Positions 1-64,000 of a DNA stretch of 64,000 nucleotides are shown piece by piece. A program made the position numbers and the translations under genes. Source of the stretch: Bifidobacterium vespertilionis (GTDB lineage Bacteria; Actinomycetota; Actinomycetes; Actinomycetales; Bifidobacteriaceae). Location of the stretch: positions 62,001-126,000 of the forward strand of contig NZ_RZNZ01000006.1 in NCBI RefSeq assembly GCF_008698145.1, read 5' to 3'. A model generated the notes under the pieces. The model saw only the letters and a list, made by a program, of their open reading frames with translations. It searched no databases and was not told the origin of the DNA. Within the stretch, counting starts at the first letter, position 1. Each line of letters begins with the position of its first letter.

Positions 1-774
1 GCCATTGGCCGGATCGGAGGCATTGCGCTCCGCCGGTTCAATCCTCACCTGCGGCGCCGATGCGAAGATTGCCCGCAGCTTGCCGGGTTCAGGCGTCGCA
101 ACACGCAGCGCATGCGCGGAATGCTCGGCCACGAAGTGGGAAACCGTTGTGGTTTCAAGAATCCGCCCCTGTCCGATGATGACAAGGTTATCCGCCGTGA
201 GCGCCACCTCGCTCATGAGATGGGAGCTCAACAGCACCGCGCGTCCCTGCCCGGCATAGAAGCGGCACAGTTCACGCACCCATTTGACGCCTTCCGGATC
301 GAGTCCGTTGACCGGTTCATCCAGAACAAGGTTCCGGGGATCGCCCAGCAGGGCCGCGGCGATGGATAACCGCTGACTCATACCAAGGCTGAACGCGCCC
401 GCCCGGCGTTTTTTGACCGATCCTATGCCGGTCAGATCGATCACCTCGTCCACGCGGGACGCGGGAATGCCGTTGGTCTGGGCCAAAGCCTTCAGATGCG
501 CATAAGCGGAACGCCCCTTATGAGCCGACTTGGCATCAAGCACCGCACCAACGGCGGCCATGGGCGCCTTGATCGACGCGAACGGTTTGCCGTCGATGAG
601 CGCCCGACCGGAATCGGGCGTGATCAATCCCAGCGCGGCACGCATCGTCGTGGATTTGCCGGCACCATTGGGCCCGAGGAAACCGGTGACCTTCCCGTCC
701 TCAGCCATGAAGCTGACGTCGTTCAGAACCTGTTTTCCCCCGAAACGCTTGCTGATATGTTGGATCTCTATCAT
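1..774 (-). CDS. ABC transporter ATP-binding protein (3' end outside window)
   Basis: ATPase subunit of an ABC transporter, cytoplasmic, probably of the ABC-2/drug-export type. Reading the minus strand from ATG at 774 gives MIEIQHISKRFGGKQVLNDV and 258 codons with no stop. Walker A is GPNGAGKST (about residues 36-44), the signature is FSLGMSQRL, Walker B is LVLDEPVNGLDP, and the H-loop is LLSSHLMSEV. The family is usually about 300 residues, so only the C-terminal tail is missing, beyond base 1. The membrane partner would lie outside the window. The exported substrate cannot be told from the ATPase alone. Confidence 0.9.
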   Translation of the reverse strand, partial: MIEIQHISKRFGGKQVLNDVSFMAEDGKVTGFLGPNGAGKSTTMRAALGLITPDSGRALIDGKPFASIKAPMAAVGAVLDAKSAHKGRSAYAHLKALAQTNGIPASRVDEVIDLTGIGSVKKRRAGAFSLGMSQRLSIAAALLGDPRNLVLDEPVNGLDPEGVKWVRELCRFYAGQGRAVLLSSHLMSEVALTADNLVIIGQGRILETTTVSHFVAEHSAHALRVATPEPGKLRAIFASAPQVRIEPAERNASDPANG

Positions 775-947
775 GTTCCAACCGTAGCATTCCAAGGCCC
801 GCGGCGACAGCCCCGGTCAACGCCTGTGGACCACGGGATCAAGCACTGAGCGCGTGCGATCATGCAATCCCTTGTGGAGGATGCGGCAGTGGGGACGCGA
901 CAACATGGTGATGCAACAGCGGGGATGCAACGGGACCGGCCTCAATG

Positions 948-991
948 GCGTCGCAATGACGTCGCAATGGCGTCACGATGGCGTCACGATG
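948..991. repeat. 11-bp tandem repeat, four copies
   Basis: Four head-to-tail 11-mers of the form GCGTCGCAATG / GCGTCACGATG lie in the 281-bp spacer between the ABC ATPase and the RNA methyltransferase. The rest of 775-1055 shows no gene or clear signal. Confidence 0.7.
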
Positions 992-1055
992 CAAACGGCA
1001 TAACCTGACGGCAAGTGCCTGCGCTCGGAGACAAACGCCTGCGCGGGGCAAGCAC

Positions 1056-1895
1056 CTACGCGGCGTGCTGCGCGATCCAGCTGTGCATGGCCACGGCCGC
1101 CGCCGCGCCCGCATTGATGGAGCGCACCGACCCAAACTGGGAGATATACACCACGTTATCCGCCAATTCGAGCGCTTTGTCGCTCAATCCCGGCCCCTCC
1201 GCGCCGAACAGCATGAGGCACCGCTTGGGAAACCGATAGCCTTCGATGGGCACGGCGCCGGGAATGATGTCCAGCGCGATCACGCGGGCCGATTCCAGTT
1301 CCCGGATGCGCGCATCGGCCTCGTCGACCTTCCGCATGGCTGAGTGAAGAGCGTCCGCATCCCCAGCGCCTGCCGCCTGATGAGCATGGAAGGCCGCCGC
1401 CGCTGCATCGGCACGCGCCGATGCGATTTCACCGACGATGCGGTACCGCCAGGATTCCACCAGCGCGGCGATGGAAGGGTGATGCTCGACGTGTTGGTAC
1501 AGCTCGGTCATCAGGGCACCCTTGCGGTTCCATTTGTGCGGGCCGACGATATGGACACGCCGCGCGGTGAATGCATTGGCGGTACGGACCATGGAGCCGA
1601 TGTTGAAATCATGTGTCCAGTTCTCCACGGCCACTTCGAAGTCATGCCGGCCCTTGGCATCCAGATCGGCCTTGATGGCTTCGACGGTCCAGTACCGATA
1701 GCGATCAAGCACATTGCGGCGGTCGCCTTCATCCAATAGGACCGTGCTATATCGACGATCGAAATTGGATGATGACGGGTCGTCGGGGCGAGCCTCGCCG
1801 GGGTGGGCCTGGCTCCAGGGACCGACGCCGACTTCGCGGAATTCCGGTTCCCCGGATGCCTTTGCCGCCAATGTGATGGGATTGGGTTCTCTCAT
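1056..1895 (-). CDS. SpoU/TrmH-family RNA 2'-O-methyltransferase
   Basis: SAM-dependent ribose methyltransferase of the SPOUT fold, acting on tRNA or rRNA. 279 residues. The three family motifs are visible: NIGSMVRTANAF (motif 1, about residues 96-107), LFGAEGPGLSDKALELAD (motif 2) and ISQFGSVRSINAGAAAAVAM (motif 3, which forms the trefoil-knot SAM site). An alanine-rich helical insert sits between motifs 1 and 2. Its ATG shares one base with the stop of the upstream phosphoribosyltransferase-like gene (TGATG), so the two are probably translationally coupled. The exact RNA target is not evident. Confidence 0.88.
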   Translation of the reverse strand: MREPNPITLAAKASGEPEFREVGVGPWSQAHPGEARPDDPSSSNFDRRYSTVLLDEGDRRNVLDRYRYWTVEAIKADLDAKGRHDFEVAVENWTHDFNIGSMVRTANAFTARRVHIVGPHKWNRKGALMTELYQHVEHHPSIAALVESWRYRIVGEIASARADAAAAAFHAHQAAGAGDADALHSAMRKVDEADARIRELESARVIALDIIPGAVPIEGYRFPKRCLMLFGAEGPGLSDKALELADNVVYISQFGSVRSINAGAAAAVAMHSWIAQHAA

Positions 1896-2533
1896 CAGCC
1901 GCGCAGTTGATCCTCATCGTAGGCGCGAATGAACGGCAGATCGCTCTCGTCACCGGTCACCGGATGGATGACTTTCAGCGTGCTGAACGGGCCGCCGATG
2001 AGTGCCGCCACCGCCAGCACTTCCGCGCCTTCGTTCTTCACAATGCCGAAGTCGAGGCTCAGTTCATTGCCATTGCGCAGCGTGACCAAAGAGGAGGTCT
2101 GCACATAGGACTTCTCGCTCAGCCAGGAATCCACCAGAATGACTCGCTTGCCCTTGATGGAGGGGCCCTTGATGGAGGGGTAGACGAAATCCATGACGAA
2201 ACCGTCGAGATCCTGTCCGCGGGATCCCGCCGCCGTAATCATGGACGTGACCAGCGGAACCGCCGCCGCGGTCAATGCTCCGACTGCGTCGAAGTCGTCG
2301 AGCGTATAACCGGATTCCTCGACCGTATCCAGCAGCACGTGGCCGGTCAGCTCGGCGCCACGATGGTGGAACGTCACATCGGACAGCTCACTGAACGGCT
2401 TCCGGGCAACGAAGGCGGACAGCAGCTGACCAAGCTGAGTCTTTGGATCCTGCATTTCGAACGACACATCGCCACGCAAACCGGCGGGACCGGTGGGGCG
2501 GAAACCAGTGGAAGCGTCATCTGTCAAAGCCAT
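1895..2533 (-). CDS. Orotate phosphoribosyltransferase-like protein
   Basis: A 212-residue protein resembling PyrE-type type I phosphoribosyltransferases. The N-terminal half has the OPRT-like pattern QLLSAFVARKPF and DVTFHHRGAELTGHVLLD. Where a working enzyme has the PRPP loop (hydrophobics, DD, then TGT/S) this protein reads VILVDSWLSEKSYVQTSS, so the second acidic residue and the glycine-threonine turn are absent. It may be an inactive or regulatory homologue, and I do not call it pyrE. It overlaps the methyltransferase start by one base. A 14-bp tandem array lies 48 bases upstream of its ATG. Confidence 0.6.
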   Translation of the reverse strand: MALTDDASTGFRPTGPAGLRGDVSFEMQDPKTQLGQLLSAFVARKPFSELSDVTFHHRGAELTGHVLLDTVEESGYTLDDFDAVGALTAAAVPLVTSMITAAGSRGQDLDGFVMDFVYPSIKGPSIKGKRVILVDSWLSEKSYVQTSSLVTLRNGNELSLDFGIVKNEGAEVLAVAALIGGPFSTLKVIHPVTGDESDLPFIRAYDEDQLRG

Positions 2534-2580
2534 GATCCCAGCCTATCCGCAACCTCGTACCTATTATTCATGCGCACTCC

Positions 2581-2678
2581 TTTCACTGCGTGCCTTTCGC
2601 TGCGCACCTTTCGCTGCGCATCTTTCGCTGCGCACCTTTCACTGCACGCCTTTCGCTGCACGCCTTTCGCTGCACGCC
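2581..2678. repeat. 14-bp tandem repeat, seven copies
   Basis: Seven uninterrupted 14-mers of consensus TTTCGCTGCGCACC / TTTCGCTGCACGCC fill most of the spacer between rmuC and the phosphoribosyltransferase-like gene. Units differ at only two or three positions. On the minus (coding) strand they read GGTGCGCAGCGAAA and lie between the rmuC stop and the next start codon. Confidence 0.85.
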
Positions 2679-2819
2679 GCATCCGATGAATTTGCGCAGC
2701 GCATCCAGTCGGCAGCCACGCTTCAGCTTGCGACCAGTGTCCCGAGCACTCCGGTTCCGCGCGAACATGGTTCCACCACTGATCCGCGATATCACCGTTT
2801 GCAATCACTGTTCGCATTG

Positions 2820-4226
2820 TCACCGGTCCGCGCCTGCCACCGCTTGATGGTCCCCCGATTCGATTCCCGCCTCGGCGGGCTGCATCTCGGGAGCTTGCGT
2901 TTCGGGAGCCGTCAATTCTCGGATATTGCCTTTCTCCGAATCAATGAGTTCCACATCGCCGATCACGCGCGACCGGTCCAGTTTCTGCAGTTTGCGCGCC
3001 GAAACCAGCACACGCGATTCCAGCGATGCCGCAAATTGGTTGTACGCGCCAACGGTCTTGGTGATGGCCGTCCCAAGCTTGGTGGCACGATCCCCCAGCA
3101 CTGCAAAACGCTCGTACAATTCGCGGGACAGGTCGAACAGCGTTTTTGCATCGTCGGTCAGACTCTGCTGCTGCCACGCGTAGGCCACCGACTTGAGCAC
3201 CGCCCACAGCGTGACTGGGGACGTCAAAGCGACCTTCCGGGCAAATGCGTCATCCATCAGGGCCGGATCCGATTCAAGCGCCGCCTGCAGCAACGCCTCA
3301 TTGGGAATGAAAGCGATTACGAAGTCCGGCGCAACCGGGAATGCTCCCCAGTACGCCTTGTCGGACAACGCACGGACATGCTCCCGCAGATCATGGGCGT
3401 GGGCATGCAACAGGTCGGCCTTGCGTTCCAATTCCTCAGGCGAGGCGGTGTCGGGAATCGCACACGCCCTCTGATAACTGGCATATGGCACCTTGGCATC
3501 AATGGGAATCGTTTTGCCGCCTGGCAGATGAACCACCATGTCCGGCCTCAGAATCCGGCCTTCCGCGTCCGTTACAACCACCTGGGTGTCGAAATCGACA
3601 TGATCCAACAGACCAGCGGATTCCACGATATTCCTGAGCTGGGCTTCCCCCCATGCTCCGCGTACCTTATTATTGCGCAACGCAGCCGACAGAGAGCTGG
3701 TCTCACGATCCAGTCGCGCCTGCTGCTCACCAAGCCCCTTAAGCTGCTCGCCCAATGCGCCCATCTCCTGCTTGCGTCCCTCTTCGATCTGCGTGACCTT
3801 GAGTTGCAGCGCATCCAGGTTCTTTTGCACGGGTGCCAGCGCACTGAGCACCTTGCTTTGCTCCTTAAGAGCACTCTCCTGTTCGCGTTCGCGACGCGCA
3901 GCCTCCTCCTGCGCACGCTCCCGCTCGCGCTGCAGGCGCACCTGCTCGGCCTGCTGGGATTGCGCCAGCTGAGATTGAACAAACCCCAGCTGACGCTCCA
4001 GTCCCTCGGATTGCGTGCGCGCGGCAACCGCCTGCGAATTGGCCCGCTCCAATTCCGCGCGCATGGTTTCCAGACGGGAACGGCCGTCCTCCAGCTCGTG
4101 CGTGGCTTGGGCACGCACCGATTCCGCCCCCTTGGTTTTGCCCAGCAGGTACCCTGCCAGCAGCCCCAAAGCGGCTCCGATCACCAGCGCTGAGATCAGC
4201 GCGACTATTGCAGTTACATCGAACAT
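2820..4226 (-). CDS. rmuC: RmuC-family DNA recombination protein
   Basis: RmuC limits recombination at inverted repeats in E. coli and has a nuclease-like core. Here an N-terminal membrane segment (VTAIVALISALVIGAALGLL) is followed by a long coiled coil rich in Glu, Arg and Gln (about residues 35-190) and then the conserved core with VRGAWGEAQLRNIVE, IPIDAKVPYASYQRA and FVIAFIPNEALL. The tail is acidic and proline-rich. I chose ATG 4226, which places the membrane helix at the very N-terminus. An in-frame ATG at 4250 and a GTG at 4259, both with better ribosome-binding sites (AGGTG, AAAGG), would add 8 or 11 residues. One LexA-like box overlaps ATG 4226 and a second lies about 100 bases upstream, suggesting SOS control. 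Confidence 0.88.
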   Translation of the reverse strand: MFDVTAIVALISALVIGAALGLLAGYLLGKTKGAESVRAQATHELEDGRSRLETMRAELERANSQAVAARTQSEGLERQLGFVQSQLAQSQQAEQVRLQRERERAQEEAARREREQESALKEQSKVLSALAPVQKNLDALQLKVTQIEEGRKQEMGALGEQLKGLGEQQARLDRETSSLSAALRNNKVRGAWGEAQLRNIVESAGLLDHVDFDTQVVVTDAEGRILRPDMVVHLPGGKTIPIDAKVPYASYQRACAIPDTASPEELERKADLLHAHAHDLREHVRALSDKAYWGAFPVAPDFVIAFIPNEALLQAALESDPALMDDAFARKVALTSPVTLWAVLKSVAYAWQQQSLTDDAKTLFDLSRELYERFAVLGDRATKLGTAITKTVGAYNQFAASLESRVLVSARKLQKLDRSRVIGDVELIDSEKGNIRELTAPETQAPEMQPAEAGIESGDHQAVAGADR

Positions 4227-4233
4227 ATGTTCT
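4220..4233. promoter_or_regulatory. LexA (SOS) box, proximal copy
   Basis: CGAACATATGTTCT matches the Gram-positive SOS operator pattern CGAAC-N4-GTTC(G). The core GAACATATGTTC is a perfect 12-bp palindrome. It overlaps the ATG chosen for rmuC, or lies a few codons inside the gene if an upstream start is used. Confidence 0.65.
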
Positions 4234-4329
4234 ATGCAAGCATTCCGCATGGACCACACCTACCGGACCTTTACAGGAGAAACTTCCGCACCCCTTGCAA
4301 AATAAGGCGACACGCCGATCGTCCATGCT

Positions 4330-4343
4330 CGAACATATGTTCT
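4330..4343. promoter_or_regulatory. LexA (SOS) box, distal copy
   Basis: A second, identical CGAACATATGTTCT lies 110 bp from the proximal box, in the divergent spacer between rmuC and the copper ATPase. Two identical 14-mers of this rare sequence are unlikely by chance. It may control rmuC, the ATPase, or both. Confidence 0.65.
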
Positions 4344-4470
4344 ATATCAACGCCGAAACGCCGAGAGCTTAAATATCTAAGCCCCGGGGAGAAAAGCGGC
4401 CGGTCTCCCTTTCGGAACGCATGCGGCCGCGTAGAGTTGGCAACGTACTTATCGAGACGGAGGAGGAACG

Positions 4471-7206
4471 ATGGGATTCGATCTCTTCATGCTGGCCATA
4501 GCCGTCATCACGGCTGGTCTGCTCACCTGGTTCATTATTCGTTTCTTCTTTGGCGAGCGCAAAGCCTCGGAAAGCACCGTTGCCAATGGCTCGCAAAGCG
4601 CAAACATCACAGTCCACGGCGGCTACTCGCCAGACATCGTCCAGCTCAGGGCCGGAATACCGACCGAATTGGTCTTCGACCGGCAGGAGACCGGCGAATG
4701 CACATCGCATGTCGTATTCGCGGATCTTGGCCTCGACGCGGCTCTACCCGGGAACGCCAAGACAACCGTCAAGCTTCCCCCACTGCCTGCGGGTGATTAC
4801 CCGTTCGCCTGTGGCATGAACATGGTCCATGGCCTGCTGAGGGTAACCGGCGAGTCATCCGCCTCGACGCCGAAAGCTGAGGAAACGCGCACCGGCGGAG
4901 TAGCGGCCAACCCGGCGGATGCCTTGGAAAACGAACGATTGGATGCGGAGGAACGTCGCGCGGAGATCAAAAGCACGGCACGACTGACGCTGATCGCCGC
5001 CATTTTCACGATTCCGGTATTCATCGTGGCAATGCTATCCATGCACAACGGCTCCATGCTTCCCGAATGGATGACCAATCCATGGCTGCAAGCCATCCTG
5101 ATCACACCCGTCATGTTCTATTGCGGCAATCCCATTCATCGCGTTGGCTGGGCCGCCATGCGGCATCACAGCCCGGATATGAACTCATTGGTCGCACTCG
5201 GAACCGGAGCCGCCTACGTCTATAGTCTGGTGACCTGCATCGCCTCCAGTCTTATGCCCACAGGATCCAGGGATCCCTACTTCGAATCGGTGGGCGTGGT
5301 CATCACGCTTGTGCTCGTCGGCCGTCTGCTTGAAGCGAAGGCCCGCGAAGGCACTGGCAAGGCCGTGCAGTCTCTGATCAAGCTCGCCCCCAGAACGGCC
5401 CGCCGTATCACGCAGGACGATCTCCATGCCGGCGAAGCCCATTGGAAACTGCTGAGCACCGGCACGGACGTTGCCGTCGATCAGCTTTCCACCGGAGATC
5501 TGTTGGTCATCCATCCCGGTGAGCGCATCCCCGCGGATGGCGTGGTTGTCGCAGGATCGGCACAAGTGGATGAGTCCATGATCACCGGCGAATCCAAGCC
5601 CGTTGCCAAGCAAGTGGACGCCACGGTAACAGGCGCCACCATGACGATGAAGGGCTCGTTCGTCATGCGAGCCACTCAGATCGGCGCGGACAGCGTCCTG
5701 TCGCAGATCATCACGCTGGTGTCCCGTGCACAGGCGACCAAAGCCCCCGTGCAGAAGCTGGCCGATCGCATCGCCCGGATTTTCGTGCCCGCGGTGATGA
5801 TCATCGCCATCTGGACGTTCGTGGTCTGGACTGTGGTGGGACCACAACCCCGCTTGGCGCACGCACTGGTGGCAGCCGTCAGCGTGCTCATCATCGCATG
5901 CCCGTGCGCACTGGGATTGGCCACCCCGCTGTCGGTGACCGTGGCCACCGGCCTGGGGGCAACTAACGGTGTGCTCGTCACTTCCGCACAGGCATTGGAA
6001 GACGCAAGGCGCATCAGGACCGTCGTATTCGACAAAACCGGAACCATCACCCGCGGCATCACGGATGCGGGATCCTCACTGGATAAAGCGTCCTACACCA
6101 ACGACACCATCAAGGATGGATCCAAGGAGGCGGTCACCGCATTGCGCAACGCCGGCATCCGCACGGTGATGCTGAGTGGAGACAAGGCCGAAGTCGCCGA
6201 ACGCATCGCCAGCGAAGTCGGCATCGATACCGTCATCGCGCAGGTACGGCCGGATGGCAAGGCCGACTGGATCGCCAAACTGCAGGCCGAGCGCGATCAG
6301 ACCGGGCACCACGACGAACTTATCGCCATGGTCGGCGACGGCATCAACGATGCCCCCGCCTTGGCACGTGCGGACATCGGATTCGCCATCGGCACCGGCA
6401 CAGACGTGGCCATGCAGTCCGCGGACGTGACGCTGATGAGCGGCGATTTGCGCGGCGTGCTGAGGACCATCAACCTTTCGAACGCCACCATGCGCAATAT
6501 CAAAGAGAATCTGGCATGGGCGTTCGGATACAACGTCATCGGCATCCCACTTGCCGCCGGCGTTCTCTATCCATTCACCGGGTGGCTGCTGAGCCCCATG
6601 ATCGCCGGACTGGCCATGGCACTCAGCTCGGTCTGTCTGGTACTGAACGCGAACCGTCTGCATCATGCAAACATCCGGGAGGACGCCGTCGGTGCACCGG
6701 CAGCAGCACGCAGTGGCCAGAGCTCCAGCAGCAATACTGGCATCGCTACGAATTCCAGCAACCGGACCGGACGCGTGAACGTCATTATCGACGAGCACAC
6801 CACGATTGTCGGCGCCGGCACCGGGCTTGCCAACAATGCCGCGGCCAACAATGTCTCAGCCAGCACCAGCAATACTGCGACCATTGATGTCGAATCCGCA
6901 TCAGGGATCACCAGCCAAGCGCCGCACGCAACCGCATCCGGTAGTATGCCCGCACATCACACTAGCAACGAAGACGGCACCGCCGTCAACAACAATCACA
7001 ACAATAAGGAGAACACCATGGAAATGCACCACATGCATATGGACAAGCCTGTCGAAGGCGAGACCGCCACCGATCCGGTGTGCGGTATGACCGTCGCCAT
7101 CAACGCCGACGCCATCACCCGCGAATATGAGGGCAAGACCTACTACTTCTGCGGCGAACACTGCGCCACCAACTTCAGCAAGGCACCGCAGGTTTTCCTG
7201 AGCTGA
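4471..7206 (+). CDS. Copper-type P1B ATPase with cupredoxin-like and YHS domains, lacking the ATP-binding domain
   Basis: 911 residues, ATG after GGAGGAGG. Order: membrane anchor (1-28); cupredoxin-like domain (about 45-130, with ECTSHVVFADLG and FACGMNMVHG); P-type ATPase core; low-complexity Ser/Asn linker (about 745-848); YHS domain (about 860-911, DPVCGMTV and YYFCGEHC). The core has the actuator loop MITGESKP, the copper motif CPC (477-479), phosphorylation motif DKTGT (D521), hinge GDGINDAP (from 622), and the Cu-type C-terminal signature GYNVIGIP and MALSSVCLVLNA. Only about 25 residues separate DKTGT from the second half of the P-domain (KDGSKEAVTALRNAGI), where P1B ATPases normally have over 100 residues forming the nucleotide-binding N-domain. 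No HP motif is present. The protein may be inactive, regulatory, or a metal scaffold. Confidence 0.85.
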   Translation: MGFDLFMLAIAVITAGLLTWFIIRFFFGERKASESTVANGSQSANITVHGGYSPDIVQLRAGIPTELVFDRQETGECTSHVVFADLGLDAALPGNAKTTVKLPPLPAGDYPFACGMNMVHGLLRVTGESSASTPKAEETRTGGVAANPADALENERLDAEERRAEIKSTARLTLIAAIFTIPVFIVAMLSMHNGSMLPEWMTNPWLQAILITPVMFYCGNPIHRVGWAAMRHHSPDMNSLVALGTGAAYVYSLVTCIASSLMPTGSRDPYFESVGVVITLVLVGRLLEAKAREGTGKAVQSLIKLAPRTARRITQDDLHAGEAHWKLLSTGTDVAVDQLSTGDLLVIHPGERIPADGVVVAGSAQVDESMITGESKPVAKQVDATVTGATMTMKGSFVMRATQIGADSVLSQIITLVSRAQATKAPVQKLADRIARIFVPAVMIIAIWTFVVWTVVGPQPRLAHALVAAVSVLIIACPCALGLATPLSVTVATGLGATNGVLVTSAQALEDARRIRTVVFDKTGTITRGITDAGSSLDKASYTNDTIKDGSKEAVTALRNAGIRTVMLSGDKAEVAERIASEVGIDTVIAQVRPDGKADWIAKLQAERDQTGHHDELIAMVGDGINDAPALARADIGFAIGTGTDVAMQSADVTLMSGDLRGVLRTINLSNATMRNIKENLAWAFGYNVIGIPLAAGVLYPFTGWLLSPMIAGLAMALSSVCLVLNANRLHHANIREDAVGAPAAARSGQSSSSNTGIATNSSNRTGRVNVIIDEHTTIVGAGTGLANNAAANNVSASTSNTATIDVESASGITSQAPHATASGSMPAHHTSNEDGTAVNNNHNNKENTMEMHHMHMDKPVEGETATDPVCGMTVAINADAITREYEGKTYYFCGEHCATNFSKAPQVFLS
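7006..7020 (+). promoter_or_regulatory. Internal ribosome-binding site and start codon in the copper ATPase gene
   Basis: AAGGAG at 7006-7011 is followed after six bases by ATG 7018, in the same frame as the ATPase. The site is of ideal strength and spacing and sits just before the YHS domain. Confidence 0.6.
7018..7206 (+). CDS. Possible free YHS-domain metal-binding protein from an internal start
   Basis: Translation from ATG 7018 would give a 62-residue protein beginning MEMHHMHMDKPVEG, rich in His and Met, followed by the YHS domain with DPVCGMTV and YFCGEHC. YHS domains often occur as small proteins beside copper ATPases. The AAGGAG site suggests this was, or still is, an independent gene now in frame with the ATPase. 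Whether it is made separately, fused, or both cannot be decided from the sequence. Confidence 0.5.
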   Translation: MEMHHMHMDKPVEGETATDPVCGMTVAINADAITREYEGKTYYFCGEHCATNFSKAPQVFLS

Positions 7207-7316
7207 GCACGTAACGGCGGGCAGGGCAGGCAAGGCGGGCAAAGAAGGCACAAACCGGCAAGACCGGCGCAAGGCAGGTACACGGACAGCACACGGACGG
7301 ATACCTGCTACATACA

Positions 7317-7370
7317 AAAATCGGTTCCCCTCCATATTTCCAAATCTTCATATGAAGGGGAACCGATTTT
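7317..7370. terminator. Hairpin terminator downstream of the copper ATPase
   Basis: AAAATCGGTTCCCCT and its exact complement AGGGGAACCGATTTT form a 15-bp stem around a 24-base loop, with the U-run contained in the 3' arm. The spacer 7207-7550 otherwise holds only this and the next hairpin. Confidence 0.7.
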
Positions 7371-7492
7371 CAGAATGGCAGCTCAAATCACCCAGCGGAC
7401 TGTCCGTTCGCTTGTGTCCAGTTCGCCTGTGCGCATGTGCGCCCGTTCGTCTGCTCGCTGGCCGCCCAAGGGGTCGCCTCGGTCACCCGAGT

Positions 7493-7538
7493 GACTGCTT
7501 GCTTTTGAACCAATCCGTTGGATCAAGAGCAAGCAGTC
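7493..7538. terminator. Hairpin after clpB
   Basis: GACTGCTTGCT and AGCAAGCAGTC form an 11-bp stem. The loop contains a second, imperfect inverted repeat (TTGATCCAA / TTGGTTCAA on the minus strand). It lies 12 bases past the clpB stop. There is no following T-run, so termination would be weak or Rho-assisted. Confidence 0.5.
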
Positions 7539-7550
7539 AGCCCGCCGACG

Positions 7551-10313
7551 TCAGTCCTTCGACCCCTGAGCGGATCCATCGCTACCCGCACCGGATTCAC
7601 CCTCAGCATCAGAACCGTCCGCGGAGGAATCCGCGTCCCCATCGGCCTCGACATGGTCCACGGAGACATCCGGATCGTCGGGGACGATCTTGTCGGACGC
7701 CCAGGCGGAGAGCTCCAGATGGTCGCCGCCGGTCTGATCGACCAGCACGGTGTCGCCGTCGTGGACCTTGCCGGCCAGCAGCATGCGGGCCAGCTGGTCG
7801 CCGACCTCGGTCTGGACCAGACGACGCAGCGGACGAGCGCCGTACGCCGGATCGTAACCGGTGTTGGCAAGCCATTCGCGGGCCGAATCGGTCACGTCGA
7901 GGCTGATGCGGCGCTCGGTGAGGCGAGCGGCCACGCCCTTGACCTGGATGTCCACGATGCTGCCCAGCTCCTCGCGGGTGAGCGGGTGGAACATCACGAT
8001 GTCGTCCAAGCGGTTCAGGAACTCCGGCTTGAAGTTCATGTGCACAGCGTCCATCACGGCCTTCTTCTTGGCGTCCGCGTCCATATCCTCGTTCACGAGG
8101 AACTGCGAACCCAAGTTGGAGGTCATGATCAGGATCGTGTTCTTGAAGTCCACGGTCCTGCCCTGGCCATCGGTCAGGCGGCCATCGTCCAGCACCTGCA
8201 GCAGCACGTCGAAGATCTCCGGATTGGCCTTCTCGACCTCGTCGAAAAGGACCACCGAGTACGGACGACGGCGCACGGCCTCGGTCAGCTGGCCACCCTG
8301 CTCGTAGCCGACGTAACCCGGCGCGGCACCGATCAGGCGGGACACGGAGGCCTTCTCCATGTACTCGGACATGTCGATGCGCACCATGGCCTTCTCGTCG
8401 TCGAACAGGAAGTCCGCGAGCGCCTTGGCGAGCTCGGTCTTGCCCACGCCGGTGGGGCCGAGGAACAGGAACGAGCCGGTCGGACGGTTCGGATCGGAGA
8501 TGCCGGCGCGCGAACGACGCACGGCGTCGCTCACCGCGGCCACGGCCTCCTTCTGACCGATCACGCGCTTGCCGAGGTAGTCCTCCATGTGCAGAAGCTT
8601 CTCGTTCTCGCCCTGCATCAGGCGGCCCACGGGGATGCCGGTCCAGTCGGAGACGATCTCCGCCACGGAATCGGCATCCACGCGATCGGGGACCATCGGC
8701 TCCGGCTTAGGAACACCGTTCGCGCCATCGCCCGAATCCACGGATTCGGCGTCGGCGGATTCGGCCTTGGCCAGCTCCTTCTGGATGGCGGGGATGTCGC
8801 CGTACAGGATCTTCGACGCCTTGGCGAGGTCGCCCTCACGGGTGGCCTTGTCCGCCTGTACGCGCAGATCGTCCAGCTTGGCGCGCAGATCGCCGACCTT
8901 GTTGTGGCCGGCCTGCTCAGCGTCCCACTTGGCCTTGAGCCCGCCCAGCTTCTCGCGGGTGTCGGCCAGCTCGGCCTGCAGCTTGCCCAAACGCTCCTTG
9001 GACGCGGGGTCCTCGGCCTTCTTAAGCTGCATCTCCTCCATCTCGAGACGCGTGACCTTGCGCTGCAGCTCATCGATCTCCTCGGGCTGCGAGTCGAGCT
9101 CCATGCGCAGGTGCGCGGCGGCCTCGTCAACCAGATCGATGGCCTTGTCCGGCAGCTGACGACCCGAAATGTAACGGTTCGACAGCGTGGCGGCCGCGAC
9201 CAGCGCATCATCGCCGATCGTCACCTTGTGGTGGGCCTCATAGCGCTGCTTCAGGCCGCGCAGGATCGCGATCGTGTCCTCCACGCTCGGCTCTCCCACG
9301 AACACCTGCTGGAAACGACGCTCAAGCGCCGGATCCTTCTCGATGTTCTCGCGGTACTCGTCCAGCGTGGTCGCGCCGATCAGGCGCAGCTCGCCGCGGG
9401 CCAGCATGGGCTTGAGCATGTTGCCGGCGTCCATGGAGCCCTCCGCGGCACCGGCGCCCACGATCGTGTGGATCTCGTCGATGAACGTGATGATCTGCCC
9501 GTTGGCGCTCTTGATCTCGTTCAGGACGGCCTTCAGGCGCTCCTCGAACTCGCCACGGTACTTGGATCCGGCCACCATGGAGCCCAGATCCAGCGAGATG
9601 AGCTTCTTGCCTTGCAGCGTGGTGGGCACGTCGCCGGCCACGATGCGCTGGGCCAGTCCCTCGACGACGGCGGTCTTGCCGACGCCGGGCTCGCCGATCA
9701 GCACCGGGTTGTTCTTGGTGCGGCGGGACAGGATCTGGATGACGCGGCGGATCTCCGAGTCACGGCCGATCACCGGATCCAGCTTGCCCTCCTTCGCCTG
9801 GGCGGTCAGGTCAGTGGAGTACTTCTCCAGCGCCTTGTAGCTGCCCTCGGCGTCCGGGCTGGTGACCTTCGCGCCGCCACGCACGCCGGGCACGGCCTTG
9901 CGCAACGCATCCGCGGTCACGCCGTTCTGCTTGAAGATGTCCGCGCTCTGGTTGGGCGCCGACGCCACGATGCCGATGAGCAGGTGCTCGGTGGACACGT
10001 ACTCGTCGCCCATCGCCTGCATTTCCTTTTCCGCCTGGGCCAGCGCGGCGGTGAGCTGACGGCTCGCCTGCAGCTGGGAGGTGGTGGAGCCGGACGCGCT
10101 CGGCAGTCCGACCAACGCATTGCGCACGGCGGCCCCGATGCGTTGCGGGTCGCCGCCTGCGGCCTGAATCAGACCGCGAACCACGCCCTGCTCCTGACGA
10201 AGCAGCGCGTCAACAAGATGCAGCGTCTCCACCTGGGCGTTGCCCGCGGCGGAGGCACTCTGGATGGCGTCCCCTATGGCTTCCTGCGCCATCGTTGTGA
10301 ACTTCTGTTCCAT
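7551..10313 (-). CDS. clpB: ClpB-type disaggregase chaperone
   Basis: Cytoplasmic AAA+ unfoldase that rescues aggregated proteins with DnaK. 920 residues, near the normal length plus an acidic Ser/Asp-rich tail. The order is Clp N-domain (1-145), first AAA+ module with Walker [10 protein letters not shown] and Walker B ITFIDEIH, the coiled-coil middle domain (about 400-540), and second AAA+ module with GPTGVGKTE and [10 protein letters not shown]. The middle domain is interrupted by a short acidic insert ([17 protein letters not shown]). ATG at 10313 follows AGGAGGACGAT. A HAIR operator lies 135 bases upstream, so HspR-type heat-shock control is likely. Confidence 0.97.
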
Positions 10314-10447
10314 ATCGTCCTCCTACGTAGCGCGCCACGATCGACGTCCCGGTCCGGCCGCATCCTCCGCGGCCCGGCCGACCGATCCCGGCGCTATGTC
10401 GTTGCCTGACATGCTCAACCGGTTCGTCACCCATTCTATTCCCAAAA

Positions 10448-10468
10448 CTTGAGCCCAACACACTCAAG
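10448..10468. promoter_or_regulatory. HAIR operator (HspR-binding inverted repeat) for clpB
   Basis: CTTGAGC-N7-ACTCAAG matches the actinobacterial HspR consensus CTTGAGT-N7-ACTCAAG at 13 of 14 positions. It lies in the divergent spacer between clpB and the response regulator, 135 bases upstream of the clpB ATG. Confidence 0.8.
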
Positions 10469-10613
10469 TTTTGAGATCGAGGATGCGAAACGCGGACACA
10501 AAGCCCACACACAGCCCACGCGAGGACCGCACGAAAGCCCATCAAGCCCCCAACCCCACCCACGATTTAGTACAATTGAGATCAGCTTCGATCGAAAACA
10601 AAGGAGAACGATC

Positions 10614-11255
10614 ATGAAGGGGCAGGGAACAACCGACGGCGCACCGCTGCGCGTGGGCATCGTGGACAACGACCCGCTTGTCCTGACGATGCTGGAGCGC
10701 AGCCTGACGTCACCGGGCGCGCCGGTCACGGTCATCTGGACGGCCACGAGCGCCGTGGAGGCCCTGCAACGCTGCATGACCGCCGACGATCGCCCCGATC
10801 TGACGCTCACCGACCTGCAGATGCCGGGAGTCGACGGATTCGAGCTCGCCCGCAGACTGCGCGCCCAATACCCCGGCATGTCCATCGTGGGCATCACCGC
10901 GTTCCTGACCAGCCTCGCAGCCAGCACGAAGGACGCCGGCACAGGTGCCGCACTGGACGCCATTGTGGACAAGGCCACGCCCGCGCGCGACCTGATCGCC
11001 GAGCTGGCCACGATCAGCGGCAACACACGCCTGCTCACATGGGTAGCGCAACAGGACGCCGCCAAGGAGCTGAGCCCCCAGGAGCTCGAAGTGATGCGCC
11101 TGTATTCCGACGGCCACACCAACGACGCGATCGCACGCCGCCTGAACGTGAGCCTGACCACCGTGAAGACATACGCGCGCAGGGCGTTCGAAAAACTCGG
11201 CGTCCACTCACGGACCGAGGCCGCGATCGCCTGCCTCAAGCGCGGACTGATCTGA
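10614..11255 (+). CDS. LuxR/NarL-family response regulator
   Basis: DNA-binding regulator of a two-component system. 213 residues from ATG 10614, chosen because AAGGAG lies ten bases upstream. Earlier in-frame starts would read through the HAIR region. The receiver domain (12-135) has the acidic pair DND at 18-20 and phospho-acceptor Asp67 in TLTDLQMPGVDG. The C-terminal LuxR helix-turn-helix (about 152-213) has LSPQELEVMRLYSDGHTNDA and NVSLTTVKTY. A plausible -10 (TACAAT, 10571-10576) lies upstream. The likely partner kinase is encoded about 3 kb away, facing it across the lipoprotein cluster. Confidence 0.93.
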   Translation: MKGQGTTDGAPLRVGIVDNDPLVLTMLERSLTSPGAPVTVIWTATSAVEALQRCMTADDRPDLTLTDLQMPGVDGFELARRLRAQYPGMSIVGITAFLTSLAASTKDAGTGAALDAIVDKATPARDLIAELATISGNTRLLTWVAQQDAAKELSPQELEVMRLYSDGHTNDAIARRLNVSLTTVKTYARRAFEKLGVHSRTEAAIACLKRGLI

Positions 11256-11268
11256 AATCCAGATCCGG

Positions 11269-11938
11269 TTACCGCAGTTTGCCCAGAGGATCACGCCCGC
11301 AGTCGTAAATCTGCTTGCCCCTGTCGCTTCCGGATCCTTCCTCATCCAGAATCGCATACGGTCCAGTGCGCTGCCGAGTGTCATGGGTTAACTCATCGAC
11401 GGTATAAGACTCATCCACAAGCCTATGATCAATCAAACACTGCACAATATAAGGAGCGGTATCTATGTTATCCGGGTTTGCCGTAGCTTGACTATATATT
11501 GGAGCCAGCATGCCATATCCCGTATCGTAATTGCATCGCTGCAGTGCATCTTCAGAATGCGTATCTCGCCCCGTTATAGGCTGACCATCCAGTCGCGCGA
11601 GTGATCCAGCACCACTTTCATTTGTTTGCACAAAGACGAAAACTCTCATCCGAAAAACATTTTCGAACTCTGTTCTGGAATTCATTCATCTCATCAACAG
11701 AGACAATATTATCAGAAATGATCTGTTTCAGATAATCACTATTGTTGATCTTAAGTAATTTCTGAATATCTGTCTGATAATTACTTATATCTGCATCATA
11801 AGAATAGGTAATATTCTCCTCATTAAAAGTAGGACCCTCATCAGTACGATCAGTAGAATTCGCACAAGAACCAAATAGAACAGCACAACAAAACAATAAA
11901 ACGATACAAGCAGAAGTATGAAATATATTCTTCATCAT
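11269..11938 (-). pseudogene. Frameshifted lipoprotein, copy A of a three-member family
   Basis: Two overlapping reading frames together match the full length of lipoproteins B and C. The first (from 11938) gives a signal peptide with lipobox FGSC and continues to NEFQNRVRKCF before ending at about 11618. The second resumes the family pattern from VQTNESGAGSLARLDG to the end RDPLGKLR at 11269. The shift lies near 11640-11655, in a T-rich stretch. The start follows GTGGAG and lies two bases after the lipoprotein B stop, so the genes are coupled. It may be a broken gene, a sequencing error, or a programmed frameshift. The base composition is A+T-rich in the 5' part. Confidence 0.75.
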
Positions 11939-11940
11939 AT

Positions 11941-12588
11941 CTACTCCACATTCCCCAATGGATCACGAACACAAACAGAAGTTTGATTCCGCTTTTGCAC
12001 ATCAGCACTTTCATCATCCAAAACTTCAAATGGTCCAGATCGCTGCTGACTATCATGAACGTAATCCGCAATACTATATGATTGATCCGCAAGACCATGG
12101 TCAATCAAACACTTCACAACATATGGTTTGAGATCAAGATTCTTAGGATTATATACTGCACTAGCATATTTCACCACCAATCTGGAATATCCAGTGTCAT
12201 CAGAGCATTTATAAGTCACGTTATCCAAATCTTCCAACGAGACTTCCACACTTTGCCCATCAAGGCGACTGACAGTGCTGTTTCCGGAATTGACATCGTA
12301 AGAGAAATTATATCCTCTCTGCGCATAACACTGCTTAACACGTCGATTGAACTCATTCATCTCGTCAGCGGTAAGCGCATCATCAGCAACTATCGCTTTA
12401 AGATACTCATTATCCACACTACCTGTAACAATGGCATCGATCTCTTGTTGATAGGCAGTAATATCAACATTCTTCAAGAACCGAGTCCCTTGATTTACTT
12501 GACTCGACTGAGGTGAATTACCACTTGAACAAGACACTAAAAGAACAAGCATAACAACCATAATCACACAACGATTTATCTTTTTCAT
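11941..12588 (-). CDS. Secreted lipoprotein, copy B (unknown function)
   Basis: 215 residues. The signal peptide ends in lipobox LVSC with Cys20, so the protein should be anchored to the outer face of the membrane. Conserved family blocks are YLKAIVADDALTADEMNEFN, QCYAQRGYNF, SRLDGQ, NPKNLDLKPYVVKCLIDHGL, DSQQRSGPFEVLDDE and a C-terminal CVRDPLG. Four cysteines remain in the mature part, as in copy C. AGGAG precedes the ATG. It is the third gene of an A+T-rich operon, after the two small secreted proteins. I do not recognise a known family. A role as partner or immunity protein for the secreted proteins is inference from context. Confidence 0.8.
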   Translation of the reverse strand: MKKINRCVIMVVMLVLLVSCSSGNSPQSSQVNQGTRFLKNVDITAYQQEIDAIVTGSVDNEYLKAIVADDALTADEMNEFNRRVKQCYAQRGYNFSYDVNSGNSTVSRLDGQSVEVSLEDLDNVTYKCSDDTGYSRLVVKYASAVYNPKNLDLKPYVVKCLIDHGLADQSYSIADYVHDSQQRSGPFEVLDDESADVQKRNQTSVCVRDPLGNVE

Positions 12589-12607
12589 CTATTACTCCTC
12601 AATAACA

Positions 12608-12637
12608 ATTGGGCATTGATTCTTATCAATGCCCAAT
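12608..12637. promoter_or_regulatory. Intergenic hairpin between secreted protein 1 and lipoprotein B
   Basis: ATTGGGCATTGA and TCAATGCCCAAT form a perfect 12-bp stem with a six-base loop. It follows the stop of the upstream gene by 13 bases and precedes the ribosome-binding site of lipoprotein B. It could attenuate transcription or protect the upstream mRNA. No U-run follows. Confidence 0.6.
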
Positions 12638-12650
12638 CATCTCAAGTATA

Positions 12651-12983
12651 TCAATGATATACTCGCATCCACCATCGCGTTATTGCAGGCACCTGCGCCG
12701 GCAACACCGCCACTCGACTTACACCTGGACCATCATTAAAAAAAGGATCATCATCACCAGGAGCCACACGTGGTCCGCGTTTTTCAGTACCATAAAGAAT
12801 AAGTACGTGTTGGATTCCGGCGTCACAACTGAAGTTAACACTGTACTCTTTATGCGTACTATACGAACAATTATAGTTATCGTAAGCCGATGCAGAATTC
12901 AAAGAGAATGGCAAGATTGCACTAACTACCGCAATTATCATTGCACATGCCATATACCTGACTGCAATAACATGCTTTTTCAT
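12651..12983 (-). CDS. Small secreted two-cysteine protein 1 (unknown family)
   Basis: 110 residues from ATG 12983, which follows AAGGA by six bases. An ATG five codons upstream lacks this. A signal peptide (MKKHVIAVRYMAC to about SASA) precedes a mature part of about 75 residues with YNCSYST, SVNFSCDAGIQHVLI, an acidic DDD segment and C-terminal WWMRVYH. The two cysteines are 14 residues apart, exactly as in protein 2, and would suit a disulfide. The gene is A+T-rich and lies 21 bases after protein 2. I do not recognise the family. A secreted signal, toxin or bacteriocin-like role is possible but unproven. Confidence 0.78.
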   Translation of the reverse strand: MKKHVIAVRYMACAMIIAVVSAILPFSLNSASAYDNYNCSYSTHKEYSVNFSCDAGIQHVLILYGTEKRGPRVAPGDDDPFFNDGPGVSRVAVLPAQVPAITRWWMRVYH

Positions 12984-13004
12984 GATTATTCCTTTCATTA
13001 TATT

Positions 13005-13337
13005 TTATGCGTAAAATACACGAGTCCAAAACTGAGAGATACCCATGGCCTCACCTGAAAGCAAAGGCACATAACTCACATCCTTGCCATAGCCGAAGTC
13101 ATCGTTGGGATCAACAACTTGTCCATAATGAATCTGAGTAAACGTAATCAGTACATGCTGAATCCCATAATCACAGCTGTAGTTAACACTGCGAATAGGA
13201 TATGTGCGATACGTACATTCATATTCATTTACGGAATCTGATGCCGCATATGCCGTTCCACCCATGCTAAGCAAACAAGCCATGGTAACAGCCATCGACA
13301 ACATGATTGCCCGTCGCTTCAATCGAGAACACTTCAT
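13005..13337 (-). CDS. Small secreted two-cysteine protein 2 (paralogue of protein 1)
   Basis: 110 residues from ATG 13337, preceded by GAGG at seven bases. Signal peptide with basic start (MKCSRLKRRA) and cleavage probably after AYA. Shared with protein 1: Y-x-C-[ST]-Y, SVNYSCDYGIQHVLI, an acidic DD segment and a C-terminal W-x-RVF. The lengths are identical and roughly 40 percent of mature residues match by eye. First gene of the A+T-rich operon. A 7-bp inverted repeat sits directly before its ribosome-binding site. Function unknown. Confidence 0.78.
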   Translation of the reverse strand: MKCSRLKRRAIMLSMAVTMACLLSMGGTAYAASDSVNEYECTYRTYPIRSVNYSCDYGIQHVLITFTQIHYGQVVDPNDDFGYGKDVSYVPLLSGEAMGISQFWTRVFYA

Positions 13338-13353
13338 TGTATTTCCTCTTTCT

Positions 13354-13370
13354 AAGTTCATTTTGAACTT
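13354..13370. promoter_or_regulatory. Inverted repeat before the secreted-protein operon
   Basis: AAGTTCA-TTT-TGAACTT is a perfect 7-bp inverted repeat, a few bases upstream of the ribosome-binding site of secreted protein 2. It could be an operator or a 5' mRNA hairpin. Confidence 0.4.
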
Positions 13371-13453
13371 ACTATCAATATATCCCTGCATCATTTTTAT
13401 TTCTCATCACTTTTGTCGTCCGAATGGTCAGTTTCAGCGATTTGCAATAATTA

Positions 13454-13479
13454 AATCACTGGACAAATATACAGTGATT
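13454..13479. terminator. Inverted repeat downstream of lipoprotein C
   Basis: AATCACTG and CAGTGATT flank a ten-base A+T-rich loop. It lies 34 bases past the lipoprotein C stop and upstream of the secreted-protein operon, so it may end one transcript or regulate the next. Confidence 0.45.
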
Positions 13480-13512
13480 CATAATTCTTTTTCAGGAGCA
13501 ATAAAAGATCCA

Positions 13513-14205
13513 TCATCCCATCCTCCCCAGCGGATCAATCCCGCACTCGTACACCTGCTTGCCCTTGCCGGACTGCGGCCCCTCCTGATCGAGGATCCTG
13601 TACGGGCCGGAGCGGGAGGCGCTGTCGCGCTGGTAGTCCGCGACCGTGTACGACGGGTCCACCAGTCCGTAGTCGATGAAGCACTGCACCACGTACGGGG
13701 AGAGATCCTTGATGTTGTCGGGGTTGCGGACGGCGTTGGTGTAGATGCGCTGGATGGTGCCGAATCCGGTCTTCTCCTCGCAGGAGATGGCGACGTCGTT
13801 GGCACCTCGTGGATCATCGGACGGGGATTTGCCGTCAAGCCGATCAACCTGCGCGCCGCCGGTCTGCAGCGCCGTGTATTTGTATCCGGCATCAGCGTAG
13901 CATTGTTGCGTCCGCCGGTACACCTCGTCCATCTCCTCGGCGGTCACCACGTCGTCGGCTATGATCGTCTTCAGGAAATCGCTCCCGGTGCGGGCCGCTT
14001 CGCGATCCAGATCGTCCCGATAGTTTCGCACATCGGCATCGCGGGAATAGCGCACCTCATCGAGCTGTGTTTGTGTGGCGACCGGCGAACCGACCCCGCC
14101 CATTCCGGCGCACGACCCCAGCATCGACAATATCGCCAACGTCATCATCGCCGCCAACGCGACCGCGCACTTCGGCGTGCGTCCTGTTCCATCCCCATTC
14201 ATCAT
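13513..14205 (-). CDS. Secreted lipoprotein, copy C (unknown function)
   Basis: 230 residues, ATG after GGAGGAAGG. Signal peptide with lipobox LGSC (Cys32). The same family blocks as copies A and B are present: FLKTIIADDVVTAEEMDEVY, QCYADAGYKY, DRLDGK, NPDNIKDLSPYVVQCFIDYG, SGPYRILDQEG and CGIDPLGRMG. Unlike copies A and B the gene has the high-G+C composition of its surroundings, so it may be the resident member while the A+T-rich block was added later. It sits just downstream of the sensor kinase gene on the same strand, separated by 123 bases. Function unknown. Confidence 0.8.
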   Translation of the reverse strand: MMNGDGTGRTPKCAVALAAMMTLAILSMLGSCAGMGGVGSPVATQTQLDEVRYSRDADVRNYRDDLDREAARTGSDFLKTIIADDVVTAEEMDEVYRRTQQCYADAGYKYTALQTGGAQVDRLDGKSPSDDPRGANDVAISCEEKTGFGTIQRIYTNAVRNPDNIKDLSPYVVQCFIDYGLVDPSYTVADYQRDSASRSGPYRILDQEGPQSGKGKQVYECGIDPLGRMG

Positions 14206-14328
14206 TGCCTTCCTCCAAACTCGCGGGTCTTCGCTGAACCTGCTTTCACGCTACCAATCCGCGGCACGCAACGGGCGTCGGCATTGTCGTCCGTTCGGCC
14301 AGTTTGGCGAGTTCGGAGCATTCGTCCA

Positions 14329-15738
14329 TCACGCCGCGGCATGCGCCGGCGCGGGCAGCGTGACGGCGATCGACCACTCCCCCTCCTCGCGGGAGACGGC
14401 TACCGTGCCGCCATAGGGCTTCAGGCTGCGCCGCATGAGCGGCAGTCCGACGCCGCCGGAGAGCGGATCGTCCGCAGGCGATGCCGAACCATCAGGCAAC
14501 TCCGGGCCAACGGACGAACCGTCAGCCAAGCCACCAGACGCGTCCGCGCCGTCAACAGCGCCCGCGCCGGTGCACATATTGGACGACCATATGCGCGCGC
14601 CGGACCCATTGGACATCATGGTCACGGCGATGGCGCATGGGCCCGGCGAGGCGTATTTGAGCATGTTGTTGCCCATTTCGTCGATGATCCGGACCATCAG
14701 ATCGAGCCGCGCCGCACCCATGACCGTCAAGTCGCCGCGCGTCAGGGTCTCGCATCGCAACCCCACGGTATTGAGCCGGTCGGCGATCTGCCGCATGCGC
14801 CGATCGACCACGATCGCGCCGATCTCGGCATTTCCGGCGAGCCCGTCCGCGTCCGCGGCAGGCTCCCCCTCCCCGGTCGGATTTCCCCCTGACCGCCCAG
14901 CTGCCTCCCCATCCGGCGCGGCGACGGTCCCCTCGTGTTCATCGACCAAGCGCCGGGTGGGATCGATCACCTCGCGGCGCAACGTCCCGAGCGTCTGCGC
15001 GAGCACGCCCTCCACCTGACGCGCCCGCTCGCGCAGCGCCGACAGGTCCATACCCCCTTGACCGTCGCCGCGATCATCCTCCAACTCGCGGCACAGCCAG
15101 ATCGCATACGTGAGCGATCCGGCCACGGATCCATGCAGCTCATGCAGCAGCCGCAATCGCTCCTCGTACTGCCGATTCTCCTGCAGCAGCAATTCATGCC
15201 GCGCCTCGGCCCGACTGTGCTCGCGCACGGATACCCGCCACATGCGCAGGCTCACGCCCAGCGCCGCCGCAAACAGCATGAACGGCAGCATCTCGAACGA
15301 ACTGTGATGCGAGACCGGCCACATCGGACGGTCACCCTGCGCCCACGCGATGCCACACACCACCGCCACGGCCGCCGCGGCGGGCACGATCAGCCCCTCC
15401 ATGGCGAACACGGCCAACGCGTAGCAGAAACCCCACAGGCTTTGGACGAACGCATCCGATGGCAGCAGCCCTTCGGCGACGGTGACGATGACGATCGCCA
15501 CGGCGGACGAGACGGGCTTGAACGGCAAAGCGACCAATGCCGCCATGTAGATCACGGACACCGCGACGTCCGGCCCATCCATCATCTCGAACCCGATGGG
15601 GTGCAGATTCCACAAGGCCATCGCGAGACATGCAATCGCCGCGACGGCGTGCATGACGTTGCGGGCGGGCGGCCGGCCGAATGGATGAAAACGGCCGGAA
15701 GGACTAGGAAGGCCGGAGGGAAGGATGGTCGATGGCAT
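14329..15738 (-). CDS. Sensor histidine kinase (NarL/DesK type)
   Basis: 469 residues. The N-terminal half has about five or six membrane helices (residues 30-165). A dimerisation helix follows with phospho-acceptor His202 in LHELHGSVAGSLTYA (HisKA_3 type), then an ATPase domain with N-box DEMGNNMLKYA and G-box GGVGLPLMRRSLKPYGGTV. Two low-complexity Gly/Ala/Asp-rich inserts (around 275-300 and 395-425) interrupt the catalytic half. It probably phosphorylates the LuxR-type regulator at 10614, which lies on the other strand across the lipoprotein cluster. The ribosome-binding site is weak, so the start is less certain. Confidence 0.85.
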   Translation of the reverse strand: MPSTILPSGLPSPSGRFHPFGRPPARNVMHAVAAIACLAMALWNLHPIGFEMMDGPDVAVSVIYMAALVALPFKPVSSAVAIVIVTVAEGLLPSDAFVQSLWGFCYALAVFAMEGLIVPAAAAVAVVCGIAWAQGDRPMWPVSHHSSFEMLPFMLFAAALGVSLRMWRVSVREHSRAEARHELLLQENRQYEERLRLLHELHGSVAGSLTYAIWLCRELEDDRGDGQGGMDLSALRERARQVEGVLAQTLGTLRREVIDPTRRLVDEHEGTVAAPDGEAAGRSGGNPTGEGEPAADADGLAGNAEIGAIVVDRRMRQIADRLNTVGLRCETLTRGDLTVMGAARLDLMVRIIDEMGNNMLKYASPGPCAIAVTMMSNGSGARIWSSNMCTGAGAVDGADASGGLADGSSVGPELPDGSASPADDPLSGGVGLPLMRRSLKPYGGTVAVSREEGEWSIAVTLPAPAHAAA

Positions 15739-15857
15739 ATCCGATGCTCGCTTTCCGAGCCGCCGTTGAGCTCGCTGCCTTCCAATCTAGCGCGGGCGCG
15801 GGCGCGGGGCGAACGGGCCTTGTCGTCCGTTCGGCCGGATTGCGGTTGCGGGTCCGC

Positions 15858-17042
15858 TCAGGCGTGCGCGCACAGATTCGCAAGCCTGTCGCGGAATGCC
15901 GCGATGAACCGGCCGGCATCCACGTCGAGGGCCACATGCGCGGTCTTGGGCCACTTGCGCAGGCGGATCGGGTCGCCGATCGTGCGGCCGCGGAAACCGT
16001 GCCCGTTGCCGGTGGCGGTTTCGACCATCATGTTCACGTCGAAGCACGTGACCAGACTCGGATCCAGCGCCACGGCGGCGGCGAGCGGGTCGTGCAGGGG
16101 GCTGCCGGCCAGGAAGACCGGATCGGATGCCTCGTTAGCGTTGATGTAGAAGCCGACCATGTCCGCCAGGAACGCGCCGGCCGGGGTGCCGGTGGCGCGC
16201 CAGGCGGCCGCGTCCGCGCGGGTCATGAGGCACTGGTGGGTCACGTCGAGGCCGATCATCATCACGTCCGGAACCGTGCGGAACACCAGGTTCGCGGACT
16301 CCGGGTCCTGGAAGATATTCGTCTCGCAGATGAGGTCGTAGCAGTTGCCCTCCTGCGTCAGGGCGCCGCCCATGATCACGAGCTTCAGGTCAGGGACGAT
16401 GTCCGGGGCGGCCTTGATCGCCGCCGCCACATCGGTGAGAGGACCGGTGGCCAGCACGGTCACGGCCCGACCATGGGCGCGGACCTCGTCGATGATGAAT
16501 CGGACGCCGGCGGGCGGCTCATCGCCATCACGCCACTCGGACGGGCGGGTGGCGAAGGATCGGTTCGCGGATTCACCCGGAGTGAGGTCGTGCCGCTCGC
16601 CGCCGAGGGACAGCACGGCGGGACGGCTGAGAGTCGCGACACGGGCGGAGACGGGTGACGGCTCGGCGAGTGCGAATGCACCGGGCGACGGCACCGCCTG
16701 TGCCGGCAACGTCGACGGCACCGGCGGGCGGACATTGCCCAACCCATTGGTGCCGTGGAACCGGGCGCATCCCTCGTCCACCGCGAAGCCGTCGACCCAC
16801 GCCGGGCACACGCAGCCGCGCAGCACCGGGATGCCAGCCGCGCCCGGAACCGCGCCGGCGAACAGATCCAACACCGCGCGATTGTTGCGCACGGCCGTGG
16901 ACGCCAGAACATTGCCATAGGTGCCCACCACGCCCGCAAGCTCGCATTCCCCCGTGCGGGCCGCGTCCAGCAGATAGCACAGGGCCAGCGTGTCATCGAT
17001 GCCGGTGTCCACATCCAATACGATTCGGGGGGTTGCGGTCAT
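15858..17042 (-). CDS. Inosine/uridine-preferring nucleoside hydrolase
   Basis: Hydrolyses ribonucleosides to base and ribose. 394 residues, ATG after AAAGGACCACA. The N-terminal calcium-binding motif DVDTGIDDTLAL is intact. Other family features are GNVLASTAVRNN, a His-rich region FHGTNGLGNV, TGPLTDVAAAI, IMGGALTQEGNC and the C-terminal SPLHDPLAAAVALDP. An insert of about 65 residues (roughly 105-165) makes it longer than the usual 310-330. No transporter is adjacent. Substrate preference cannot be read from the sequence. Confidence 0.9.
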   Translation of the reverse strand: MTATPRIVLDVDTGIDDTLALCYLLDAARTGECELAGVVGTYGNVLASTAVRNNRAVLDLFAGAVPGAAGIPVLRGCVCPAWVDGFAVDEGCARFHGTNGLGNVRPPVPSTLPAQAVPSPGAFALAEPSPVSARVATLSRPAVLSLGGERHDLTPGESANRSFATRPSEWRDGDEPPAGVRFIIDEVRAHGRAVTVLATGPLTDVAAAIKAAPDIVPDLKLVIMGGALTQEGNCYDLICETNIFQDPESANLVFRTVPDVMMIGLDVTHQCLMTRADAAAWRATGTPAGAFLADMVGFYINANEASDPVFLAGSPLHDPLAAAVALDPSLVTCFDVNMMVETATGNGHGFRGRTIGDPIRLRKWPKTAHVALDVDAGRFIAAFRDRLANLCAHA

Positions 17043-17153
17043 TGTGGTCCTTTCTCATTGGCCGGGGACGGTCCAGTAGTCTCGTCGCTGCATAACGGCC
17101 GCCCCGGCGAAATGGTTCCAGCATATCGTTCCGGTATCTCAAACCCGGTATCT

Positions 17154-17368
17154 CGAGGTATCTCACACAGTGGGGGCGGATTTCGGCCTTTGCACGACGA
17201 CATACATCAAAGTGGGGGCGCCGATGACCGGCATCCGCCCTGCAAATGGGCTCAATTCACGCCTAAAACGCCCATATTCTCGAGGTATTCGCCCAACGCG
17301 ACGCCCCCACTTTGACGTATAGCGCTCTGCAAAGGCCGAAATCCGCCCCGACTATGCGAGATACCTCG
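17154..17368. repeat. 67-bp imperfect inverted repeat (possible MITE-like element)
   Basis: Arms 17154-17220 and 17302-17368 are both 67 bases and complementary at about 58 positions. They start CGAGGTATCTC and end AAAGTGGGGGCG, flanking an 81-base centre without a coding sequence. It occupies the 558-bp spacer between the nucleoside hydrolase and the terminator of the substrate-binding protein gene. Confidence 0.85.
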
Positions 17369-17398
17369 CAAAATGCACGGCCGCGGACGCAGACGCCG

Positions 17399-17440
17399 CC
17401 ACAGCCACAGCCACAGCCACAGCCACAGCCACAGCCACAA
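17399..17440. repeat. Hexanucleotide CCACAG microsatellite, seven units
   Basis: Six exact CCACAG units plus one CCACAA lie 30 bases after the inverted repeat. Such a run is prone to slippage, but no gene overlaps it. Confidence 0.85.
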
Positions 17441-17493
17441 TGCGACGCGTATCACACGCGTACCACACCACCCGGCGCGCAGCTTGTTGACAC

Positions 17494-17543
17494 AAAAAAC
17501 GCGCCGCGCGAACCGCCGTAAACCGGCAGCCCGCGCGGCGCGT
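17494..17543 (-). terminator. Intrinsic terminator of the NMT1-type binding-protein gene
   Basis: On the minus strand ACGCGCCGCGCG pairs with CGCGCGGCGCGT (12 bp), followed by a run of six T. It begins 57 bases after the stop at 17601. Confidence 0.85.
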
Positions 17544-17600
17544 CGAGCCTTCCCCCATCAAACCGTCGCGCGGTCTGCGCGAGGCTCCAAGGCAATCCCC

Positions 17601-18689
17601 TTACTTGCCCAGGAACTCGTTGGTCGAGACGTCAGACACCTTGGGCGCCTGCTTGACCACGTTGTCGCTCGCATCGGTGAACGCGTCGGCCTCGGCAATG
17701 AAGTCGAGGTACTTCTGCACGCCGTCGAAGTCGTTGGTGCCGAGCACGAAGGAACCGTCCTTGATCTTGGCCGGGTCACCCCAGTACTGGCCCTCGGTGA
17801 TCACCTGCATGCTGCGCTTGACGAAGTCGAGCTTAAGGGTGTCGTCGCCGGCGTCGTCCACAAGGATCTGCGCGGCCTCGTCCGGGTTCTGATAGGCGTA
17901 CTCGTAGCCCTTCTGAGCGGCCTGGGTGAACGCGCGCACGGTATCCGGGTCCTCCTTGATCTTCTTCTCGGAGGTGATGATGCCGATGCCGTCCGCATTG
18001 CCGGGCACGCCGTAGTCGGGCTCGGTGAAGCAGTTGAGCTTGGGGCCGTACATCTCGGCCTGCACGCCCTCCCAGGTGGCGTAGAAGCCGCCAAAGTCGG
18101 CCTGGCCGGAGCTCAGGGTCTGGAACGTGTTGGTGCCCACGGTCACCTTGTCGAACTCGCCCTTGCCGCCGTCGGCCTGGATCATGCGGCGGATCACGGC
18201 GTCGGACTCGTTGGAGCCGAAGGTGGCGAAGGTCTTGCCGTCGAAGTCCTTCGGGGACTTGATGGCGGTGTTGGAGGCGAGCGAGCACCACACGGCGGAC
18301 GGCTTCTGCTGGACCTGCAGGGTCTGGATGATGCCGGCGCCCTTGAGGCTGTAGCTCGCGGCGTTGGTCAGGTTGGATAGCGCGAAGTCGGCCTGGCCGG
18401 TGGACACGGCGTGTTCGGCGCCCGCCTGACCCACGGCGATGATGTCCACGTCAAGGCCGGCGTCCTTGAAGTAGCCCTTGTTCTTGGCCACGTACACGCC
18501 GATGTGGTTGGTGTCGGGCACCCACGCGAGCATGAAGGTGACCTTCTTAAGCTCCTTGGACGCCGAGGACGACGTCGACCCGGAGGCCGGGGCGGAGGCG
18601 GTGGTGTTGGCGTCGCCGCCGCACGCGGCCAGCGAAAGCGCCATGGCTGCCGCGCCCGCAAGCGCGACGATCTTGCGCATGATCTTCAT
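17601..18689 (-). CDS. ABC transporter substrate-binding lipoprotein, NMT1/THI5-like
   Basis: Binds a small solute outside the cell for an ABC importer. 362 residues. Lipobox LAAC with Cys near residue 23, then a Ser/Thr-rich linker, then the NMT1/THI5 fold: FMLAWVPDTNHIGVYVAKNK, GYFKDAGLDVDIIAVGQAGA, ADFALSNLTN, and the second lobe with FGSNESDAVIRRMI. This family includes proteins for thiamine pyrimidine precursors and riboflavin, and the N-terminal motif fits that group. No permease or ATPase lies next to it. ATG follows AGGGAATCATC. Its upstream leader has two stable hairpins. Confidence 0.88.
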   Translation of the reverse strand: MKIMRKIVALAGAAAMALSLAACGGDANTTASAPASGSTSSSASKELKKVTFMLAWVPDTNHIGVYVAKNKGYFKDAGLDVDIIAVGQAGAEHAVSTGQADFALSNLTNAASYSLKGAGIIQTLQVQQKPSAVWCSLASNTAIKSPKDFDGKTFATFGSNESDAVIRRMIQADGGKGEFDKVTVGTNTFQTLSSGQADFGGFYATWEGVQAEMYGPKLNCFTEPDYGVPGNADGIGIITSEKKIKEDPDTVRAFTQAAQKGYEYAYQNPDEAAQILVDDAGDDTLKLDFVKRSMQVITEGQYWGDPAKIKDGSFVLGTNDFDGVQKYLDFIAEADAFTDASDNVVKQAPKVSDVSTNEFLGK

Positions 18690-18748
18690 GATGATTCCCT
18701 AATCCATCTCTCGAAGCGCCGCGCTCTGGGAGCATTTGAAAACACGAT

Positions 18749-18783
18749 CGAACCGGCAGAGCACGGCGCGTAGGGCCGGTTCG
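18749..18783 (-). promoter_or_regulatory. Leader hairpin 2 of the NMT1-type binding-protein gene
   Basis: CGAACCGGC and GCCGGTTCG form a perfect 9-bp stem 60 bases upstream of the start codon. It directly follows a second hairpin (18787-18841). Confidence 0.5.
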
Positions 18784-18786
18784 CGG

Positions 18787-18841
18787 CGCCGATGTCCCCT
18801 CGCGCCCGCTCTTCAAGGCGCAGGTTTGCCACACATCGGCG
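18787..18841 (-). promoter_or_regulatory. Leader hairpin 1 of the NMT1-type binding-protein gene
   Basis: CGCCGATGT and ACATCGGCG pair over 9 bp across a 37-base loop. The hairpin starts a few bases after the likely transcription start. Confidence 0.45.
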
Positions 18842-18854
18842 TCAAAACACTGCA

Positions 18855-18860
18855 AGTATA
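18855..18860 (-). promoter_or_regulatory. Probable -10 element for the NMT1-type binding-protein gene
   Basis: On the minus strand TATACT is a near-perfect -10 hexamer. It would start a leader of about 160 bases containing both hairpins. No clear -35 is seen. Confidence 0.4.
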
Positions 18861-19038
18861 GCGCGGCCCCTTCACAGCCCCGCCCCGGCACCGCCATCCG
18901 CCCCGGCACCCGCCCCGTCACCCGGCCCGTCCGCAATGCGCCCATCGCGCCCCCGCACCCGCCCGATGCTCCTATACTCACCTGCGTGAGAGAGCCCCGC
19001 GACCGCACGGGGACAACCCCTACCGGGACCGAGGGATC

Positions 19039-19965
19039 ATGCTGTTTCAATCCGGCTCGCTGCTGCTGGTGATCGTCGCCGCCTATCTGCTCAAACACCT
19101 CCACGTGTTCGGCGACCGCGACTACAAGGTGGCGCAGGGCCTCGTCTTCAATCTCACGCTGCCCTGCGCGATTGTGATGAGCTTCGCCACCAACGAGCAC
19201 GACATGTCCATGCTGTGGATCGTGCTGTTCGGCTTCGTCTGCGCGCTCGCGCCCATGATCGTGGTCTACTTCGGTTCTCGCCGCGACGAGACCCGCTACC
19301 GCGCCTACCAGATGCTCAACGCCTCGGGACTCAACCTGGGCGCGTTCTGCCTGCCCGTGGTGCAGACGATCATCGGGCCCTCGGCCGGCCTGCCCGTGGT
19401 GATGATGGACATCGGCAACGCGATGGTGGCCACCGCGCTGGCCCTGACCCTCACCAAGGGCCTGCTGCACATGGGCGACGCGGCCCAGTCCCTGCCGCTG
19501 GGCATGCGGCTGCGCAACATCGCGCGCGACTTCCTGAGTTCCACCTCGTTCGACACGTACATGCTCATGCTGCTGCTCATGTTCACGCATGTGACGATCC
19601 CGCATTGGATCGTCTCGCTGGTCACGCCGTTCGCCAACGCCAACGCGTTCATGACGATGGCGATGATCGGCCTGATGATGGAGATCCCGCAGGAGCGCAA
19701 GGATCGTATGGAGCTGCTCAAGGTGGTGGCGTGGCGCGCGCTGTTCGCGGTGCTGATCGGCGCGGCCGGTTGGACGCTGCTGCCGTTCGATCGCGAAATC
19801 CGCGGGATCATGCTGCTGTGCGCGGCCAGCCCGGTGACGATCTTCTCCACGAAGTTCACCGATTCGCTCACCGGCAACCCGAAGCTCGCCGGATTCAGCC
19901 TGACGGTGACCGGCGTGTTGGGACTGATCGCGATGACGATCATCCACGCCGTGGTGAGTTTGTAG
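19039..19965 (+). CDS. AEC-family (auxin efflux carrier/malate permease-like) transporter
   Basis: 308-residue membrane protein, ATG after GAGGGATC. About ten hydrophobic helices in the two five-helix repeats of the AEC/BASS-type fold: LLLVIVAAYLLKHL, GLVFNLTLPCAIVMSFA, ASGLNLGAFCLPVVQTII and the C-terminal ASPVTIFSTKFTDSLTGNP. The NLTLPC and NLG-FCLP elements are typical. The family exports or exchanges organic acids, and the substrate cannot be assigned. It is divergent from the NMT1-type gene and followed by a dispersed palindromic repeat. Confidence 0.82.
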   Translation: MLFQSGSLLLVIVAAYLLKHLHVFGDRDYKVAQGLVFNLTLPCAIVMSFATNEHDMSMLWIVLFGFVCALAPMIVVYFGSRRDETRYRAYQMLNASGLNLGAFCLPVVQTIIGPSAGLPVVMMDIGNAMVATALALTLTKGLLHMGDAAQSLPLGMRLRNIARDFLSSTSFDTYMLMLLLMFTHVTIPHWIVSLVTPFANANAFMTMAMIGLMMEIPQERKDRMELLKVVAWRALFAVLIGAAGWTLLPFDREIRGIMLLCAASPVTIFSTKFTDSLTGNPKLAGFSLTVTGVLGLIAMTIIHAVVSL

Positions 19966-20022
19966 GAGCCTTGGAGGGTTGTCGGCCAATCAGGGTGCAG
20001 CGCTGGCCGATTGCCCCTTTTT

Positions 20023-20242
20023 CGTCATCCTGAGCGAAGCCCGACAGGGCGCAGCGAAGGATCCTTAATTTTGTGCATAAGGCAAGGATCCTTCGACTCC
20101 GCTACGCTCCGCTCAGGATGACGGGAAGGGGCTACGGGCCACTCAGGTGACGGGAAGGGGCCCCGTGCCACTCAGGTGATGGGAAGGAACTACGCTCCGC
20201 TCAGGATGACGGAGGAAGCGCATCCGCCCGCTCAGGATGCGG
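20023..20242. repeat. Dispersed palindromic repeat, copy 1, with tandem right ends
   Basis: CGTCATCCTGAGCG...AAGGATCCTT, a short loop, then AAGGATCCTTCGACTCCGCT...CGCTCAGGATGACGG. After the palindrome (to 20124) the right end is repeated about four more times in decaying form at roughly 29-base steps. The same element recurs at eight other places in the window, always between genes. Confidence 0.85.
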
Positions 20243-20249
20243 CAGAAAC

Positions 20250-21065
20250 TCAGCCGCGCACCACGATGTTGCGCAGGCTGCCGATGCCCTCGACGTGCAC
20301 CACGGCCTCGTCGCCCGGGTCCAGATGACCAGACGCGTTCGGCGTGCCCGTGAGGATCACGTCGCCCGGCAGCAGCGTGGAGAAGCTCGAGATGGCGGCG
20401 ATCTGCTGCGGGATCGAATGGATCAGGCCCGCGGTGGTGCCCGACGCCTCCGGAACGTCCTCGCCGTTGAGCGTGAACGAGATCTTCGCGTCAGCCCAGT
20501 TCAGATCGGTCTGGATCCACGGGCCCAGCGGGCAGGAGGTGTCGAAGCCCTTGGCGCGCGTCCACATCGGGTCGCCGCCCTGCAGGTCGCGCAGGGTCAC
20601 GTCGTTCACGCACGTGAAGCCCAGCACGTAGTCCATCGCCTCATTCTCCGTGACGTTCTTGGCGATGCGGCCCATCACCACGGCCACCTCCGGCTCGAAG
20701 TTCATGTCGTGGGAGTACTGCGGGATCACGATCGGATCGTCCGGGCCGATCACCGACGTGCTCGGCTTGGTGAAGATCCACATGTCCTCAGGCGCGTGGG
20801 CCACCTCGGAATGACCGGCCTCGTGCATGAACTGCGCGTGGGCCTCGTAGTTCTTGGCCAGGCCGAACACCTTCGAGGGGATCACCGGGGCCAGCAGGCG
20901 GACGCCATCGGCGTCCAGCGCGTAGCGCTTGCCCGTGGGCTTGACGGTGCCGGGGCCCAGCGGATAGCCGTCGAGCTCCACCAAGTAATCCTTGCCGTCC
21001 GACTGGTCCTCCTGCACGAAGGCGTAGCGGGGCGATTCATTGAGCGAAAAACGTGCGATTCTCAT
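20250..21065 (-). CDS. Fumarylacetoacetate hydrolase-family protein
   Basis: 271 residues. The C-terminal FAH fold has FGLAKNYEAHAQF, the metal-ligand motif FEPEVAVVMG, DVTLRDLQGGD, the substrate-loop SCPLGPWIQTD, and GDVILTGTPNASGHLDPGDE. Members hydrolyse or isomerise small acylpyruvate-like acids, and the real substrate here is unknown. The N-terminal domain of about 70 residues is of the short bacterial type. The stop lies next to a dispersed repeat. Confidence 0.85.
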   Translation of the reverse strand: MRIARFSLNESPRYAFVQEDQSDGKDYLVELDGYPLGPGTVKPTGKRYALDADGVRLLAPVIPSKVFGLAKNYEAHAQFMHEAGHSEVAHAPEDMWIFTKPSTSVIGPDDPIVIPQYSHDMNFEPEVAVVMGRIAKNVTENEAMDYVLGFTCVNDVTLRDLQGGDPMWTRAKGFDTSCPLGPWIQTDLNWADAKISFTLNGEDVPEASGTTAGLIHSIPQQIAAISSFSTLLPGDVILTGTPNASGHLDPGDEAVVHVEGIGSLRNIVVRG

Positions 21066-21112
21066 GCGGCCAGTCTACCCTCCGGTGCACACGGGCCACC
21101 GTCGCGGAGCCG

Positions 21113-22012
21113 TCAGATGAACGCGCGGGGGCCGAAGATCGCGGTGCCGACGCGCACGATCGTGGAGCCCTCGGCGATCGCCAGGGCCATGTCGTTGGTC
21201 ATGCCCATCGACAGTTCGCGGCAGGAAGCCGTGCCGGGCGCGCCGGATGCGAGGACCGCGTCGCGGGTGGCGCGCAGGTGGGCGAAGCCGCGGCGGATCG
21301 TCGCCTCGTCGTCCACATGGGCGCCGATCGTCATCAACCCCTGCAATTCCAAACCTTCCAGCGCGGCGACGGACGCGGCGATGTCCAGGGCCGCCTCCGG
21401 ATCGCAACCGGATTTCGATTCCTCGCCGGACTCGTTGACCTCAAGCAGCACGCCCACCGTGATGCCGCGAGCCACTGCCCTGCGCGCGATCTTTTCGGCG
21501 AGGGCCAGGGAGTCGACGGATTCGATCGTGGTCACCGAGGGCAGGACCTTGTTGATCTTGTTGGACTGCAGCTGGCCGATCAGATGGAAAGGCAGGGGGG
21601 ACAGGGCGGCTTCGGCGGCCCCAGCCAGCCCAGCCGAACCGGTGGCCGGAGCGGCTTGCCCGGTGACCGGAGCGGCTTCCGCGACGGATGCCCCGGCGAC
21701 GGAACCGGTGGCGCCCAGCGCGAATCCGCGCTCGGCGCACAGACGTGCCAATCCGGCGGACTTGACCTCCACCTCCTGCGGACGGTTCTCGCCGATCATG
21801 CGCACGCCGGCGTCGATCGCGGCCATGATCTCCCCCACATCGCGGGTCTTGGTGGCGGCGAGCAGGCGCACCTCGCCGGGCTTGCGACCGGCGGAATCCT
21901 CGGCCCGCGCGATGCCGTCGAGCACCCGGTGCACGCCGTCCGCGATCTGCCGCGCGCGAGTGCCGTCGATGGTCTCGTTGGCCAGATCCTTATGATCCAT
22001 ATAGGCTGTCAT
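21113..22012 (-). CDS. YggS/PLPBP-family pyridoxal phosphate-binding protein
   Basis: Non-enzymatic PLP carrier that keeps vitamin B6 balance. 299 residues from ATG 22012, chosen because GAGGGGAG precedes it. Upstream in-frame starts lack a site. Lys55 in LLAATKTRDV binds PLP, and GENRPQE, FHLIGQLQSNKI, GLMTIGAHVDDE and ELSMGMTNDMALAIAEGST are family motifs. Between residues about 98 and 135 is an Ala/Gly-rich insert (starting ATGSVAGASVAEAAP) absent from ordinary members, which are 220-260 residues. It is next to the FAH-family gene on the same strand. Confidence 0.9.
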   Translation of the reverse strand: MTAYMDHKDLANETIDGTRARQIADGVHRVLDGIARAEDSAGRKPGEVRLLAATKTRDVGEIMAAIDAGVRMIGENRPQEVEVKSAGLARLCAERGFALGATGSVAGASVAEAAPVTGQAAPATGSAGLAGAAEAALSPLPFHLIGQLQSNKINKVLPSVTTIESVDSLALAEKIARRAVARGITVGVLLEVNESGEESKSGCDPEAALDIAASVAALEGLELQGLMTIGAHVDDEATIRRGFAHLRATRDAVLASGAPGTASCRELSMGMTNDMALAIAEGSTIVRVGTAIFGPRAFI

Positions 22013-22153
22013 GCCGCTCCCCTCAATGTGTGCGATGTATGCGATGCCGTCCGCCCGTCGCGATGGCACCCGTCGCAATAGCATCCGTCGTCGTATGGGC
22101 GTCCGCCCGTTTTCCGCGTATTTCCGCGTACGAGTGTAGTCGGGAGCGTGGTC

Positions 22154-23389
22154 TCAGGCGGGGCGCGGCGCCGATTCCGAAGCCGGCTCGACCACCGGCT
22201 CCCGCATCGGCTCCGGACCGAACGGATGGTCGGGCACCATGCGGTCGCGCAGGTCCCGGCGCACCTTCGACCAATCGAACGCGGCGAGGGCCTCCCTAGC
22301 GGTCATGGGTTCCGGGCGCGCGGGATTGGCCGGACCGGCAGGCGCACCGGGGCCGCCGATGCCGTCGCCGCCGGCGATGCCCAGCATCCACGCGCAGTAG
22401 CCGATCACCTGCTCCGGTTTCACCCCCTGCGCGCGCAGGAATCCCAAATCCAGCGAATGCTCGCGCTTGGCCATGCGGCGGCCTTGCGCGTTGTCGATGA
22501 GCGGCAGATGGGCGAAAACGGGACGCGTCCGGACAGCGACCTGGCCTTCGGGGGTCACCCCATCCGTCAGCCAATCGCGAATGTACAGCTGCAGAGCGGT
22601 GGAGCGCAGCAGATCGCGCCCGCGCACGATGTCCGTGACGCCCATGTCCAGATCGTCCACGGTCACCGCAAGTTGGTAGGCGAACAGGCCGTCCGACCGG
22701 CGGACCACCGTGTCGCCCACATCGCGGGAAAGACTGTAGTTCTGCGGGCCGAATACGCGGTCCTCAAAGACGATGCGATCGTCCGCGACAGGCTCATCCG
22801 ACACGTCCGGCTCATCCGGAGCCTCCGGCGATCCCGGCGCCTCCGGCACGGCGATGCGCCAGGAATGCCTGTCCCCCGCCACAAGTCGCCGGGAGACCTC
22901 CTGCGGATCGGCTTCCAAGAGCCGGCGGCACGTACCGGGATAGACCACATAGCCGTCGCCCTCGTTCGGCGCGGAGGCGGCACGGATGTCCGCGCGCGAG
23001 CAGAAGCACGGGTAGATGAGTCCGGGCCGGCATTCGCGCAATGCGTCAAGCGCCTCGGCATACCGGTCGAGCCGCGCCGACTGGTAGACCGGTTCGCCGT
23101 CCCAATCGAGGCCGAGCCAGTTCAGATCGTCCATGATCCAGCGGTCGGCATCCTTCACCACGCGCGGGGCGTCAATGTCCTCGATGCGCAGGATCATGCG
23201 CGAACCGGCGCCGGACCGCACACCGGCCGACCGCGCGGACAGCCATGCGGCGAGCATCGCGTACGCATTGCCCAGATGCATGCGGCCCGACGGCGTGGGC
23301 GCGAACCGACCCACCACGGGCCGGGCGGATTGCGAAGTTTTCGCGAGCTGTGAGGCGGGTTGCGGGGACGTCATTTCCTGAGTGTTCAC
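22154..23389 (-). CDS. gluQ: Glutamyl-Q tRNA(Asp) synthetase
   Basis: A paralogue of the GluRS catalytic domain that attaches glutamate to queuosine in tRNA(Asp). 411 residues. [20 protein letters not shown] carries the class I HIGH-like motif. The KMSKS-like motif is RRMAKRE. The zinc site begins CFCSR and has a later Cys in [16 protein letters not shown] and [21 protein letters not shown] are typical. There is no anticodon-binding domain. An acidic Pro/Glu-rich insert lies at about 185-205. GTG at 23389 is the start used; ATG five codons later is an alternative. Confidence 0.9.
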
Positions 23390-23565
23390 ACGGCCACCCT
23401 ACTGCCACTGCCCCACCGCCGGCGCCACGCCCGTAAGTCCGCGAACGGCCGCGGAAAACAGGGAAACCTACGGGAACTTATCCACAGCGGCACGAGTTGC
23501 CCACTTATCCACCGGCCCGTCGCAGGTCGTGGCGGCCCCGGCCGCAACCGCATACCGTGGGCGAT

Positions 23566-24480
23566 ATGGACATCACTTCCAGCCCGGACATTCTCCTCAC
23601 CACCCTGACCAGGCATCGCGAGGAGACCATCGCGCGCTGCCTCGCCGCCGTGGACCACACCTCGCAGCGTCTGGTCTTCAGCCATTCCACCGCCCTGCTG
23701 CTGCTCGGCGCCGAACTGCCCGCCCGCATCGAGCGCGACGCCCGCGAGGAGCTGCACGTGTGCTGCGCCACCCGTGGTTCCAGGCCATCCCTTGATGCTC
23801 TCATCCCCCATGCATGGGCCCAGACGATGAATATACAGGTTCCTTACAACGGGCTGGAATGCGTTGGGCCAATAACTGCATGGGCCCAACTCGCAACCGA
23901 ACTGACTCTTGAGGAACTGGTTGTTCTCGGCGATTCGCTGATGCGGCGAGACAAGCGACTGCGACTGGTCTCCACCGCGGACTTTGAGGATTACCTTGCC
24001 AATGCCGGTAAATTCCGCTCGAAAGACAAATGCAAGCTTGCCATCAGACTGATGCGAGAGGACACGGACTCATCGCGAGAAACGCAAACCCGTCTTCTGA
24101 TTGTGAGACACGGATTGCCTTGCCCATGCGTCAACGTCGCCATCCAAACGGACCACGGCATCCTGCACCCGGACATGTCATACCCGGATCTCCTCATTGC
24201 AGTGGAATACCAGGGATTCCAGCACGACACCGACGAATATCAGATCCGACTGGACCGAGGACGAAGGGATTACCTGCGCTCCCATGGCTGGCTTTGGCTG
24301 GAGCCGGACAACAGGATTTTCGTGGACAAGAAGTGTACAGAGTCATTCATCAACAACTTAGCGGCGATTCTTAGCCAGCGACTGGACGTTGAGCTGGAAC
24401 CGACGCCCATCATGACTCTTCGAGATGCCGCCGATGCCAGAAAGCATCACAACCGACGCAATGCGGCACTGCAGCTCTGA
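23566..24480 (+). CDS. Protein with C-terminal DUF559-like (PD-(D/E)XK-type) domain
   Basis: 304 residues from ATG 23566. The N-terminal half is AbiEi-like in layout (RLVFSHSTALLLLGAELP, RGSRPSLDALIPHA) without a clear winged helix. The C-terminal half has SYPDLLIAVEYQGFQHDTDE and DRGRRDYLRSHGWLWL, the pattern of the Vsr-like DUF559 nuclease fold, with Asp, Glu and Gln in likely metal-binding positions. Such proteins are common in actinobacteria with unknown function. A nuclease or defence role is inferred only. It lies alone between gluQ and a 404-bp spacer. Confidence 0.7.
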   Translation: MDITSSPDILLTTLTRHREETIARCLAAVDHTSQRLVFSHSTALLLLGAELPARIERDAREELHVCCATRGSRPSLDALIPHAWAQTMNIQVPYNGLECVGPITAWAQLATELTLEELVVLGDSLMRRDKRLRLVSTADFEDYLANAGKFRSKDKCKLAIRLMREDTDSSRETQTRLLIVRHGLPCPCVNVAIQTDHGILHPDMSYPDLLIAVEYQGFQHDTDEYQIRLDRGRRDYLRSHGWLWLEPDNRIFVDKKCTESFINNLAAILSQRLDVELEPTPIMTLRDAADARKHHNRRNAALQL

Positions 24481-24631
24481 CCAACTTCCGGCCGATTCCG
24501 TCGACTGATCCGATAATGGAACGCCCCCTCAAGCGCCCCCTCAACCCTCCCAACCCATAAAACTACGTATTTAAAGCACAAACAACGCGCAAAACCGCGC
24601 AGGGGCCCAACAATTCCCAAATTCCCGATCT

Positions 24632-24754
24632 GCTTTTCCGATGAGTGCGGTCGGATTCCGGTACCCCTGCATATAGAGCCATTGGAATAACGCCGAAATT
24701 CCAACAGGTCTATCTCACCCACCCCAGAAAATCGACCGCACTGATCGGAAAAGC
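24632..24754. repeat. Long inverted repeat with nested hairpin
   Basis: Arms 24632-24653 and 24733-24754 are 22 bases with one mismatch (GCTTTTCCGATGAGTGCGGTCG and its complement). Inside is a smaller stem, TTGGAAT / ATTCCAA. No gene is seen in 24481-24884 apart from this and two hairpins. Confidence 0.75.
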
Positions 24755-24807
24755 GAAACTACATGAAGCGCCGACACCCGTCAATCTCCAATGATGTCGC
24801 ACCAACA

Positions 24808-24831
24808 GGCAGTTTCGCCCCTGAAACTGCC
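24808..24831 (-). terminator. Hairpin downstream of the aquaporin gene (outer)
   Basis: GGCAGTTTC and GAAACTGCC form a perfect 9-bp stem with a six-base loop, following the stronger hairpin at 24840-24868. Confidence 0.45.
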
Positions 24832-24839
24832 CAAAATAG

Positions 24840-24868
24840 CAGTGCCGGCCGCGTTGCGGCCGGCACTG
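24840..24868 (-). terminator. Hairpin terminator of the aquaporin gene
   Basis: CAGTGCCGGCCGC-GTT-GCGGCCGGCACTG is a 13-bp perfect stem with a three-base loop, 16 bases past the aquaporin stop. On the minus strand CTATTTTGG follows, giving a weak U-run. Confidence 0.75.
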
Positions 24869-24884
24869 AGCGCTCATCGGCGCA

Positions 24885-25613
24885 TCACACGAACAGCTGG
24901 AACATCCATGCACCCACAATGGCGCCGCAGATGGGGGCGACCACCGGGATCCATGCCTCGCCCCAACGGGAAGAGCCCTTGTGCGGGATGGGCAGCAGCT
25001 GGTGCAACAGTCGCGGCATCAGATCGCGGGCCGGGTTCAGGCCGGGGCCGGTGGGGCCGCCCATGGAGGTCACCAAACCCCACACGATGAAGCCGACCAC
25101 AATGGAGGCCGCGGCCGGATCGGCCTTGCCCCACGGCAGCACGAGGCAGCACAGCGCGCCCACCACAAGCACCAGCGTGCCGAAGAACTCGTTGAGGAAG
25201 TAGTTGACCTTGTCGTTATGCGCATCGGTGGTGCAGAAGGACGCGAAGATGGCCTCGGCCTCCTCGGTCTCCTTGTAGTGCGGGTAGTACGTGACGAACA
25301 CGATGAACTGGCCCGCGAAGGCGCCCAGCAGCTGCGCGATGATGTAGGGCAGCACGTCGGACCACGGGAACATGCCGTTGACGGCCTGCGCGAGGGTCAT
25401 GGCCGGATTGATGTGCGCACCGGAGACCGCGCCGAACATGAGGACCGGGAACATCACGCCGAAGCCGTAGCCCATCGCGATGTTGAGCCAGCCGGCATGG
25501 TGGCCCTTGGTGTTCTTGAGCTCGACGTTGGCCACCGAGCCGTTGCCGAAGATCATGAGGATTGCCGTGCCGAGGAATTCGGCCAGCAGTTTGGTGGTGA
25601 GGGTGTACTCCAC
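24885..25613 (-). CDS. Aquaporin / glycerol facilitator (MIP family)
   Basis: 242-residue channel with six membrane helices and the two pore half-helices. The first NPA box is intact (SGAHINPAMTLAQA), as is the second (GPGLNPARDLMPR). The second box is followed by Asp, which is typical of glycerol-conducting aquaglyceroporins. The segment between helices 3 and 4 carries a charged insert (YKETEEAEAIF). The start is GTG 25613, after AGAGAGAAG. No glycerol kinase is adjacent. Confidence 0.93.
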   Translation of the reverse strand: MEYTLTTKLLAEFLGTAILMIFGNGSVANVELKNTKGHHAGWLNIAMGYGFGVMFPVLMFGAVSGAHINPAMTLAQAVNGMFPWSDVLPYIIAQLLGAFAGQFIVFVTYYPHYKETEEAEAIFASFCTTDAHNDKVNYFLNEFFGTLVLVVGALCCLVLPWGKADPAAASIVVGFIVWGLVTSMGGPTGPGLNPARDLMPRLLHQLLPIPHKGSSRWGEAWIPVVAPICGAIVGAWMFQLFV

Positions 25614-25793
25614 TGCTTCTTCTCTCTGTCGTCACGCATGCGCACGCCCACGGCAGAGATCGGCCGCGTTCATTGCGATGCGTTGCTTGTTTGCGAAATG
25701 GCATAATCCGCGCATGGCCCTTGACGGGCTTGCACGGCATAGACATGATTATGATACGCCGAGGGCTGAACCATATGCATATGCACGAAAAAC

Positions 25794-25822
25794 AAAAAGG
25801 CACCGACCGGAGTCGGTGCCTT
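25794..25822 (-). terminator. Terminator of tRNA-Lys copy 1
   Basis: On the minus strand AAGGCACCGACTCCGGTCGG and TGCCTT form a stem with an overlapping loop, followed by TTTTTG. The same sequence follows the second tRNA gene. Confidence 0.85.
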
Positions 25823-25827
25823 GTCTG

Positions 25828-25901
25828 TGCCCCCGCAGGGATTCGAACCCTGGACACGCTGATTAAGAGTCAGCTGCTCTAACCAACTGAGCTACAGGGG
25901 C
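25828..25901 (-). tRNA. tRNA-Lys (CTT), copy 1
   Basis: 74 bases beginning GCCCCTGTAGCTCAGTTGG, with anticodon loop CTCTTAA (anticodon CTT), T-loop GGTTCGAATCC and acceptor pairing GCCCCTG / CGGGGGC. CCA is not encoded. The sequence is identical to copy 2. Confidence 0.97.
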
Positions 25902-26041
25902 GTTGGCTGGCAACAGGTGACTAATATACACCATATTGAATGCGACACACCCGGCGTGTCGCAATTTTTCCCCATGATCTCGCAAGAACCATCAAGAACC
26001 GCCCGCAGTCCTGCCGGGGAAAGTTCCTATGTTCCGAAAAC

Positions 26042-26070
26042 AAAAAGGCACCGACCGGAGTCGGTGCCTT
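26042..26070 (-). terminator. Terminator of tRNA-Lys copy 2
   Basis: A repeat of the hairpin plus T-run found after copy 1. Confidence 0.85.
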
Positions 26071-26075
26071 GTCTG

Positions 26076-26149
26076 TGCCCCCGCAGGGATTCGAACCCTG
26101 GACACGCTGATTAAGAGTCAGCTGCTCTAACCAACTGAGCTACAGGGGC
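26076..26149 (-). tRNA. tRNA-Lys (CTT), copy 2
   Basis: Identical to copy 1 over the whole gene, with the same flanking terminator and a few matching bases upstream (CCAACG). The two units lie 248 bases apart and look like a segmental duplication. Confidence 0.97.
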
Positions 26150-26242
26150 GTTGGTCAGTACTTGAGCCAAGAGATAAATATACTCAGGATTGCCAAAAAC
26201 GCAAATTCCGCGACACACCGATGTTTTTCAACGGTTTTCAAC

Positions 26243-26282
26243 GATCGCAGCCCCCGAATCGGATGGTTCGGGGGCTGCGATC
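26243..26282 (-). terminator. Hairpin terminator of fhs
   Basis: GATCGCAGCCCCCGAA and TTCGGGGGCTGCGATC form a 16-bp perfect stem. It lies 54 bases past the fhs stop. No T-run follows directly. Confidence 0.7.
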
Positions 26283-26335
26283 AGTCATCGGCGAGCGCGA
26301 TCAGATGCAATCTGCGTCAGCGCGCCCACACGCGC

Positions 26336-27853
26336 TCACACAATCTTCGGCATCGGCGTGGTGAGCGAGGAAGTGAGGTTCACGTGCACCAGACCGGCGC
26401 CCGTGCGCACCTCGACCTTCTTCAGCGTCACCGTGCGCTCGTTCTCCGGCGCGCGGTCGTCATCGGTCATGGTGGCCGGCGACTTCACGGCCACCACAGC
26501 CAGGTCATCGAGGGAGATGCCCTCGTCCGCGCACAGCTTGGTGGCTTCCGCCAGGGACTCCGCGAAGCCGTTCTTGAGCACCACGCGATCGGAGGGCACG
26601 CCGTACGCGTTGTCCGCGATCCAACGCACCTTCTCCAGCAGGTTCATGCCCTTGCGGCTGTGGAACTGCGGCGCGGCGGGCGCGCCGGTGATCGCCTCCA
26701 CGAAGCCGTCGAGCTGCGGGGCCAGCGCCTCGCCGCCGTCGCGGTACAGATTGCCGATGATCGGATCGCGGAATTCCAGCTCCTTGGCGGTGGCGCGCAG
26801 GGACTCCACCTGATCGTCCTCGCCCTCCCACAGGTTGACCAGCGGGAAGGTGGGGATATCGAAGTTCTCCAGACGCTGCACGTGGAACGGGTAGCGCCAC
26901 GCCAGTGCCAGATCGTCGCGCCAGGTGGACGCGCGGGTCACCACGACCGCGGCGGCGGGCCACTGGGCGCCGTACTCGCGCGCGGCGATGTCGAGCCACT
27001 TCTGAGCGCCCGCGTCCGCGCCGTAGCCGGCCTCGACGATCACCACATCGTGCAGCGCGCATGCCATTTCCACCGAGACGAGCGTCGGGATGCCGATCGA
27101 CACGTTGGCGAACGGGCCGCCGTGCACGTACACGGGCGAGCCGTTGACGGTCTCGGTCACGGCCGGCTTGACCGCGTCGCCGAGGATGTTGGTGATGCGC
27201 CACAGGTCCACGAACTCGCCGAACGTGACCGGCTTGCCCTCGAGCGTGCCGGCGGTCATGGCGGCCACGCGGCGACCGATCTCGTCCATCGAGCGCGACA
27301 GGCACACGATCTGCATGAGCTCGGAAGTCGGCGTGAGCACGACCTTCTCCGCCACGTTGCCCTTGCCGTAGTCCACGGCGATGGAGCGCAGGGAGCGGGA
27401 GGGGACCTCGGAGACGCGCGGCACGAGGATGGTGTCCAGCTTGCCGTCGTCCACGGCCTTCTCCGCGAAGGAGACGAGCAGGTTCTGCGCGGCGGCGATG
27501 GCGGCCATCTCGCCGGTCAGGCCCCAGTCGATGACCTCGGGGTGGGTGAGCGACGCCTTGCCGCCGCCGGACGCGCCGCCCTTGGAGCCGGCCGCGGTGA
27601 TGCCCATGCTCGGCTGGCGCAGCACGGCGGCCGCGTCGATGCCGCGCTTGTTGAGCGCGTCGATCAGGGCGATCGTGGTGGTGGTCTTGCCCTCGCCGCG
27701 GCTCGCCTTGAGCGGTGTGTCGGCGGTGACGAGCACGACCCTGCCGTGCTTGCGCGGCGCCTCGGGGTTGGCCTTGAGCCAGTCGAGGTAGCCGAACGCG
27801 TCGATCTTGCCGACGAGGCCGTACTGGGTGGTGAAGTCCTGAATGGTGGTCAT
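26336..27853 (-). CDS. fhs: Formate--tetrahydrofolate ligase
   Basis: ATP-dependent joining of formate to tetrahydrofolate, giving 10-formyl-THF for purine and fMet synthesis. 505 residues, slightly shorter than the usual 555. The nucleotide loop is RGEGKTTTTIALIDAL. Family blocks include RQPSMGITAAGSKGGASGGG, RRVAAMTAGT, VYVHGGPFANVSIG and VIVEAGYGADAGAQKWLDI. AAAGGAA lies about 11 bases before the ATG. The dipeptidase gene ends 46 bases upstream on the same strand, so they may be co-transcribed. Confidence 0.95.
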   Translation of the reverse strand: MTTIQDFTTQYGLVGKIDAFGYLDWLKANPEAPRKHGRVVLVTADTPLKASRGEGKTTTTIALIDALNKRGIDAAAVLRQPSMGITAAGSKGGASGGGKASLTHPEVIDWGLTGEMAAIAAAQNLLVSFAEKAVDDGKLDTILVPRVSEVPSRSLRSIAVDYGKGNVAEKVVLTPTSELMQIVCLSRSMDEIGRRVAAMTAGTLEGKPVTFGEFVDLWRITNILGDAVKPAVTETVNGSPVYVHGGPFANVSIGIPTLVSVEMACALHDVVIVEAGYGADAGAQKWLDIAAREYGAQWPAAAVVVTRASTWRDDLALAWRYPFHVQRLENFDIPTFPLVNLWEGEDDQVESLRATAKELEFRDPIIGNLYRDGGEALAPQLDGFVEAITGAPAAPQFHSRKGMNLLEKVRWIADNAYGVPSDRVVLKNGFAESLAEATKLCADEGISLDDLAVVAVKSPATMTDDDRAPENERTVTLKKVEVRTGAGLVHVNLTSSLTTPMPKIV

Positions 27854-27899
27854 ATGGCTTGGTGTTCCTTTCGTTCGATGTCGTACGCTGATGGGCCGA

Positions 27900-29489
27900 T
27901 CAGAAGTCGGACATGTGGAAGCCGTTCTTCATCTCCATGCTGCGCGTGTAGAGCACGGAGTCGAGGAGCTTTTCGGTCTCCTCCTTGAGCTGGTCGGCCA
28001 TGGTCTGGTTGGCGGCGGCGAGGATCTCGCGCACCTCCGCGTTGCGCGTGGCGGCCACGATCTCGTCCGGATCCATCGGATCCACGTCGCCGTCCGCGTT
28101 GTCCGCGTCGAATTCGGGTGCCACGGCATCCAGACGCGCCACCTGCTCGTCGGTGGCGGCCACGAGGCGGTGGCCCATCGCACCGGTCTTCTCCTGATAT
28201 CGCTCCACGGCGTTGCCGGTGGAACGGAACGCACCGTCGCACAGGGCGGCGATCACGCGGTTGGCCCAGTAGAAGTTCTCGGTGGTGACGCGCGTGGTGG
28301 TGTCCTCGAGGTACTTCGGGGTGGAGTCCACGTTCGGGAAGAACGGCACGAGCGTGTTGAACGGGTTGGATCCGTACGCGAGCCACTGGATGGCTCGACT
28401 GGCCTGCGGGCGGTAGGGGCGGATCTGCATCACGGACAGCTGGCTCTGGCGGTTGATGCCGATCGGGCGGAACATGTGGCGGGTGCGCTCGTCGCCCAGC
28501 TGGCCGTACGGGTCGTACGGGGTGCCCTGGTAGTGGGAGCTCAGCACGTACTTGACGTCCTCGATCGTCACCTTGCGCTCGGGCTGGCGGGCCCACGGAA
28601 TGTCGTCGCTCATGGGGCGATGATCCGCGTCGTCGCCGTCCCAGACCTCGTCGTACGGGTTGAGGAAGCGCTGCATGACCCACGCGCGCGGCGTGTTGTA
28701 CACGTGGTCGGAATCGGAGTGGGAGCCGAAGGCGTCGCGCGGGTTGAACGGCGTGGTCGATTCGACGGCCAGATCGAGATGGTTGGCCTCGATGAACTCG
28801 GCGAGGTCGGCGGAGCACATGTGGTCCTCCTGATCGCCCAGGGCGTCCTCAAGATCGAACTCGTCGATGCCCAGCTGGTTCGGCATGGTCACGTAGGCCT
28901 CGTCCGGCACGCGCTTGGCGATCCAGTGGTGGCCGCCCACGGTCTCGAGCCACCAGATCTCCTCGGAATCGGAGAAGGCGACGCCGTTCATCTCGTAGGT
29001 GCCGTATTCCTCGAGCAGGGCGCCCAGACGGGCCACGCCCTCGCGCGCGGTCTTCACGTACGGCAGCACGATGGTCAGGAAGTCCTCCTCGCCGATGCCG
29101 CCGGGGATCTCAGGCTCGTAGCCGTCCTCGCCCTCGCGGCCCTTGGCGGGCACGCGCTCCACGAACGGATCGGCGCCGAGCACGCGCTCGTTGGTGGTGA
29201 GGGTTTCGGTGGCGCTCATGGCCACGTTGGCCTCGTTCACGCCGGCTTCGCCCCAGATGCCCATCTTGGTGTCCGCGTTCGGCACGGCGGTGTACTGCAG
29301 CGGATCGTCCGGCAGGTCCAGCTCCACGTGGGAGAGGACGGAGCGGTAGTGGCGCGGCTGCTCGTCCGGCTTGACGACGATGAAGCGCTTGGGGTTGAAC
29401 TCGCCGTTCGGGGAGTCCTCGTTGCGGGCGATGATCGTGGAGCCGTCGTAGCTCGCGTCCTTGCCGACCAGAATGGTGGTGCAGGCCAT
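27900..29489 (-). CDS. Dipeptidase, peptidase family C69
   Basis: Ntn-hydrolase dipeptidase of the PepD type. 529 residues starting [18 protein letters not shown]; Cys3 becomes the N-terminal nucleophile after processing of Met-Ala. Family blocks: [59 protein letters not shown], and the C-terminal FHMSDF. No signal peptide is seen, so the enzyme is probably cytoplasmic. AAAGGAAG lies ten bases upstream. It is followed by fhs. Confidence 0.93.
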
Positions 29490-29594
29490 GGTTTGTATGC
29501 TTCCTTTCTGTTCCGTTATGAGTGAAGTCTGTTGTACGCCGGGCGGATGGCGGGTATGCGATGGGCCGGGCCCGGATGGCCGGCCCCGAAGCCC

Positions 29595-30149
29595 CTACGC
29601 CCTGCCGGTCAGGAAGATGCCGTCCGAATCCGGCGCCTCGCCGCAGCCGCGCAGCGCATGGAGCAGCTCGTTGAGCCAGAAGCCCTGGTTGAGGCCCGGC
29701 AGCGGCTTTTCGGTGGCCCACACCTGCAGGTAGTACTCGTGGTCCTTGTCCGGCGGCTGCGGTCCGTTGTACCGCATGGTCACGGCCGGATCGGAGGCAC
29801 GGCCCAGGAACTTCGACGCCGAGGAGTTGCGGCCCTGCACGGCCTCGGGGATCATCGCGGGCAGCTGGCGGGAAAAGTCCGGCGGGATGGCGAGGGCGTG
29901 CGAGTCGTTGAAGTCGTACATGAGCGCGTCGATCGGCAGGTTCGCCACCGACCAGTGGATCCACTCGAAGCCGCACACCGGGATGGAATCGGGGTCCACG
30001 AACTCCCAGTGCAGATAGCGCGCGCCGGGCTTGATCTCGTCGATGTAGAAGGGGAAGGACACGACCGGGATGCCGTCGACGCGGTATTCGGGGGCCGCCG
30101 CCTTGGCGAAGTCGTCGGGAACGACGGTGAAATCAGCTGAAATCCTCAT
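29595..30149 (-). CDS. YbhB/YbcL-family (PEBP-like) protein
   Basis: 184 residues from ATG 30149. The PEBP fold is shown by YLHWEFVDPDSIPVCGFEWI, HWSVANLPID, YNGPQPPDKDHEYYLQVWA and the C-terminal GIFLTGRA. Bacterial members resemble Raf kinase inhibitor protein but have no settled role. It is upstream of the C69 dipeptidase on the same strand, with 105 bases between. Confidence 0.85.
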   Translation of the reverse strand: MRISADFTVVPDDFAKAAAPEYRVDGIPVVSFPFYIDEIKPGARYLHWEFVDPDSIPVCGFEWIHWSVANLPIDALMYDFNDSHALAIPPDFSRQLPAMIPEAVQGRNSSASKFLGRASDPAVTMRYNGPQPPDKDHEYYLQVWATEKPLPGLNQGFWLNELLHALRGCGEAPDSDGIFLTGRA

Positions 30150-30195
30150 GAGTCCAGTATAGGAGTGGCCCGGGTCCGGGGGTTTGCACCCTCTT

Positions 30196-30300
30196 GTCAT
30201 CCTGAGCGAAGCGTAGCGTAGCCGAAGGATCCTTAACACTCCCACACCAATGACCTTGTGCGAAATGACGAAGGATCCTTCGACTTCGCTCAGGATGACG
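30196..30300. repeat. Dispersed palindromic repeat, copy 2
   Basis: GTCATCCTGAGCGAAGCG...AAGGATCCTT, loop, AAGGATCCTTCGACTTCGCTCAGGATGACG. Short form, about 105 bp. Confidence 0.85.
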
Positions 30301-30332
30301 GTATGGGTCTTTTCCCGTCTAACCAATATCAA

Positions 30333-30533
30333 CGTCATCCTGAGCACTGAGCCGTGAAGCGGACAGCCCGGTGGGCTGTCCGTAGGCGAAGGGAGCCGCC
30401 GCCAAGGCGGCGACGGTCCGGCGCAGCCGGACGCTAGGGCGTAGCCGAAGGATCCTTAACCTTCTGCACGGGTTGACTTGGGTGAAGTGACGAAGGATCC
30501 TTCGACTCAGCTCCGCTTCGCTCAGGATGACGG
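30333..30533. repeat. Dispersed palindromic repeat, copy 3 (long form)
   Basis: Has the same ends as the short form, plus an internal block of about 100 bases with stems such as GGACAGCCCGGTGGGCTGTCC and CCGCCGCCAAGGCGGCG. Copy 7 (52906-53118) carries nearly the same block. The right end overlaps the last codons and stop of ptsI. Confidence 0.85.
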
Positions 30534-32195
30534 AAAGGGAGCCGGGTAGTAGAAGTCCCCGTTGAGGGCCTTCTCGGCCTTCGCGCGGGCTTCGGTCAGC
30601 GTCCAGTTGGCCAGCTCGACGCGCACATCGTCCAGAGCCGCCGGGGTCATGGACAGCGAGTCGGCGCCAAGGCCCACCAGCACGACGGCCAGATCCGGAT
30701 CGGCCGCGGCCTCACCGCACACGCCCACCGGCATGTTGTTGTCCCTGCCGGCGTCGGCGATCATCTTGATGGCTCGCAGCACGGCCGGATGCCATGCGGT
30801 CTGGTAGCCCGCGACCGAGCCGAGCGTGCGGTCGGCGGCCAGCATGTACTGGGTCAGGTCGTTGGTGCCGATGGACACGAAGTCGGCCACCTGCGCCACC
30901 TTGTCCGCCATGAGGGCGATGGACGGCACCTCGGCCATCACGCCCACCTTCTTCAGACCGAAGCTCTTGCCGAGGCGGACAAAGTACTCCGCCTCGCGCT
31001 CGTCGGCGACCATCGGGGCCATGACCCACAGGTCGGCGTGCGTCTGGGCGTCGGCGGCGGCGAGTGCGCGCAGCTGGTCCTCGAGAACGTTCCTATGGGC
31101 CCTCAGTGTGCGCAGGCCGCGCAGGCCCAGAGCCGGGTTCGGCTCGTCCTCCGGGGTGAGGAACGGCAGGGGCTTGTCCGCGCCGGCGTCCAGCATGCGG
31201 ATCACGACCTTCCTGCCCGGGAAACGGGACAGCAGATCGGCGTACGCCTTGGTCTGCTCCTCCACGCTCGGCGGCTCGGCGTTGCCGATGAACAGGAATT
31301 CGGAGCGGAACAGGCCCACGCCCTCCGCGCCATGCTCGAGCGCCAGTACGGCGTCCTCCGGCTTGCCCACATTGGCCAGCAGCGGGATGCGGGTGCCGTC
31401 CTTGAGCGCGCCCGGCTTGCCGCGCAGCTCCCTGGCCTTGGCGGCGCGGGCGCGGGCGGTCTGCGCCGCGGCGATGTCCTCGACGCTCGGTTCGGAGGTG
31501 ACGACGCCGGTGGCCGCGTTGACGATCACGTTCTCGCCGTCGGTCAGGCCCGCGGCCTCGGGCGCGCAAACCACCGCGACGATGCCGCGCGCGCGGGCCA
31601 GAATGGCGGTGTGCGAGGTGGGGCCGCCCTGCGAGGTGACGATGGCGAGGATCTTGCGCATGTCCAGCGCGGCGATGTCCGCAGGGGACAGATCCTCGGC
31701 CACAAGGACGAACGGGGTCTCGCTGGCCGGCACGCCCGGGGCGGGCACGCCGCGCAGGTCAGCGATGACGCGCTGGCCCACGTCGTGCAGGTCGGCCGCG
31801 CGCTCGGCCTGATAGCCGCCGATGGCGCGGAAGGTGTTCTCCACGGCGCCGAAACCCTCCAGCACCGCGCGCTCGGCGGTCTTGCCGGAGTCGATCAAAG
31901 CGCCGATGCTCGCCGCCAGCGACGGGTCGGAGGCGAACATGGAGATGGCCTGCAGAATCGGGGCGGCCTGCTTGGCGCCCTCGTCGCCGGAGCGGGCCAG
32001 TCTGGCGGCCTCCGCGGCCCTGCGGTTGAGGTCGGCGTTCACGGCGGCCATCGACTTGGCGACGCGGTCGATCTCGAACTTCGCGGACACGCCTGCGGGA
32101 CGCGGCGCATCGGCGGGCTCCTCCAGCGGAGCCGCCATGCGCAGGACCGGACCGATCGCGATGCCGCGGCCGATGCCAACACCCCTGATGTCCAT
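30522..32195 (-). CDS. ptsI: PTS enzyme I (phosphoenolpyruvate-protein phosphotransferase)
   Basis: Transfers phosphate from PEP to HPr, the first step of the sugar PTS. 557 residues from ATG 32195 (AAAGGAG at seven bases; a GTG one codon earlier is possible). The phospho-His lies in GGPTSHTAILARARG. The PEP-binding barrel has GVGLFRSEFLFIG, RMLDAGADKPLPF, FVSIGTNDLTQYMLAADR and GVCGEAAADPDLA with the essential Cys. The last codons are PFPSS-stop, where the TGA belongs to a dispersed repeat. ptsH is divergent, 145 bases away, rather than in an operon. Confidence 0.96.
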   Translation of the reverse strand: MDIRGVGIGRGIAIGPVLRMAAPLEEPADAPRPAGVSAKFEIDRVAKSMAAVNADLNRRAAEAARLARSGDEGAKQAAPILQAISMFASDPSLAASIGALIDSGKTAERAVLEGFGAVENTFRAIGGYQAERAADLHDVGQRVIADLRGVPAPGVPASETPFVLVAEDLSPADIAALDMRKILAIVTSQGGPTSHTAILARARGIVAVVCAPEAAGLTDGENVIVNAATGVVTSEPSVEDIAAAQTARARAAKARELRGKPGALKDGTRIPLLANVGKPEDAVLALEHGAEGVGLFRSEFLFIGNAEPPSVEEQTKAYADLLSRFPGRKVVIRMLDAGADKPLPFLTPEDEPNPALGLRGLRTLRAHRNVLEDQLRALAAADAQTHADLWVMAPMVADEREAEYFVRLGKSFGLKKVGVMAEVPSIALMADKVAQVADFVSIGTNDLTQYMLAADRTLGSVAGYQTAWHPAVLRAIKMIADAGRDNNMPVGVCGEAAADPDLAVVLVGLGADSLSMTPAALDDVRVELANWTLTEARAKAEKALNGDFYYPAPFPSS

Positions 32196-32340
32196 CACGC
32201 CGCTCCTTTCATGGACGCTTGCCAGCGCAACCGATCAGACGACCGACCGCCTTGTCACCCACCACGCTATACTGCTGGGCGAACGACCGGCGCAACGGTC
32301 GCACGACGCATGCATCGCAGACGCAAAGGACTTATTCCAC

Positions 32341-32601
32341 ATGGCCACCCGCACCATCGCCATCACCGACCCCTCCGGCATCCACGCCCGTCCGGCGGCC
32401 CGGCTCGCACAGGCCGCGCTGGACTCCGGCTGCACCGTCACCATCGCCAAGGGCGACGGCGATCCGGCGCCCGCCGATTCGATCCTGTCCGTCATGGCGC
32501 TGGACATCCGGCAGGGCGATGAGGTGAGGCTCACCGTGAAGGGAAACGACGCCGAACACGTCGCCGACGCCCTGATCGCCGCACTCACCGCAGCGGAATA
32601 A
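32341..32601 (+). CDS. ptsH: PTS phosphocarrier protein HPr
   Basis: 86-residue phosphocarrier between enzyme I and the sugar-specific IIA proteins. His15 in SGIHARPAARLAQ is the phospho-acceptor. The regulatory serine position is Ser47 in ADSILSVMALDI, but the surrounding sequence differs from the usual KSIMGLMSL, so HPr-kinase control is doubtful, as expected in actinobacteria. ATG at 32341 follows AAAGGA. Divergent from ptsI. Confidence 0.95.
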   Translation: MATRTIAITDPSGIHARPAARLAQAALDSGCTVTIAKGDGDPAPADSILSVMALDIRQGDEVRLTVKGNDAEHVADALIAALTAAE

Positions 32602-32637
32602 CTCCGTTCCCATCCCATCGCCCCGCGTGCGGCTGTT

Positions 32638-33930
32638 TCACGGCCGCAGCGTGGACAGCGCGGCGACGACCACGCCATCCGGCCGGACATAGCTATACGA
32701 TCCGACTCCGGTGAGCACCATGAGAAAACTCGGGCCACCCATCCGTTCGGCATCAATGCGATCGGCCAGTTTGCGCAGATTCGCGGCACCCTCGTCAATA
32801 AGCCGATCGCCTCCAAGCTTGACTTCGACCAGCCCGTATCTGCCATCGCGCAGATGGATCACGGCGTCGCACTCCAGACCGGTCTTGTCCCGGTAGTGGA
32901 ACACTTCGCCGTCCAGCGCATCCGCATACACGCGTAGATCGCGCACGCACATGCCCTCGAACAGCAGGCCGAAGGTCTCCAGATCGCGCAGCGCACCCTT
33001 CGGATTCACGCCAAGCGCGGCCGCCGCGATCGAAGGATCCACGAAATGCCGGGTCTCAGCCGTGCGAATGGCCGTCTTCGACCGCAGATTCGGATTCCAC
33101 GCCGGCAGATCCTCAATGACGAAGATCTTCTCCAGCGCCCGCAGATACATCTGCACGGTCTTGGCACTTGGACCGGATTCGTCATTCGCGGATACGTCGG
33201 CCGTGATCTGGGCCACCGACGTCTGCGAGGATTCCATACGCGCGTAGGAACGCAGCAGACGCCGGGCCAGATGGGGGTCGCGCTCCACATCGTCCACGCG
33301 CGAGATGTCGGATTCGACCACGGCATCCACGTAATCGATCGCCTGACGCAGAGCGATCTCCTCACGTTTCACTTCAACGGCCCCCGGCCAACCTCCCCTG
33401 CACAGCAGGAACGCCAGTCGATCGATCGTCATGTCCGCATGGGCTGGGCTCGGCGTCTCCCCGCCGAACAGGGCGTCCAATGATATGGCCCCCGTGGAAT
33501 CGCCCGATTCGAACAGGCTCATCGGGCGCATCCGCATTCTGGCGATCCGTCCGGTACCGGTGTGGGACAGTCGATTCAGATTCGGAGGCACGCTCGAACC
33601 GGTCAGCAGGAACTGGCCGAACACGCCACGCCTGTCCACCTCGAACCGGACCGCATCCCACAGCTGCGGGGCGAGCTGCCATTCATCGATCAGACGCGGC
33701 GTGGGTCCATCCAGAAGGAACGCCGGCTGGGTCTCGGCAAACAGCAGATTCTGGGCCCGCGCCGCCGGGTCAGCCATATACAGCACGCTCGCGGCCACCT
33801 GCTCACACGTCGTGGTCTTGCCGCACCATTTCGGCCCCTCAACCAGAACCGCGCCCTTGGCCGCAAGCCGCTTGCGCAACAAGCCGTCGTATACGCGCGG
33901 CAGATACCGCCCACCTTGTCCAACAGCCAC
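32638..33930 (-). CDS. AAA_14/DUF4143-type ATPase
   Basis: 430 residues. P-loop GPKWCGKTTTCEQ (about 32-44), Walker B-like PRLIDEWQLAPQLWDAVR, sensor FLLTGSSVPP, then the C-terminal DUF4143 domain with a degraded PD-(D/E)XK core (YRDKTGLECDAVIHLRDGRY, LVEVKLGG). These ATPases are frequent in bifidobacteria and of unknown role. A nuclease-like C-terminus suggests DNA handling. The start is GTG 33930 behind a G-run. Six 23-bp tandem repeats lie directly upstream. Confidence 0.85.
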   Translation of the reverse strand: MAVGQGGRYLPRVYDGLLRKRLAAKGAVLVEGPKWCGKTTTCEQVAASVLYMADPAARAQNLLFAETQPAFLLDGPTPRLIDEWQLAPQLWDAVRFEVDRRGVFGQFLLTGSSVPPNLNRLSHTGTGRIARMRMRPMSLFESGDSTGAISLDALFGGETPSPAHADMTIDRLAFLLCRGGWPGAVEVKREEIALRQAIDYVDAVVESDISRVDDVERDPHLARRLLRSYARMESSQTSVAQITADVSANDESGPSAKTVQMYLRALEKIFVIEDLPAWNPNLRSKTAIRTAETRHFVDPSIAAAALGVNPKGALRDLETFGLLFEGMCVRDLRVYADALDGEVFHYRDKTGLECDAVIHLRDGRYGLVEVKLGGDRLIDEGAANLRKLADRIDAERMGGPSFLMVLTGVGSYSYVRPDGVVVAALSTLRP

Positions 33931-33942
33931 AGCACCCCCCGT

Positions 33943-34073
33943 TTCCTCATTTGGACCGTTTTCACTTCCTCATTTGGACCGATTCTACTTCCTCATTTGG
34001 ACCGTTTTCACTTCCCAATTTGGACCGTTTTTGGTTCCCCATTTGGACTGATTTCACTTCCTCATTTGGACCG
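33943..34073. repeat. 23-bp tandem repeat, six units, before the ATPase gene
   Basis: Six units of TTCCTCATTTGGACCGTTTTCAC, the last partial, at an exact 23-base period. The core CATTTGGACC is the best conserved part. On the minus strand each unit reads GGTCCAAATGAGGAAGTGAA and contains ATG and GAGGA. The array ends 12 bases upstream of the ATPase start codon. Confidence 0.88.
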
Positions 34074-34161
34074 CCACCCGGCGGACCGCGGCAAAACCGT
34101 CCGGCGCGCGGCCGGGAACCGACCAAGGATCAGCCGGAAGCCAGCCGGGGATCAGGGAAAG

Positions 34162-35385
34162 TCACGGGATCAGCGCGCAGAACAGGGCCTCGAACACCAG
34201 CGTGGGATTGCCGTTGCCGAACAAACGGCGACGGGCGGTGCCGATCTCCTCGAGCCGACGCACGGCACCGGCGCGGTCCAGCCTCACCGACAGCTCGGTG
34301 ATCGCCGCGCGGTTCTCCAGATTGATGAGGCCCACGGCGTCCTCGGCGTTATTCTGCAGCACGGCCACATCGCGGTAGACGCTGGCCACGGAATTGAGGG
34401 CGCGGTCCAGCACATCGCGGCTGCGGCGGGTGGCGCGCCTGCGGACTTCGTCCTTCTTGCCGATCGCATTGAACGCGCCGCGCAGGGCCGGCGGGATGCG
34501 GTCCTTCTCCGCAAGACCGTTGATGCGGCGGAAATCGGACTCCTCCGCGGCGACGCGCGCCTCCACGTCGCGCTGCGCCTGCGCGTTGGCGTCGTCGATG
34601 AGGCGGCCCGCCAGCAGCACGGCGTCGGATGCCTTGGCGAGGTTCAGCACGCCCACGATCAGCTCGTCGCGGTCGGCCATGACCTGATCCTGCGTGGCGT
34701 ACAGCTTCGCCACGCCGATGTGCCCCTCCGCGAGCCGCGCCGCGCGCTGGGCGATCTTCGGCTCCACGCCGGCCGATCGCGTGAGGAAATCCGCCACCGC
34801 GGCGTTCGACGGCACGGCCAGATTCACGATCCGGCAACGCGACCGGATGGTGGGCAGCACGTCCTGCGCGCTCGGTGCGCACAGCATCCAGATCGTATGC
34901 TCGCTGGGCTCCTCGATCTCCTTGAGCAGCACGTTGGTGGTGCGCTCGAGCATGCGGTCCACATCCTCCACGATGATCACGCGCCACGGGGCGGTGGACG
35001 GGGTCTGCTCGGAGGTGGCGATGAGATCGCGCACCTGATCGATGCCGATCGTCACGCGGTCGGTGGCCAGAACCGTCACGTCCGGATGCGTGCCGGCCAG
35101 GATATGACGGCAAGCATCGCACCGCCCGCAGCCATGATCCGGGCATTCGAGCGCGGCGGCGAAGGCGCGGGCCATGTTCGATCGGCCCGATCCGGGAGGC
35201 CCGCAGATCAGCCACGACTGGGCGAGCTGCCTCGGGTCGCCGGCGGCCAAGCGGGAAAGCATATCCACCGTGGGCTTCTGCCCCACGATGTCCGCCCAGA
35301 CGCCCTGCGCGGCCGGTGATGTCTGGCCTGCCGGAAACATGGGCGCTGTCGGAGACGTGGGCGCGGATCCTGCGGCGGCGCTCAC
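34162..35385 (-). CDS. holB: DNA polymerase III delta-prime subunit
   Basis: Clamp-loader stator subunit. 407 residues from GTG 35385. GGGGAG lies five bases upstream, and the GTG overlaps the tmk stop (GTGA). P-loop-like [15 protein letters not shown], zinc-site C-x8-C-x2-C-x2-C in [37 protein letters not shown], and sensor motif [14 protein letters not shown] fit delta-prime. The Lys-to-Arg change in the P-loop agrees with delta-prime not hydrolysing ATP. In an operon with tmk. Confidence 0.92.
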
Positions 35386-36065
35386 GATCGCTCCCCGGTC
35401 TCCAGCAGAGGGGCCACGTCGGCGCGGATCTCCTCCCACACCGCGGTGACCGGGCGGGCCGCGTCGATCACGCGGAACCGGTCCGGCTCGGCGGCGGCCA
35501 GATCCAGAAACGCCTGCCGCGTGCGCGACTGGAAGCCGTCGCCGGCCGACTCCATGCGATCGGCCGATCGTTTGATCCTCCGATGCGACTGCGCGGGATC
35601 CATATCCAGCAGGTACGTGCGCACCGGCAGCAGGCCGCCCGTGGCCCACATGCTCAGCGTGCGGATCTCGGCCGTGGTCAGTTCGCGCCCGCCGGCCTGA
35701 TACGCCAGGGAGGAGTCGATGTAGCGGTCGGTGATCACCACTTCGCCGCGGTCCAGCGCCGGGCGGATCAGTTCGGCCACGTGCTGCGCGCGATCGGCCG
35801 CGAACAGCAGGGCCTCGGCGCGCGGGGCGATGTCCGCGGCCTGCGCGGCGGCGCCTTCCCCGGCATCGCCCGCGTTCGGGCACAGCGGATCGTCCACGCC
35901 ATGCAGCAGCAGCCGGCGGATCGTACGTCCCAGCGCGGTTCCGCCGGGCTCGCGGGTCACCGTGACGTCATGCCCCAGCGAACGGGCGTATGCGCGCAGA
36001 TGCTTGACCTGCGTGGTCTTGCCCACGCCGTCCACGCCCTCGAACGAAATGAAAACTCCAGCCAT
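35382..36065 (-). CDS. tmk: Thymidylate kinase
   Basis: Phosphorylates dTMP to dTDP. 227 residues from ATG 36065 (AGGGTGGTG upstream). An upstream in-frame start would add 27 residues that do not match the family. P-loop [15 protein letters not shown] motif [15 protein letters not shown], and the lid region with [13 protein letters not shown]. An insert between the P-loop and DRY motifs holds a Gly/Ala-rich stretch. The stop overlaps the start of holB by four bases (GTGA). Confidence 0.94.
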
Positions 36066-36127
36066 GGTCACCACCCTAGTCAATATGTCCGGTTCCTCTC
36101 GGAGGGCCCCGCAATCCTCCCCGATCT

Positions 36128-36300
36128 CGCTACGAGCATGCGTCACGCGGCGCGAAGTGCGTCACCGGGCGCGGGCGCACCGTGTGACGCACCCGCAAAA
36201 TCCTTGGAATCAAGCCGTTTTTGCACCCCAGTCACCGGGAGCGATCGCGCCACGTGACGCCATCCGCTCCCCGTGACGCGCAATCCGCGCCGCGTGACGG
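36128..36300. repeat. GTGAC-rich element with conserved TTGGAAT core, copy 1
   Basis: Between topA and tmk. Many GTGAC/GTCAC half-sites in both directions surround the core AATCCTTGGAATCAAGCCGT followed by a short T-run. The same core and half-sites occur at about 42785-42975. Confidence 0.6.
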
Positions 36301-36313
36301 TTCCGGGCGAAGA

Positions 36314-39247
36314 CTACTCGTCCTTCTTGGCGGCAGTCCTGCGCGTGGTGGTCTTCCTGGCCGCACCGGTCTTCGATGCGGTCTTGGTCGTCTTGGTGGC
36401 CGACTTGGACGAGGCGGCCGTCTTGCGCGTGCGGCGCTTGGTGGGGCCCGCGGCGCGCTTCTCCGCCAACAGCCTGAACGCCTCTGCCGGTTCGATCGAC
36501 TCGGGCGTGTACTGCTTGGGCAGCGTGCGGTTCGTCTCGCCGTCCGTGATGTACGCGCCGTAGAAACCGTCCTTGATCGTCACGTTCTTGCCGGTGTCCG
36601 GATCCGGGCCCAGCTCGCGCAGCGGCGGCTTGGCGGTGCCCCGGCCGCGGCCACGACCGTACTTGGGCTGGTCGAACAGCGCCTTGGCGGCGGCCAAATC
36701 CACCGTGAAGATATCGTCCTCGGAGGCGAGCGAACGGGTCTCGGACTTGCCATCGGGACCGGTCTTGGTCAGGTACGGGCCATAGCGGCCGTTGCTGGCC
36801 TCCACGGTGAACGTCGTGATCTCGCCGGTTTCCGCGTTGGTCTCCTCCAGCGTGCCCACCGTGCGCGGCAGGCTGAGCAGCCTCAGCGCATCCTCCAGCG
36901 TGAGCGATTCGGGGTTCATGGTCTTGAACAGCGACGCCATCTTGGGCTTGGGCGCGGCGGCCTTCCTCCTGGTCGTCTTGGCGGCTGAGGCGGAGGAGGC
37001 GGCCCCAGCGGTCCCGGTTCCGGCGACATCCTCAGCGGCCTCGGGCGGAACCAGCGCCACATACGGACCGAAGCGGCCGTTGCGCACCTCCACGGTGCCA
37101 CCGGTGACCGGATCCTTGCCCAGTTCGCGCGGGCCGCCGGAATGATGCTCGATCAGATCGCGGGCCACCTCCACGGTCAGCTCGTCCGGGGCCAGCGTGT
37201 CCGGCAGCTGCGCGCGCTTCGGGGTGCCTTCGGCGTCCAGTTGGTTCGTGTCCTCAAGGTACGGGCCATAGCGGCCCACGCGCACGTGCAGCCCGTCGCC
37301 GATCTCGATGGTGTTGATGGCACGGGCGTCGATCTCGCCCAGCTGCGCGACCTGCTGCTGCAGGCCGGCGTGCGCCTCGTCGGCGTTCTGCGCCGCGCCC
37401 TCGCCGGAGCCGAAGTAGAAGCGGGTGAGCCACTCCTTGCCTGTCTCCTTGCCGTGGGCGATCTGATCCAGCCCGTTCTCCATGTCCGCCGTGAACTGGT
37501 AATCCACGTACTTGGGGAACTTGGTCTCCAGCAGCTTGGTCACCGCGAAGGCAAGCCAGCTGGGGATGAGCGCGCGGCCGCGTTCGTACACGTAGCCACG
37601 GTCGATGATCGTGGAGATGATCGAGGCGTAGGTGGACGGGCGGCCGATCTCCTTGGCCTCCAGCGTCTTGACCAGCGAGGCCTCGGTGTAGCGGGCCGGC
37701 GGCTGGGTCTCGTGGCCCTCCGCCTCCACGCCGGTGGCGCGCAGCACATCGCCGGTGGCCATGACCGGCAGGGAGGCGTTCGCATCGGCGCCCTTCTCCT
37801 TGCCATCCTTGCCCTTGGCCTGCCCGGAGCCCGATCCGGCCGCGCCGGCCCCGCGCTCGCCGGTGGCCTTCATGAAGCCGGGGAATTCGATCACGGTGCC
37901 GGACGCCTGGAACACGGCCTCGCCGAAATCGGGGCCGGCCGGGGCGCTCAGGCGCACGGTGGCGGTCGATCCGGTGGCGTCGGCCATCTGCGAGGCGAGC
38001 GTGCGCTGCCAGATGAGCGTGTACAGCTTGAGCTGGTCGGCGGGCACCTTGGTGGCGATCTCGTCCGGGTCGCGGAAGCTGGCGCCGGCCGGGCGGATGC
38101 ACTCGTGGGCCTCCTGCGCGCCGGCGGTCTTGGTGGCGTACTGCTTGGGCGCCTCGGAGAGGAACGTCTGGCCGAAATGCGCGGTCACGGAGGCGCGCGC
38201 GGCGGCGATGGCCTCCTGGGAGAGGGTCACCGAATCGGTACGCATGTAGGTGATGTAGCCGTTCTCGTACAGGCCCTGGGCCGCGCGCATGGTCTGGCGC
38301 GAGCTGAAGCCCAGACGGTTGCCGGCGGTCTGCTGCAGCGTGGACGTGGTGAACGGCGGCTGCGGGCGACGGCGGTACGGCTTGGTGTCCATCGACATCA
38401 CGGTGAAGGGGGCGTCCTTCAGCAGATCCGCCACGGCGTGGGCGCCGGCCTCATCCAGCAGACGCGCATGGTCCTTGCGCGCGTCCGGCGTGGGCAGCCC
38501 ATCCGGTCCGAAGTCCTTGGAGACGGCCAGACGCTCACCGCCCAGGGAGACCATGCGGGCCTCGAAGGCATCGGCCTCGTCGGTTCCGGCACCGGAGGCT
38601 CCGGCGACCAGCATAGCGGTCACATCCCAGTAGGGCGCGCGCACAAAGGCCATGCGCTCGCGCTCGCGCTCCACGATCAGGCGCGTGGCGACCGACTGGA
38701 CGCGGCCGGCGGACAGTCCCGGTCCCACCTTGCGCCACAGCACCGGGGACAGCTCGTAGCCGTACAAACGATCGAGCACGCGGCGGGTCTCCTGCGCATC
38801 CACCATATGATCGTCCACGTCGCGCGTCTGGGTCAGCGAGGCCTTGATCGCCTCCGGGGTGATCTCGTGGAACACCATGCGCTTGACCGGCACCTTGGGC
38901 TTCAGGGTCTGGACCAGGTGCCACGCGATCGCCTCGCCCTCGCGATCCTCATCGGTTGCGAGGTAGAGCTCGTCGGCGTCCTTCAGCGCGCTCTTAAGCT
39001 CGGCGACCGTCTTCTTCTTGTCGCCGTCCACGATGTAATAGGGCTTGAAGCCGTCCTCGATGTCCACGCCGAACTTGCCGAACTTGGCCTTGGAGGCCGC
39101 GGGCACCTGGCTGGGCTGGGCGAGGTCGCGGATGTGGCCGACCGACGCCATCACGGTGTACCCACTGCCCAGATATCCGCCGATCTTCCGGGCCTTGGTG
39201 GGCGACTCCACGATGACGAGCTTCGTGCTCTTGGTGCCGGTAGCCAT
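36314..39247 (-). CDS. topA: DNA topoisomerase I
   Basis: Type IA topoisomerase relaxing negative supercoils. 977 residues, ATG after AAGGAG. The Toprim domain holds VIVESPTKARKI and TDEDREGEAIAWHL. The active-site Tyr is in YENGYITYMRTDSVTLS. The linker between the core and C-terminal half contains a Gly/Ser/Lys-rich insert. The C-terminus carries repeated topoisomerase C-terminal domains without zinc fingers and ends in a Lys/Thr/Ala-rich basic tail, as in other actinobacteria. Confidence 0.97.
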   Translation of the reverse strand: MATGTKSTKLVIVESPTKARKIGGYLGSGYTVMASVGHIRDLAQPSQVPAASKAKFGKFGVDIEDGFKPYYIVDGDKKKTVAELKSALKDADELYLATDEDREGEAIAWHLVQTLKPKVPVKRMVFHEITPEAIKASLTQTRDVDDHMVDAQETRRVLDRLYGYELSPVLWRKVGPGLSAGRVQSVATRLIVERERERMAFVRAPYWDVTAMLVAGASGAGTDEADAFEARMVSLGGERLAVSKDFGPDGLPTPDARKDHARLLDEAGAHAVADLLKDAPFTVMSMDTKPYRRRPQPPFTTSTLQQTAGNRLGFSSRQTMRAAQGLYENGYITYMRTDSVTLSQEAIAAARASVTAHFGQTFLSEAPKQYATKTAGAQEAHECIRPAGASFRDPDEIATKVPADQLKLYTLIWQRTLASQMADATGSTATVRLSAPAGPDFGEAVFQASGTVIEFPGFMKATGERGAGAAGSGSGQAKGKDGKEKGADANASLPVMATGDVLRATGVEAEGHETQPPARYTEASLVKTLEAKEIGRPSTYASIISTIIDRGYVYERGRALIPSWLAFAVTKLLETKFPKYVDYQFTADMENGLDQIAHGKETGKEWLTRFYFGSGEGAAQNADEAHAGLQQQVAQLGEIDARAINTIEIGDGLHVRVGRYGPYLEDTNQLDAEGTPKRAQLPDTLAPDELTVEVARDLIEHHSGGPRELGKDPVTGGTVEVRNGRFGPYVALVPPEAAEDVAGTGTAGAASSASAAKTTRRKAAAPKPKMASLFKTMNPESLTLEDALRLLSLPRTVGTLEETNAETGEITTFTVEASNGRYGPYLTKTGPDGKSETRSLASEDDIFTVDLAAAKALFDQPKYGRGRGRGTAKPPLRELGPDPDTGKNVTIKDGFYGAYITDGETNRTLPKQYTPESIEPAEAFRLLAEKRAAGPTKRRTRKTAASSKSATKTTKTASKTGAARKTTTRRTAAKKDE

Positions 39248-39421
39248 TGCCTTCTCCTTAATACTCCTTTATCACGTTCCAACCACGCGTTCGTGACGCC
39301 ATCATACCCACATCGTGTGGGCAACGATGACACGCGGCCGTAACGGCGACGCCCCGGCAATGCCACCGGCCCTCCTCCGGCCGAGTCTCCGGCCCGGTTT
39401 CAGGCCGGCTTCAGCCCGGTT

Positions 39422-40567
39422 TCAGGCCTTGGGCGGGGCGGGCGGGGCGCCCACCAGACCCACCTTGCTCAGGGGGGCCGCGGTGAGCTGGCGCATCGTC
39501 AGCACCAGCCCGAACGTCAGGGCCGCCACCCCGGCGAATGCCACCTTCGAGGCCGCGACGGCCGGGGCGATCATCCACTCGGGTCCCACGTCGAGCGACG
39601 GGGCGAACTGCCAGACCACGTAGGCCACGTACAGGCAGGCCACCACGCCGGCGGTCACGAGCACGCTGCACACGATCTGCACGCTCACCGAGCTGACGCG
39701 CGTGCCCGGCTCGTCCATGCCGTCGCGGCGGGTGAAAGCGAGCGCGACCAGCGCCAGGCCGGACACCAGCAGATACGCCATGACGATGTCGCTGGGCCTG
39801 TGCCAGCCGTTCGCCACCAGCAGCAAGGACACCAGCACCGACCACGAGCCGGCCAGCAGAACCGTCACCGCACGGGCCGCGCGCGGCACCGCGCACACCA
39901 GCACCAGCGCGGCGGCGATCGTCAGGGCCGCATGGCCGGAGGGGGCGGTGTTCGTCAGCGGGGCGCCCGATTCGGTGATCACCGTGCGAACCAGCGTCTC
40001 GCGCGGCAGGAACTCTTTGAGCAGACGGGCCGCCGCGTACGCCACCACCGCGAAGGCCGCCACCTGCCCGATCCCCCACCACCGTTTGCGTAGCGCGTCG
40101 ATCGCAAGACCGCCCAGGCCCATCGCCACGGCCATGCCGATCATGAAGGCCGAGGAACTGACGACCGCGCCGAATCCGGTCAGGGACGTCATCCATCCGG
40201 GCACGGTGTCGTGGAACGCGCCCAGCACCATGTCGTCGAGCTGCTGGCCGGCCACCGTGCGCACCGCGAACCACCACACGCCCACCGATGCGGCGACGAG
40301 CGACACGCCGAACAGCACGCACATCACCACACTGGACACGCGCGGACGGAAGGTGAGCGGGTCGATATCGCGGATGGTCGAGGCCAGATCCTCGGGTTCG
40401 TCGGGCGTCCGGGACTCGTGGGCCAGCGGGGGCGCCGGCGCCGGAGCGACAGGCGCCGCGGGCCACTCGAGCGGGACGAACACGGGCCGACGGCCGTCCG
40501 GACCGCCGTCGGACGTGTCGGAAAGCTTGCCATTTGGCTGGAAATCAGTGGATTGTTCGTCGGTCAT
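39422..40567 (-). CDS. PAP2-family membrane phosphatase
   Basis: 381 residues, cytoplasmic Pro-rich N-terminus (about 75 residues), then about seven membrane helices. The acid-phosphatase motifs are KEFLPRETLVR (degenerate motif 1), PSGHAALT (motif 2 with catalytic His) and GWHRPSDIVMAYL (motif 3). Lipid phosphates or undecaprenyl pyrophosphate are usual substrates. A helix pair after motif 3 extends the protein. No operon partner is evident. Confidence 0.85.
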   Translation of the reverse strand: MTDEQSTDFQPNGKLSDTSDGGPDGRRPVFVPLEWPAAPVAPAPAPPLAHESRTPDEPEDLASTIRDIDPLTFRPRVSSVVMCVLFGVSLVAASVGVWWFAVRTVAGQQLDDMVLGAFHDTVPGWMTSLTGFGAVVSSSAFMIGMAVAMGLGGLAIDALRKRWWGIGQVAAFAVVAYAAARLLKEFLPRETLVRTVITESGAPLTNTAPSGHAALTIAAALVLVCAVPRAARAVTVLLAGSWSVLVSLLLVANGWHRPSDIVMAYLLVSGLALVALAFTRRDGMDEPGTRVSSVSVQIVCSVLVTAGVVACLYVAYVVWQFAPSLDVGPEWMIAPAVAASKVAFAGVAALTFGLVLTMRQLTAAPLSKVGLVGAPPAPPKA

Positions 40568-40654
40568 ACGTACGAGAGTAGCCGTGCCGTGGCCAACCGG
40601 CGGGCGACGATGCCGAAATCACACAAAAACCAAGCATAAAAACCCAAGCATAAG

Positions 40655-40745
40655 AAAACCCCCACGTACCCGCAAGAGGCCACTTACCCTTGCTGCATTC
40701 CTGCCCTGGGGGAGTTGGGTGACGTAACGCCACGTGGAGGCTCTG
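40655..40745 (-). ncRNA. ffs: Signal recognition particle RNA (small bacterial 4.5S type)
   Basis: The minus strand holds the conserved SRP tip: CAGGGCAGGAATGCAGCAAG, with the GGAA tetraloop and the asymmetric GCAGCA side. The closing stem is CCTCCACGT (5') with ACGTGGGGG (3'), and a TTTTCTT run follows. About 90 bases, the short form lacking the Alu domain. Confidence 0.88.
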
Positions 40746-40794
40746 GCTAGTATACACCAATCCTAGCCATCGGCGGGTCGCACCTTGCCCGCCG

Positions 40795-40859
40795 CACGGC
40801 ATGGTCGCACTGCATGGTCGCACTGCATGGTCGCACGGCATGGCCGCACTGCATGGCCG
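40795..40859. repeat. 13-bp tandem repeat, five copies, plus three 10-mers
   Basis: Five units of CACTGCATGGTCG-type sequence are followed at 40891-40920 by three 10-mers GCATTCGACG. They lie upstream of the SRP RNA gene, in the 678-bp spacer before glf. Confidence 0.75.
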
Positions 40860-40860
40860 C

Positions 40861-41140
40861 ACAGAATGAACAAATCCGATGCGCGCCACGGCATTCGACG
40901 GCATTCAGCGGCATTCGACGGCCCCGCCACACTCAATCTGCTCACTCTGGCACCTCTACGACCCAGAATGAGCAAATCCGATGACTGACAGGCCAAATCA
41001 GACCCCCACCACACTCAATCCGCTCACTCTGACTCCGCCACGGCACAGAATGAGCAAATCCGATGGCAGACAAGCCCAATCGTGGCCAATCGAGCCCAAC
41101 CGCAGGCCCACCGCATCCGATCCGCTCACTCTGGCACTGA
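40861..41140. repeat. GAATGAGCAAATCCG repeat array upstream of glf
   Basis: CAGAATGAGCAAATCCGATG occurs at about 40970 and 41050, with a variant at 40862. Between these are inverted counterparts such as AATCTGCTCACTCTGG, CAATCCGCTCACTCTG and GATCCGCTCACTCTGG. Pairs can fold into hairpins. The motif resembles the AACTGGGCAGATC family found downstream of glf and ponA (12 of 17 positions). Confidence 0.65.
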
Positions 41141-41245
41141 TCGGGCCGGCTTGCGTGGCCGAAGACCCGATCCCCCGCCCCGACTCAGCCCCCTTGAGTA
41201 CGATGGAACCGAACATTTTGTCTGATCGAAACGGAAGGACACCAC

Positions 41246-42406
41246 ATGGACGCGGATCTGGTGATTGTGGGAGCGGGTCTGTTCGGCCTGACCATCGCGC
41301 AGCAGGCGGTCGAGCACACCGGCGCCAAGGTCGAGATCATCGACGTGCGCAAGCACATCGGCGGCAACGCCTACAGCTACATGGACGAGGAGACCGGCGC
41401 GGAGATCCACCAGTACGGCGCCCACCTCTTCCACACCTCCAACAAGCGCGTGTGGGACTACGTGAACCGCTTCACCGAGTTCACGAACTACGTCCACCGC
41501 GTCTACGCCACCCACGACGGCGAGGTCTACCCCCTGCCCATCAACCTGGGGACCATCAACCAGTTCTTCCACGCGCACTACACGCCCGCCGAGGCCCAGA
41601 AGCTCATCGCCGAGCAGGCCGGCGAGCTCGCTGGCACCGATCCGGCCAACCTCAACGACAAGGGCATCCAGCTCATCGGCCGCCCGCTGTACGAGGCGTT
41701 CATCAAGAACTACACCGGCAAGCAGTGGCAGACCGATCCGGCCGAGCTGCCCGCCAGCATCATCAAGCGCCTGCCAGTGCGATTCAACTACGACAACCGC
41801 TACTTCAAGGACACATGGGAGGGCCTGCCCAAGGACGGCTACACCAAGTGGATGGAGCGCATGATCGACGACCCGCGCATCCACGTGACCCTGGGCGTCG
41901 ACTTCTTCGACGAGTCCCAGCCCCTGAATAAGAAAGCCCTCGTGGGCAAGGTCCCCGTGGTCTACACCGGCCCGGTGGACCGCTACTTCGACTACGAGCT
42001 GGGCGATCTCAAATGGCGCACGGTGGACTTCAAGGAGGTCCGTTACGACGAGGGTGACCACTTTGGCTGCCCGGTCATGAACTTCTCCGACGCCGAGGTG
42101 CCCTACACCCGCGCCATCGAGTTCAAGAACTTCAACCCCGAGCGCAGGGATTCCCAGAACCCCAACAAAACCGTGGTGTGGGAGGAGTACTCCCGCTTCG
42201 CCGAGCGCGGCGACGAGCCGTACTACCCGGTCAACACCGCCGAGGACAAGGCCCTGTACGCGCAGTACGAGGCCAAGGCCGCCGCGGAGCCGAAGGTGGT
42301 GTTCGGCGGACGCCTGGGCACGTACAAGTACTACGACATGCACAATGTGATCGACACCGCCCTGACCGCCTACGAGGAGCAGGTCGCCCCGTTGCTGGCC
42401 AAGTGA
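41246..42406 (+). CDS. glf: UDP-galactopyranose mutase
   Basis: Flavoenzyme converting UDP-galactopyranose to UDP-galactofuranose for cell-surface polysaccharide. 386 residues; GGAAGGA nine bases before ATG. FAD-binding GAGLFGLTIAQQ, family motifs RKHIGGNAYSY, YGAHLFHTSNK, FIKNYTGKQW, RFNYDNRYFKDTWEGLP and GGRLGTYKYYDM are all intact. It stands alone, without glycosyltransferases nearby. Both flanking spacers are filled with repeats. Confidence 0.97.
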   Translation: MDADLVIVGAGLFGLTIAQQAVEHTGAKVEIIDVRKHIGGNAYSYMDEETGAEIHQYGAHLFHTSNKRVWDYVNRFTEFTNYVHRVYATHDGEVYPLPINLGTINQFFHAHYTPAEAQKLIAEQAGELAGTDPANLNDKGIQLIGRPLYEAFIKNYTGKQWQTDPAELPASIIKRLPVRFNYDNRYFKDTWEGLPKDGYTKWMERMIDDPRIHVTLGVDFFDESQPLNKKALVGKVPVVYTGPVDRYFDYELGDLKWRTVDFKEVRYDEGDHFGCPVMNFSDAEVPYTRAIEFKNFNPERRDSQNPNKTVVWEEYSRFAERGDEPYYPVNTAEDKALYAQYEAKAAAEPKVVFGGRLGTYKYYDMHNVIDTALTAYEEQVAPLLAK

Positions 42407-42437
42407 CGGCGAGGGGCCCTATGGAGGGTCCCCTCGC

Positions 42438-42564
42438 CGTCATCCTGAGCGAGCCCGTCAGGGCGAGTCGAAGGATCCTTTGGCCGCGCACACAAGGTTG
42501 CTTGTAACTATGCGCAGAATATTAAGGATCCTTCGACTCCGCTACGCTCCGCTCAGGATGACGG
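42438..42564. repeat. Dispersed palindromic repeat, copy 4
   Basis: CGTCATCCTGAGCG...AAGGATCCTT, loop, TTAAGGATCCTTCGACTCCG...CGCTCAGGATGACGG. A stray right end follows at about 42571. The loop (TATGCGCAGAATA) is shared with copy 8. Confidence 0.85.
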
Positions 42565-42606
42565 GAGGGACGCTCAGGATGAAGTGCCGCCTGCGGTGGA
42601 CCACCC

Positions 42607-42775
42607 ACAAACTGGGCAAATCGGGACGCTGGATTCGCAAACTGGGCAGATCCGGTATTCTGCGACCGGTTTTCGGCCTCCAGACGGCAGGATCCGCCCA
42701 GTTTGCGGCGCAATCGGGCGAGAACTGGGCAGATCGGGCGCATACCGGGCGCCAACCAGGCAGATCGGGCCGGTT
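42607..42775. repeat. AACTGGGCAGATC repeat array, copy 1
   Basis: About six AACTGGGCARATC motifs in both directions. The best pair, 42636-42653 and 42690-42707, is an 18-base inverted repeat with one mismatch (CGCAAACTGGGCAGATCC). Confidence 0.75.
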
Positions 42776-42784
42776 CCGGGATCC

Positions 42785-42975
42785 GACGTGACCGGGGGCG
42801 CGACCCGGCGTGTGACCGGGAGAGTGACACGGCGTGCGGTGTGACCGGGTGCGTGACACGGTGTGGGCACGCCCGGTCACGGGGTGCCGGAATCGTTGGA
42901 ATAAAGCCATTTTGAAATCACTGTGACCGGGAATGGGCACGCCATGTCACACACCCGGTCACGCACCCCCGGTCA
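42785..42975. repeat. GTGAC-rich element with conserved TTGGAAT core, copy 2
   Basis: Many GTGACCGGG / CCCGGTCAC half-sites around the core AATCGTTGGAATAAAGCCAT. The core matches 36195-36220 at nearly every position. Confidence 0.6.
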
Positions 42976-43009
42976 CACGCCGGTCCACCTTCCGGAGAGA
43001 GGTTTGCCC

Positions 43010-43151
43010 CCGAGCGCAAGCCGAAGGGCGAAGTCGGAGGATCCTTAATCCGGGCGGGAAGTTAAGGATCCTCCGCTTCGCTCAGGATGACGAGAAGGAC
43101 TTTCTGGGATGACGGAGGGCGGGACTTCCGGGCTCAGGATGACGATGACGG
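43010..43151. repeat. Dispersed palindromic repeat, copy 5 (decayed)
   Basis: A degenerate left half, GAGGATCCTTAA, then TTAAGGATCCTCCGCTTCGC and CAGGATGACG. Two further partial right ends reach almost to the stop of the MFS exporter. Confidence 0.75.
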
Positions 43152-43157
43152 CGAAAG

Positions 43158-44465
43158 CTACCTCAGCGGGAACGGCCGGATGGCGTCGAACTCGCCGCGG
43201 AACGGAATGCCCGAAATGGCCTTGGAGCATATCGTCATGGCCAGCGTCAGCGCCACCAGTGCTGTGGCGATGCCCATGGCGAGGGTATAGCCCAGCCCCT
43301 TGAGCAGCACGCCGGACACCGCCGCGGCGAGCGAGCCGAAGACCATCGCGAACAGATCGGACACCGCGTTGATGCGACCGCGCATGTCGTTCGGCATGAT
43401 CAGCTCCGTGTACGCGCCGAGCACCGCATTGCACGGGATGAGCAGCAGCGAACCCACGCCGCAGCATACGGCGATGATCCACGGGTTGTCCGTCAGCGTC
43501 ATGCCCACAAAGGCCACCGGCGCCGGCGCCAAGCCGATCTGCACCACGCGCCCGCCGCGGAACCGCTTGGTCAGGGGCTCGGTGAACAGGGATCCGATCA
43601 GCATGCCCATGCCATTGAACGTGCTGATCATGCCGATGGTCCACGCCGGCGTGGAGATGGCCTGCTGGTGCAGCAACGCCACGGTGGAGCCCAGATTGAG
43701 CGAAAAGTTGACCAGCACGACCAGCAGCATCAGCACGGTGGCAGCGGGCCATTGGATGTACCAGCGCAGCGCGGCCGTCAGCGACTTGTCCGCATGGGAG
43801 GCGGCTTGGGCCTTCTCCTCCTCGGTGCGGTCATCATCTGCGCGCCCGGCCTCCGGGCGCAAATCGGCCTTGATGAACGGCGCGCAGGCCACCATCACCG
43901 CATACATGACCGCACTCACCATGAACGGGATGTCCGGCCCGAACGCGTACAGCCATCCGGACAGCGGACTGGAGAGCATATTGGCCACGGCATCGCGCGT
44001 CTCATTGGCGGCATAGGCCTGCGTGAGCTGGCCGCCGGAGACGATCTGCGGCAGCACGGTGTCCGTCACGCCGGAGAACAGACCGGAGGTGAGTCCGCGC
44101 AGGGCCGCGAAGACGAACAGCACGGGCACGGTCATGAGGCCGGTCGTCCACGCACCGATCATGCCGGCCAGCACCACGAAGGAGGCGAGGCCGCCCACGA
44201 TCATGAGCTTCCTGCGATCGAAGCGGTCGATGATCATGCCGCCGATCAGCGTGGCCCCGCCGCGCACCAGCGAGTACGCGGTGGCCGCGAAGCCGGCGAT
44301 GGCCACGTCATGGCTCACGGTGTAGCCCAGCAGACTGAACGCGAACGCGCCGATCGTCACGCCGATCAGCAGCGAGGTGTCCGCGGCGAACCAAACGCGA
44401 TAGTTGCGATTGGACCACGGAGAGCTCTGCGACCGGGCGGATTCATTGGATTTGCTGGACTTCAT
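43158..44465 (-). CDS. MFS transporter, drug-exporter type
   Basis: 435 residues from ATG 44465 (GGAAGGAATCGCC upstream). Twelve membrane helices. The DHA3-like layout has NYRVWFAADTSLLIGVTIGA at the start, the A-like motif GGMIIDRFDRRKLMIVGG after helix 2, and a charged cytoplasmic loop (RPEAGRADDDRTEEEKAQ) between the halves. It is probably a multidrug or macrolide-type exporter; the substrate is unknown. A 12-bp palindrome with flanking GCGATA repeats lies just upstream and may be an operator. Confidence 0.85.
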   Translation of the reverse strand: MKSSKSNESARSQSSPWSNRNYRVWFAADTSLLIGVTIGAFAFSLLGYTVSHDVAIAGFAATAYSLVRGGATLIGGMIIDRFDRRKLMIVGGLASFVVLAGMIGAWTTGLMTVPVLFVFAALRGLTSGLFSGVTDTVLPQIVSGGQLTQAYAANETRDAVANMLSSPLSGWLYAFGPDIPFMVSAVMYAVMVACAPFIKADLRPEAGRADDDRTEEEKAQAASHADKSLTAALRWYIQWPAATVLMLLVVLVNFSLNLGSTVALLHQQAISTPAWTIGMISTFNGMGMLIGSLFTEPLTKRFRGGRVVQIGLAPAPVAFVGMTLTDNPWIIAVCCGVGSLLLIPCNAVLGAYTELIMPNDMRGRINAVSDLFAMVFGSLAAAVSGVLLKGLGYTLAMGIATALVALTLAMTICSKAISGIPFRGEFDAIRPFPLR

Positions 44466-44489
44466 GGCGATTCCTTCCTTCGGCATACC

Positions 44490-44531
44490 GCGATATCTTA
44501 CGCGATATATCGCTTTAATTGCGATAATAGC
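44490..44531. promoter_or_regulatory. Palindromic operator candidate of the MFS gene
   Basis: GCGATATATCGC (44502-44513) is a perfect 12-bp palindrome, flanked by CGCGATAT on one side and GCGATAAT on the other. It sits 25-65 bases upstream of the MFS start codon. Confidence 0.5.
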
Positions 44532-44607
44532 CCTCCCCGATTTCGACACGCGCGGAGTCGAGCATCGCCCATCGTCCCTCCATCCTGGAGGCAGCAGTGG
44601 CCGCCTC

Positions 44608-44777
44608 CGTCATCCTGAGCAAAGCGAAGGATCCTTCGACATTCCGCGCAAAGCCGCAATGCGAAAAAGCTAAGGATCCTTCGACTCCGCCCTATCGGGC
44701 TTCGCTCAGGATGACGGAATTAGACTGCGATTGCTCAGGATGACGGAGGGCGGGTCGCGCTCGCCCAGGACGACGGG
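44608..44777. repeat. Dispersed palindromic repeat, copy 6
   Basis: CGTCATCCTGAGCAAAGCG...AAGGATCCTT, loop, AAGGATCCTTCGACTCCGCC...CGCTCAGGATGACGG (to 44717), then two partial right ends. Confidence 0.85.
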
Positions 44778-44794
44778 GCCAACTCATCGGCCAA

Positions 44795-44821
44795 CAAAAA
44801 AGCTCCCCCGAAGGGGAGCTT
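44795..44821 (-). terminator. Intrinsic terminator of ino1
   Basis: AAGCTCCCC-TTCG-GGGGAGCTT on the minus strand, a 9-bp stem with a stable TTCG loop, followed by six T in total. Confidence 0.9.
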
Positions 44822-44855
44822 GCGATCAGCGCTCAATCGGCCAAACGGCCCGGGA

Positions 44856-45998
44856 TCAGGCGTGCCAGACGTCCTTGCCGGCGGCCTTGGCGGCGGCCAC
44901 ATCGGCGTCGAGCTGGGCCTCGGTGCCCTCGGACTCGCCGGTGATGAACTGCTCCACGAGCGCCTTGGCCTCATTGTCCTCATGCTGCACGGCCGGGGAC
45001 TTCATGAAGTAGGCGGAGGCGGACAGCACCGGGCCGCCCAGACCGCGATCCATCGCGATCTTGCAGGCGCGCAGGGCGTCGATCACCACGCCGGCGGAGT
45101 TCGGGGAGTCCCACACCTCGAGCTTGTATTCGAGGTTCAGCGGCACATCGCCGAACGTGGTGCCCTCCAGGCGGACGAACGCGAACTTGCGGTCGTTGAG
45201 CCATGCCACGTAGTCGGACGGGCCGATGTGCACGTTCTTCGGATCCATGTCGTGCGGGACCACGGAGGTGACCGCGCGGGTCTTGGAGATCTTCTTGGAT
45301 TCGAGGCGGGAGCGCTCGAGCATGTTCATGAAGTCCATGTCACCGCCCACGTTGAGCTGGTAGGTGCGGTCCAGACGCACGCCGCGGTCCTCGAACAGGC
45401 GGGCCATGACGCGGTGGGTGATCGTGGCGCCCACCTGGCTCTTGATGTCGTCGCCCACGATCGGCAGCTTGGCGTCGCGGAACTTCTGCGCCCACTCGGG
45501 GTCGGACGCGATGAACACGGGCAGGCAGTTGACGAAGCCGCAACCGGCGTCGATCGCGGCCTGCGCGTAGGCCTTGTCCGCCTGCTCGGAACCCACGGGC
45601 AGGTAGGAGATCAGGACATCGACCTTCTTCTCCTTCAGCACGGCGGCCACATCCACGGGCTCGGCGTCGGACTCGGTGATCATCTCGCGGTAGTACTTGC
45701 CCAGACCGTCGCCGGTGGGGCCGCGCAGCACCTCCACGCCCAGGTTCGGCACGTCGCAGAACTTGTAGGTGTTGTTCTGGGAGGCGAAGATGGCCTCGGA
45801 CAGATCGGTGCCCACCTTGGCGGCATCGACGTCGAACGCGGTCACGAACTCGACGTCGCGAATGCGGTAGCCACCGAAGTTGGCGTGCATGATGCCGGGG
45901 ATCTTGGCGTCGTCCTTGGCGTCCTTGTAGTACTCGATTCCCTGCACCAGCGACGAGGCGCAGTTGCCCACGCCGGCGATAGCAACGCGGATGCTCAT
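44856..45998 (-). CDS. Inositol-3-phosphate synthase
   Basis: NAD-dependent conversion of glucose-6-phosphate to inositol-3-phosphate, an actinobacterial-type Ino1. 380 residues, ATG after AAGGAG. The NAD site is [66 protein letters not shown] and [17 protein letters not shown] are conserved. It supplies inositol for phosphatidylinositol-derived lipids. Divergent from ponA. Confidence 0.95.
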
Positions 45999-46105
45999 AC
46001 AGACACTCCTTGGGTAAGCGGATTTCGTTCCAATCGGTCAGTTTAGCGCCATCGGCTCAACAATGGATGGGCGATGGCTGCAAAACCGGTGCAACCGCGG
46101 GCAAT

Positions 46106-46132
46106 TGCGACATTGGACGACATGTTGTCGCA
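46106..46132. promoter_or_regulatory. Inverted repeat in the ino1-ponA spacer
   Basis: TGCGACA and TGTCGCA flank a 13-base centre. It lies about 110 bases upstream of ino1 and 190 bases upstream of ponA. The spacer 45999-46321 has no other clear feature apart from a doubled CACGGAGCAG. Confidence 0.35.
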
Positions 46133-46321
46133 TAATCGTCGCGCCGCACGGAGCAGCACGGAGCAGCACGAACCGCTAGGACCAGACCGGTCCTGCACAC
46201 TGCCCATGCACGCCAGCCCACGCGCACCGCCTTCGCCGCCGACGAACAAAACGTACGAAACCTATGGACGTTTCCCCGCCCGCCGGCCGCTTTTCAGCAC
46301 TCGCCATTACGGTAGGTACCC

Positions 46322-48859
46322 ATGACCAATGTGAGCAGAACCGTCAATTTCGCCCAGAGCGCGACGCGCGGCGCCGGCTCGGGCCGTTCGGCGTCAAGCC
46401 GCACCAGCAACGCCCGCCGTCGCAACGCGGGCCCGAAGAACCTCCGGCAGCGCGCCCAGCATGGCAAGGGCCAGCCGAAGCGCGGCAGGGGCGGCCCCAA
46501 GCGCCACCTGTTCCTCAAGTGGTTCGCCGGCATCATCGGCGCCTGCCTGGCGCTCGGCATCGGCGCATTCGCCTACCTGTACATCACCACGGAGATCCCG
46601 GAGCCGGAGAAGTTCGCGATGGCGCAGAAGACCACCGTGTACTTCGCCGACGGCACCACCGAGGTCGGCTCCTACGCCACGCAGAACCGCCAGATCATCA
46701 GCTGCGAGGCGCTACCCTCCTATGTGGGCCAGGCGATCGTCGCCTCCGAGAACCGCACGTTCTACACGGACCGCGGCATCGATCTCAAGGGCATCGCCCG
46801 CGCGCTCATCAACAACGTGACCAAGGGCACCCGCCAGGGCGGCTCCACGATCACCCAGCAGTACGCCGAGCGCTACTACATGGGCGAAACCACCACGTAT
46901 CTGGGCAAGCTGCGCGAGGCGATCATGGCCACCAAGATCGCGCAGTCCGAAAGCAAGGACACCGTCCTATGCAACTACATGAACACGATATATCTTGGTC
47001 GTGGCGCGTACGGCATCGAGGCGGCCGCCGAGGCCTACTTCAACAAGGACGCCAAGGACCTCACGCTGGACGAGGCTGCGATGCTCGCCGGCATCATCCC
47101 CGCCCCCAGCGCATGGGATCCGGCCAAGAACGCCGCCATGGCCGAACAGCGCTTCAACCGCGTGCTCGAGATCATGTCCGAGGACGGCTACATCACCGCC
47201 GACGACAAGGCCAACGCGAAGATGCCCACCACCGTGGAGAACAAGCAGCAGAACGTGTACGGCGGCACGAACGGCTACATCCTGCGCATGGTGCGCGACG
47301 AGCTCACCTCCTCCGGCACGTTCACCGAGGACGATCTGGACACGGGCGGCTACAAGATCGTCACCACCATCCAGAAGGACAAGCAGGATCTGCTCTACCA
47401 GTCCGCCAGCCCCACGGCCAACAACATGCCCGACGGCGTGCAGGCGGGCGCGATGAGCGTCAATCCGAAGGACGGGTCGATCCTGGCCATCTACGGCGGC
47501 GAGGACTACCTGAGCCATCAGCTCAACAACGCCACGCAGGCGTACTACGAGGTGGGCTCCACCATGAAGCCGTTCGCACTGCTCACCGCGATCGAACAGG
47601 GCACCAGCCTCGACACGGTGTTCAACGGCAACTCGCCGCGCGAATTCGACGGCCTCGGCACGGCGATGACCAACTCCGAAGGCAAGAGCTACGGCTACAT
47701 CGACCTGTACACCGCCACCGCCAACTCGGTGAACACCGTGTACATGGACATGGCCCAGCACCTCGGCAGCACCTTCGGCGCGGCGCAGATCGCGGACACG
47801 GCCAAGAAGGCCGGCGTCACCGGCAACATCACCACCGAGGGATCCGGCGCGGCCTACACCGTGCTCGGCAACGACGCGCTGACCGTCAAGGACATGACCC
47901 AGGCCTACTCCACCTTCGCCAACGGCGGCGCCAAGAGCACCCTGCACATCGTCTCGCAGGTGCTCGATGCCAACAACGAGAACCACTACAAGGCGCCCAC
48001 CTCCACCGAGCAGGTGTTCGACGCCAACAACGTGGCCCTGCTGGACAAGGCGCTCACGGGCGTGGTGGAATCCGGCACCGGCAAGACGCTGAGCTCGATC
48101 GGCAAGACGATCGCCGGCAAGTCGGGCACCGCGAACGACGCCAAGGCCGTGAGCTTCATCGCCTTCACGCCGTCGATGGTGACCACGATCGCCCTGTGGA
48201 ACCCCGGCCAGGACGGCTCCGCGCAGGTGATGCCCAAGATCAAGGGCTACTCCTACGGCATGGGCTATCCGGTCACGCTGATGAAGACCTATCTGACGCA
48301 GGCGCTCAAGGGCGTGGCCGACGAGGAGTTCCCCGAGGCGACGGACAACGGCAAGGTCGGCGGGCAGGACGGCACTTGGGGCACCGGCCGCCGGTACACC
48401 TCCTCCAAGCCAAGCACCGGCAGCAGCACCGGGACCGACGGCACCGGATCCACCGGCGCGGACGGCCAGTCGACCGCCACCGCCGAGCCCACCACCGGGG
48501 CCACCAGCTCCTCGGGCTCCAGCAACGGCTCGACGTCCGGCTCCGGATCCGGCACGCATACGGGAACGTCGGGGTCCGGCTCCGGCAGCGGATCGGGCTC
48601 CAGCAACGGATCCGAAACGGGATCGGGCAATGGATCCGGCAGCAACAGCGGGTCCGAATCAGGCAACGGCAACGGATCCAACTCGGGCAACAACTCGCAA
48701 AACGGGTCGGGCAACGGCAACGGATCGAACTCCGGGAGCAACAACGGATCAAACTCCGAATCAGGCAACAACAGCGGGTCCGAGTCAGGCTCGGGCAACG
48801 GCAACGGATCGAACTCGGAAAACGGGTCCAGCTCGGGCAACAGCTCGCAAAGCAAGTAG
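46322..48859 (+). CDS. Class A penicillin-binding protein (transglycosylase/transpeptidase)
   Basis: Bifunctional peptidoglycan polymerase and cross-linker. 845 residues. Basic cytoplasmic N-terminus (1-60), one membrane helix (about 62-88), transglycosylase domain with catalytic Glu in IVASENRTFYTDRGID and QGGSTITQQYAERYY, then transpeptidase domain with Ser413 in STMKPF (S-x-x-K), the SVN triad in TANSVNTVYM, and K600-SGT. From about residue 697 the tail is an Asn/Gly/Ser-rich low-complexity extension of about 150 residues. Confidence 0.95.
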   Translation: MTNVSRTVNFAQSATRGAGSGRSASSRTSNARRRNAGPKNLRQRAQHGKGQPKRGRGGPKRHLFLKWFAGIIGACLALGIGAFAYLYITTEIPEPEKFAMAQKTTVYFADGTTEVGSYATQNRQIISCEALPSYVGQAIVASENRTFYTDRGIDLKGIARALINNVTKGTRQGGSTITQQYAERYYMGETTTYLGKLREAIMATKIAQSESKDTVLCNYMNTIYLGRGAYGIEAAAEAYFNKDAKDLTLDEAAMLAGIIPAPSAWDPAKNAAMAEQRFNRVLEIMSEDGYITADDKANAKMPTTVENKQQNVYGGTNGYILRMVRDELTSSGTFTEDDLDTGGYKIVTTIQKDKQDLLYQSASPTANNMPDGVQAGAMSVNPKDGSILAIYGGEDYLSHQLNNATQAYYEVGSTMKPFALLTAIEQGTSLDTVFNGNSPREFDGLGTAMTNSEGKSYGYIDLYTATANSVNTVYMDMAQHLGSTFGAAQIADTAKKAGVTGNITTEGSGAAYTVLGNDALTVKDMTQAYSTFANGGAKSTLHIVSQVLDANNENHYKAPTSTEQVFDANNVALLDKALTGVVESGTGKTLSSIGKTIAGKSGTANDAKAVSFIAFTPSMVTTIALWNPGQDGSAQVMPKIKGYSYGMGYPVTLMKTYLTQALKGVADEEFPEATDNGKVGGQDGTWGTGRRYTSSKPSTGSSTGTDGTGSTGADGQSTATAEPTTGATSSSGSSNGSTSGSGSGTHTGTSGSGSGSGSGSSNGSETGSGNGSGSNSGSESGNGNGSNSGNNSQNGSGNGNGSNSGSNNGSNSESGNNSGSESGSGNGNGSNSENGSSSGNSSQSK

Positions 48860-48879
48860 CTGGTCCAGCATACGGCCTA

Positions 48880-48918
48880 CTGACCCGACAGCCTGACCCG
48901 ACAGCCTGACCCGACAGC
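48880..48918. repeat. 13-bp tandem repeat, three copies
   Basis: CTGACCCGACAGC repeated three times directly after the ponA stop. Confidence 0.8.
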
Positions 48919-48932
48919 CTGTGCCCCCAGTT

Positions 48933-48973
48933 CCGATCTGCCCAGTTCCCATACCGCAAACTGGGCAGATCGG
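48933..48973. terminator. AACTGGGCAGATC hairpin after ponA
   Basis: CCGATCTGCCCAGTT and AACTGGGCAGATCGG form a perfect 15-bp stem with an 11-base loop. Part of array copy 2 of the AACTGGGCAGATC family. Confidence 0.6.
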
Positions 48974-49016
48974 ATCCCCTCCGCGCAAACTGGGCAAATC
49001 AGGACGATCGCCGCAC

Positions 49017-49082
49017 GAACTGGGCAGATCTGGTCATCTAGGGCCCCAAATCGGCTTCCAGATGACCAGATCTGCCCAGTTC
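49017..49082. repeat. AACTGGGCAGATC array copy 2: 23-bp perfect inverted repeat
   Basis: Arms 49017-49039 and 49060-49082 are perfectly complementary over 23 bases with a 20-base loop. More single motifs flank it at about 48989 and 49098. It lies between the convergent ponA and leuA genes. Confidence 0.8.
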
Positions 49083-49256
49083 GCAAATGAAGAGGCCCGA
49101 TCTGCCCAGTTCGCTCGCCGGTAGGCAGCGCAGCCGGTGATCCGGCGAACCGGCGAACCGGCGAACCGCACAACAGCGAGCCGGCGAACATAGCAATGCG
49201 CCCCGCGGAATCGAACGAATCGACTCCACGGGGCGCATTCGCGTAATCGCAGCCGA

Positions 49257-51167
49257 TCAGCGCTCCGACCGGTTGATGGCAGAAATGATCGCCTTGAGCG
49301 AGCTGGTGATGATCGACGAATCGATGCCCACGCCCCAAATGATGCGGCTGTCGGCATCCTCGCCCACCTGGCACTCCACGTAGGAGGCGGCCATGGCGTC
49401 CGTGCCCACGGACATGGTGTGCTCCACGTAGTCCATGACGGAGGCGGTGATGCCCAGGTTGGACACGGCGTTGAGGAACGCGGCGATCGGGCCATTGCCG
49501 ATGCCGGACAGCTCGCGCGTGACCGGCTCGTCCTTGCCCGGGTTGACGCCGCGATCAAGCAGCTTGACCTTGATCACGGTGTCGGAACCGTCCTCGCCGG
49601 AGCTGACGGCCACCTTGAGCAGCTTCAGACGGCCCCACTGCTGGAGGCTCTCGTCGCGCACATCGCCCACCACGGCACCGGCCGCGGTGGCGCCGGACTC
49701 CTCGACGGGCAGGTACTCGTCCTTGAACAGGCGCCAGATGTCCTCGTCCTTGACTTCCTTCTTGGTGTCGTCCGCGTACTTCTGCACGATCTTGTCGAAC
49801 TCCACCTGCAGGCGCTTGGGCAGGTCCAGATTGTGGTTGGTCTTGAGCAGGTAGGCCATGCCGCCCTTGCCGGACTGCGAGTTGACGCGGATGATCGCCT
49901 CGTAGGTGCGGCCGATGTCCTTCGGGTCGATGGGCAGGTAGGGCACGAGCCACACGAAGTTCTCCAACGCGGCGCCGGCGCGGTCGGCGGCCACCTGACG
50001 GGCCTCCAAGCCCTTCTTGATGGCGTCCTGATGCGAGCCGGAGAACGCGGTGAACACGAAGTTGCCGGCGTACGGGTGGCGCTCGGAGATCTTGATCTGG
50101 TTGCAGTACTCCACGGTCTTGCGGATCTCCGGCACGTTGGAGTAGTCGATCTGCGGATCCACGCCCTGCGTGAGCAGGTTGAGGCCCAGCGTGACCAGAT
50201 CCACGTTGCCGGTGCGCTCGCCGTTGCCGAGCAGACAGCCCTCGATGCGGTCCGCGCCGGCCAGGATGCCCAGCTCGGTGGCGGCCACGCCCATGCCCTC
50301 GTCGTTGTGCGGATGCAGGGACAGCACCACGGACTCGCGGTTGTCCAGATGCTTGGAGACGTACTCCACCTCGTCGGCGAACACGTTCGGCGTGGTCATC
50401 TCCACGGTGGCCGGCAGGTTGATGATCATCGGGCGCTCCGGCGTGGGCTTGATCACGTCGATCACCGCATTGCACACCTCCACGGCGTACTCCGGTTCGG
50501 TGCCGGTGAAGGACTCCGGAGAGTACTCGTAGTACAGGTCGATACCCTCGGCCTCGCCCTCCAGACGCTTGCACAGTTCGGCGGCGTCCGTGGCGAGCTG
50601 CTTGATCTCCTCCTTGTCCTTGCGGAAGACCACCTCGCGCTGCAGGACGGACACGGAGTTGTAGAAGTGCACGATCGCGCGCTTGGCGCCCTTCAGCGCC
50701 TCGTAGGTGCGGCGGATCAGGTGCTCGCGGCACTGGGTGAGCACGACGATGGTCACGTCGTCCGGGATGAGCTCGCGCTCGATCAGCATGCGGATGAAAT
50801 CGAAATCGGTTTCGGAAGCGGACGGGAAGCCAACTTCGATCTCCTTGAAGCCCATGGACACCAGCAGATTCCAGAAGCGCAGCTTGCGCTCGGAATCCAT
50901 GGGGTTGACAAGAGCCTGATTGCCGTCGCGCAGATCGACCGAGCACCAGCGCGGGGCGCGGCGGATCTTCTTCTCCGGCCACGTGCGCTCCGGGTAGTCG
51001 AACGGGATCTGCTTGTCGTACGCGGCGTACTTGGTGTACGGCATCGCGCTGGGCTTCTGCGGGGATCCGATGAAACGCGCCGGCGGCAGCAGCGGGTCGT
51101 TGTTCCCTCCATTGGATGCCGCGGCCACGGCTGCGAGATCAAACACGGATGATTGATCCTGACCCAT
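49257..51167 (-). CDS. leuA: 2-isopropylmalate synthase
   Basis: First committed step of leucine synthesis. 636 residues, ATG after AGGAGGAGTA. Catalytic motifs RWCSVDLRDGNQALVNPMD, metal site HPHNDEGMGVA, and QIDYSNVPEI. The C-terminal LeuA allosteric dimer domain (about 480-636) is present. The leader region carries a palindrome (51232-51247) and a G+C-rich hairpin, but no Leu-codon leader peptide is found. Confidence 0.96.
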   Translation of the reverse strand: MGQDQSSVFDLAAVAAASNGGNNDPLLPPARFIGSPQKPSAMPYTKYAAYDKQIPFDYPERTWPEKKIRRAPRWCSVDLRDGNQALVNPMDSERKLRFWNLLVSMGFKEIEVGFPSASETDFDFIRMLIERELIPDDVTIVVLTQCREHLIRRTYEALKGAKRAIVHFYNSVSVLQREVVFRKDKEEIKQLATDAAELCKRLEGEAEGIDLYYEYSPESFTGTEPEYAVEVCNAVIDVIKPTPERPMIINLPATVEMTTPNVFADEVEYVSKHLDNRESVVLSLHPHNDEGMGVAATELGILAGADRIEGCLLGNGERTGNVDLVTLGLNLLTQGVDPQIDYSNVPEIRKTVEYCNQIKISERHPYAGNFVFTAFSGSHQDAIKKGLEARQVAADRAGAALENFVWLVPYLPIDPKDIGRTYEAIIRVNSQSGKGGMAYLLKTNHNLDLPKRLQVEFDKIVQKYADDTKKEVKDEDIWRLFKDEYLPVEESGATAAGAVVGDVRDESLQQWGRLKLLKVAVSSGEDGSDTVIKVKLLDRGVNPGKDEPVTRELSGIGNGPIAAFLNAVSNLGITASVMDYVEHTMSVGTDAMAASYVECQVGEDADSRIIWGVGIDSSIITSSLKAIISAINRSER

Positions 51168-51190
51168 TACTCCTCCTTTGCTTGGAAATT

Positions 51191-51221
51191 CGGCGCGCCG
51201 GTATTGCTTGGTGCGGCGCGC
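51191..51221 (-). promoter_or_regulatory. G+C-rich hairpin in the leuA leader
   Basis: GCGCGCC and GGCGCGC pair around a 15-base loop about 25 bases before the leuA start. It could hinder translation or attenuate transcription. Confidence 0.35.
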
Positions 51222-51231
51222 ACGCCATTAC

Positions 51232-51247
51232 GTTACATATCCGTAAC
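51232..51247. promoter_or_regulatory. Operator-like palindrome upstream of leuA
   Basis: GTTAC-N6-GTAAC (GTTACATATCCGTAAC), 65 bases upstream of leuA, in the region expected for its promoter. Confidence 0.4.
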
Positions 51248-51368
51248 AGACCCCCATCGTACCTTTTGCGCCGGCCAACGCCGCGCCCATGCCACATATC
51301 GATATCGGCCGGCGATCCACCCGTCCGATCCGAGCGTCCCGGCAACCCCCACCGGTACAGTGGTGACT

Positions 51369-52889
51369 ATGAGAAGGACTTTGCGGTTCAGGCACGACGG
51401 GACCTTCCGCGTGCTGCAGATGGCGGATGTTCAGGATGGCCCGGATGTGGATCCAGACACCGTGGTGCTGATCGAGGCGGCCATCCGCCGCGCCGATCCC
51501 GATCTGGTGGTGTTCACCGGCGATCAGATCCGCGGCTACGACCCGGCTTGGATGCACACGTTCCTGCGCCGGCGCGGCGAGCGGCCCGGGGACAGCGTGC
51601 GCGAGGTCACCAGACTCGAGGCGTGGTGGCGCAGGCGCTTCGGCGGTCCGAACCAGCCCGGACCGGACGATTGGCCCGCCGGCGCGCTCATGGCCGACGC
51701 CCGCGCCAAGGTCCGCCGCTGCTTCGCGGGATTCCTCGCACCGATCGTCCGCGCCGGCGTGCCCTTCGCGGCCACCTACGGCAACCATGACTTCCAGTGC
51801 GGCATCCTGGCCGATGAGCAGGATCGCATCTACCGCGAGTTCCCCGGATGCCTCAACCCGGACGCCCAGCCCGACCAGCCGGGCCGGATTGCGTCCAGCC
51901 CGTCCGCCCCGATCCCCTGCGAGCCTGGCACCTTCGCCCTGCCGGTGATGGCGTCCGACGGTTCCAACCACATCGCCATGGGCGTCACGCTGGTCAATTC
52001 CGGCGACTACGCCACCGAGCATCCCTCACGATCGGACACGATCGACGGCGAGCCCTCCTCGCATCTCTCCCCCGCGGCCAGACGAGCGATCGGCCGCAAC
52101 GCCAGCCGCAACGCCGGTCCCGCCACCAGTCAGGCCGACTATGCGCGGGACCCCCGCAAGATCGATCTGGCCGATTCGGACGGCTACGGCTCCCCCACCC
52201 CGCAGGCCCTTGCGTGGCTCGCCGAATCGCAGCGGGAGATGGTCCGCCGCAACGGCGACGGACGCCCGGTCCCCGCGATCGCCTTCCAGCACATCCCCCC
52301 GCAGGAGTTCTACGACTGCCTCAAGGAAGTGCCGGCCTTCACGCCCAACGCCGTGGAGGGCACGCGCGCCTTCGCCGGCCGCTGCTACGTGCTCGATCGG
52401 TCCGTCTGCCGCCCCGGCTCCAGACTGGGCGAGGCGATCGGCTGCGCGGATGTGAACTGCGGCCAGGTCCAAACGATGGTCGACGCCGGCGGCTATTTCG
52501 CGCTATTCTGCGGGCACGATCACAAGAACGCCTTCGTGGGCCATGTGGACGGCCTCGATCTGGGCTACGCCCCCACCTGCGGCTTCGCCTCCTACGGTCC
52601 CAAGTCGCGTCTGCGCGGCATCCGCCTGTTCGAGTTCCACGAGTCCGATCCGTCCCGCTACACCACGCGCATGCTCACCTACGGCGAGCTGGTGGGCCGC
52701 CGCAGCCGCAACGAGACCCGCGTGTTCTTCGGCGACCATCTGGTGACCGACGGCCCAAGCCTGCGCGATCAGCTGCGCCGGCCGAGCGTGTTCGTGACGC
52801 TCGTCGGCATCGCGGGAGGCGTGGCCGCCGCGATCGGATCCGCCTGCGCCCGTGGAGCGCGCCGCCTGCTGAACCGCCCGTCCCGCTAA
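51369..52889 (+). CDS. Metallophosphoesterase
   Basis: Calcineurin-like phosphoesterase. 506 residues from ATG 51369. Metal motifs: MADVQDGPDVD (D-x-x replaced for D-x-H), VVFTGDQIRG (G-D-x), ATYGNHDFQCG (G-N-H-D), IAFQHIPPQEF (H) and LFCGHDHKNAFVGHVDGLDL (G-H-x-H-like). The first motif has Gln where most enzymes have His. A C-terminal helix (SVFVTLVGIAGGVAAAIGSA) may anchor the protein. Similar to eukaryotic-type Icc/PAP enzymes; the substrate is unknown. Confidence 0.85.
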   Translation: MRRTLRFRHDGTFRVLQMADVQDGPDVDPDTVVLIEAAIRRADPDLVVFTGDQIRGYDPAWMHTFLRRRGERPGDSVREVTRLEAWWRRRFGGPNQPGPDDWPAGALMADARAKVRRCFAGFLAPIVRAGVPFAATYGNHDFQCGILADEQDRIYREFPGCLNPDAQPDQPGRIASSPSAPIPCEPGTFALPVMASDGSNHIAMGVTLVNSGDYATEHPSRSDTIDGEPSSHLSPAARRAIGRNASRNAGPATSQADYARDPRKIDLADSDGYGSPTPQALAWLAESQREMVRRNGDGRPVPAIAFQHIPPQEFYDCLKEVPAFTPNAVEGTRAFAGRCYVLDRSVCRPGSRLGEAIGCADVNCGQVQTMVDAGGYFALFCGHDHKNAFVGHVDGLDLGYAPTCGFASYGPKSRLRGIRLFEFHESDPSRYTTRMLTYGELVGRRSRNETRVFFGDHLVTDGPSLRDQLRRPSVFVTLVGIAGGVAAAIGSACARGARRLLNRPSR

Positions 52890-52905
52890 GTGCCGCGGCC
52901 CTTCC

Positions 52906-53118
52906 CGTCATCCTGAGCGCTGAGCCGTTAAGCGGACAGCCCGGTGGGCTGTCCGTAGGTGAAGGGAGCCGCCGCCAAGGCGGCGACGGTCCGGCACAGC
53001 CGGACACCGAAGGGCGGAACCGAAGGATCCTTGGCCACTGTGCACCAATCGTTGTATGCATCAGTGCGGGGAATTAAGGATCCTTCGACTACGGCTGCGC
53101 CTTCGCTCAGGATGACGG
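52906..53118. repeat. Dispersed palindromic repeat, copy 7 (long form)
   Basis: Carries the same internal block as copy 3 (GGACAGCCCGGTGGGCTGTCC then CCGCCGCCAAGGCGGCG). Two partial right ends follow, to about 53181. This fills 52890-53290 together with the promoter region of the regulator. Confidence 0.85.
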
Positions 53119-53290
53119 GAAGGGGCCGCTGCGCCACGCTCAGGATGACGAGGGGAGACTCTGCCGCGCTCAGAACGGCGGAATGGGACTATGATGGAAC
53201 GTATTCGATATCGGGGGTACGGCGGAGACGTCGGATCGTGTCATCGATGCACGGTTCGGCGACCGCCATCGAACACGAGAAGGAGCCATC

Positions 53291-54142
53291 GTGAACAGCT
53301 CAGCAGACCAAAACGCAGGACCTTCAGGTGCAATCGTTCCACTCAGCCCCGATGGCCTGAACGATCCCATCCCCCACGTCCCCGACGAGCTTGAGATCCT
53401 GACAAGACTGTCCCTGAGTGCCAATCCGGCTCCGGTGCCGGCCGCATCGCGCAGCAGGTGCGACGAGACGATGGACGCGATCAAGGCGTATATCCTGCGC
53501 GAACGCCTCCAGCCGGGCGACGTACTGCCCACGGAAACGCAGCTGTGCGACGCGATAGGCGCCTCCCGCTCCTCGGTGCGCGAGGCCGTGCGAAAGCTCG
53601 AGGCGCTCAACATCGTCAAGGTGGAGCATGGCAAGGGCACGTTCGTGGGTTCCCTGTCGCTGGATCCGATGGTGGAGACACTCGCCTTCCGATCCATGGT
53701 CTCCGTGGGCAGGAATTTCGCCGATCTGCAGGATGTAGTGCAATTGCGCCGGCTCCTGGATCTGGGTTGCGCCGACGAAGTGGTCGCCTCGCTGGCCGGC
53801 ACCGAGCAGCCGCAGCTCATGGAACTGGCGGATGCGATGATCGCCAGCGCTGCGGAGGACCGGACATTTCTGGGACCGGACATCGACTTTCATCTGGGAC
53901 TGCTCGATGCGCTGCACAACACGGTGGCCAAGCAGATGGTCCGATCCCTGTGGCTCGTGCACATGGCGGTGCTTCCCCAACTGGGACTGCCGGTGTCCGA
54001 CGAACTCAATCGCACGGCCGACGCGCACAAGCGCATGCTGACCGCGGCGCTGGCGGGTGACGTGGACGGCTATCGCGAGGCCGTGATCGACCACTACGAG
54101 CCGATCGAATCGATTCTGCGACATCGCATCCAGGAGCAATAG
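53291..54142 (+). CDS. GntR/FadR-family transcriptional regulator
   Basis: 283 residues from GTG 53291, with AAGGAG at five bases. The winged helix (about 55-125) has LQPGDVLPTETQLCDAIGAS and SSVREAVRKLEALNIVK. The FCD ligand domain follows, with metal-site residues likely in DIDFHLGLLDALHNT and AHKRMLTAALAGDVDGYREA. An N-terminal extension of about 55 residues is unusual. The regulated genes are not identifiable from the neighbours. Confidence 0.9.
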   Translation: MNSSADQNAGPSGAIVPLSPDGLNDPIPHVPDELEILTRLSLSANPAPVPAASRSRCDETMDAIKAYILRERLQPGDVLPTETQLCDAIGASRSSVREAVRKLEALNIVKVEHGKGTFVGSLSLDPMVETLAFRSMVSVGRNFADLQDVVQLRRLLDLGCADEVVASLAGTEQPQLMELADAMIASAAEDRTFLGPDIDFHLGLLDALHNTVAKQMVRSLWLVHMAVLPQLGLPVSDELNRTADAHKRMLTAALAGDVDGYREAVIDHYEPIESILRHRIQEQ

Positions 54143-54170
54143 TCCCCTCCGCTCAGCCCGAGCGTCCCTC

Positions 54171-54326
54171 CGTCATCCTGAGCGGAGCGGAGTGGAGTCG
54201 AAGGATCCTTAACCTTGTACACAAAGTCGCTTGCAACTATGCGCAGAATAGTAAGGATCCTTCGACTTCGCTCCGCTCCGCTCAGGATGACGGAGGGGCT
54301 CCATCACGCTGCGCCCAGGATGACGG
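54171..54326. repeat. Dispersed palindromic repeat, copy 8
   Basis: CGTCATCCTGAGCG...AAGGATCCTT, loop with TATGCGCAGAATA as in copy 4, TAAGGATCCTTCGACTTCG...CGCTCAGGATGACGG (to 54293), and a partial right end. Confidence 0.85.
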
Positions 54327-54353
54327 TGAGGGCTCTCCGTTTCGCCAGCGACG

Positions 54354-54974
54354 TCACCGAAACAGCGACACCCCGCGGCGGGCCATGCAGAACGCGTTGC
54401 CCAGCCACGTGTGCCGGGAGTTCGGCCACACCGCCCCGAGTCTGGGCGCGTTCTGGCTCATCCAGATGCTCGGCACGCGGCCGTCGGCGCTGCGCGAGCC
54501 CAGCAGATTGAAACCGTTCTTCTCCTTGAGCCAGATGGGGTGCTGCGTGGCGATCGCCAGCCCCTCCTCCAGCGTGAGGGGGATGCGGCCGTCCGAATCG
54601 ATCAGCTTGCGGGCCACATCGGGCTCGCGGTTGGTGTACTTGGTGCCCGTGTGTGGCTCGACCACGATGTAGAACGGGCCCTCGGGCGGCTCGAAACCAT
54701 CCTGCGGCAGGAAGCTGGCGATGTCGCGCGGCGGCATGGTGGTGAAGCCGGCCATGCGGTTGATCGACGTGCGGGCGATCAGCGACTCCGGCGAGACCAG
54801 CTCACGCGTGGGCACCAGCAGGATCCGCTCGTCCAGATCGGTGTGCTCCAGCGCGGCGATCAGGGGACGGGCGAGCGATCGGAACGCGGCGGCGCTCATA
54901 TCCGCCACGTCCGGGTATCCCAATGCCACAATGCGGTCCAGCTGGCGCTGCGCTTCCACGGATGCCTTCGACAT
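54354..54974 (-). CDS. Conserved actinobacterial protein of unknown function
   Basis: 206 residues from ATG 54974, chosen because MSKASVEAQRQLDRIVALGY begins a well-ordered sequence. Longer in-frame starts exist. Recognisable segments are SLARPLIAALEHTDLDERI, LPQDGFEPPEGPFYIVVEPH, TLEEGLAIATQHPIWLKEKN and RLGAVWPNSRHTWLGNAFCM. It resembles hypothetical proteins common in bifidobacteria (possibly DUF5701), but I cannot assign a function. Confidence 0.6.
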   Translation of the reverse strand: MSKASVEAQRQLDRIVALGYPDVADMSAAAFRSLARPLIAALEHTDLDERILLVPTRELVSPESLIARTSINRMAGFTTMPPRDIASFLPQDGFEPPEGPFYIVVEPHTGTKYTNREPDVARKLIDSDGRIPLTLEEGLAIATQHPIWLKEKNGFNLLGSRSADGRVPSIWMSQNAPRLGAVWPNSRHTWLGNAFCMARRGVSLFR

Positions 54975-55223
54975 GCCTCCAGTGTAGGACGGGCGGGTGC
55001 CGAAACGGACATTCCGGGCCGTCGTCGCGTCCATCCGGACACCGTCCATCCGGGCACCCGCCGCGCCTAGGGGTGCCCAATCGGACAAAAATCACCCGGG
55101 AATGTCCACAATGGCACCCATCCCCCGCGTCCGGGACGGTTTCCCCGTAGAATCGTTGGATACCGCGGTCGCCTGGAAAGGGGGCCGCCTGCGCACACCA
55201 TCCCCCAAATCCAGAAGGTTGAT

Positions 55224-56318
55224 ATGTCCGAAAAGTTGAAGGTCGGCATCCTCGGCGCCACCGGCATGGTGGGCCAGCGCTTCGTGACGCTGCTCGAAAA
55301 CCACCCGTGGTTCGAGGTGGTCACGCTCGCCGCGTCCGCGCACAGCGCCGGCAAGACGTACGAGGAGGCCGTGGGCGATCGTTGGAAGATCGAGACCCCC
55401 ATGCCCGAATACGCCAGGCACATGGTCGTGGTCGATGGCGACGATGCCGAGAAGGTCGCCGCCGGCGTCGACTTCATGTTCTCCGCCGTGAACATGCCCA
55501 AGGACCAGATCCGCGCCATCGAGGAGCGCTACGCGAAGACCGAGACCCCGGTCGTCTCCAACAACAGCGCCCACCGCTGGACCCCGGACGTGCCGATGGT
55601 CGTCCCGGAGATCAACCCGGAGCATTTCGACGTGATCAAGTACCAGCGCCGCCGTCTGGGCACCACGCGCGGCTTCATCGCCGTCAAGCCCAACTGCTCC
55701 ATCCAGGCCTACACCCCCGCACTCGCCGCGTGGAAGGAGTTCGAGCCGCGCGAGGTGGTGGTGAGCACCTACCAGGCCATCTCCGGCGCCGGCAAGACGT
55801 TCAGGGACTGGCCCGAGATGGTGGGCAACATCATCCCGTTCATCTCCGGCGAGGAGGCCAAGAGCGAAAAGGAGCCGCTCAAGGTGTTCGGCCACGTGGA
55901 CGACGCCAAGGGCGAGATCGTGCCGTTCGAAGGCTCCTTGCGCATCACCTCGCAGTGCATCCGCGTGCCCGTGCTCAACGGCCACACCGCCACGGTGTTC
56001 ATCAATTTCGGCAAGAACCCCACCAAGGAGGAGCTCGTCGACCGTCTGGTGAACTACACCTCCGAGGCCGCCCGTCTGGGTCTGCCGCACGCGCCGCAGC
56101 ACTTCATCCAGTACCTCACCGAGGACGACCGCCCGCAGGTCAAGCTCGATGTGGACTACGAGGGCGGCATGGGCGTGTCGATCGGCCGCTTGCGCGAGGA
56201 CTCCATCTTCGACTGGAAGTTCGTGGGCCTGGCCCACAACACCCTGCGCGGGGCCGCCGGCGGTGCGCTCGAATGCGCGGAGATGCTCAAGGCGCTGGGC
56301 TACATCGAGGCCAAGTGA
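55224..56318 (+). CDS. asd: Aspartate-semialdehyde dehydrogenase
   Basis: Reduces aspartyl phosphate to the semialdehyde for lysine, threonine, methionine and diaminopimelate synthesis. 364 residues, ATG after AGAAGGTTGAT. NADP site VGILGATGMVGQRF. Catalytic Cys158 in VKPNCSIQAY. The QAISGAGKTFRDWPE and SLRITSQCIRVPV blocks fit the archaeal/fungal-like subgroup. Convergent with the split aspartokinase genes; a shared terminator lies between. Confidence 0.95.
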   Translation: MSEKLKVGILGATGMVGQRFVTLLENHPWFEVVTLAASAHSAGKTYEEAVGDRWKIETPMPEYARHMVVVDGDDAEKVAAGVDFMFSAVNMPKDQIRAIEERYAKTETPVVSNNSAHRWTPDVPMVVPEINPEHFDVIKYQRRRLGTTRGFIAVKPNCSIQAYTPALAAWKEFEPREVVVSTYQAISGAGKTFRDWPEMVGNIIPFISGEEAKSEKEPLKVFGHVDDAKGEIVPFEGSLRITSQCIRVPVLNGHTATVFINFGKNPTKEELVDRLVNYTSEAARLGLPHAPQHFIQYLTEDDRPQVKLDVDYEGGMGVSIGRLREDSIFDWKFVGLAHNTLRGAAGGALECAEMLKALGYIEAK

Positions 56319-56347
56319 CTGGTTGCGCACCGATCAGCGCGCAACCG

Positions 56348-56387
56348 ATCATCCTGAGCGAGCGGAGCGAGCCGAAGGATCCTTAAC
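56348..56387. repeat. Dispersed palindromic repeat, copy 9 (left half only)
   Basis: ATCATCCTGAGCGAGCGGAG followed by AAGGATCCTTAACC, without a right half. Confidence 0.75.
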
Positions 56388-56405
56388 CGCCGCTCAACAT
56401 CAACA

Positions 56406-56446
56406 AAGTGGGGCTTCCCGATGAACATCATCGGGAAGCCCCACTT
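56406..56446. terminator. Bidirectional terminator between asd and the ACT-domain gene
   Basis: AAGTGGGGCTTCCCGATGA and its exact complement form a 19-bp perfect stem with a three-base loop. CTTTGTTG follows on the minus strand. Confidence 0.85.
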
Positions 56447-56479
56447 GCGTATATGAAACGATGGAACCCGGTCCGCCGA

Positions 56480-57043
56480 TCAGCGACCGGTGCCGCCGTA
56501 CACCACGGCCTCCACCTGATCGGCGTCGAGACCATAGGCGGTATGCAGCGCGCGCACCGCGTCGTCCAGCTGGCTCAGCGGCACGAGCGCGGCGATGCGG
56601 ATCTCCGAGGTGGAGATCATAAGCACGTTGATGCCCTTGTCGCTCAGCGCGTTGAAGAACTTCGCGGCCAGACCGGAATGGGTCTTCATACCCACGCCCA
56701 CCACGGCCACCTTGCCCACGGTCTTGTCCACGTCGAACTCGCGGTAGTCCAGATCGTCGTGCGATTTCTGGAGCACCTCCTCGGTCTTCTTGCACGCGGT
56801 CTCCGGCACGGTGAAGGAGATGTCCGCGGTGCCGGTGGAGGCGCCGGCCTGCACGATCATGTCCACGTTGATGCCCGCATTGGCGAGTTCGGTGAACACC
56901 TTGGCCGCCATGCCCGGCTCGTTCGCCACGCCGCGCACGGTGACCAGCGCCTCGCTGCGGTCGTGCGCCACGCCGGAGATGACCGGGGCCTCGGGGCCGA
57001 GATCGGGGAACAGATCGCCCATGGACTTGTTGTTGTCGCTCAT
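56480..57043 (-). CDS. Aspartokinase regulatory (ACT-domain) subunit
   Basis: 187 residues. Two ACT domains in tandem (about 25-95 and 105-175): ALVTVRGVANEPGMAAKVF, GINVDMIVQAG, then VAVVGVGMKTHSGLAAKFF, GINVLMISTSEIRI. These match the C-terminal half of LysC. It begins 33 bases after the catalytic gene ends, with its own GAAAGG and ATG. In Corynebacterium the beta subunit comes from an internal start of one gene. Here the two parts are separate genes. Confidence 0.9.
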   Translation of the reverse strand: MSDNNKSMGDLFPDLGPEAPVISGVAHDRSEALVTVRGVANEPGMAAKVFTELANAGINVDMIVQAGASTGTADISFTVPETACKKTEEVLQKSHDDLDYREFDVDKTVGKVAVVGVGMKTHSGLAAKFFNALSDKGINVLMISTSEIRIAALVPLSQLDDAVRALHTAYGLDADQVEAVVYGGTGR

Positions 57044-57076
57044 TGTTGGTTGCCTTTCAAAAGTTTCGTTTGCGGA

Positions 57077-57841
57077 TCAGTCGAGGTTGGGCAGGGTGCG
57101 CGGGTCCACGCCTTCGGGCACGACCAGCGTGCCGGGACGGTGGGAGAACGAGGAGCGCACGTGCAGCGGCATGTCGAAGCGCTGGGCGTACTCCACGCAG
57201 CGCAGCGCCAGTACCTTGGAGCCGCAGGAGGCCATCTCGAGGATCGAGTCGTAGTCGATGAAGGGGATTCGGCGCGCGGTGGGCACAATGCGCGGATCGG
57301 CGGTGAAGATGCCGTCCACGTCGGTGTAGATCTCGCAGATGTCCGCGCCAAGGGCCACCGCGAGGGCCACCGCGGAGGTGTCCGAACCGCCGCGTCCCAG
57401 CGTGGTGGGGTCGCCGTCCTCGTTGATGCCCTGGAAGCCGGCCACGATCGCCACCTCGCCCTCGTCCAGCACCTGCTCGACGCGCTTGGGGCGCACGGCC
57501 TTGATGTGCGCGGCGCCGTAGCGGGCGTCGGTGAGGAAGCCGGCCTGCTGGCCGGTGAACGAGTGGGCCTTCGATCCGGCCGCGTGGATGGCCATGGCCA
57601 GCAGGCTCATGGAGATGCGCTCGCCCGCGGTCATGAGCATGTCCATCTCGCGCTCGGGCGGGTTGCCGTCGATGCTCATCGCCTGATCGATGAGGTCGTC
57701 CGTGGTGTCGCCCATGGCGGAGACCACCACGGCCACCTTGTTGCCCTTCTTTTTGGTTTCGATGATGCGCTTGGCCACGCGCTTGATCGAATCGGTATCG
57801 GCGACCGACGAGCCACCGTACTTCTGAACGATGAGAGCCAC
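57077..57841 (-). CDS. Aspartokinase catalytic subunit
   Basis: Phosphorylates aspartate to start the aspartate-family pathway. 254 residues from GTG 57841. Kinase motif [66 protein letters not shown] and [19 protein letters not shown] are present. The sequence ends at the point where the ACT domains begin in normal LysC (about 410-450 residues). The ACT part is the separate downstream gene. The GTG start is supported by conservation and by GGAAAG just upstream. Confidence 0.92.
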
Positions 57842-58049
57842 GACTTTCCAATCTTCTCCGGGATTTCGCCTGCGCCTACACTCCGCGCAAACGCCATAGA
57901 TTATAAGGGATTGCGCCGTTTGCGGGCGAAACCGAGCCACCATTCGGACAACGAGCCCGCCATGCGCGGATGCCAGACGCCGAGCGCGGACGGCGGGCAC
58001 AGCCCGCGCACACGCCGGGCGGATACCCGGTGCGATATGGTGGCGTCCC

Positions 58050-59357
58050 ATGGATTCAGTGAAGAAGCAACGCGTGATCTTCGGCCTCCCGATGCTGTTC
58101 TGGGGCCTGTGGCTGGCCATCCTGTTCCTGTGGATGGGCCGGTTCGTCATTTCGTTCATGTCCATATACCTGGTCTCCACGATGCACGTGGACGCGGGGC
58201 TGGCGGGCACGATCGTGTCCATGTACGGCTTCGGCGGCATCTTCGGCTGCCTGTTCGGCGGGGCCCTGTCCGACCGGTTCGGCCGCGAGCCGATGATCGT
58301 GATCGGACAGCTCGGATCGGCCGCCATGCTGGTGATCCTCTCGTTCATCGACGATCCGATCGTCATGGGCGGCATGCTGCTGCTCTACGGGGTGATCTCG
58401 TCCCTGCCCACCCCGGCCGTGTCCGCATACATCGCGGACGTGGTGCCGGTCCCCATGCAGAAACGCGCCTACACACTGCAGACGTGGGCGCTGAATTTCG
58501 GCTTCGCCACGGGCCCGATCATCGCGAACCACCTGGTCAAGATCTCCTACACGCTCATGTTCTACACGGAGGCGGCCATGCTGACGGCCGTGAGCGTGAT
58601 GCTGGTCGTCTTCTTCCACCGCATGGGCGTCGATCGGATGCCCTCACCCGCGACCGTCCGGGCGGCCGGGACCACCGGATTACCCGCCGGGGCCGACTCC
58701 GCCGCCGGGCCCGACCCCGCGCGCCCACGGAAGCGACCGGTCTCCATGGCGGCCAACTACCGCCGCGCGCTGACCGACTGGCCCCTCATGTCGATGGTCC
58801 TGCTCATGTTCGGCTACACGGTCGCCTACTTCCAGATGACCAGCGGCCTGCCGATCGCGATGACGCAGATAGGCCTCGGCACGGACGAGTACTCGCACGT
58901 GCTCACCATCAACGGCGGCATCCTGTGCCTGCTGCAGATCCCGGCGATCGCGGTGTTCAACCGCATGAGCAACACGCGCGTGCTGGTACTCGGCATGCTG
59001 GTGACCGCGGCGGGCTACATGCTCCAGATCGGCGCGACCTCATGGCACGCCTTCGCGATCGCCGCGGCCCTGTGGACGCTGGGCGAGCTAGGCACGTTCC
59101 CGATCGCCGCGACCACGGTGGCGGGTCTTTCCCCGGCCGACGCGCGCGGCACCTACCAGGGCATCTACAACCTCAGCGGCTCAATGTCCCAGGCCATCGC
59201 CCCACTGGTGGGAGGATGGGTGATCAGCGGCTTCGGCGCGCACTTCCTGTGGGAGGCATGCACGGCGATGTTCCTGCTGGTGGCGCTGGGACTGCGGCTC
59301 ACCAAGGGAGCGCGCGAGCGCGCGATGGCGCGCAATCTGCAGGAGCGGCTGGCGTAG
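58050..59357 (+). CDS. MFS transporter
   Basis: 435 residues, twelve helices. The A-motif after helix 2 is [21 protein letters not shown], and [20 protein letters not shown] lies near helix 4-5. A Pro/Ala/Arg-rich loop (about 195-230) separates the halves. The layout suits a DHA1-type sugar or drug exporter, but the substrate is unknown. The ribosome-binding site is weak. Convergent with recR. Confidence 0.88.
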
Positions 59358-59369
59358 GAGCCCGCCGCG

Positions 59370-59972
59370 TCACACCTCGCGGCGGCCGGCGAGCGCGCGG
59401 CCCAGCGTGATCTCGTCAGCGTACTCCAGATCGCTGCCCACGGGCAGACCGCTGGCGAGCCGGGTGACCTTGACGCCCAGCGGCCCGAGCAGACGGCCCA
59501 AATACGTGGAGGTCGCCTCGCCCTCGATGTTCGGGTCGAGCGCGAGGATCACCTCGGTCACGCTTCCGTCCTTGAGCCGTTCGAGCAGCTGCGGGATGCG
59601 CAGGTCGGCCGGCCCCACGTTGGCCATGGGGTTGATCGCGCCGCCGAGCACGTGGTACATGCCGCGGAATTCGCGCGTGCGCTCGATGCTCATCACGTCC
59701 TTGGGCTCCTCCACCACGCAGATCACCGTGTGGTCGCGACGGGGGTCCACGCACACCGGGCAGGGGCTCGTCTCGCACACGTTGCCGCAGATCGCGCAGA
59801 ACCGCACCTTGGACTTGACCTCGCTGATCGCGTCGGCCAGCGCGCGGGCCTCGTCGTCGGAAGCGCCGAGCAGGTAGAAGGCGATGCGCTGGGCGCCCTT
59901 GGGGCCAATGCCGGGCAGACGGGAGAACGCGTCAATCAGGTTCTGGATCGCTCCGTCGTATGCAAGGGCCAT
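59370..59972 (-). CDS. recR: Recombination protein RecR
   Basis: RecFOR-pathway protein for gap repair. 200 residues, GAGGAG upstream. Helix-hairpin-helix [19 protein letters not shown], Cys4 zinc finger [17 protein letters not shown], Toprim [17 protein letters not shown] with [19 protein letters not shown], and C-terminal [18 protein letters not shown]. Follows dnaX directly, the standard pairing. Confidence 0.97.
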
Positions 59973-59975
59973 GGT

Positions 59976-62906
59976 TTACTCCTCCTCGCGGGTCTTGCGC
60001 TGGACGTTGTTGGGGTTGCGCGGGTCGTCGGCGGCGAATTCCTCCACCTTCTTGACCTCGAAGAGCTTCTTCAGGTCTTCGACGCCCATGGCCGTGGCCT
60101 GGCCGAGCACCTCGTCGTTCATCGAGTATTCGTCGTCGTCCGGGTCCACATCGGGACGCATCCCCTGCCCTGCGGCCGATTGCGGATCCGGCTGCCAGCC
60201 CGTCCGCTGCTCCGGCCCCGAGACCGGATGCCGGCCCGGATGCGTGGACGGCATCGGGGGCACGGTAGGCACGCTGATCGGCCGCGTCCATGGATCGTCC
60301 GGTTCCGGCTCATATGGCATCCCCGCGCCGTCGCCGTCGGGTTCGGGTTCGTACGGCAGCGCCGACGGGCCCTGCGCGGCGGAACCGGGTCCGCCGGCCG
60401 GACCGCCCGGGACCGGGTCGGTGGGCAGCGCAATGGGCGGAGCCGCCGGGACCGGATCCGTGGGCAATGCAAACGCATGATGCTGCGGCGGCTGGGCGGA
60501 CGGCGCGAACGGATGGGTTTGCACGGCGGGGGCGGCGGGCGCATTGGGCGCAATGGGAGCAGCGGACGTCCCGGGCGTCGCCGGGGTTGCAACCGACTGC
60601 GTGGGCAGCGGCACCGGAGCCGCGACCGCCGGAGCAGGCGTGGCCCATGGATCGGTGTCGTCGCTCAGATCCGGCACGGCCACATGCTTATGGTGCTCGG
60701 GCTGGGGCGTCTCGTGGACGGGCTCGGCGGGCGCAGTCCGATGCTGCGGAGGCGTGGCCCACGGATCATCGTCGGCGTCGGAGGCTCCGGCCGCCGCGGT
60801 TCCCGACGCCGATCCCCACGCGACTCCCGCCGATGGACCGGCAGGACCTGATGCCCATGGATCGTCCGAGGGCAGAGCGGAAGAGCCGCCTCGGTGAACG
60901 TCGTCGGCGTCGGACGCCGCATGATCTTCAGCGGGTGCCGTGGCGGCATCATCCTTGCCGCGGGCCGCGCCGCCGCCCACCACCGCGGCCAATCCAGCCG
61001 CCGCGAGACCGGCGTTCATCATGGCGATCTGCGACTTGATGCGGCGCTGTTCGTCCGCCGGCAGATGGCTCAGGGGCGGGGCGACCTGGCCGTCGGCCAT
61101 CTTCTCGGTGGGGGCCAGCCTCACCTGCTCGCCGAACATTTTGCGCGTCTCGGCACGCAGGATGTCCACCACCTTGCGCGATCCGTCCACCTCCTCGTCG
61201 GACATGGCGATCGCAAAGGCGTACTTGCTCAGCGGCGTGTCGAATTTGATCCACAGCTTGCCCGCACCGGTGTGCGGGTCCTGCCGCAGGTTGATGCGCG
61301 GCACCTTGGCGCGCGAGACGTACGCTGCCACATCGGACGGCAGTCCGGCCACCAGGGCGTCCCACTTCTCGTCCGGCGTGCGATTGTCCGGCGCGGCGGG
61401 CTGAGACTGAGCGGGCTGAGACTGGGCGGGCTGAGACTGGGCGGGCTGCTCCGGCTGCTCGAACTGGCCGACTTGCCCGGGCTGGGATACCGGACCGGAT
61501 TGGCCGCCCATGCCAGCCTGACCGGGCTGGGCAAACGGCGCCGCCGGGGCGTTCCCGGGCACGGCGACGGACGCGGAGGCAGGCGCCGATCCGGCTGCGG
61601 AGGCATTGGCGTTTGTCTCCTGCTGCCGCGACGATCCGGCGAATCCCCCACGCGGTCTGCGCGAGGACCCCGCGAAACCGCCGCGCTGTGCCGGCACGGG
61701 GGCGGACGCACCGCCCGGCGCCGCGGAACCGGATACGCCGGCAGCCGGCCCGGCACCCACACCGGCGGCCGAGCCGCCAGCCTCCGGGGCAGCCGCCACG
61801 ACCACCGGCCCGGCCAGCAGCCGCGCGGCCAGCAGTTCCAGCCTCATGCGCGGCGAGGTGGCCCCGCTCATAGCACCCAGCGCGGTGTTGATGGTCTCCG
61901 CCATGTCGGTGAGCCGCGCGAGGCCCAGCGCCTGCGACTGGCGCTTGAGATCGTCCATGTCCTCGGCCGCCGCATCGTCGCTCAACACGGATTCGGCCTT
62001 GGCGCCGCCCAGCGTGAGCACCAGCAGATCGCGCACGCGGGCCAGCAGGTCCTCCACGAACCGGCGCGGATCGAAGCCGCCCACGATCACCTTCTGCACC
62101 ACTCCGTACAGCGCCTCGCCGTCGCGGCCGATCACCGCGTCCACGGCCTCTCCGATCAGCGCGTCCGGCGTGAAGCCGAGCAGCGCCACCGCGCTGTCCT
62201 GCGTGATCACGCCGTCCACAGCCCCGACCATGAGCTGGTCGAGCACAGAAAGCGTGTCTCGCACCGAACCGCCGCCGGCGCGCATGGTGAGCTTGAGCAC
62301 GCCGGGTTCGGGTTTGATGCCCTCCTTGGCGCAGATGTCCTCCAAGTACGGCCCCATCACCTCGCTAGGCACCAGCCGGAACGGGTAGTGGTGGGTGCGC
62401 GAGCGGATGGTACCGATCACCTTGTCCGGCTCTGTGGTGGCGAAGATGAACATCACATGGTCCGGCGGCTCCTCCACGGTCTTGAGCAGCGCGTTGAAGC
62501 CCTGCGGGGTGACCATGTGGGCCTCGTCGAGGATGAAGATCTTGTAGCGGTCGCGCGCAGGCATGGCGGCCACGCGGTCGCGCAGCTCACGGGCGTCGTC
62601 CACGCCGTTATGGCTGGCCGCGTCGATCTCCACCACGTCGATCGATCCGGGGCCGCCGGTGGCCAGGTCGCGGCAGCTTTCGCATTCGCCGCACGGATGG
62701 GAGGTGGGGCCCTTCGCGCAGTTGACGCATCGGGCCAGGATGCGCGCGGAGCTGGTCTTGCCGCAGCCGCGCGGACCGGAGAACAGATAGGCGTGCGTGA
62801 GCTTGTTCTCGTCCAGGGCGCGCATGAGCGGCACGGTGACCTGGTCCTGCCCGATCACCCCCTCGAACGTGTCCGGCCTATACCGCCGATACAGCGCCAA
62901 CGCCAT
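59976..62906 (-). CDS. dnaX: DNA polymerase III gamma/tau subunit
   Basis: Clamp-loader motor subunit. 976 residues. GPRGCGKTSSARILARCVNC contains Walker A; the zinc site is CAKGPTSHPCGECESC; FILDEAHMVTPQGFNALLK is Walker B; TIRSRTHHYPFRLV is the SRC sensor. After about residue 370 the sequence is a long Ala/Pro/Gly/Gln-rich tail, interrupted by a conserved tau-like block (about 530-610, WDALVAGLPSDVAAYVSRAK). A 15-bp repeat at 61401-61445 encodes QPAQS units. No slippery A-run for gamma production was seen. recR follows after three bases. Confidence 0.96.
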   Translation of the reverse strand: MALALYRRYRPDTFEGVIGQDQVTVPLMRALDENKLTHAYLFSGPRGCGKTSSARILARCVNCAKGPTSHPCGECESCRDLATGGPGSIDVVEIDAASHNGVDDARELRDRVAAMPARDRYKIFILDEAHMVTPQGFNALLKTVEEPPDHVMFIFATTEPDKVIGTIRSRTHHYPFRLVPSEVMGPYLEDICAKEGIKPEPGVLKLTMRAGGGSVRDTLSVLDQLMVGAVDGVITQDSAVALLGFTPDALIGEAVDAVIGRDGEALYGVVQKVIVGGFDPRRFVEDLLARVRDLLVLTLGGAKAESVLSDDAAAEDMDDLKRQSQALGLARLTDMAETINTALGAMSGATSPRMRLELLAARLLAGPVVVAAAPEAGGSAAGVGAGPAAGVSGSAAPGGASAPVPAQRGGFAGSSRRPRGGFAGSSRQQETNANASAAGSAPASASVAVPGNAPAAPFAQPGQAGMGGQSGPVSQPGQVGQFEQPEQPAQSQPAQSQPAQSQPAAPDNRTPDEKWDALVAGLPSDVAAYVSRAKVPRINLRQDPHTGAGKLWIKFDTPLSKYAFAIAMSDEEVDGSRKVVDILRAETRKMFGEQVRLAPTEKMADGQVAPPLSHLPADEQRRIKSQIAMMNAGLAAAGLAAVVGGGAARGKDDAATAPAEDHAASDADDVHRGGSSALPSDDPWASGPAGPSAGVAWGSASGTAAAGASDADDDPWATPPQHRTAPAEPVHETPQPEHHKHVAVPDLSDDTDPWATPAPAVAAPVPLPTQSVATPATPGTSAAPIAPNAPAAPAVQTHPFAPSAQPPQHHAFALPTDPVPAAPPIALPTDPVPGGPAGGPGSAAQGPSALPYEPEPDGDGAGMPYEPEPDDPWTRPISVPTVPPMPSTHPGRHPVSGPEQRTGWQPDPQSAAGQGMRPDVDPDDDEYSMNDEVLGQATAMGVEDLKKLFEVKKVEEFAADDPRNPNNVQRKTREEE
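61401..61445. repeat. 15-bp in-frame tandem repeat in dnaX
   Basis: Three copies of CTGAGACTGGGCGGG, coding for repeated QPAQS in the tail of the gamma/tau protein. Copy number may vary between strains without loss of frame. Confidence 0.85.
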
Positions 62907-63018
62907 GGAGTCCTCCCATAAGTTTCCGTCTTGCGAAATCCTACAAACACTACCCTCTAACCTACCGTCACCCGGCTATAGGGCGCGCATGTCCCGCCGA
63001 ACGGTCCGTATGGGCCGC

Positions 63019-64000
63019 TCAGTCCCGCGTGAACGCGCCGGTGAACGGGTCCCGTCCGTCGCGCCGCAGCATCGCCTCCACGTCCCGATCCGTCCTGCGG
63101 GCCTCGGCCGCCGCCACCGCGGGCGGGACCAGCACCCTCAGGGCGCGGTCGCAGGCGGTCACCTTGACCGGCAGATGGCCCACGTACTCGCCGTCGGCCA
63201 TGAGCACGGGCGGATCGGCACCCTCGGACGCCCGCGTGATCTCGATCTCGCGGATGCGCCGCCAGCTGAATATGCGACACCCGAGCAGCCGGTCGCCGTA
63301 CGCCTTGGACACCGCCTGCGCGCATTCGGGCAGGTTCGGCATGTGGTTGATCCAGATCAGGTCCAGCTGGCCGTCCGCGAACAGCGAGTACGGGGAGACC
63401 TGGATGCCGCCGCCGATGTGACGCGAATTGGCCACGGTCAGCAGCGGCGTGACGATGTCCATCTCCTCAACCTCGCCGTCCACAGGCGTGACGCGCACAT
63501 GGTACCCGTAGCTTTTGAGCCGGGTGAGTTCCACGAGCACGGCCGAAAGGTAGCGCAGGGTGCCGCTGGGCAGCCGCGAATGGTTGGCCCGGTCGTTGAT
63601 GCTCGCGTCAAGCCCGCAGGACAGCATGCCGGCGTAGTACCGGTCGATCGGCGCCTCGGAATGCTCCACGGCGTCGATCTCCGCCCCCGTGCTGGGCTCC
63701 ACGGCCCGGCCGCCCGGCATGGACACCACATGGCCCATGTCCACGTCGATGTGCGATCCGCGCACGATCGCGCCCACGATGCCCTCCACCGCCACCTCGA
63801 CGCGGTCGATGGGCAGTCTGAGCCCGCGCGCGAAGTCGTTTCCGGATCCGATCGCCACAATGCCGAGTGGTTTGCCGCTGTTGCCCACCGCGTTGGCGCC
63901 GAGCGCGATCATGCCGTCGCCGCCCACCACCACCAGATGGTCGTAGCGGTCGGCCTCGGTCCGCGCGCGGTTCAGGGAGTCGTCGAAGCTGGTCCCGGTC
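63019..64000 (-). CDS. Diacylglycerol kinase-family lipid kinase (5' end outside window)
   Basis: The frame is open to the window edge; 326 codons are present, ending at 63019. DAGK motif GGDGM (usual GGDGT), IVAIGSGNDFARGLRLP, and the C-terminal domain with CGLDASINDRANHSR, VANSRHIGGGIQVSP and LFADGQLDLIWI. Members phosphorylate diacylglycerol or similar lipids at the membrane. The start codon and first helix lie beyond 64000. Confidence 0.9.
   Translation of the reverse strand, partial: TGTSFDDSLNRARTEADRYDHLVVVGGDGMIALGANAVGNSGKPLGIVAIGSGNDFARGLRLPIDRVEVAVEGIVGAIVRGSHIDVDMGHVVSMPGGRAVEPSTGAEIDAVEHSEAPIDRYYAGMLSCGLDASINDRANHSRLPSGTLRYLSAVLVELTRLKSYGYHVRVTPVDGEVEEMDIVTPLLTVANSRHIGGGIQVSPYSLFADGQLDLIWINHMPNLPECAQAVSKAYGDRLLGCRIFSWRRIREIEITRASEGADPPVLMADGEYVGHLPVKVTACDRALRVLVPPAVAAAEARRTDRDVEAMLRRDGRDPFTGAFTRD

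Follow-up and report, generated by a model that had tools for sequence, protein, structure and literature searches.

A candidate bacteriocin-like toxin and lipoprotein-immunity cluster under probable two-component control in Bifidobacterium vespertilionis

Nisin is under two-component control. Immunity of the nisin producer involves the lipoprotein NisI together with the NisFEG pump (PMC8538875, partial text). Published Lactococcin 972-type clusters often carry a DUF1430 protein with seven transmembrane segments along with an ATPase (PMC12345188, partial text), and in lactococcin-972 loci immunity and transport are presumed and experimentally unverified (PMC11796350, partial text). In Actinomyces, actifensin loci contain small bacteriocin genes, multicopy in some strains, as well as ABC genes and a LuxR-type regulator (PMC6989792, partial text).

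Here we analyse a locus within a 64-kb stretch of the genome of the gut bacterium B. vespertilionis (64,000 nucleotides, hereafter the window). Like the actifensin loci, it combines candidate small bacteriocin genes of an actinobacterium with a LuxR-type regulator; as in the nisin and subtilin systems (NisI/SpaI, NisFEG), a lipoprotein on the producer membrane would be paired with a separate ABC pump. We lean towards reading the locus as a bacteriocin-like toxin and lipoprotein-immunity cluster that is controlled by a two-component system and served by a pump in trans.

Locus layout and origin of the A+T-rich block

The features of the locus are as follows.

10614..11255, plus strand: RR, NarL/LuxR-type response regulator with Pfam Response_reg and GerE matches
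11269..11938, minus strand: lipoA, disrupted gene of the four-cysteine lipoprotein family (N-part 11618-11938, with lipobox; C-part 11269-11685)
11941..12588, minus strand: lipoB, intact lipoprotein of 215 aa, lipobox cysteine at residue 20
12604..12641, minus strand: hairpin between sec1 and lipoB, 17 uninterrupted pairs
12651..12983, minus strand: sec1, signal peptide and mature protein of ~77 residues, paralogue of sec2
13005..13337, minus strand: sec2, signal peptide and mature protein of ~79 residues, paralogue of sec1
13413..13434, unstranded: operator-like motif copy 1, 32 nt before the -10-like TATATT of the sec2-sec1-lipoB unit
13513..14205, minus strand: lipoC, intact lipoprotein of 230 aa, G+C.63
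14284..14305, unstranded: operator-like motif copy 2, 32 nt before the -10-like TAGCGT of lipoC
14329..15738, minus strand: HK, membrane sensor kinase, HATPase_c match below cut-off
15820..15841, unstranded: operator-like motif copy 3, 32 nt before the -10-like TAGATT of the kinase gene

The regulator and kinase genes are convergent, with their 3' ends facing each other, and all five exported genes lie on the kinase strand. The first-pass annotation had described a LuxR-type regulator and a likely sensor kinase flanking the exported genes, and coordinates and Pfam matches confirm this layout, albeit with a sub-threshold match for the kinase. Specifically, the receiver (Response_reg, E 7.7e-16) and GerE (E 1.4e-17) domains of the regulator are clear, and its helix stretch TTVKTYARRAFEKLG is the same in the B. 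avesanii orthologue, whereas the sole family match of the kinase is a weak HATPase_c hit (E 0.0096) under the Pfam cut-off. The kinase is 49% identical to the kinase at the corresponding site of B. avesanii, the one close match outside the B. vespertilionis genome among 112 genomes of the genus, 11 of which match at E <= 1e-15.

The same annotation had listed two secreted paralogues and three lipoprotein paralogues. Both relationships hold (Sec1 and Sec2, 110 aa each, are 36% identical; lipoB and lipoC, 39%), but lipoA is not intact, as a frame change breaks it. Its N-part and C-part occupy different reading frames and each match lipoB and lipoC independently by blastp (E 1.5e-17 and 6.6e-36, respectively, against lipoC). 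The lipobox cysteine is present in the lipoA N-part, lipoB and lipoC. The frame change coincides with a step in G+C at about 11,620. The hairpin between sec1 and lipoB, 3 of whose 17 pairs are wobble by reading, folds at -22.9 kcal/mol (z -6.8; 0/200 shuffles fold as well) and is possibly an attenuator or a stabiliser of an RNA end.

G+C content bears out the claim that the middle four genes are A+T-rich, at 31-51% G+C against 65%: the values are.31 and.51 for the N- and C-parts of lipoA,.40 for lipoB and.44 for both sec1 and sec2, versus.67 for the regulator,.63 for lipoC,.68 for the kinase and.647 for the whole window. At the corresponding site, B. avesanii has one G+C-rich lipoprotein gene and no predicted secreted gene, and the A+T-rich block is absent. 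This absence, together with a secreted family nearly specific to one of 112 genomes, supports the earlier suggestion that the block arrived later; a conserved core locus at normal G+C, in which secreted proteins and lipoproteins do not co-occur, is not what the genus searches and the one close site compared, that of B. avesanii, show. Searches for relatives among plasmids with the block DNA and among phages with the sec2 protein returned none. The gene cluster is apparently a recent acquisition, in which sec1, sec2, lipoB and half of lipoA would have entered as one A+T-rich block.

A shared operator-like motif

The 64 kb contain three copies of a 22-bp motif, located before the kinase gene, lipoC and sec2, against 0.02 matches expected for a pattern that was itself written from these three sites. 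Each of the three copies stands 32 nt before a -10-like TANNNT hexamer, as does the motif at the lipoprotein promoter of the B. avesanii orthologue, and 0/20,000 base shuffles of the three window promoters match this spacing. The next-best site of the genome, with one mismatch and in inverted orientation relative to the window sites, precedes the membrane fusion protein (MFP) gene of a pump operon on contig C22, a locus that also encodes a homologous secreted protein. Genome-wide, the pattern with up to 3 mismatches gives 11 sites versus 7 for the reversed control, and the 17-bp core is common away from these genes once one or two mismatches are allowed, so only the best sites carry weight. 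In B. moraviense, the motif likewise precedes an MFP gene, but the single response regulator read out of 12 hits has a different recognition helix, while another regulator of the B. vespertilionis genome, C5, has a similar one; these observations weigh against the reading, as does the inverted orientation of the C22 site. The common operator-like motif supports the view that the block belongs to the two-component circuit.

We propose that the kinase may sense an envelope signal and that the regulator would bind the common motif, switching on the kinase, lipoC and sec2-sec1-lipoB(-lipoA) units. Sec1 and Sec2 would leave the cell by the Sec route and attack competing bacteria outside it, the lipoproteins on the producer's membrane would serve as immunity partners, and the MFP-ABC pump encoded on C22, with its near-identical upstream motif, would remove the protein from the membrane. 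It is very unlikely that the block is instead a decaying remnant that has lost its function. The broken lipoA and the lack of a recognised pump in the locus would suit such decay, but the frames of sec1, sec2, lipoB and lipoC are open, the motif and its 32-nt promoter spacing are intact, and close relatives of sec2 (P0002, 94% identical) and lipoC (P0008, 96%) are present in the protein set.

The four-cysteine lipoprotein family and its gene neighbourhoods

lipoB and lipoC are rows of an alignment (A1) in which C102, C142, C175, C221 and P162 are invariant in 29/29 rows and N161 and the lipobox cysteine C32 are found in at least 90% of rows; both proteins have the four cysteines, the N-P motif and the lipobox cysteine. 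This family occurs in at least 84 of the 112 genus genomes and in 35 of 297 genomes of the order, of which 25 fall outside Bifidobacterium. When named genomes were scanned, lipoC alone as query found nothing and alignment A6 found six lipoprotein loci. In the literature, mostly open-access, we recognised no description of the family.

Gene neighbourhoods were read at 77 loci, a non-random set of the window, seven stretches with matches, nine clusters and 60 hand-picked clusters, the last mostly from the top of the list among the matches listed and including related genomes. An MFP and an FtsX-type permease lie within 5 kb in 57 of the 77, versus none in 14 comparison stretches (0.28 Mb); neither this pair nor a response regulator is found within 5 kb in seven. 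A regulator lies within that distance in 47/77 loci and a regulator with a kinase in 42/77, and the kinase gene of the window itself bears the motif, as in an autoinduction loop. These features would fit Sec1 and Sec2 being signals that are detected by lipoprotein-kinase complexes, with the lipoproteins as kinase co-receptors and not immunity partners. We consider this unlikely, since 23/77 loci combine lipoprotein and pump with no regulator or kinase within 5 kb, small secreted genes precede lipoproteins in loci lacking regulator and kinase too (L045, L074, L105), and the short Cys-bracketed peptides near the regulator and kinase of other loci look likelier signals.

These Cys-bracketed peptides are encoded separately; in the window, a pheromone peptide was sought and no candidate fitted.

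The bacteriocin reading draws on what precedes the lipoprotein genes. A small signal-peptide gene lies directly upstream in 20/77 loci, by a rule-based count on both strands whose score threshold was fixed after hand reading of the loci, and 29 small signal-peptide-like ORFs lie in the neighbourhood of lipoprotein genes, 21 of them directly upstream on the same strand. Lactococcin_972 (PF09683) scores above the Pfam cut-off in this slot at L055, one of the 20, and at L146 and L151, two loci outside the family; the lipoprotein is absent from 13 of the 14 Lactococcin_972 regions of the genus. With lipoprotein relatives standing beside known and candidate bacteriocins elsewhere, the locus is probably one of weapon and protection, and the earlier proposal of a secreted toxin or signal with a surface or immunity partner is strengthened by these upstream genes.

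The combination of a pump and a two-component system is known from antimicrobial-peptide detoxification in Bce and Nis systems. This resemblance, and the 57/77 loci in which the rule-based count places no secreted gene directly before the lipoprotein, would also suit an envelope-stress locus for defence only, where lipoproteins and a trans pump protect from the bacteriocins of other strains and Sec1 and Sec2 serve either as soluble shields or as proteins of cell-wall stress. We regard this as improbable, given that Pfam bacteriocin genes fill the secreted slot in three operons and that sec1 and sec2 have duplicated and diverged alongside the lipoproteins.

The secreted proteins and known bacteriocin systems

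Sec1 and Sec2 have a hydrophobic N-terminus with an A-x-A-type cleavage site, by reading and crude scoring, and a short mature chain, which has two cysteines in Sec1 and the core C-D-x-G-[IL]-[QR]-H in Sec2. Besides P0002, relatives of Sec2 in the protein set are P0004 (51%) and P0005-P0007. By profile search the family is confined to the B. vespertilionis genome among 112, bar one weak match (E 0.015) inside an 806-aa frame; a single-sequence search of the genus gave a further weak match (E 0.009) in a 1792-aa frame.

None of the exported proteins matches a family above cut-off in Pfam, NCBIfam or PADLOC, the last covering 4/6 pieces; a weak ParM_N match of lipoB fell short of the cut-off (E 2e-4) and was disregarded. 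Neither secreted protein matches PF09683 at E <= 1 in Pfam. A divergent Lactococcin_972 origin is unsupported by sequence: the mature parts have no convincing relation to Lactococcin_972 or to other small secreted proteins, and an earlier apparent trend was largely caused by signal peptides. With a mature-only profile, the best of 27 small secreted proteins, chosen by eye, ranks 20th (E 46) among 11,563 ORFs; the 1039 reported ORFs include 11 of the 27, a weak excess. On this comparison Sec1 and Sec2 are a rare family distinct from Lactococcin_972. The Lactococcin 972 family has a beta-sandwich fold; AlphaFold2 models are unusable for Sec2 (seven sequences; pLDDT 40, pTM 0.19, strands at low confidence only) and for lipoC as a single sequence (pLDDT 45).

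Against the bacteriocin reading stand the missing Lactococcin_972 relation, the unusable models, the weak kinase match, the mere 20/77 loci with a small secreted gene directly before a lipoprotein, the 13 of 14 Lactococcin_972 regions of the genus that lack the lipoprotein, the inexact motif matches elsewhere in the genome and the lack of a pump in the window, where no pump or DUF1430-like protein was recognised and neither a multi-TM protein nor an ABC ATPase is predicted between the regulator and kinase genes. As in Lactococcin 972-type systems (streptococcin B, mediterrocin), a small signal-peptide protein would be accompanied by immunity and transport genes, and the sizes are 114 aa for mediterrocin, 132 aa for the L055 protein and 110 aa for Sec1 and Sec2. 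In L055, L146 and L151, PF09683 members precede the four-cysteine lipoprotein, while the window proteins have no PF09683 match. Compared with the published Lactococcin 972-type clusters, the set here is lipoprotein, MFP, ATPase and FtsX-like permease, and the window itself is pumpless.

Unlike nisin and subtilin, the secreted proteins of the window carry signal peptides, and the locus has no recognised modification enzyme; the regulator is of NarL/LuxR type and an MFP accompanies the pump. None of the window lipoproteins scores above cut-off with a lipoprotein family of Pfam or NCBIfam, and NisI/SpaI homology is not indicated by these profiles. Unlike Sec1 and Sec2, actifensin is defensin-like, has 37 residues and carries a GA leader motif, and neither "lipoprotein" nor "histidine kinase" appears in the main text of the actifensin report (PMC6989792).

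Tentatively, the locus may exemplify an undescribed bacteriocin platform common to bifidobacteria and their order, with a fixed chassis and swappable, unrelated toxins in the first slot, and with a common operator uniting loci on two contigs of this genome in a single regulon. The chassis would comprise the four-cysteine immunity lipoprotein, the MFP-ABC pump, often a NarL-type two-component system and, at some loci, a peptide pheromone bracketed by cysteines, and Lactococcin_972 would be one of several cargo families. The precise operator-like motif offers an immediate promoter test. A lipoprotein family encoded behind bacteriocins and other small secreted proteins of the order is a directly testable immunity candidate, and its profile could find secreted antimicrobials of bifidobacteria that family searches miss.

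Layout, composition and age of the locus

The regulator and kinase genes converge and, as the first-pass annotation had it, enclose five exported genes, encoding two paralogous 110-residue secreted proteins (sec1 and sec2) and three paralogous lipoproteins (lipoA, lipoB and lipoC). Their position holds, but lipoA is not intact: it is broken into two parts in different frames, each of which alone matches lipoB and lipoC. On the kinase strand the gene order is kinase, lipoC, sec2, sec1, lipoB, lipoA, and the locus is flanked by clpB (by reading of the gene list) and a nucleoside hydrolase gene.

10614-11255, + strand: NarL/LuxR-type regulator, convergent with the kinase
14329-15738, - strand: kinase, convergent with the regulator
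13451-13516, - strand: short ORF (21 codons, good ribosome site; MMDLLLLLKKNYESLYICPVI), overlapping the lipoC stop, probably a chance ORF
Between sec1 and lipoB: hairpin of 17 uninterrupted pairs (-22.9 kcal/mol, z -6.8)

Folding of the hairpin could set the ratio of secreted protein to lipoprotein. The middle genes are indeed A+T-rich, as first annotated: along the block, G+C is.63 in lipoC, then.44,.44,.40 and.31, before recovering to.51 in lipoA's second part, with the step coinciding with the lipoA frame change near 11,620. This second part matches the lipoprotein gene of B. avesanii DSM 100685 at 78% over 170 nt, lipoC at 74% over 190 nt and lipoB at 75% over 115 nt. On one reading, the incoming block may have ended within an older lipoprotein gene.

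The later arrival of the block is supported by B. avesanii, in which the same clpB-hydrolase interval contains a kinase, a regulator and one G+C-rich lipoprotein with no predicted secreted gene, and by the near confinement of the secreted family to this genome. Kinase matches at E <= 1e-15 occur in 11 of 112 genus genomes; apart from two paralogues within this genome, only the B. avesanii match is close (49%). Both paralogues, 40% and 43% identical to the window kinase, one match having an in-frame TGA, lie in a paralogous locus (L042, G000:C33:130000-148000) with two regulator/kinase pairs, a lipoprotein and MFP (HlyD-like membrane-fusion protein)/ATPase genes. In all 58 loci compared, the lipoprotein genes have lower G+C than the pump genes (MFP and ABC transporter with an FtsX-type permease) of the same locus (mean -0.084), so low-G+C cargo is a family trait of which the window block is a strong example. 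G+C is lower still (.37) in lipo2 of a locus on contig C22 that encodes a homologous secreted protein.

An operator-like motif and its putative regulator

A repeat of up to 27 bp precedes the kinase, lipoC and sec2. Allowing up to 2 mismatches, a 22-bp pattern derived from these three sites themselves matches nowhere else in the 64 kb (3 matches, 0.02 expected). Genome-wide it gives three exact matches, single sites at one and at two mismatches, and six at three; its reversed control gives seven in all at up to three mismatches. The one-mismatch site is located 89 bp before the MFP gene of the C22 locus. Once broadened to admit the MFP sites of C22, L049 (before the MFP gene in B. avesanii) and L051 (B. 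moraviense), a 20-bp pattern matches exactly at six places in ten genomes, namely the window's three and these three. Thirteen more matches carry one mismatch. The one inspected lies between regulator and lipoprotein genes in the B. avesanii orthologue; six others have a different sequence in common (GTCGTCCGAATGG[TC]AAGAAC), nearly identical among them and present at one place each in G003, G005, G010, G017, G054 and G076. The reversed control yielded two matches, both in one genome. Elsewhere, copies of the 17-bp core that deviate at one or two positions are common.

Specifically, the window motif ends exactly 32 nt before a -10-like hexamer (TAGATT, TAGCGT and TATATT for kinase, lipoC and sec2), which stands 45, 42 and 39 nt from the ATG, respectively. 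Common TANNNT spacing arose in 0 of 20,000 base shuffles of the three window stretches, in a test devised after the hexamers had been seen. At the B. avesanii lipoprotein promoter the motif lies 32 nt before TAGGCT; at the MFP sites of C22, L049 and L051 the motif is inverted, 39, 49 and 50 nt before TAGACT.

We infer that the window regulator may bind the motif. Its recognition-helix stretch is the same in the B. avesanii regulator, and the regulators adjoining the C22 and L049 pumps have a different one. Against binding by the window regulator, the one B. moraviense regulator examined also differs in this helix, and the site could be shared by a regulator on contig C5 of this genome that is 39% identical and similar in its helix.

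The four-cysteine lipoprotein family and its pump

Four cysteines are invariant in 29 aligned members of the lipoprotein family, which also have an N-P motif in common, and the lipobox cysteine is present in at least 90%. A single-sequence search finds the lipoprotein in 50 of the 112 genus genomes and a profile search in 84 (scoring no more than 26 candidates in any genome). An order draw of 297 genomes, at most nine candidates scored in each, yielded 35 positives: 10 in the genus, 2 elsewhere in the family and 23 beyond.

Across 77 fetched loci (the window, 16 and 60 more; not phylogenetically independent), labelled with profiles derived from a handful of these loci, MFP and FtsX-type permease both lie within 5 kb of the lipoprotein in 57, a regulator in 47, regulator plus kinase in 42, and neither pump nor regulator in 7. 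Fourteen lipoprotein-free control stretches (277,712 bases; 13 regions of the bacteriocin family Lactococcin_972, PF09683, and one overlapping the window start) contain no MFP or FtsX-type permease, whereas regulators and kinases number 10 each. The pump is therefore specifically linked to the lipoprotein, the regulator less specifically. Outside the genus, by reading, pump genes adjoin the lipoprotein in 15 of 19 loci from 16 of the 25 positive genomes.

Secreted cargo and a possible bacteriocin-like function

Among the 112 genus genomes, a profile search finds the secreted family nowhere but here, one weak match excepted (E 0.015, 806-aa frame). Its third member lies on C22 (L043 8077-8544). 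When the window pair and database protein P0004 are combined in a profile, this member scores weakly (E 0.023, filters off), so its kinship rests on a common C-D-x-G-H core and the bridging proteins P0005 and P0006. A set of 5.8 billion proteins gave seven at E <= 1: sec1 (P0001), the C22 protein (P0003) and five others. Neither sec1 nor sec2 exceeds the Pfam cut-off for Lactococcin_972.

A crude signal-peptide score, run on the two strands up to 1.8 kb from the lipoproteins, retained 29 small ORFs at 6 or more. Twenty-one (in 20 loci) lie directly upstream of a lipoprotein gene on the same strand, three directly upstream of a regulator, and five elsewhere, the last including window sec2 and L097 11191, the first genes of tandem secreted pairs. 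The small protein is Lactococcin_972 above the cut-off in L055 (Bifidobacterium), L146 and L151 (outside the family), and none of 17 others scanned alongside is. A separate search placed Lactococcin_972 above the cut-off in 14/112 genus genomes; of the 14 regions containing these sites, 13 have no lipoprotein within the fetched stretch, L055 being the exception, so the lipoprotein is not the usual Lactococcin_972 partner in the genus. The link between them rests on three operons and the common position.

Other cargo was also seen. Secreted and lipoprotein genes of another family (GCEAQHEVWGYYKP) alternate in L074 (8794-10969) and L085, the clearest one-to-one pairing observed. In several genomes, and with no regulator inside 5 kb, a conserved secreted protein (YARAEVGR..YYNGWKHGYAYAS) precedes the lipoprotein-pump operon (L105, L106, L108, L114 and L119).

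Signal-peptide-like ORFs of 48-68 aa with a Cys-bracketed, Pro/Trp-rich tail at the C-terminal end (e.g. CPPWLWWQC) are candidate peptide pheromones:

L101 8507-8653: directly upstream of regulator gene
L109 10732-10890: directly upstream of regulator gene
L112 6861-7016: directly upstream of regulator gene
L043 17578-17745
L072 16895-17101
L100 11210-11365
L097 11740-11895
L075 10786-10956

A pattern for them, devised after some members had been seen, occurs six times within 700 bp of regulator or kinase genes (0.21 Mb) versus twice in 1.53 Mb elsewhere, one of the two being that of L097; the L075 ORF was noticed outside this pattern search.

Because the secreted proteins have a signal peptide, the window needs no dedicated exporter, which suggests a protective role for the pump; alternatively, the pump may export or process something. 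A protective lipoprotein plus pump would resemble NisI plus NisFEG of nisin, as described in PMC8538875, although the window lipoproteins are not members of the NisI family. In the mediterrocin cluster, a DUF1430 protein is the probable immunity protein (PMC12345188). Taken together, the locus would be best explained as a regulated bacteriocin-like cluster, in which the lipoproteins would provide immunity together with a pump acting in trans.
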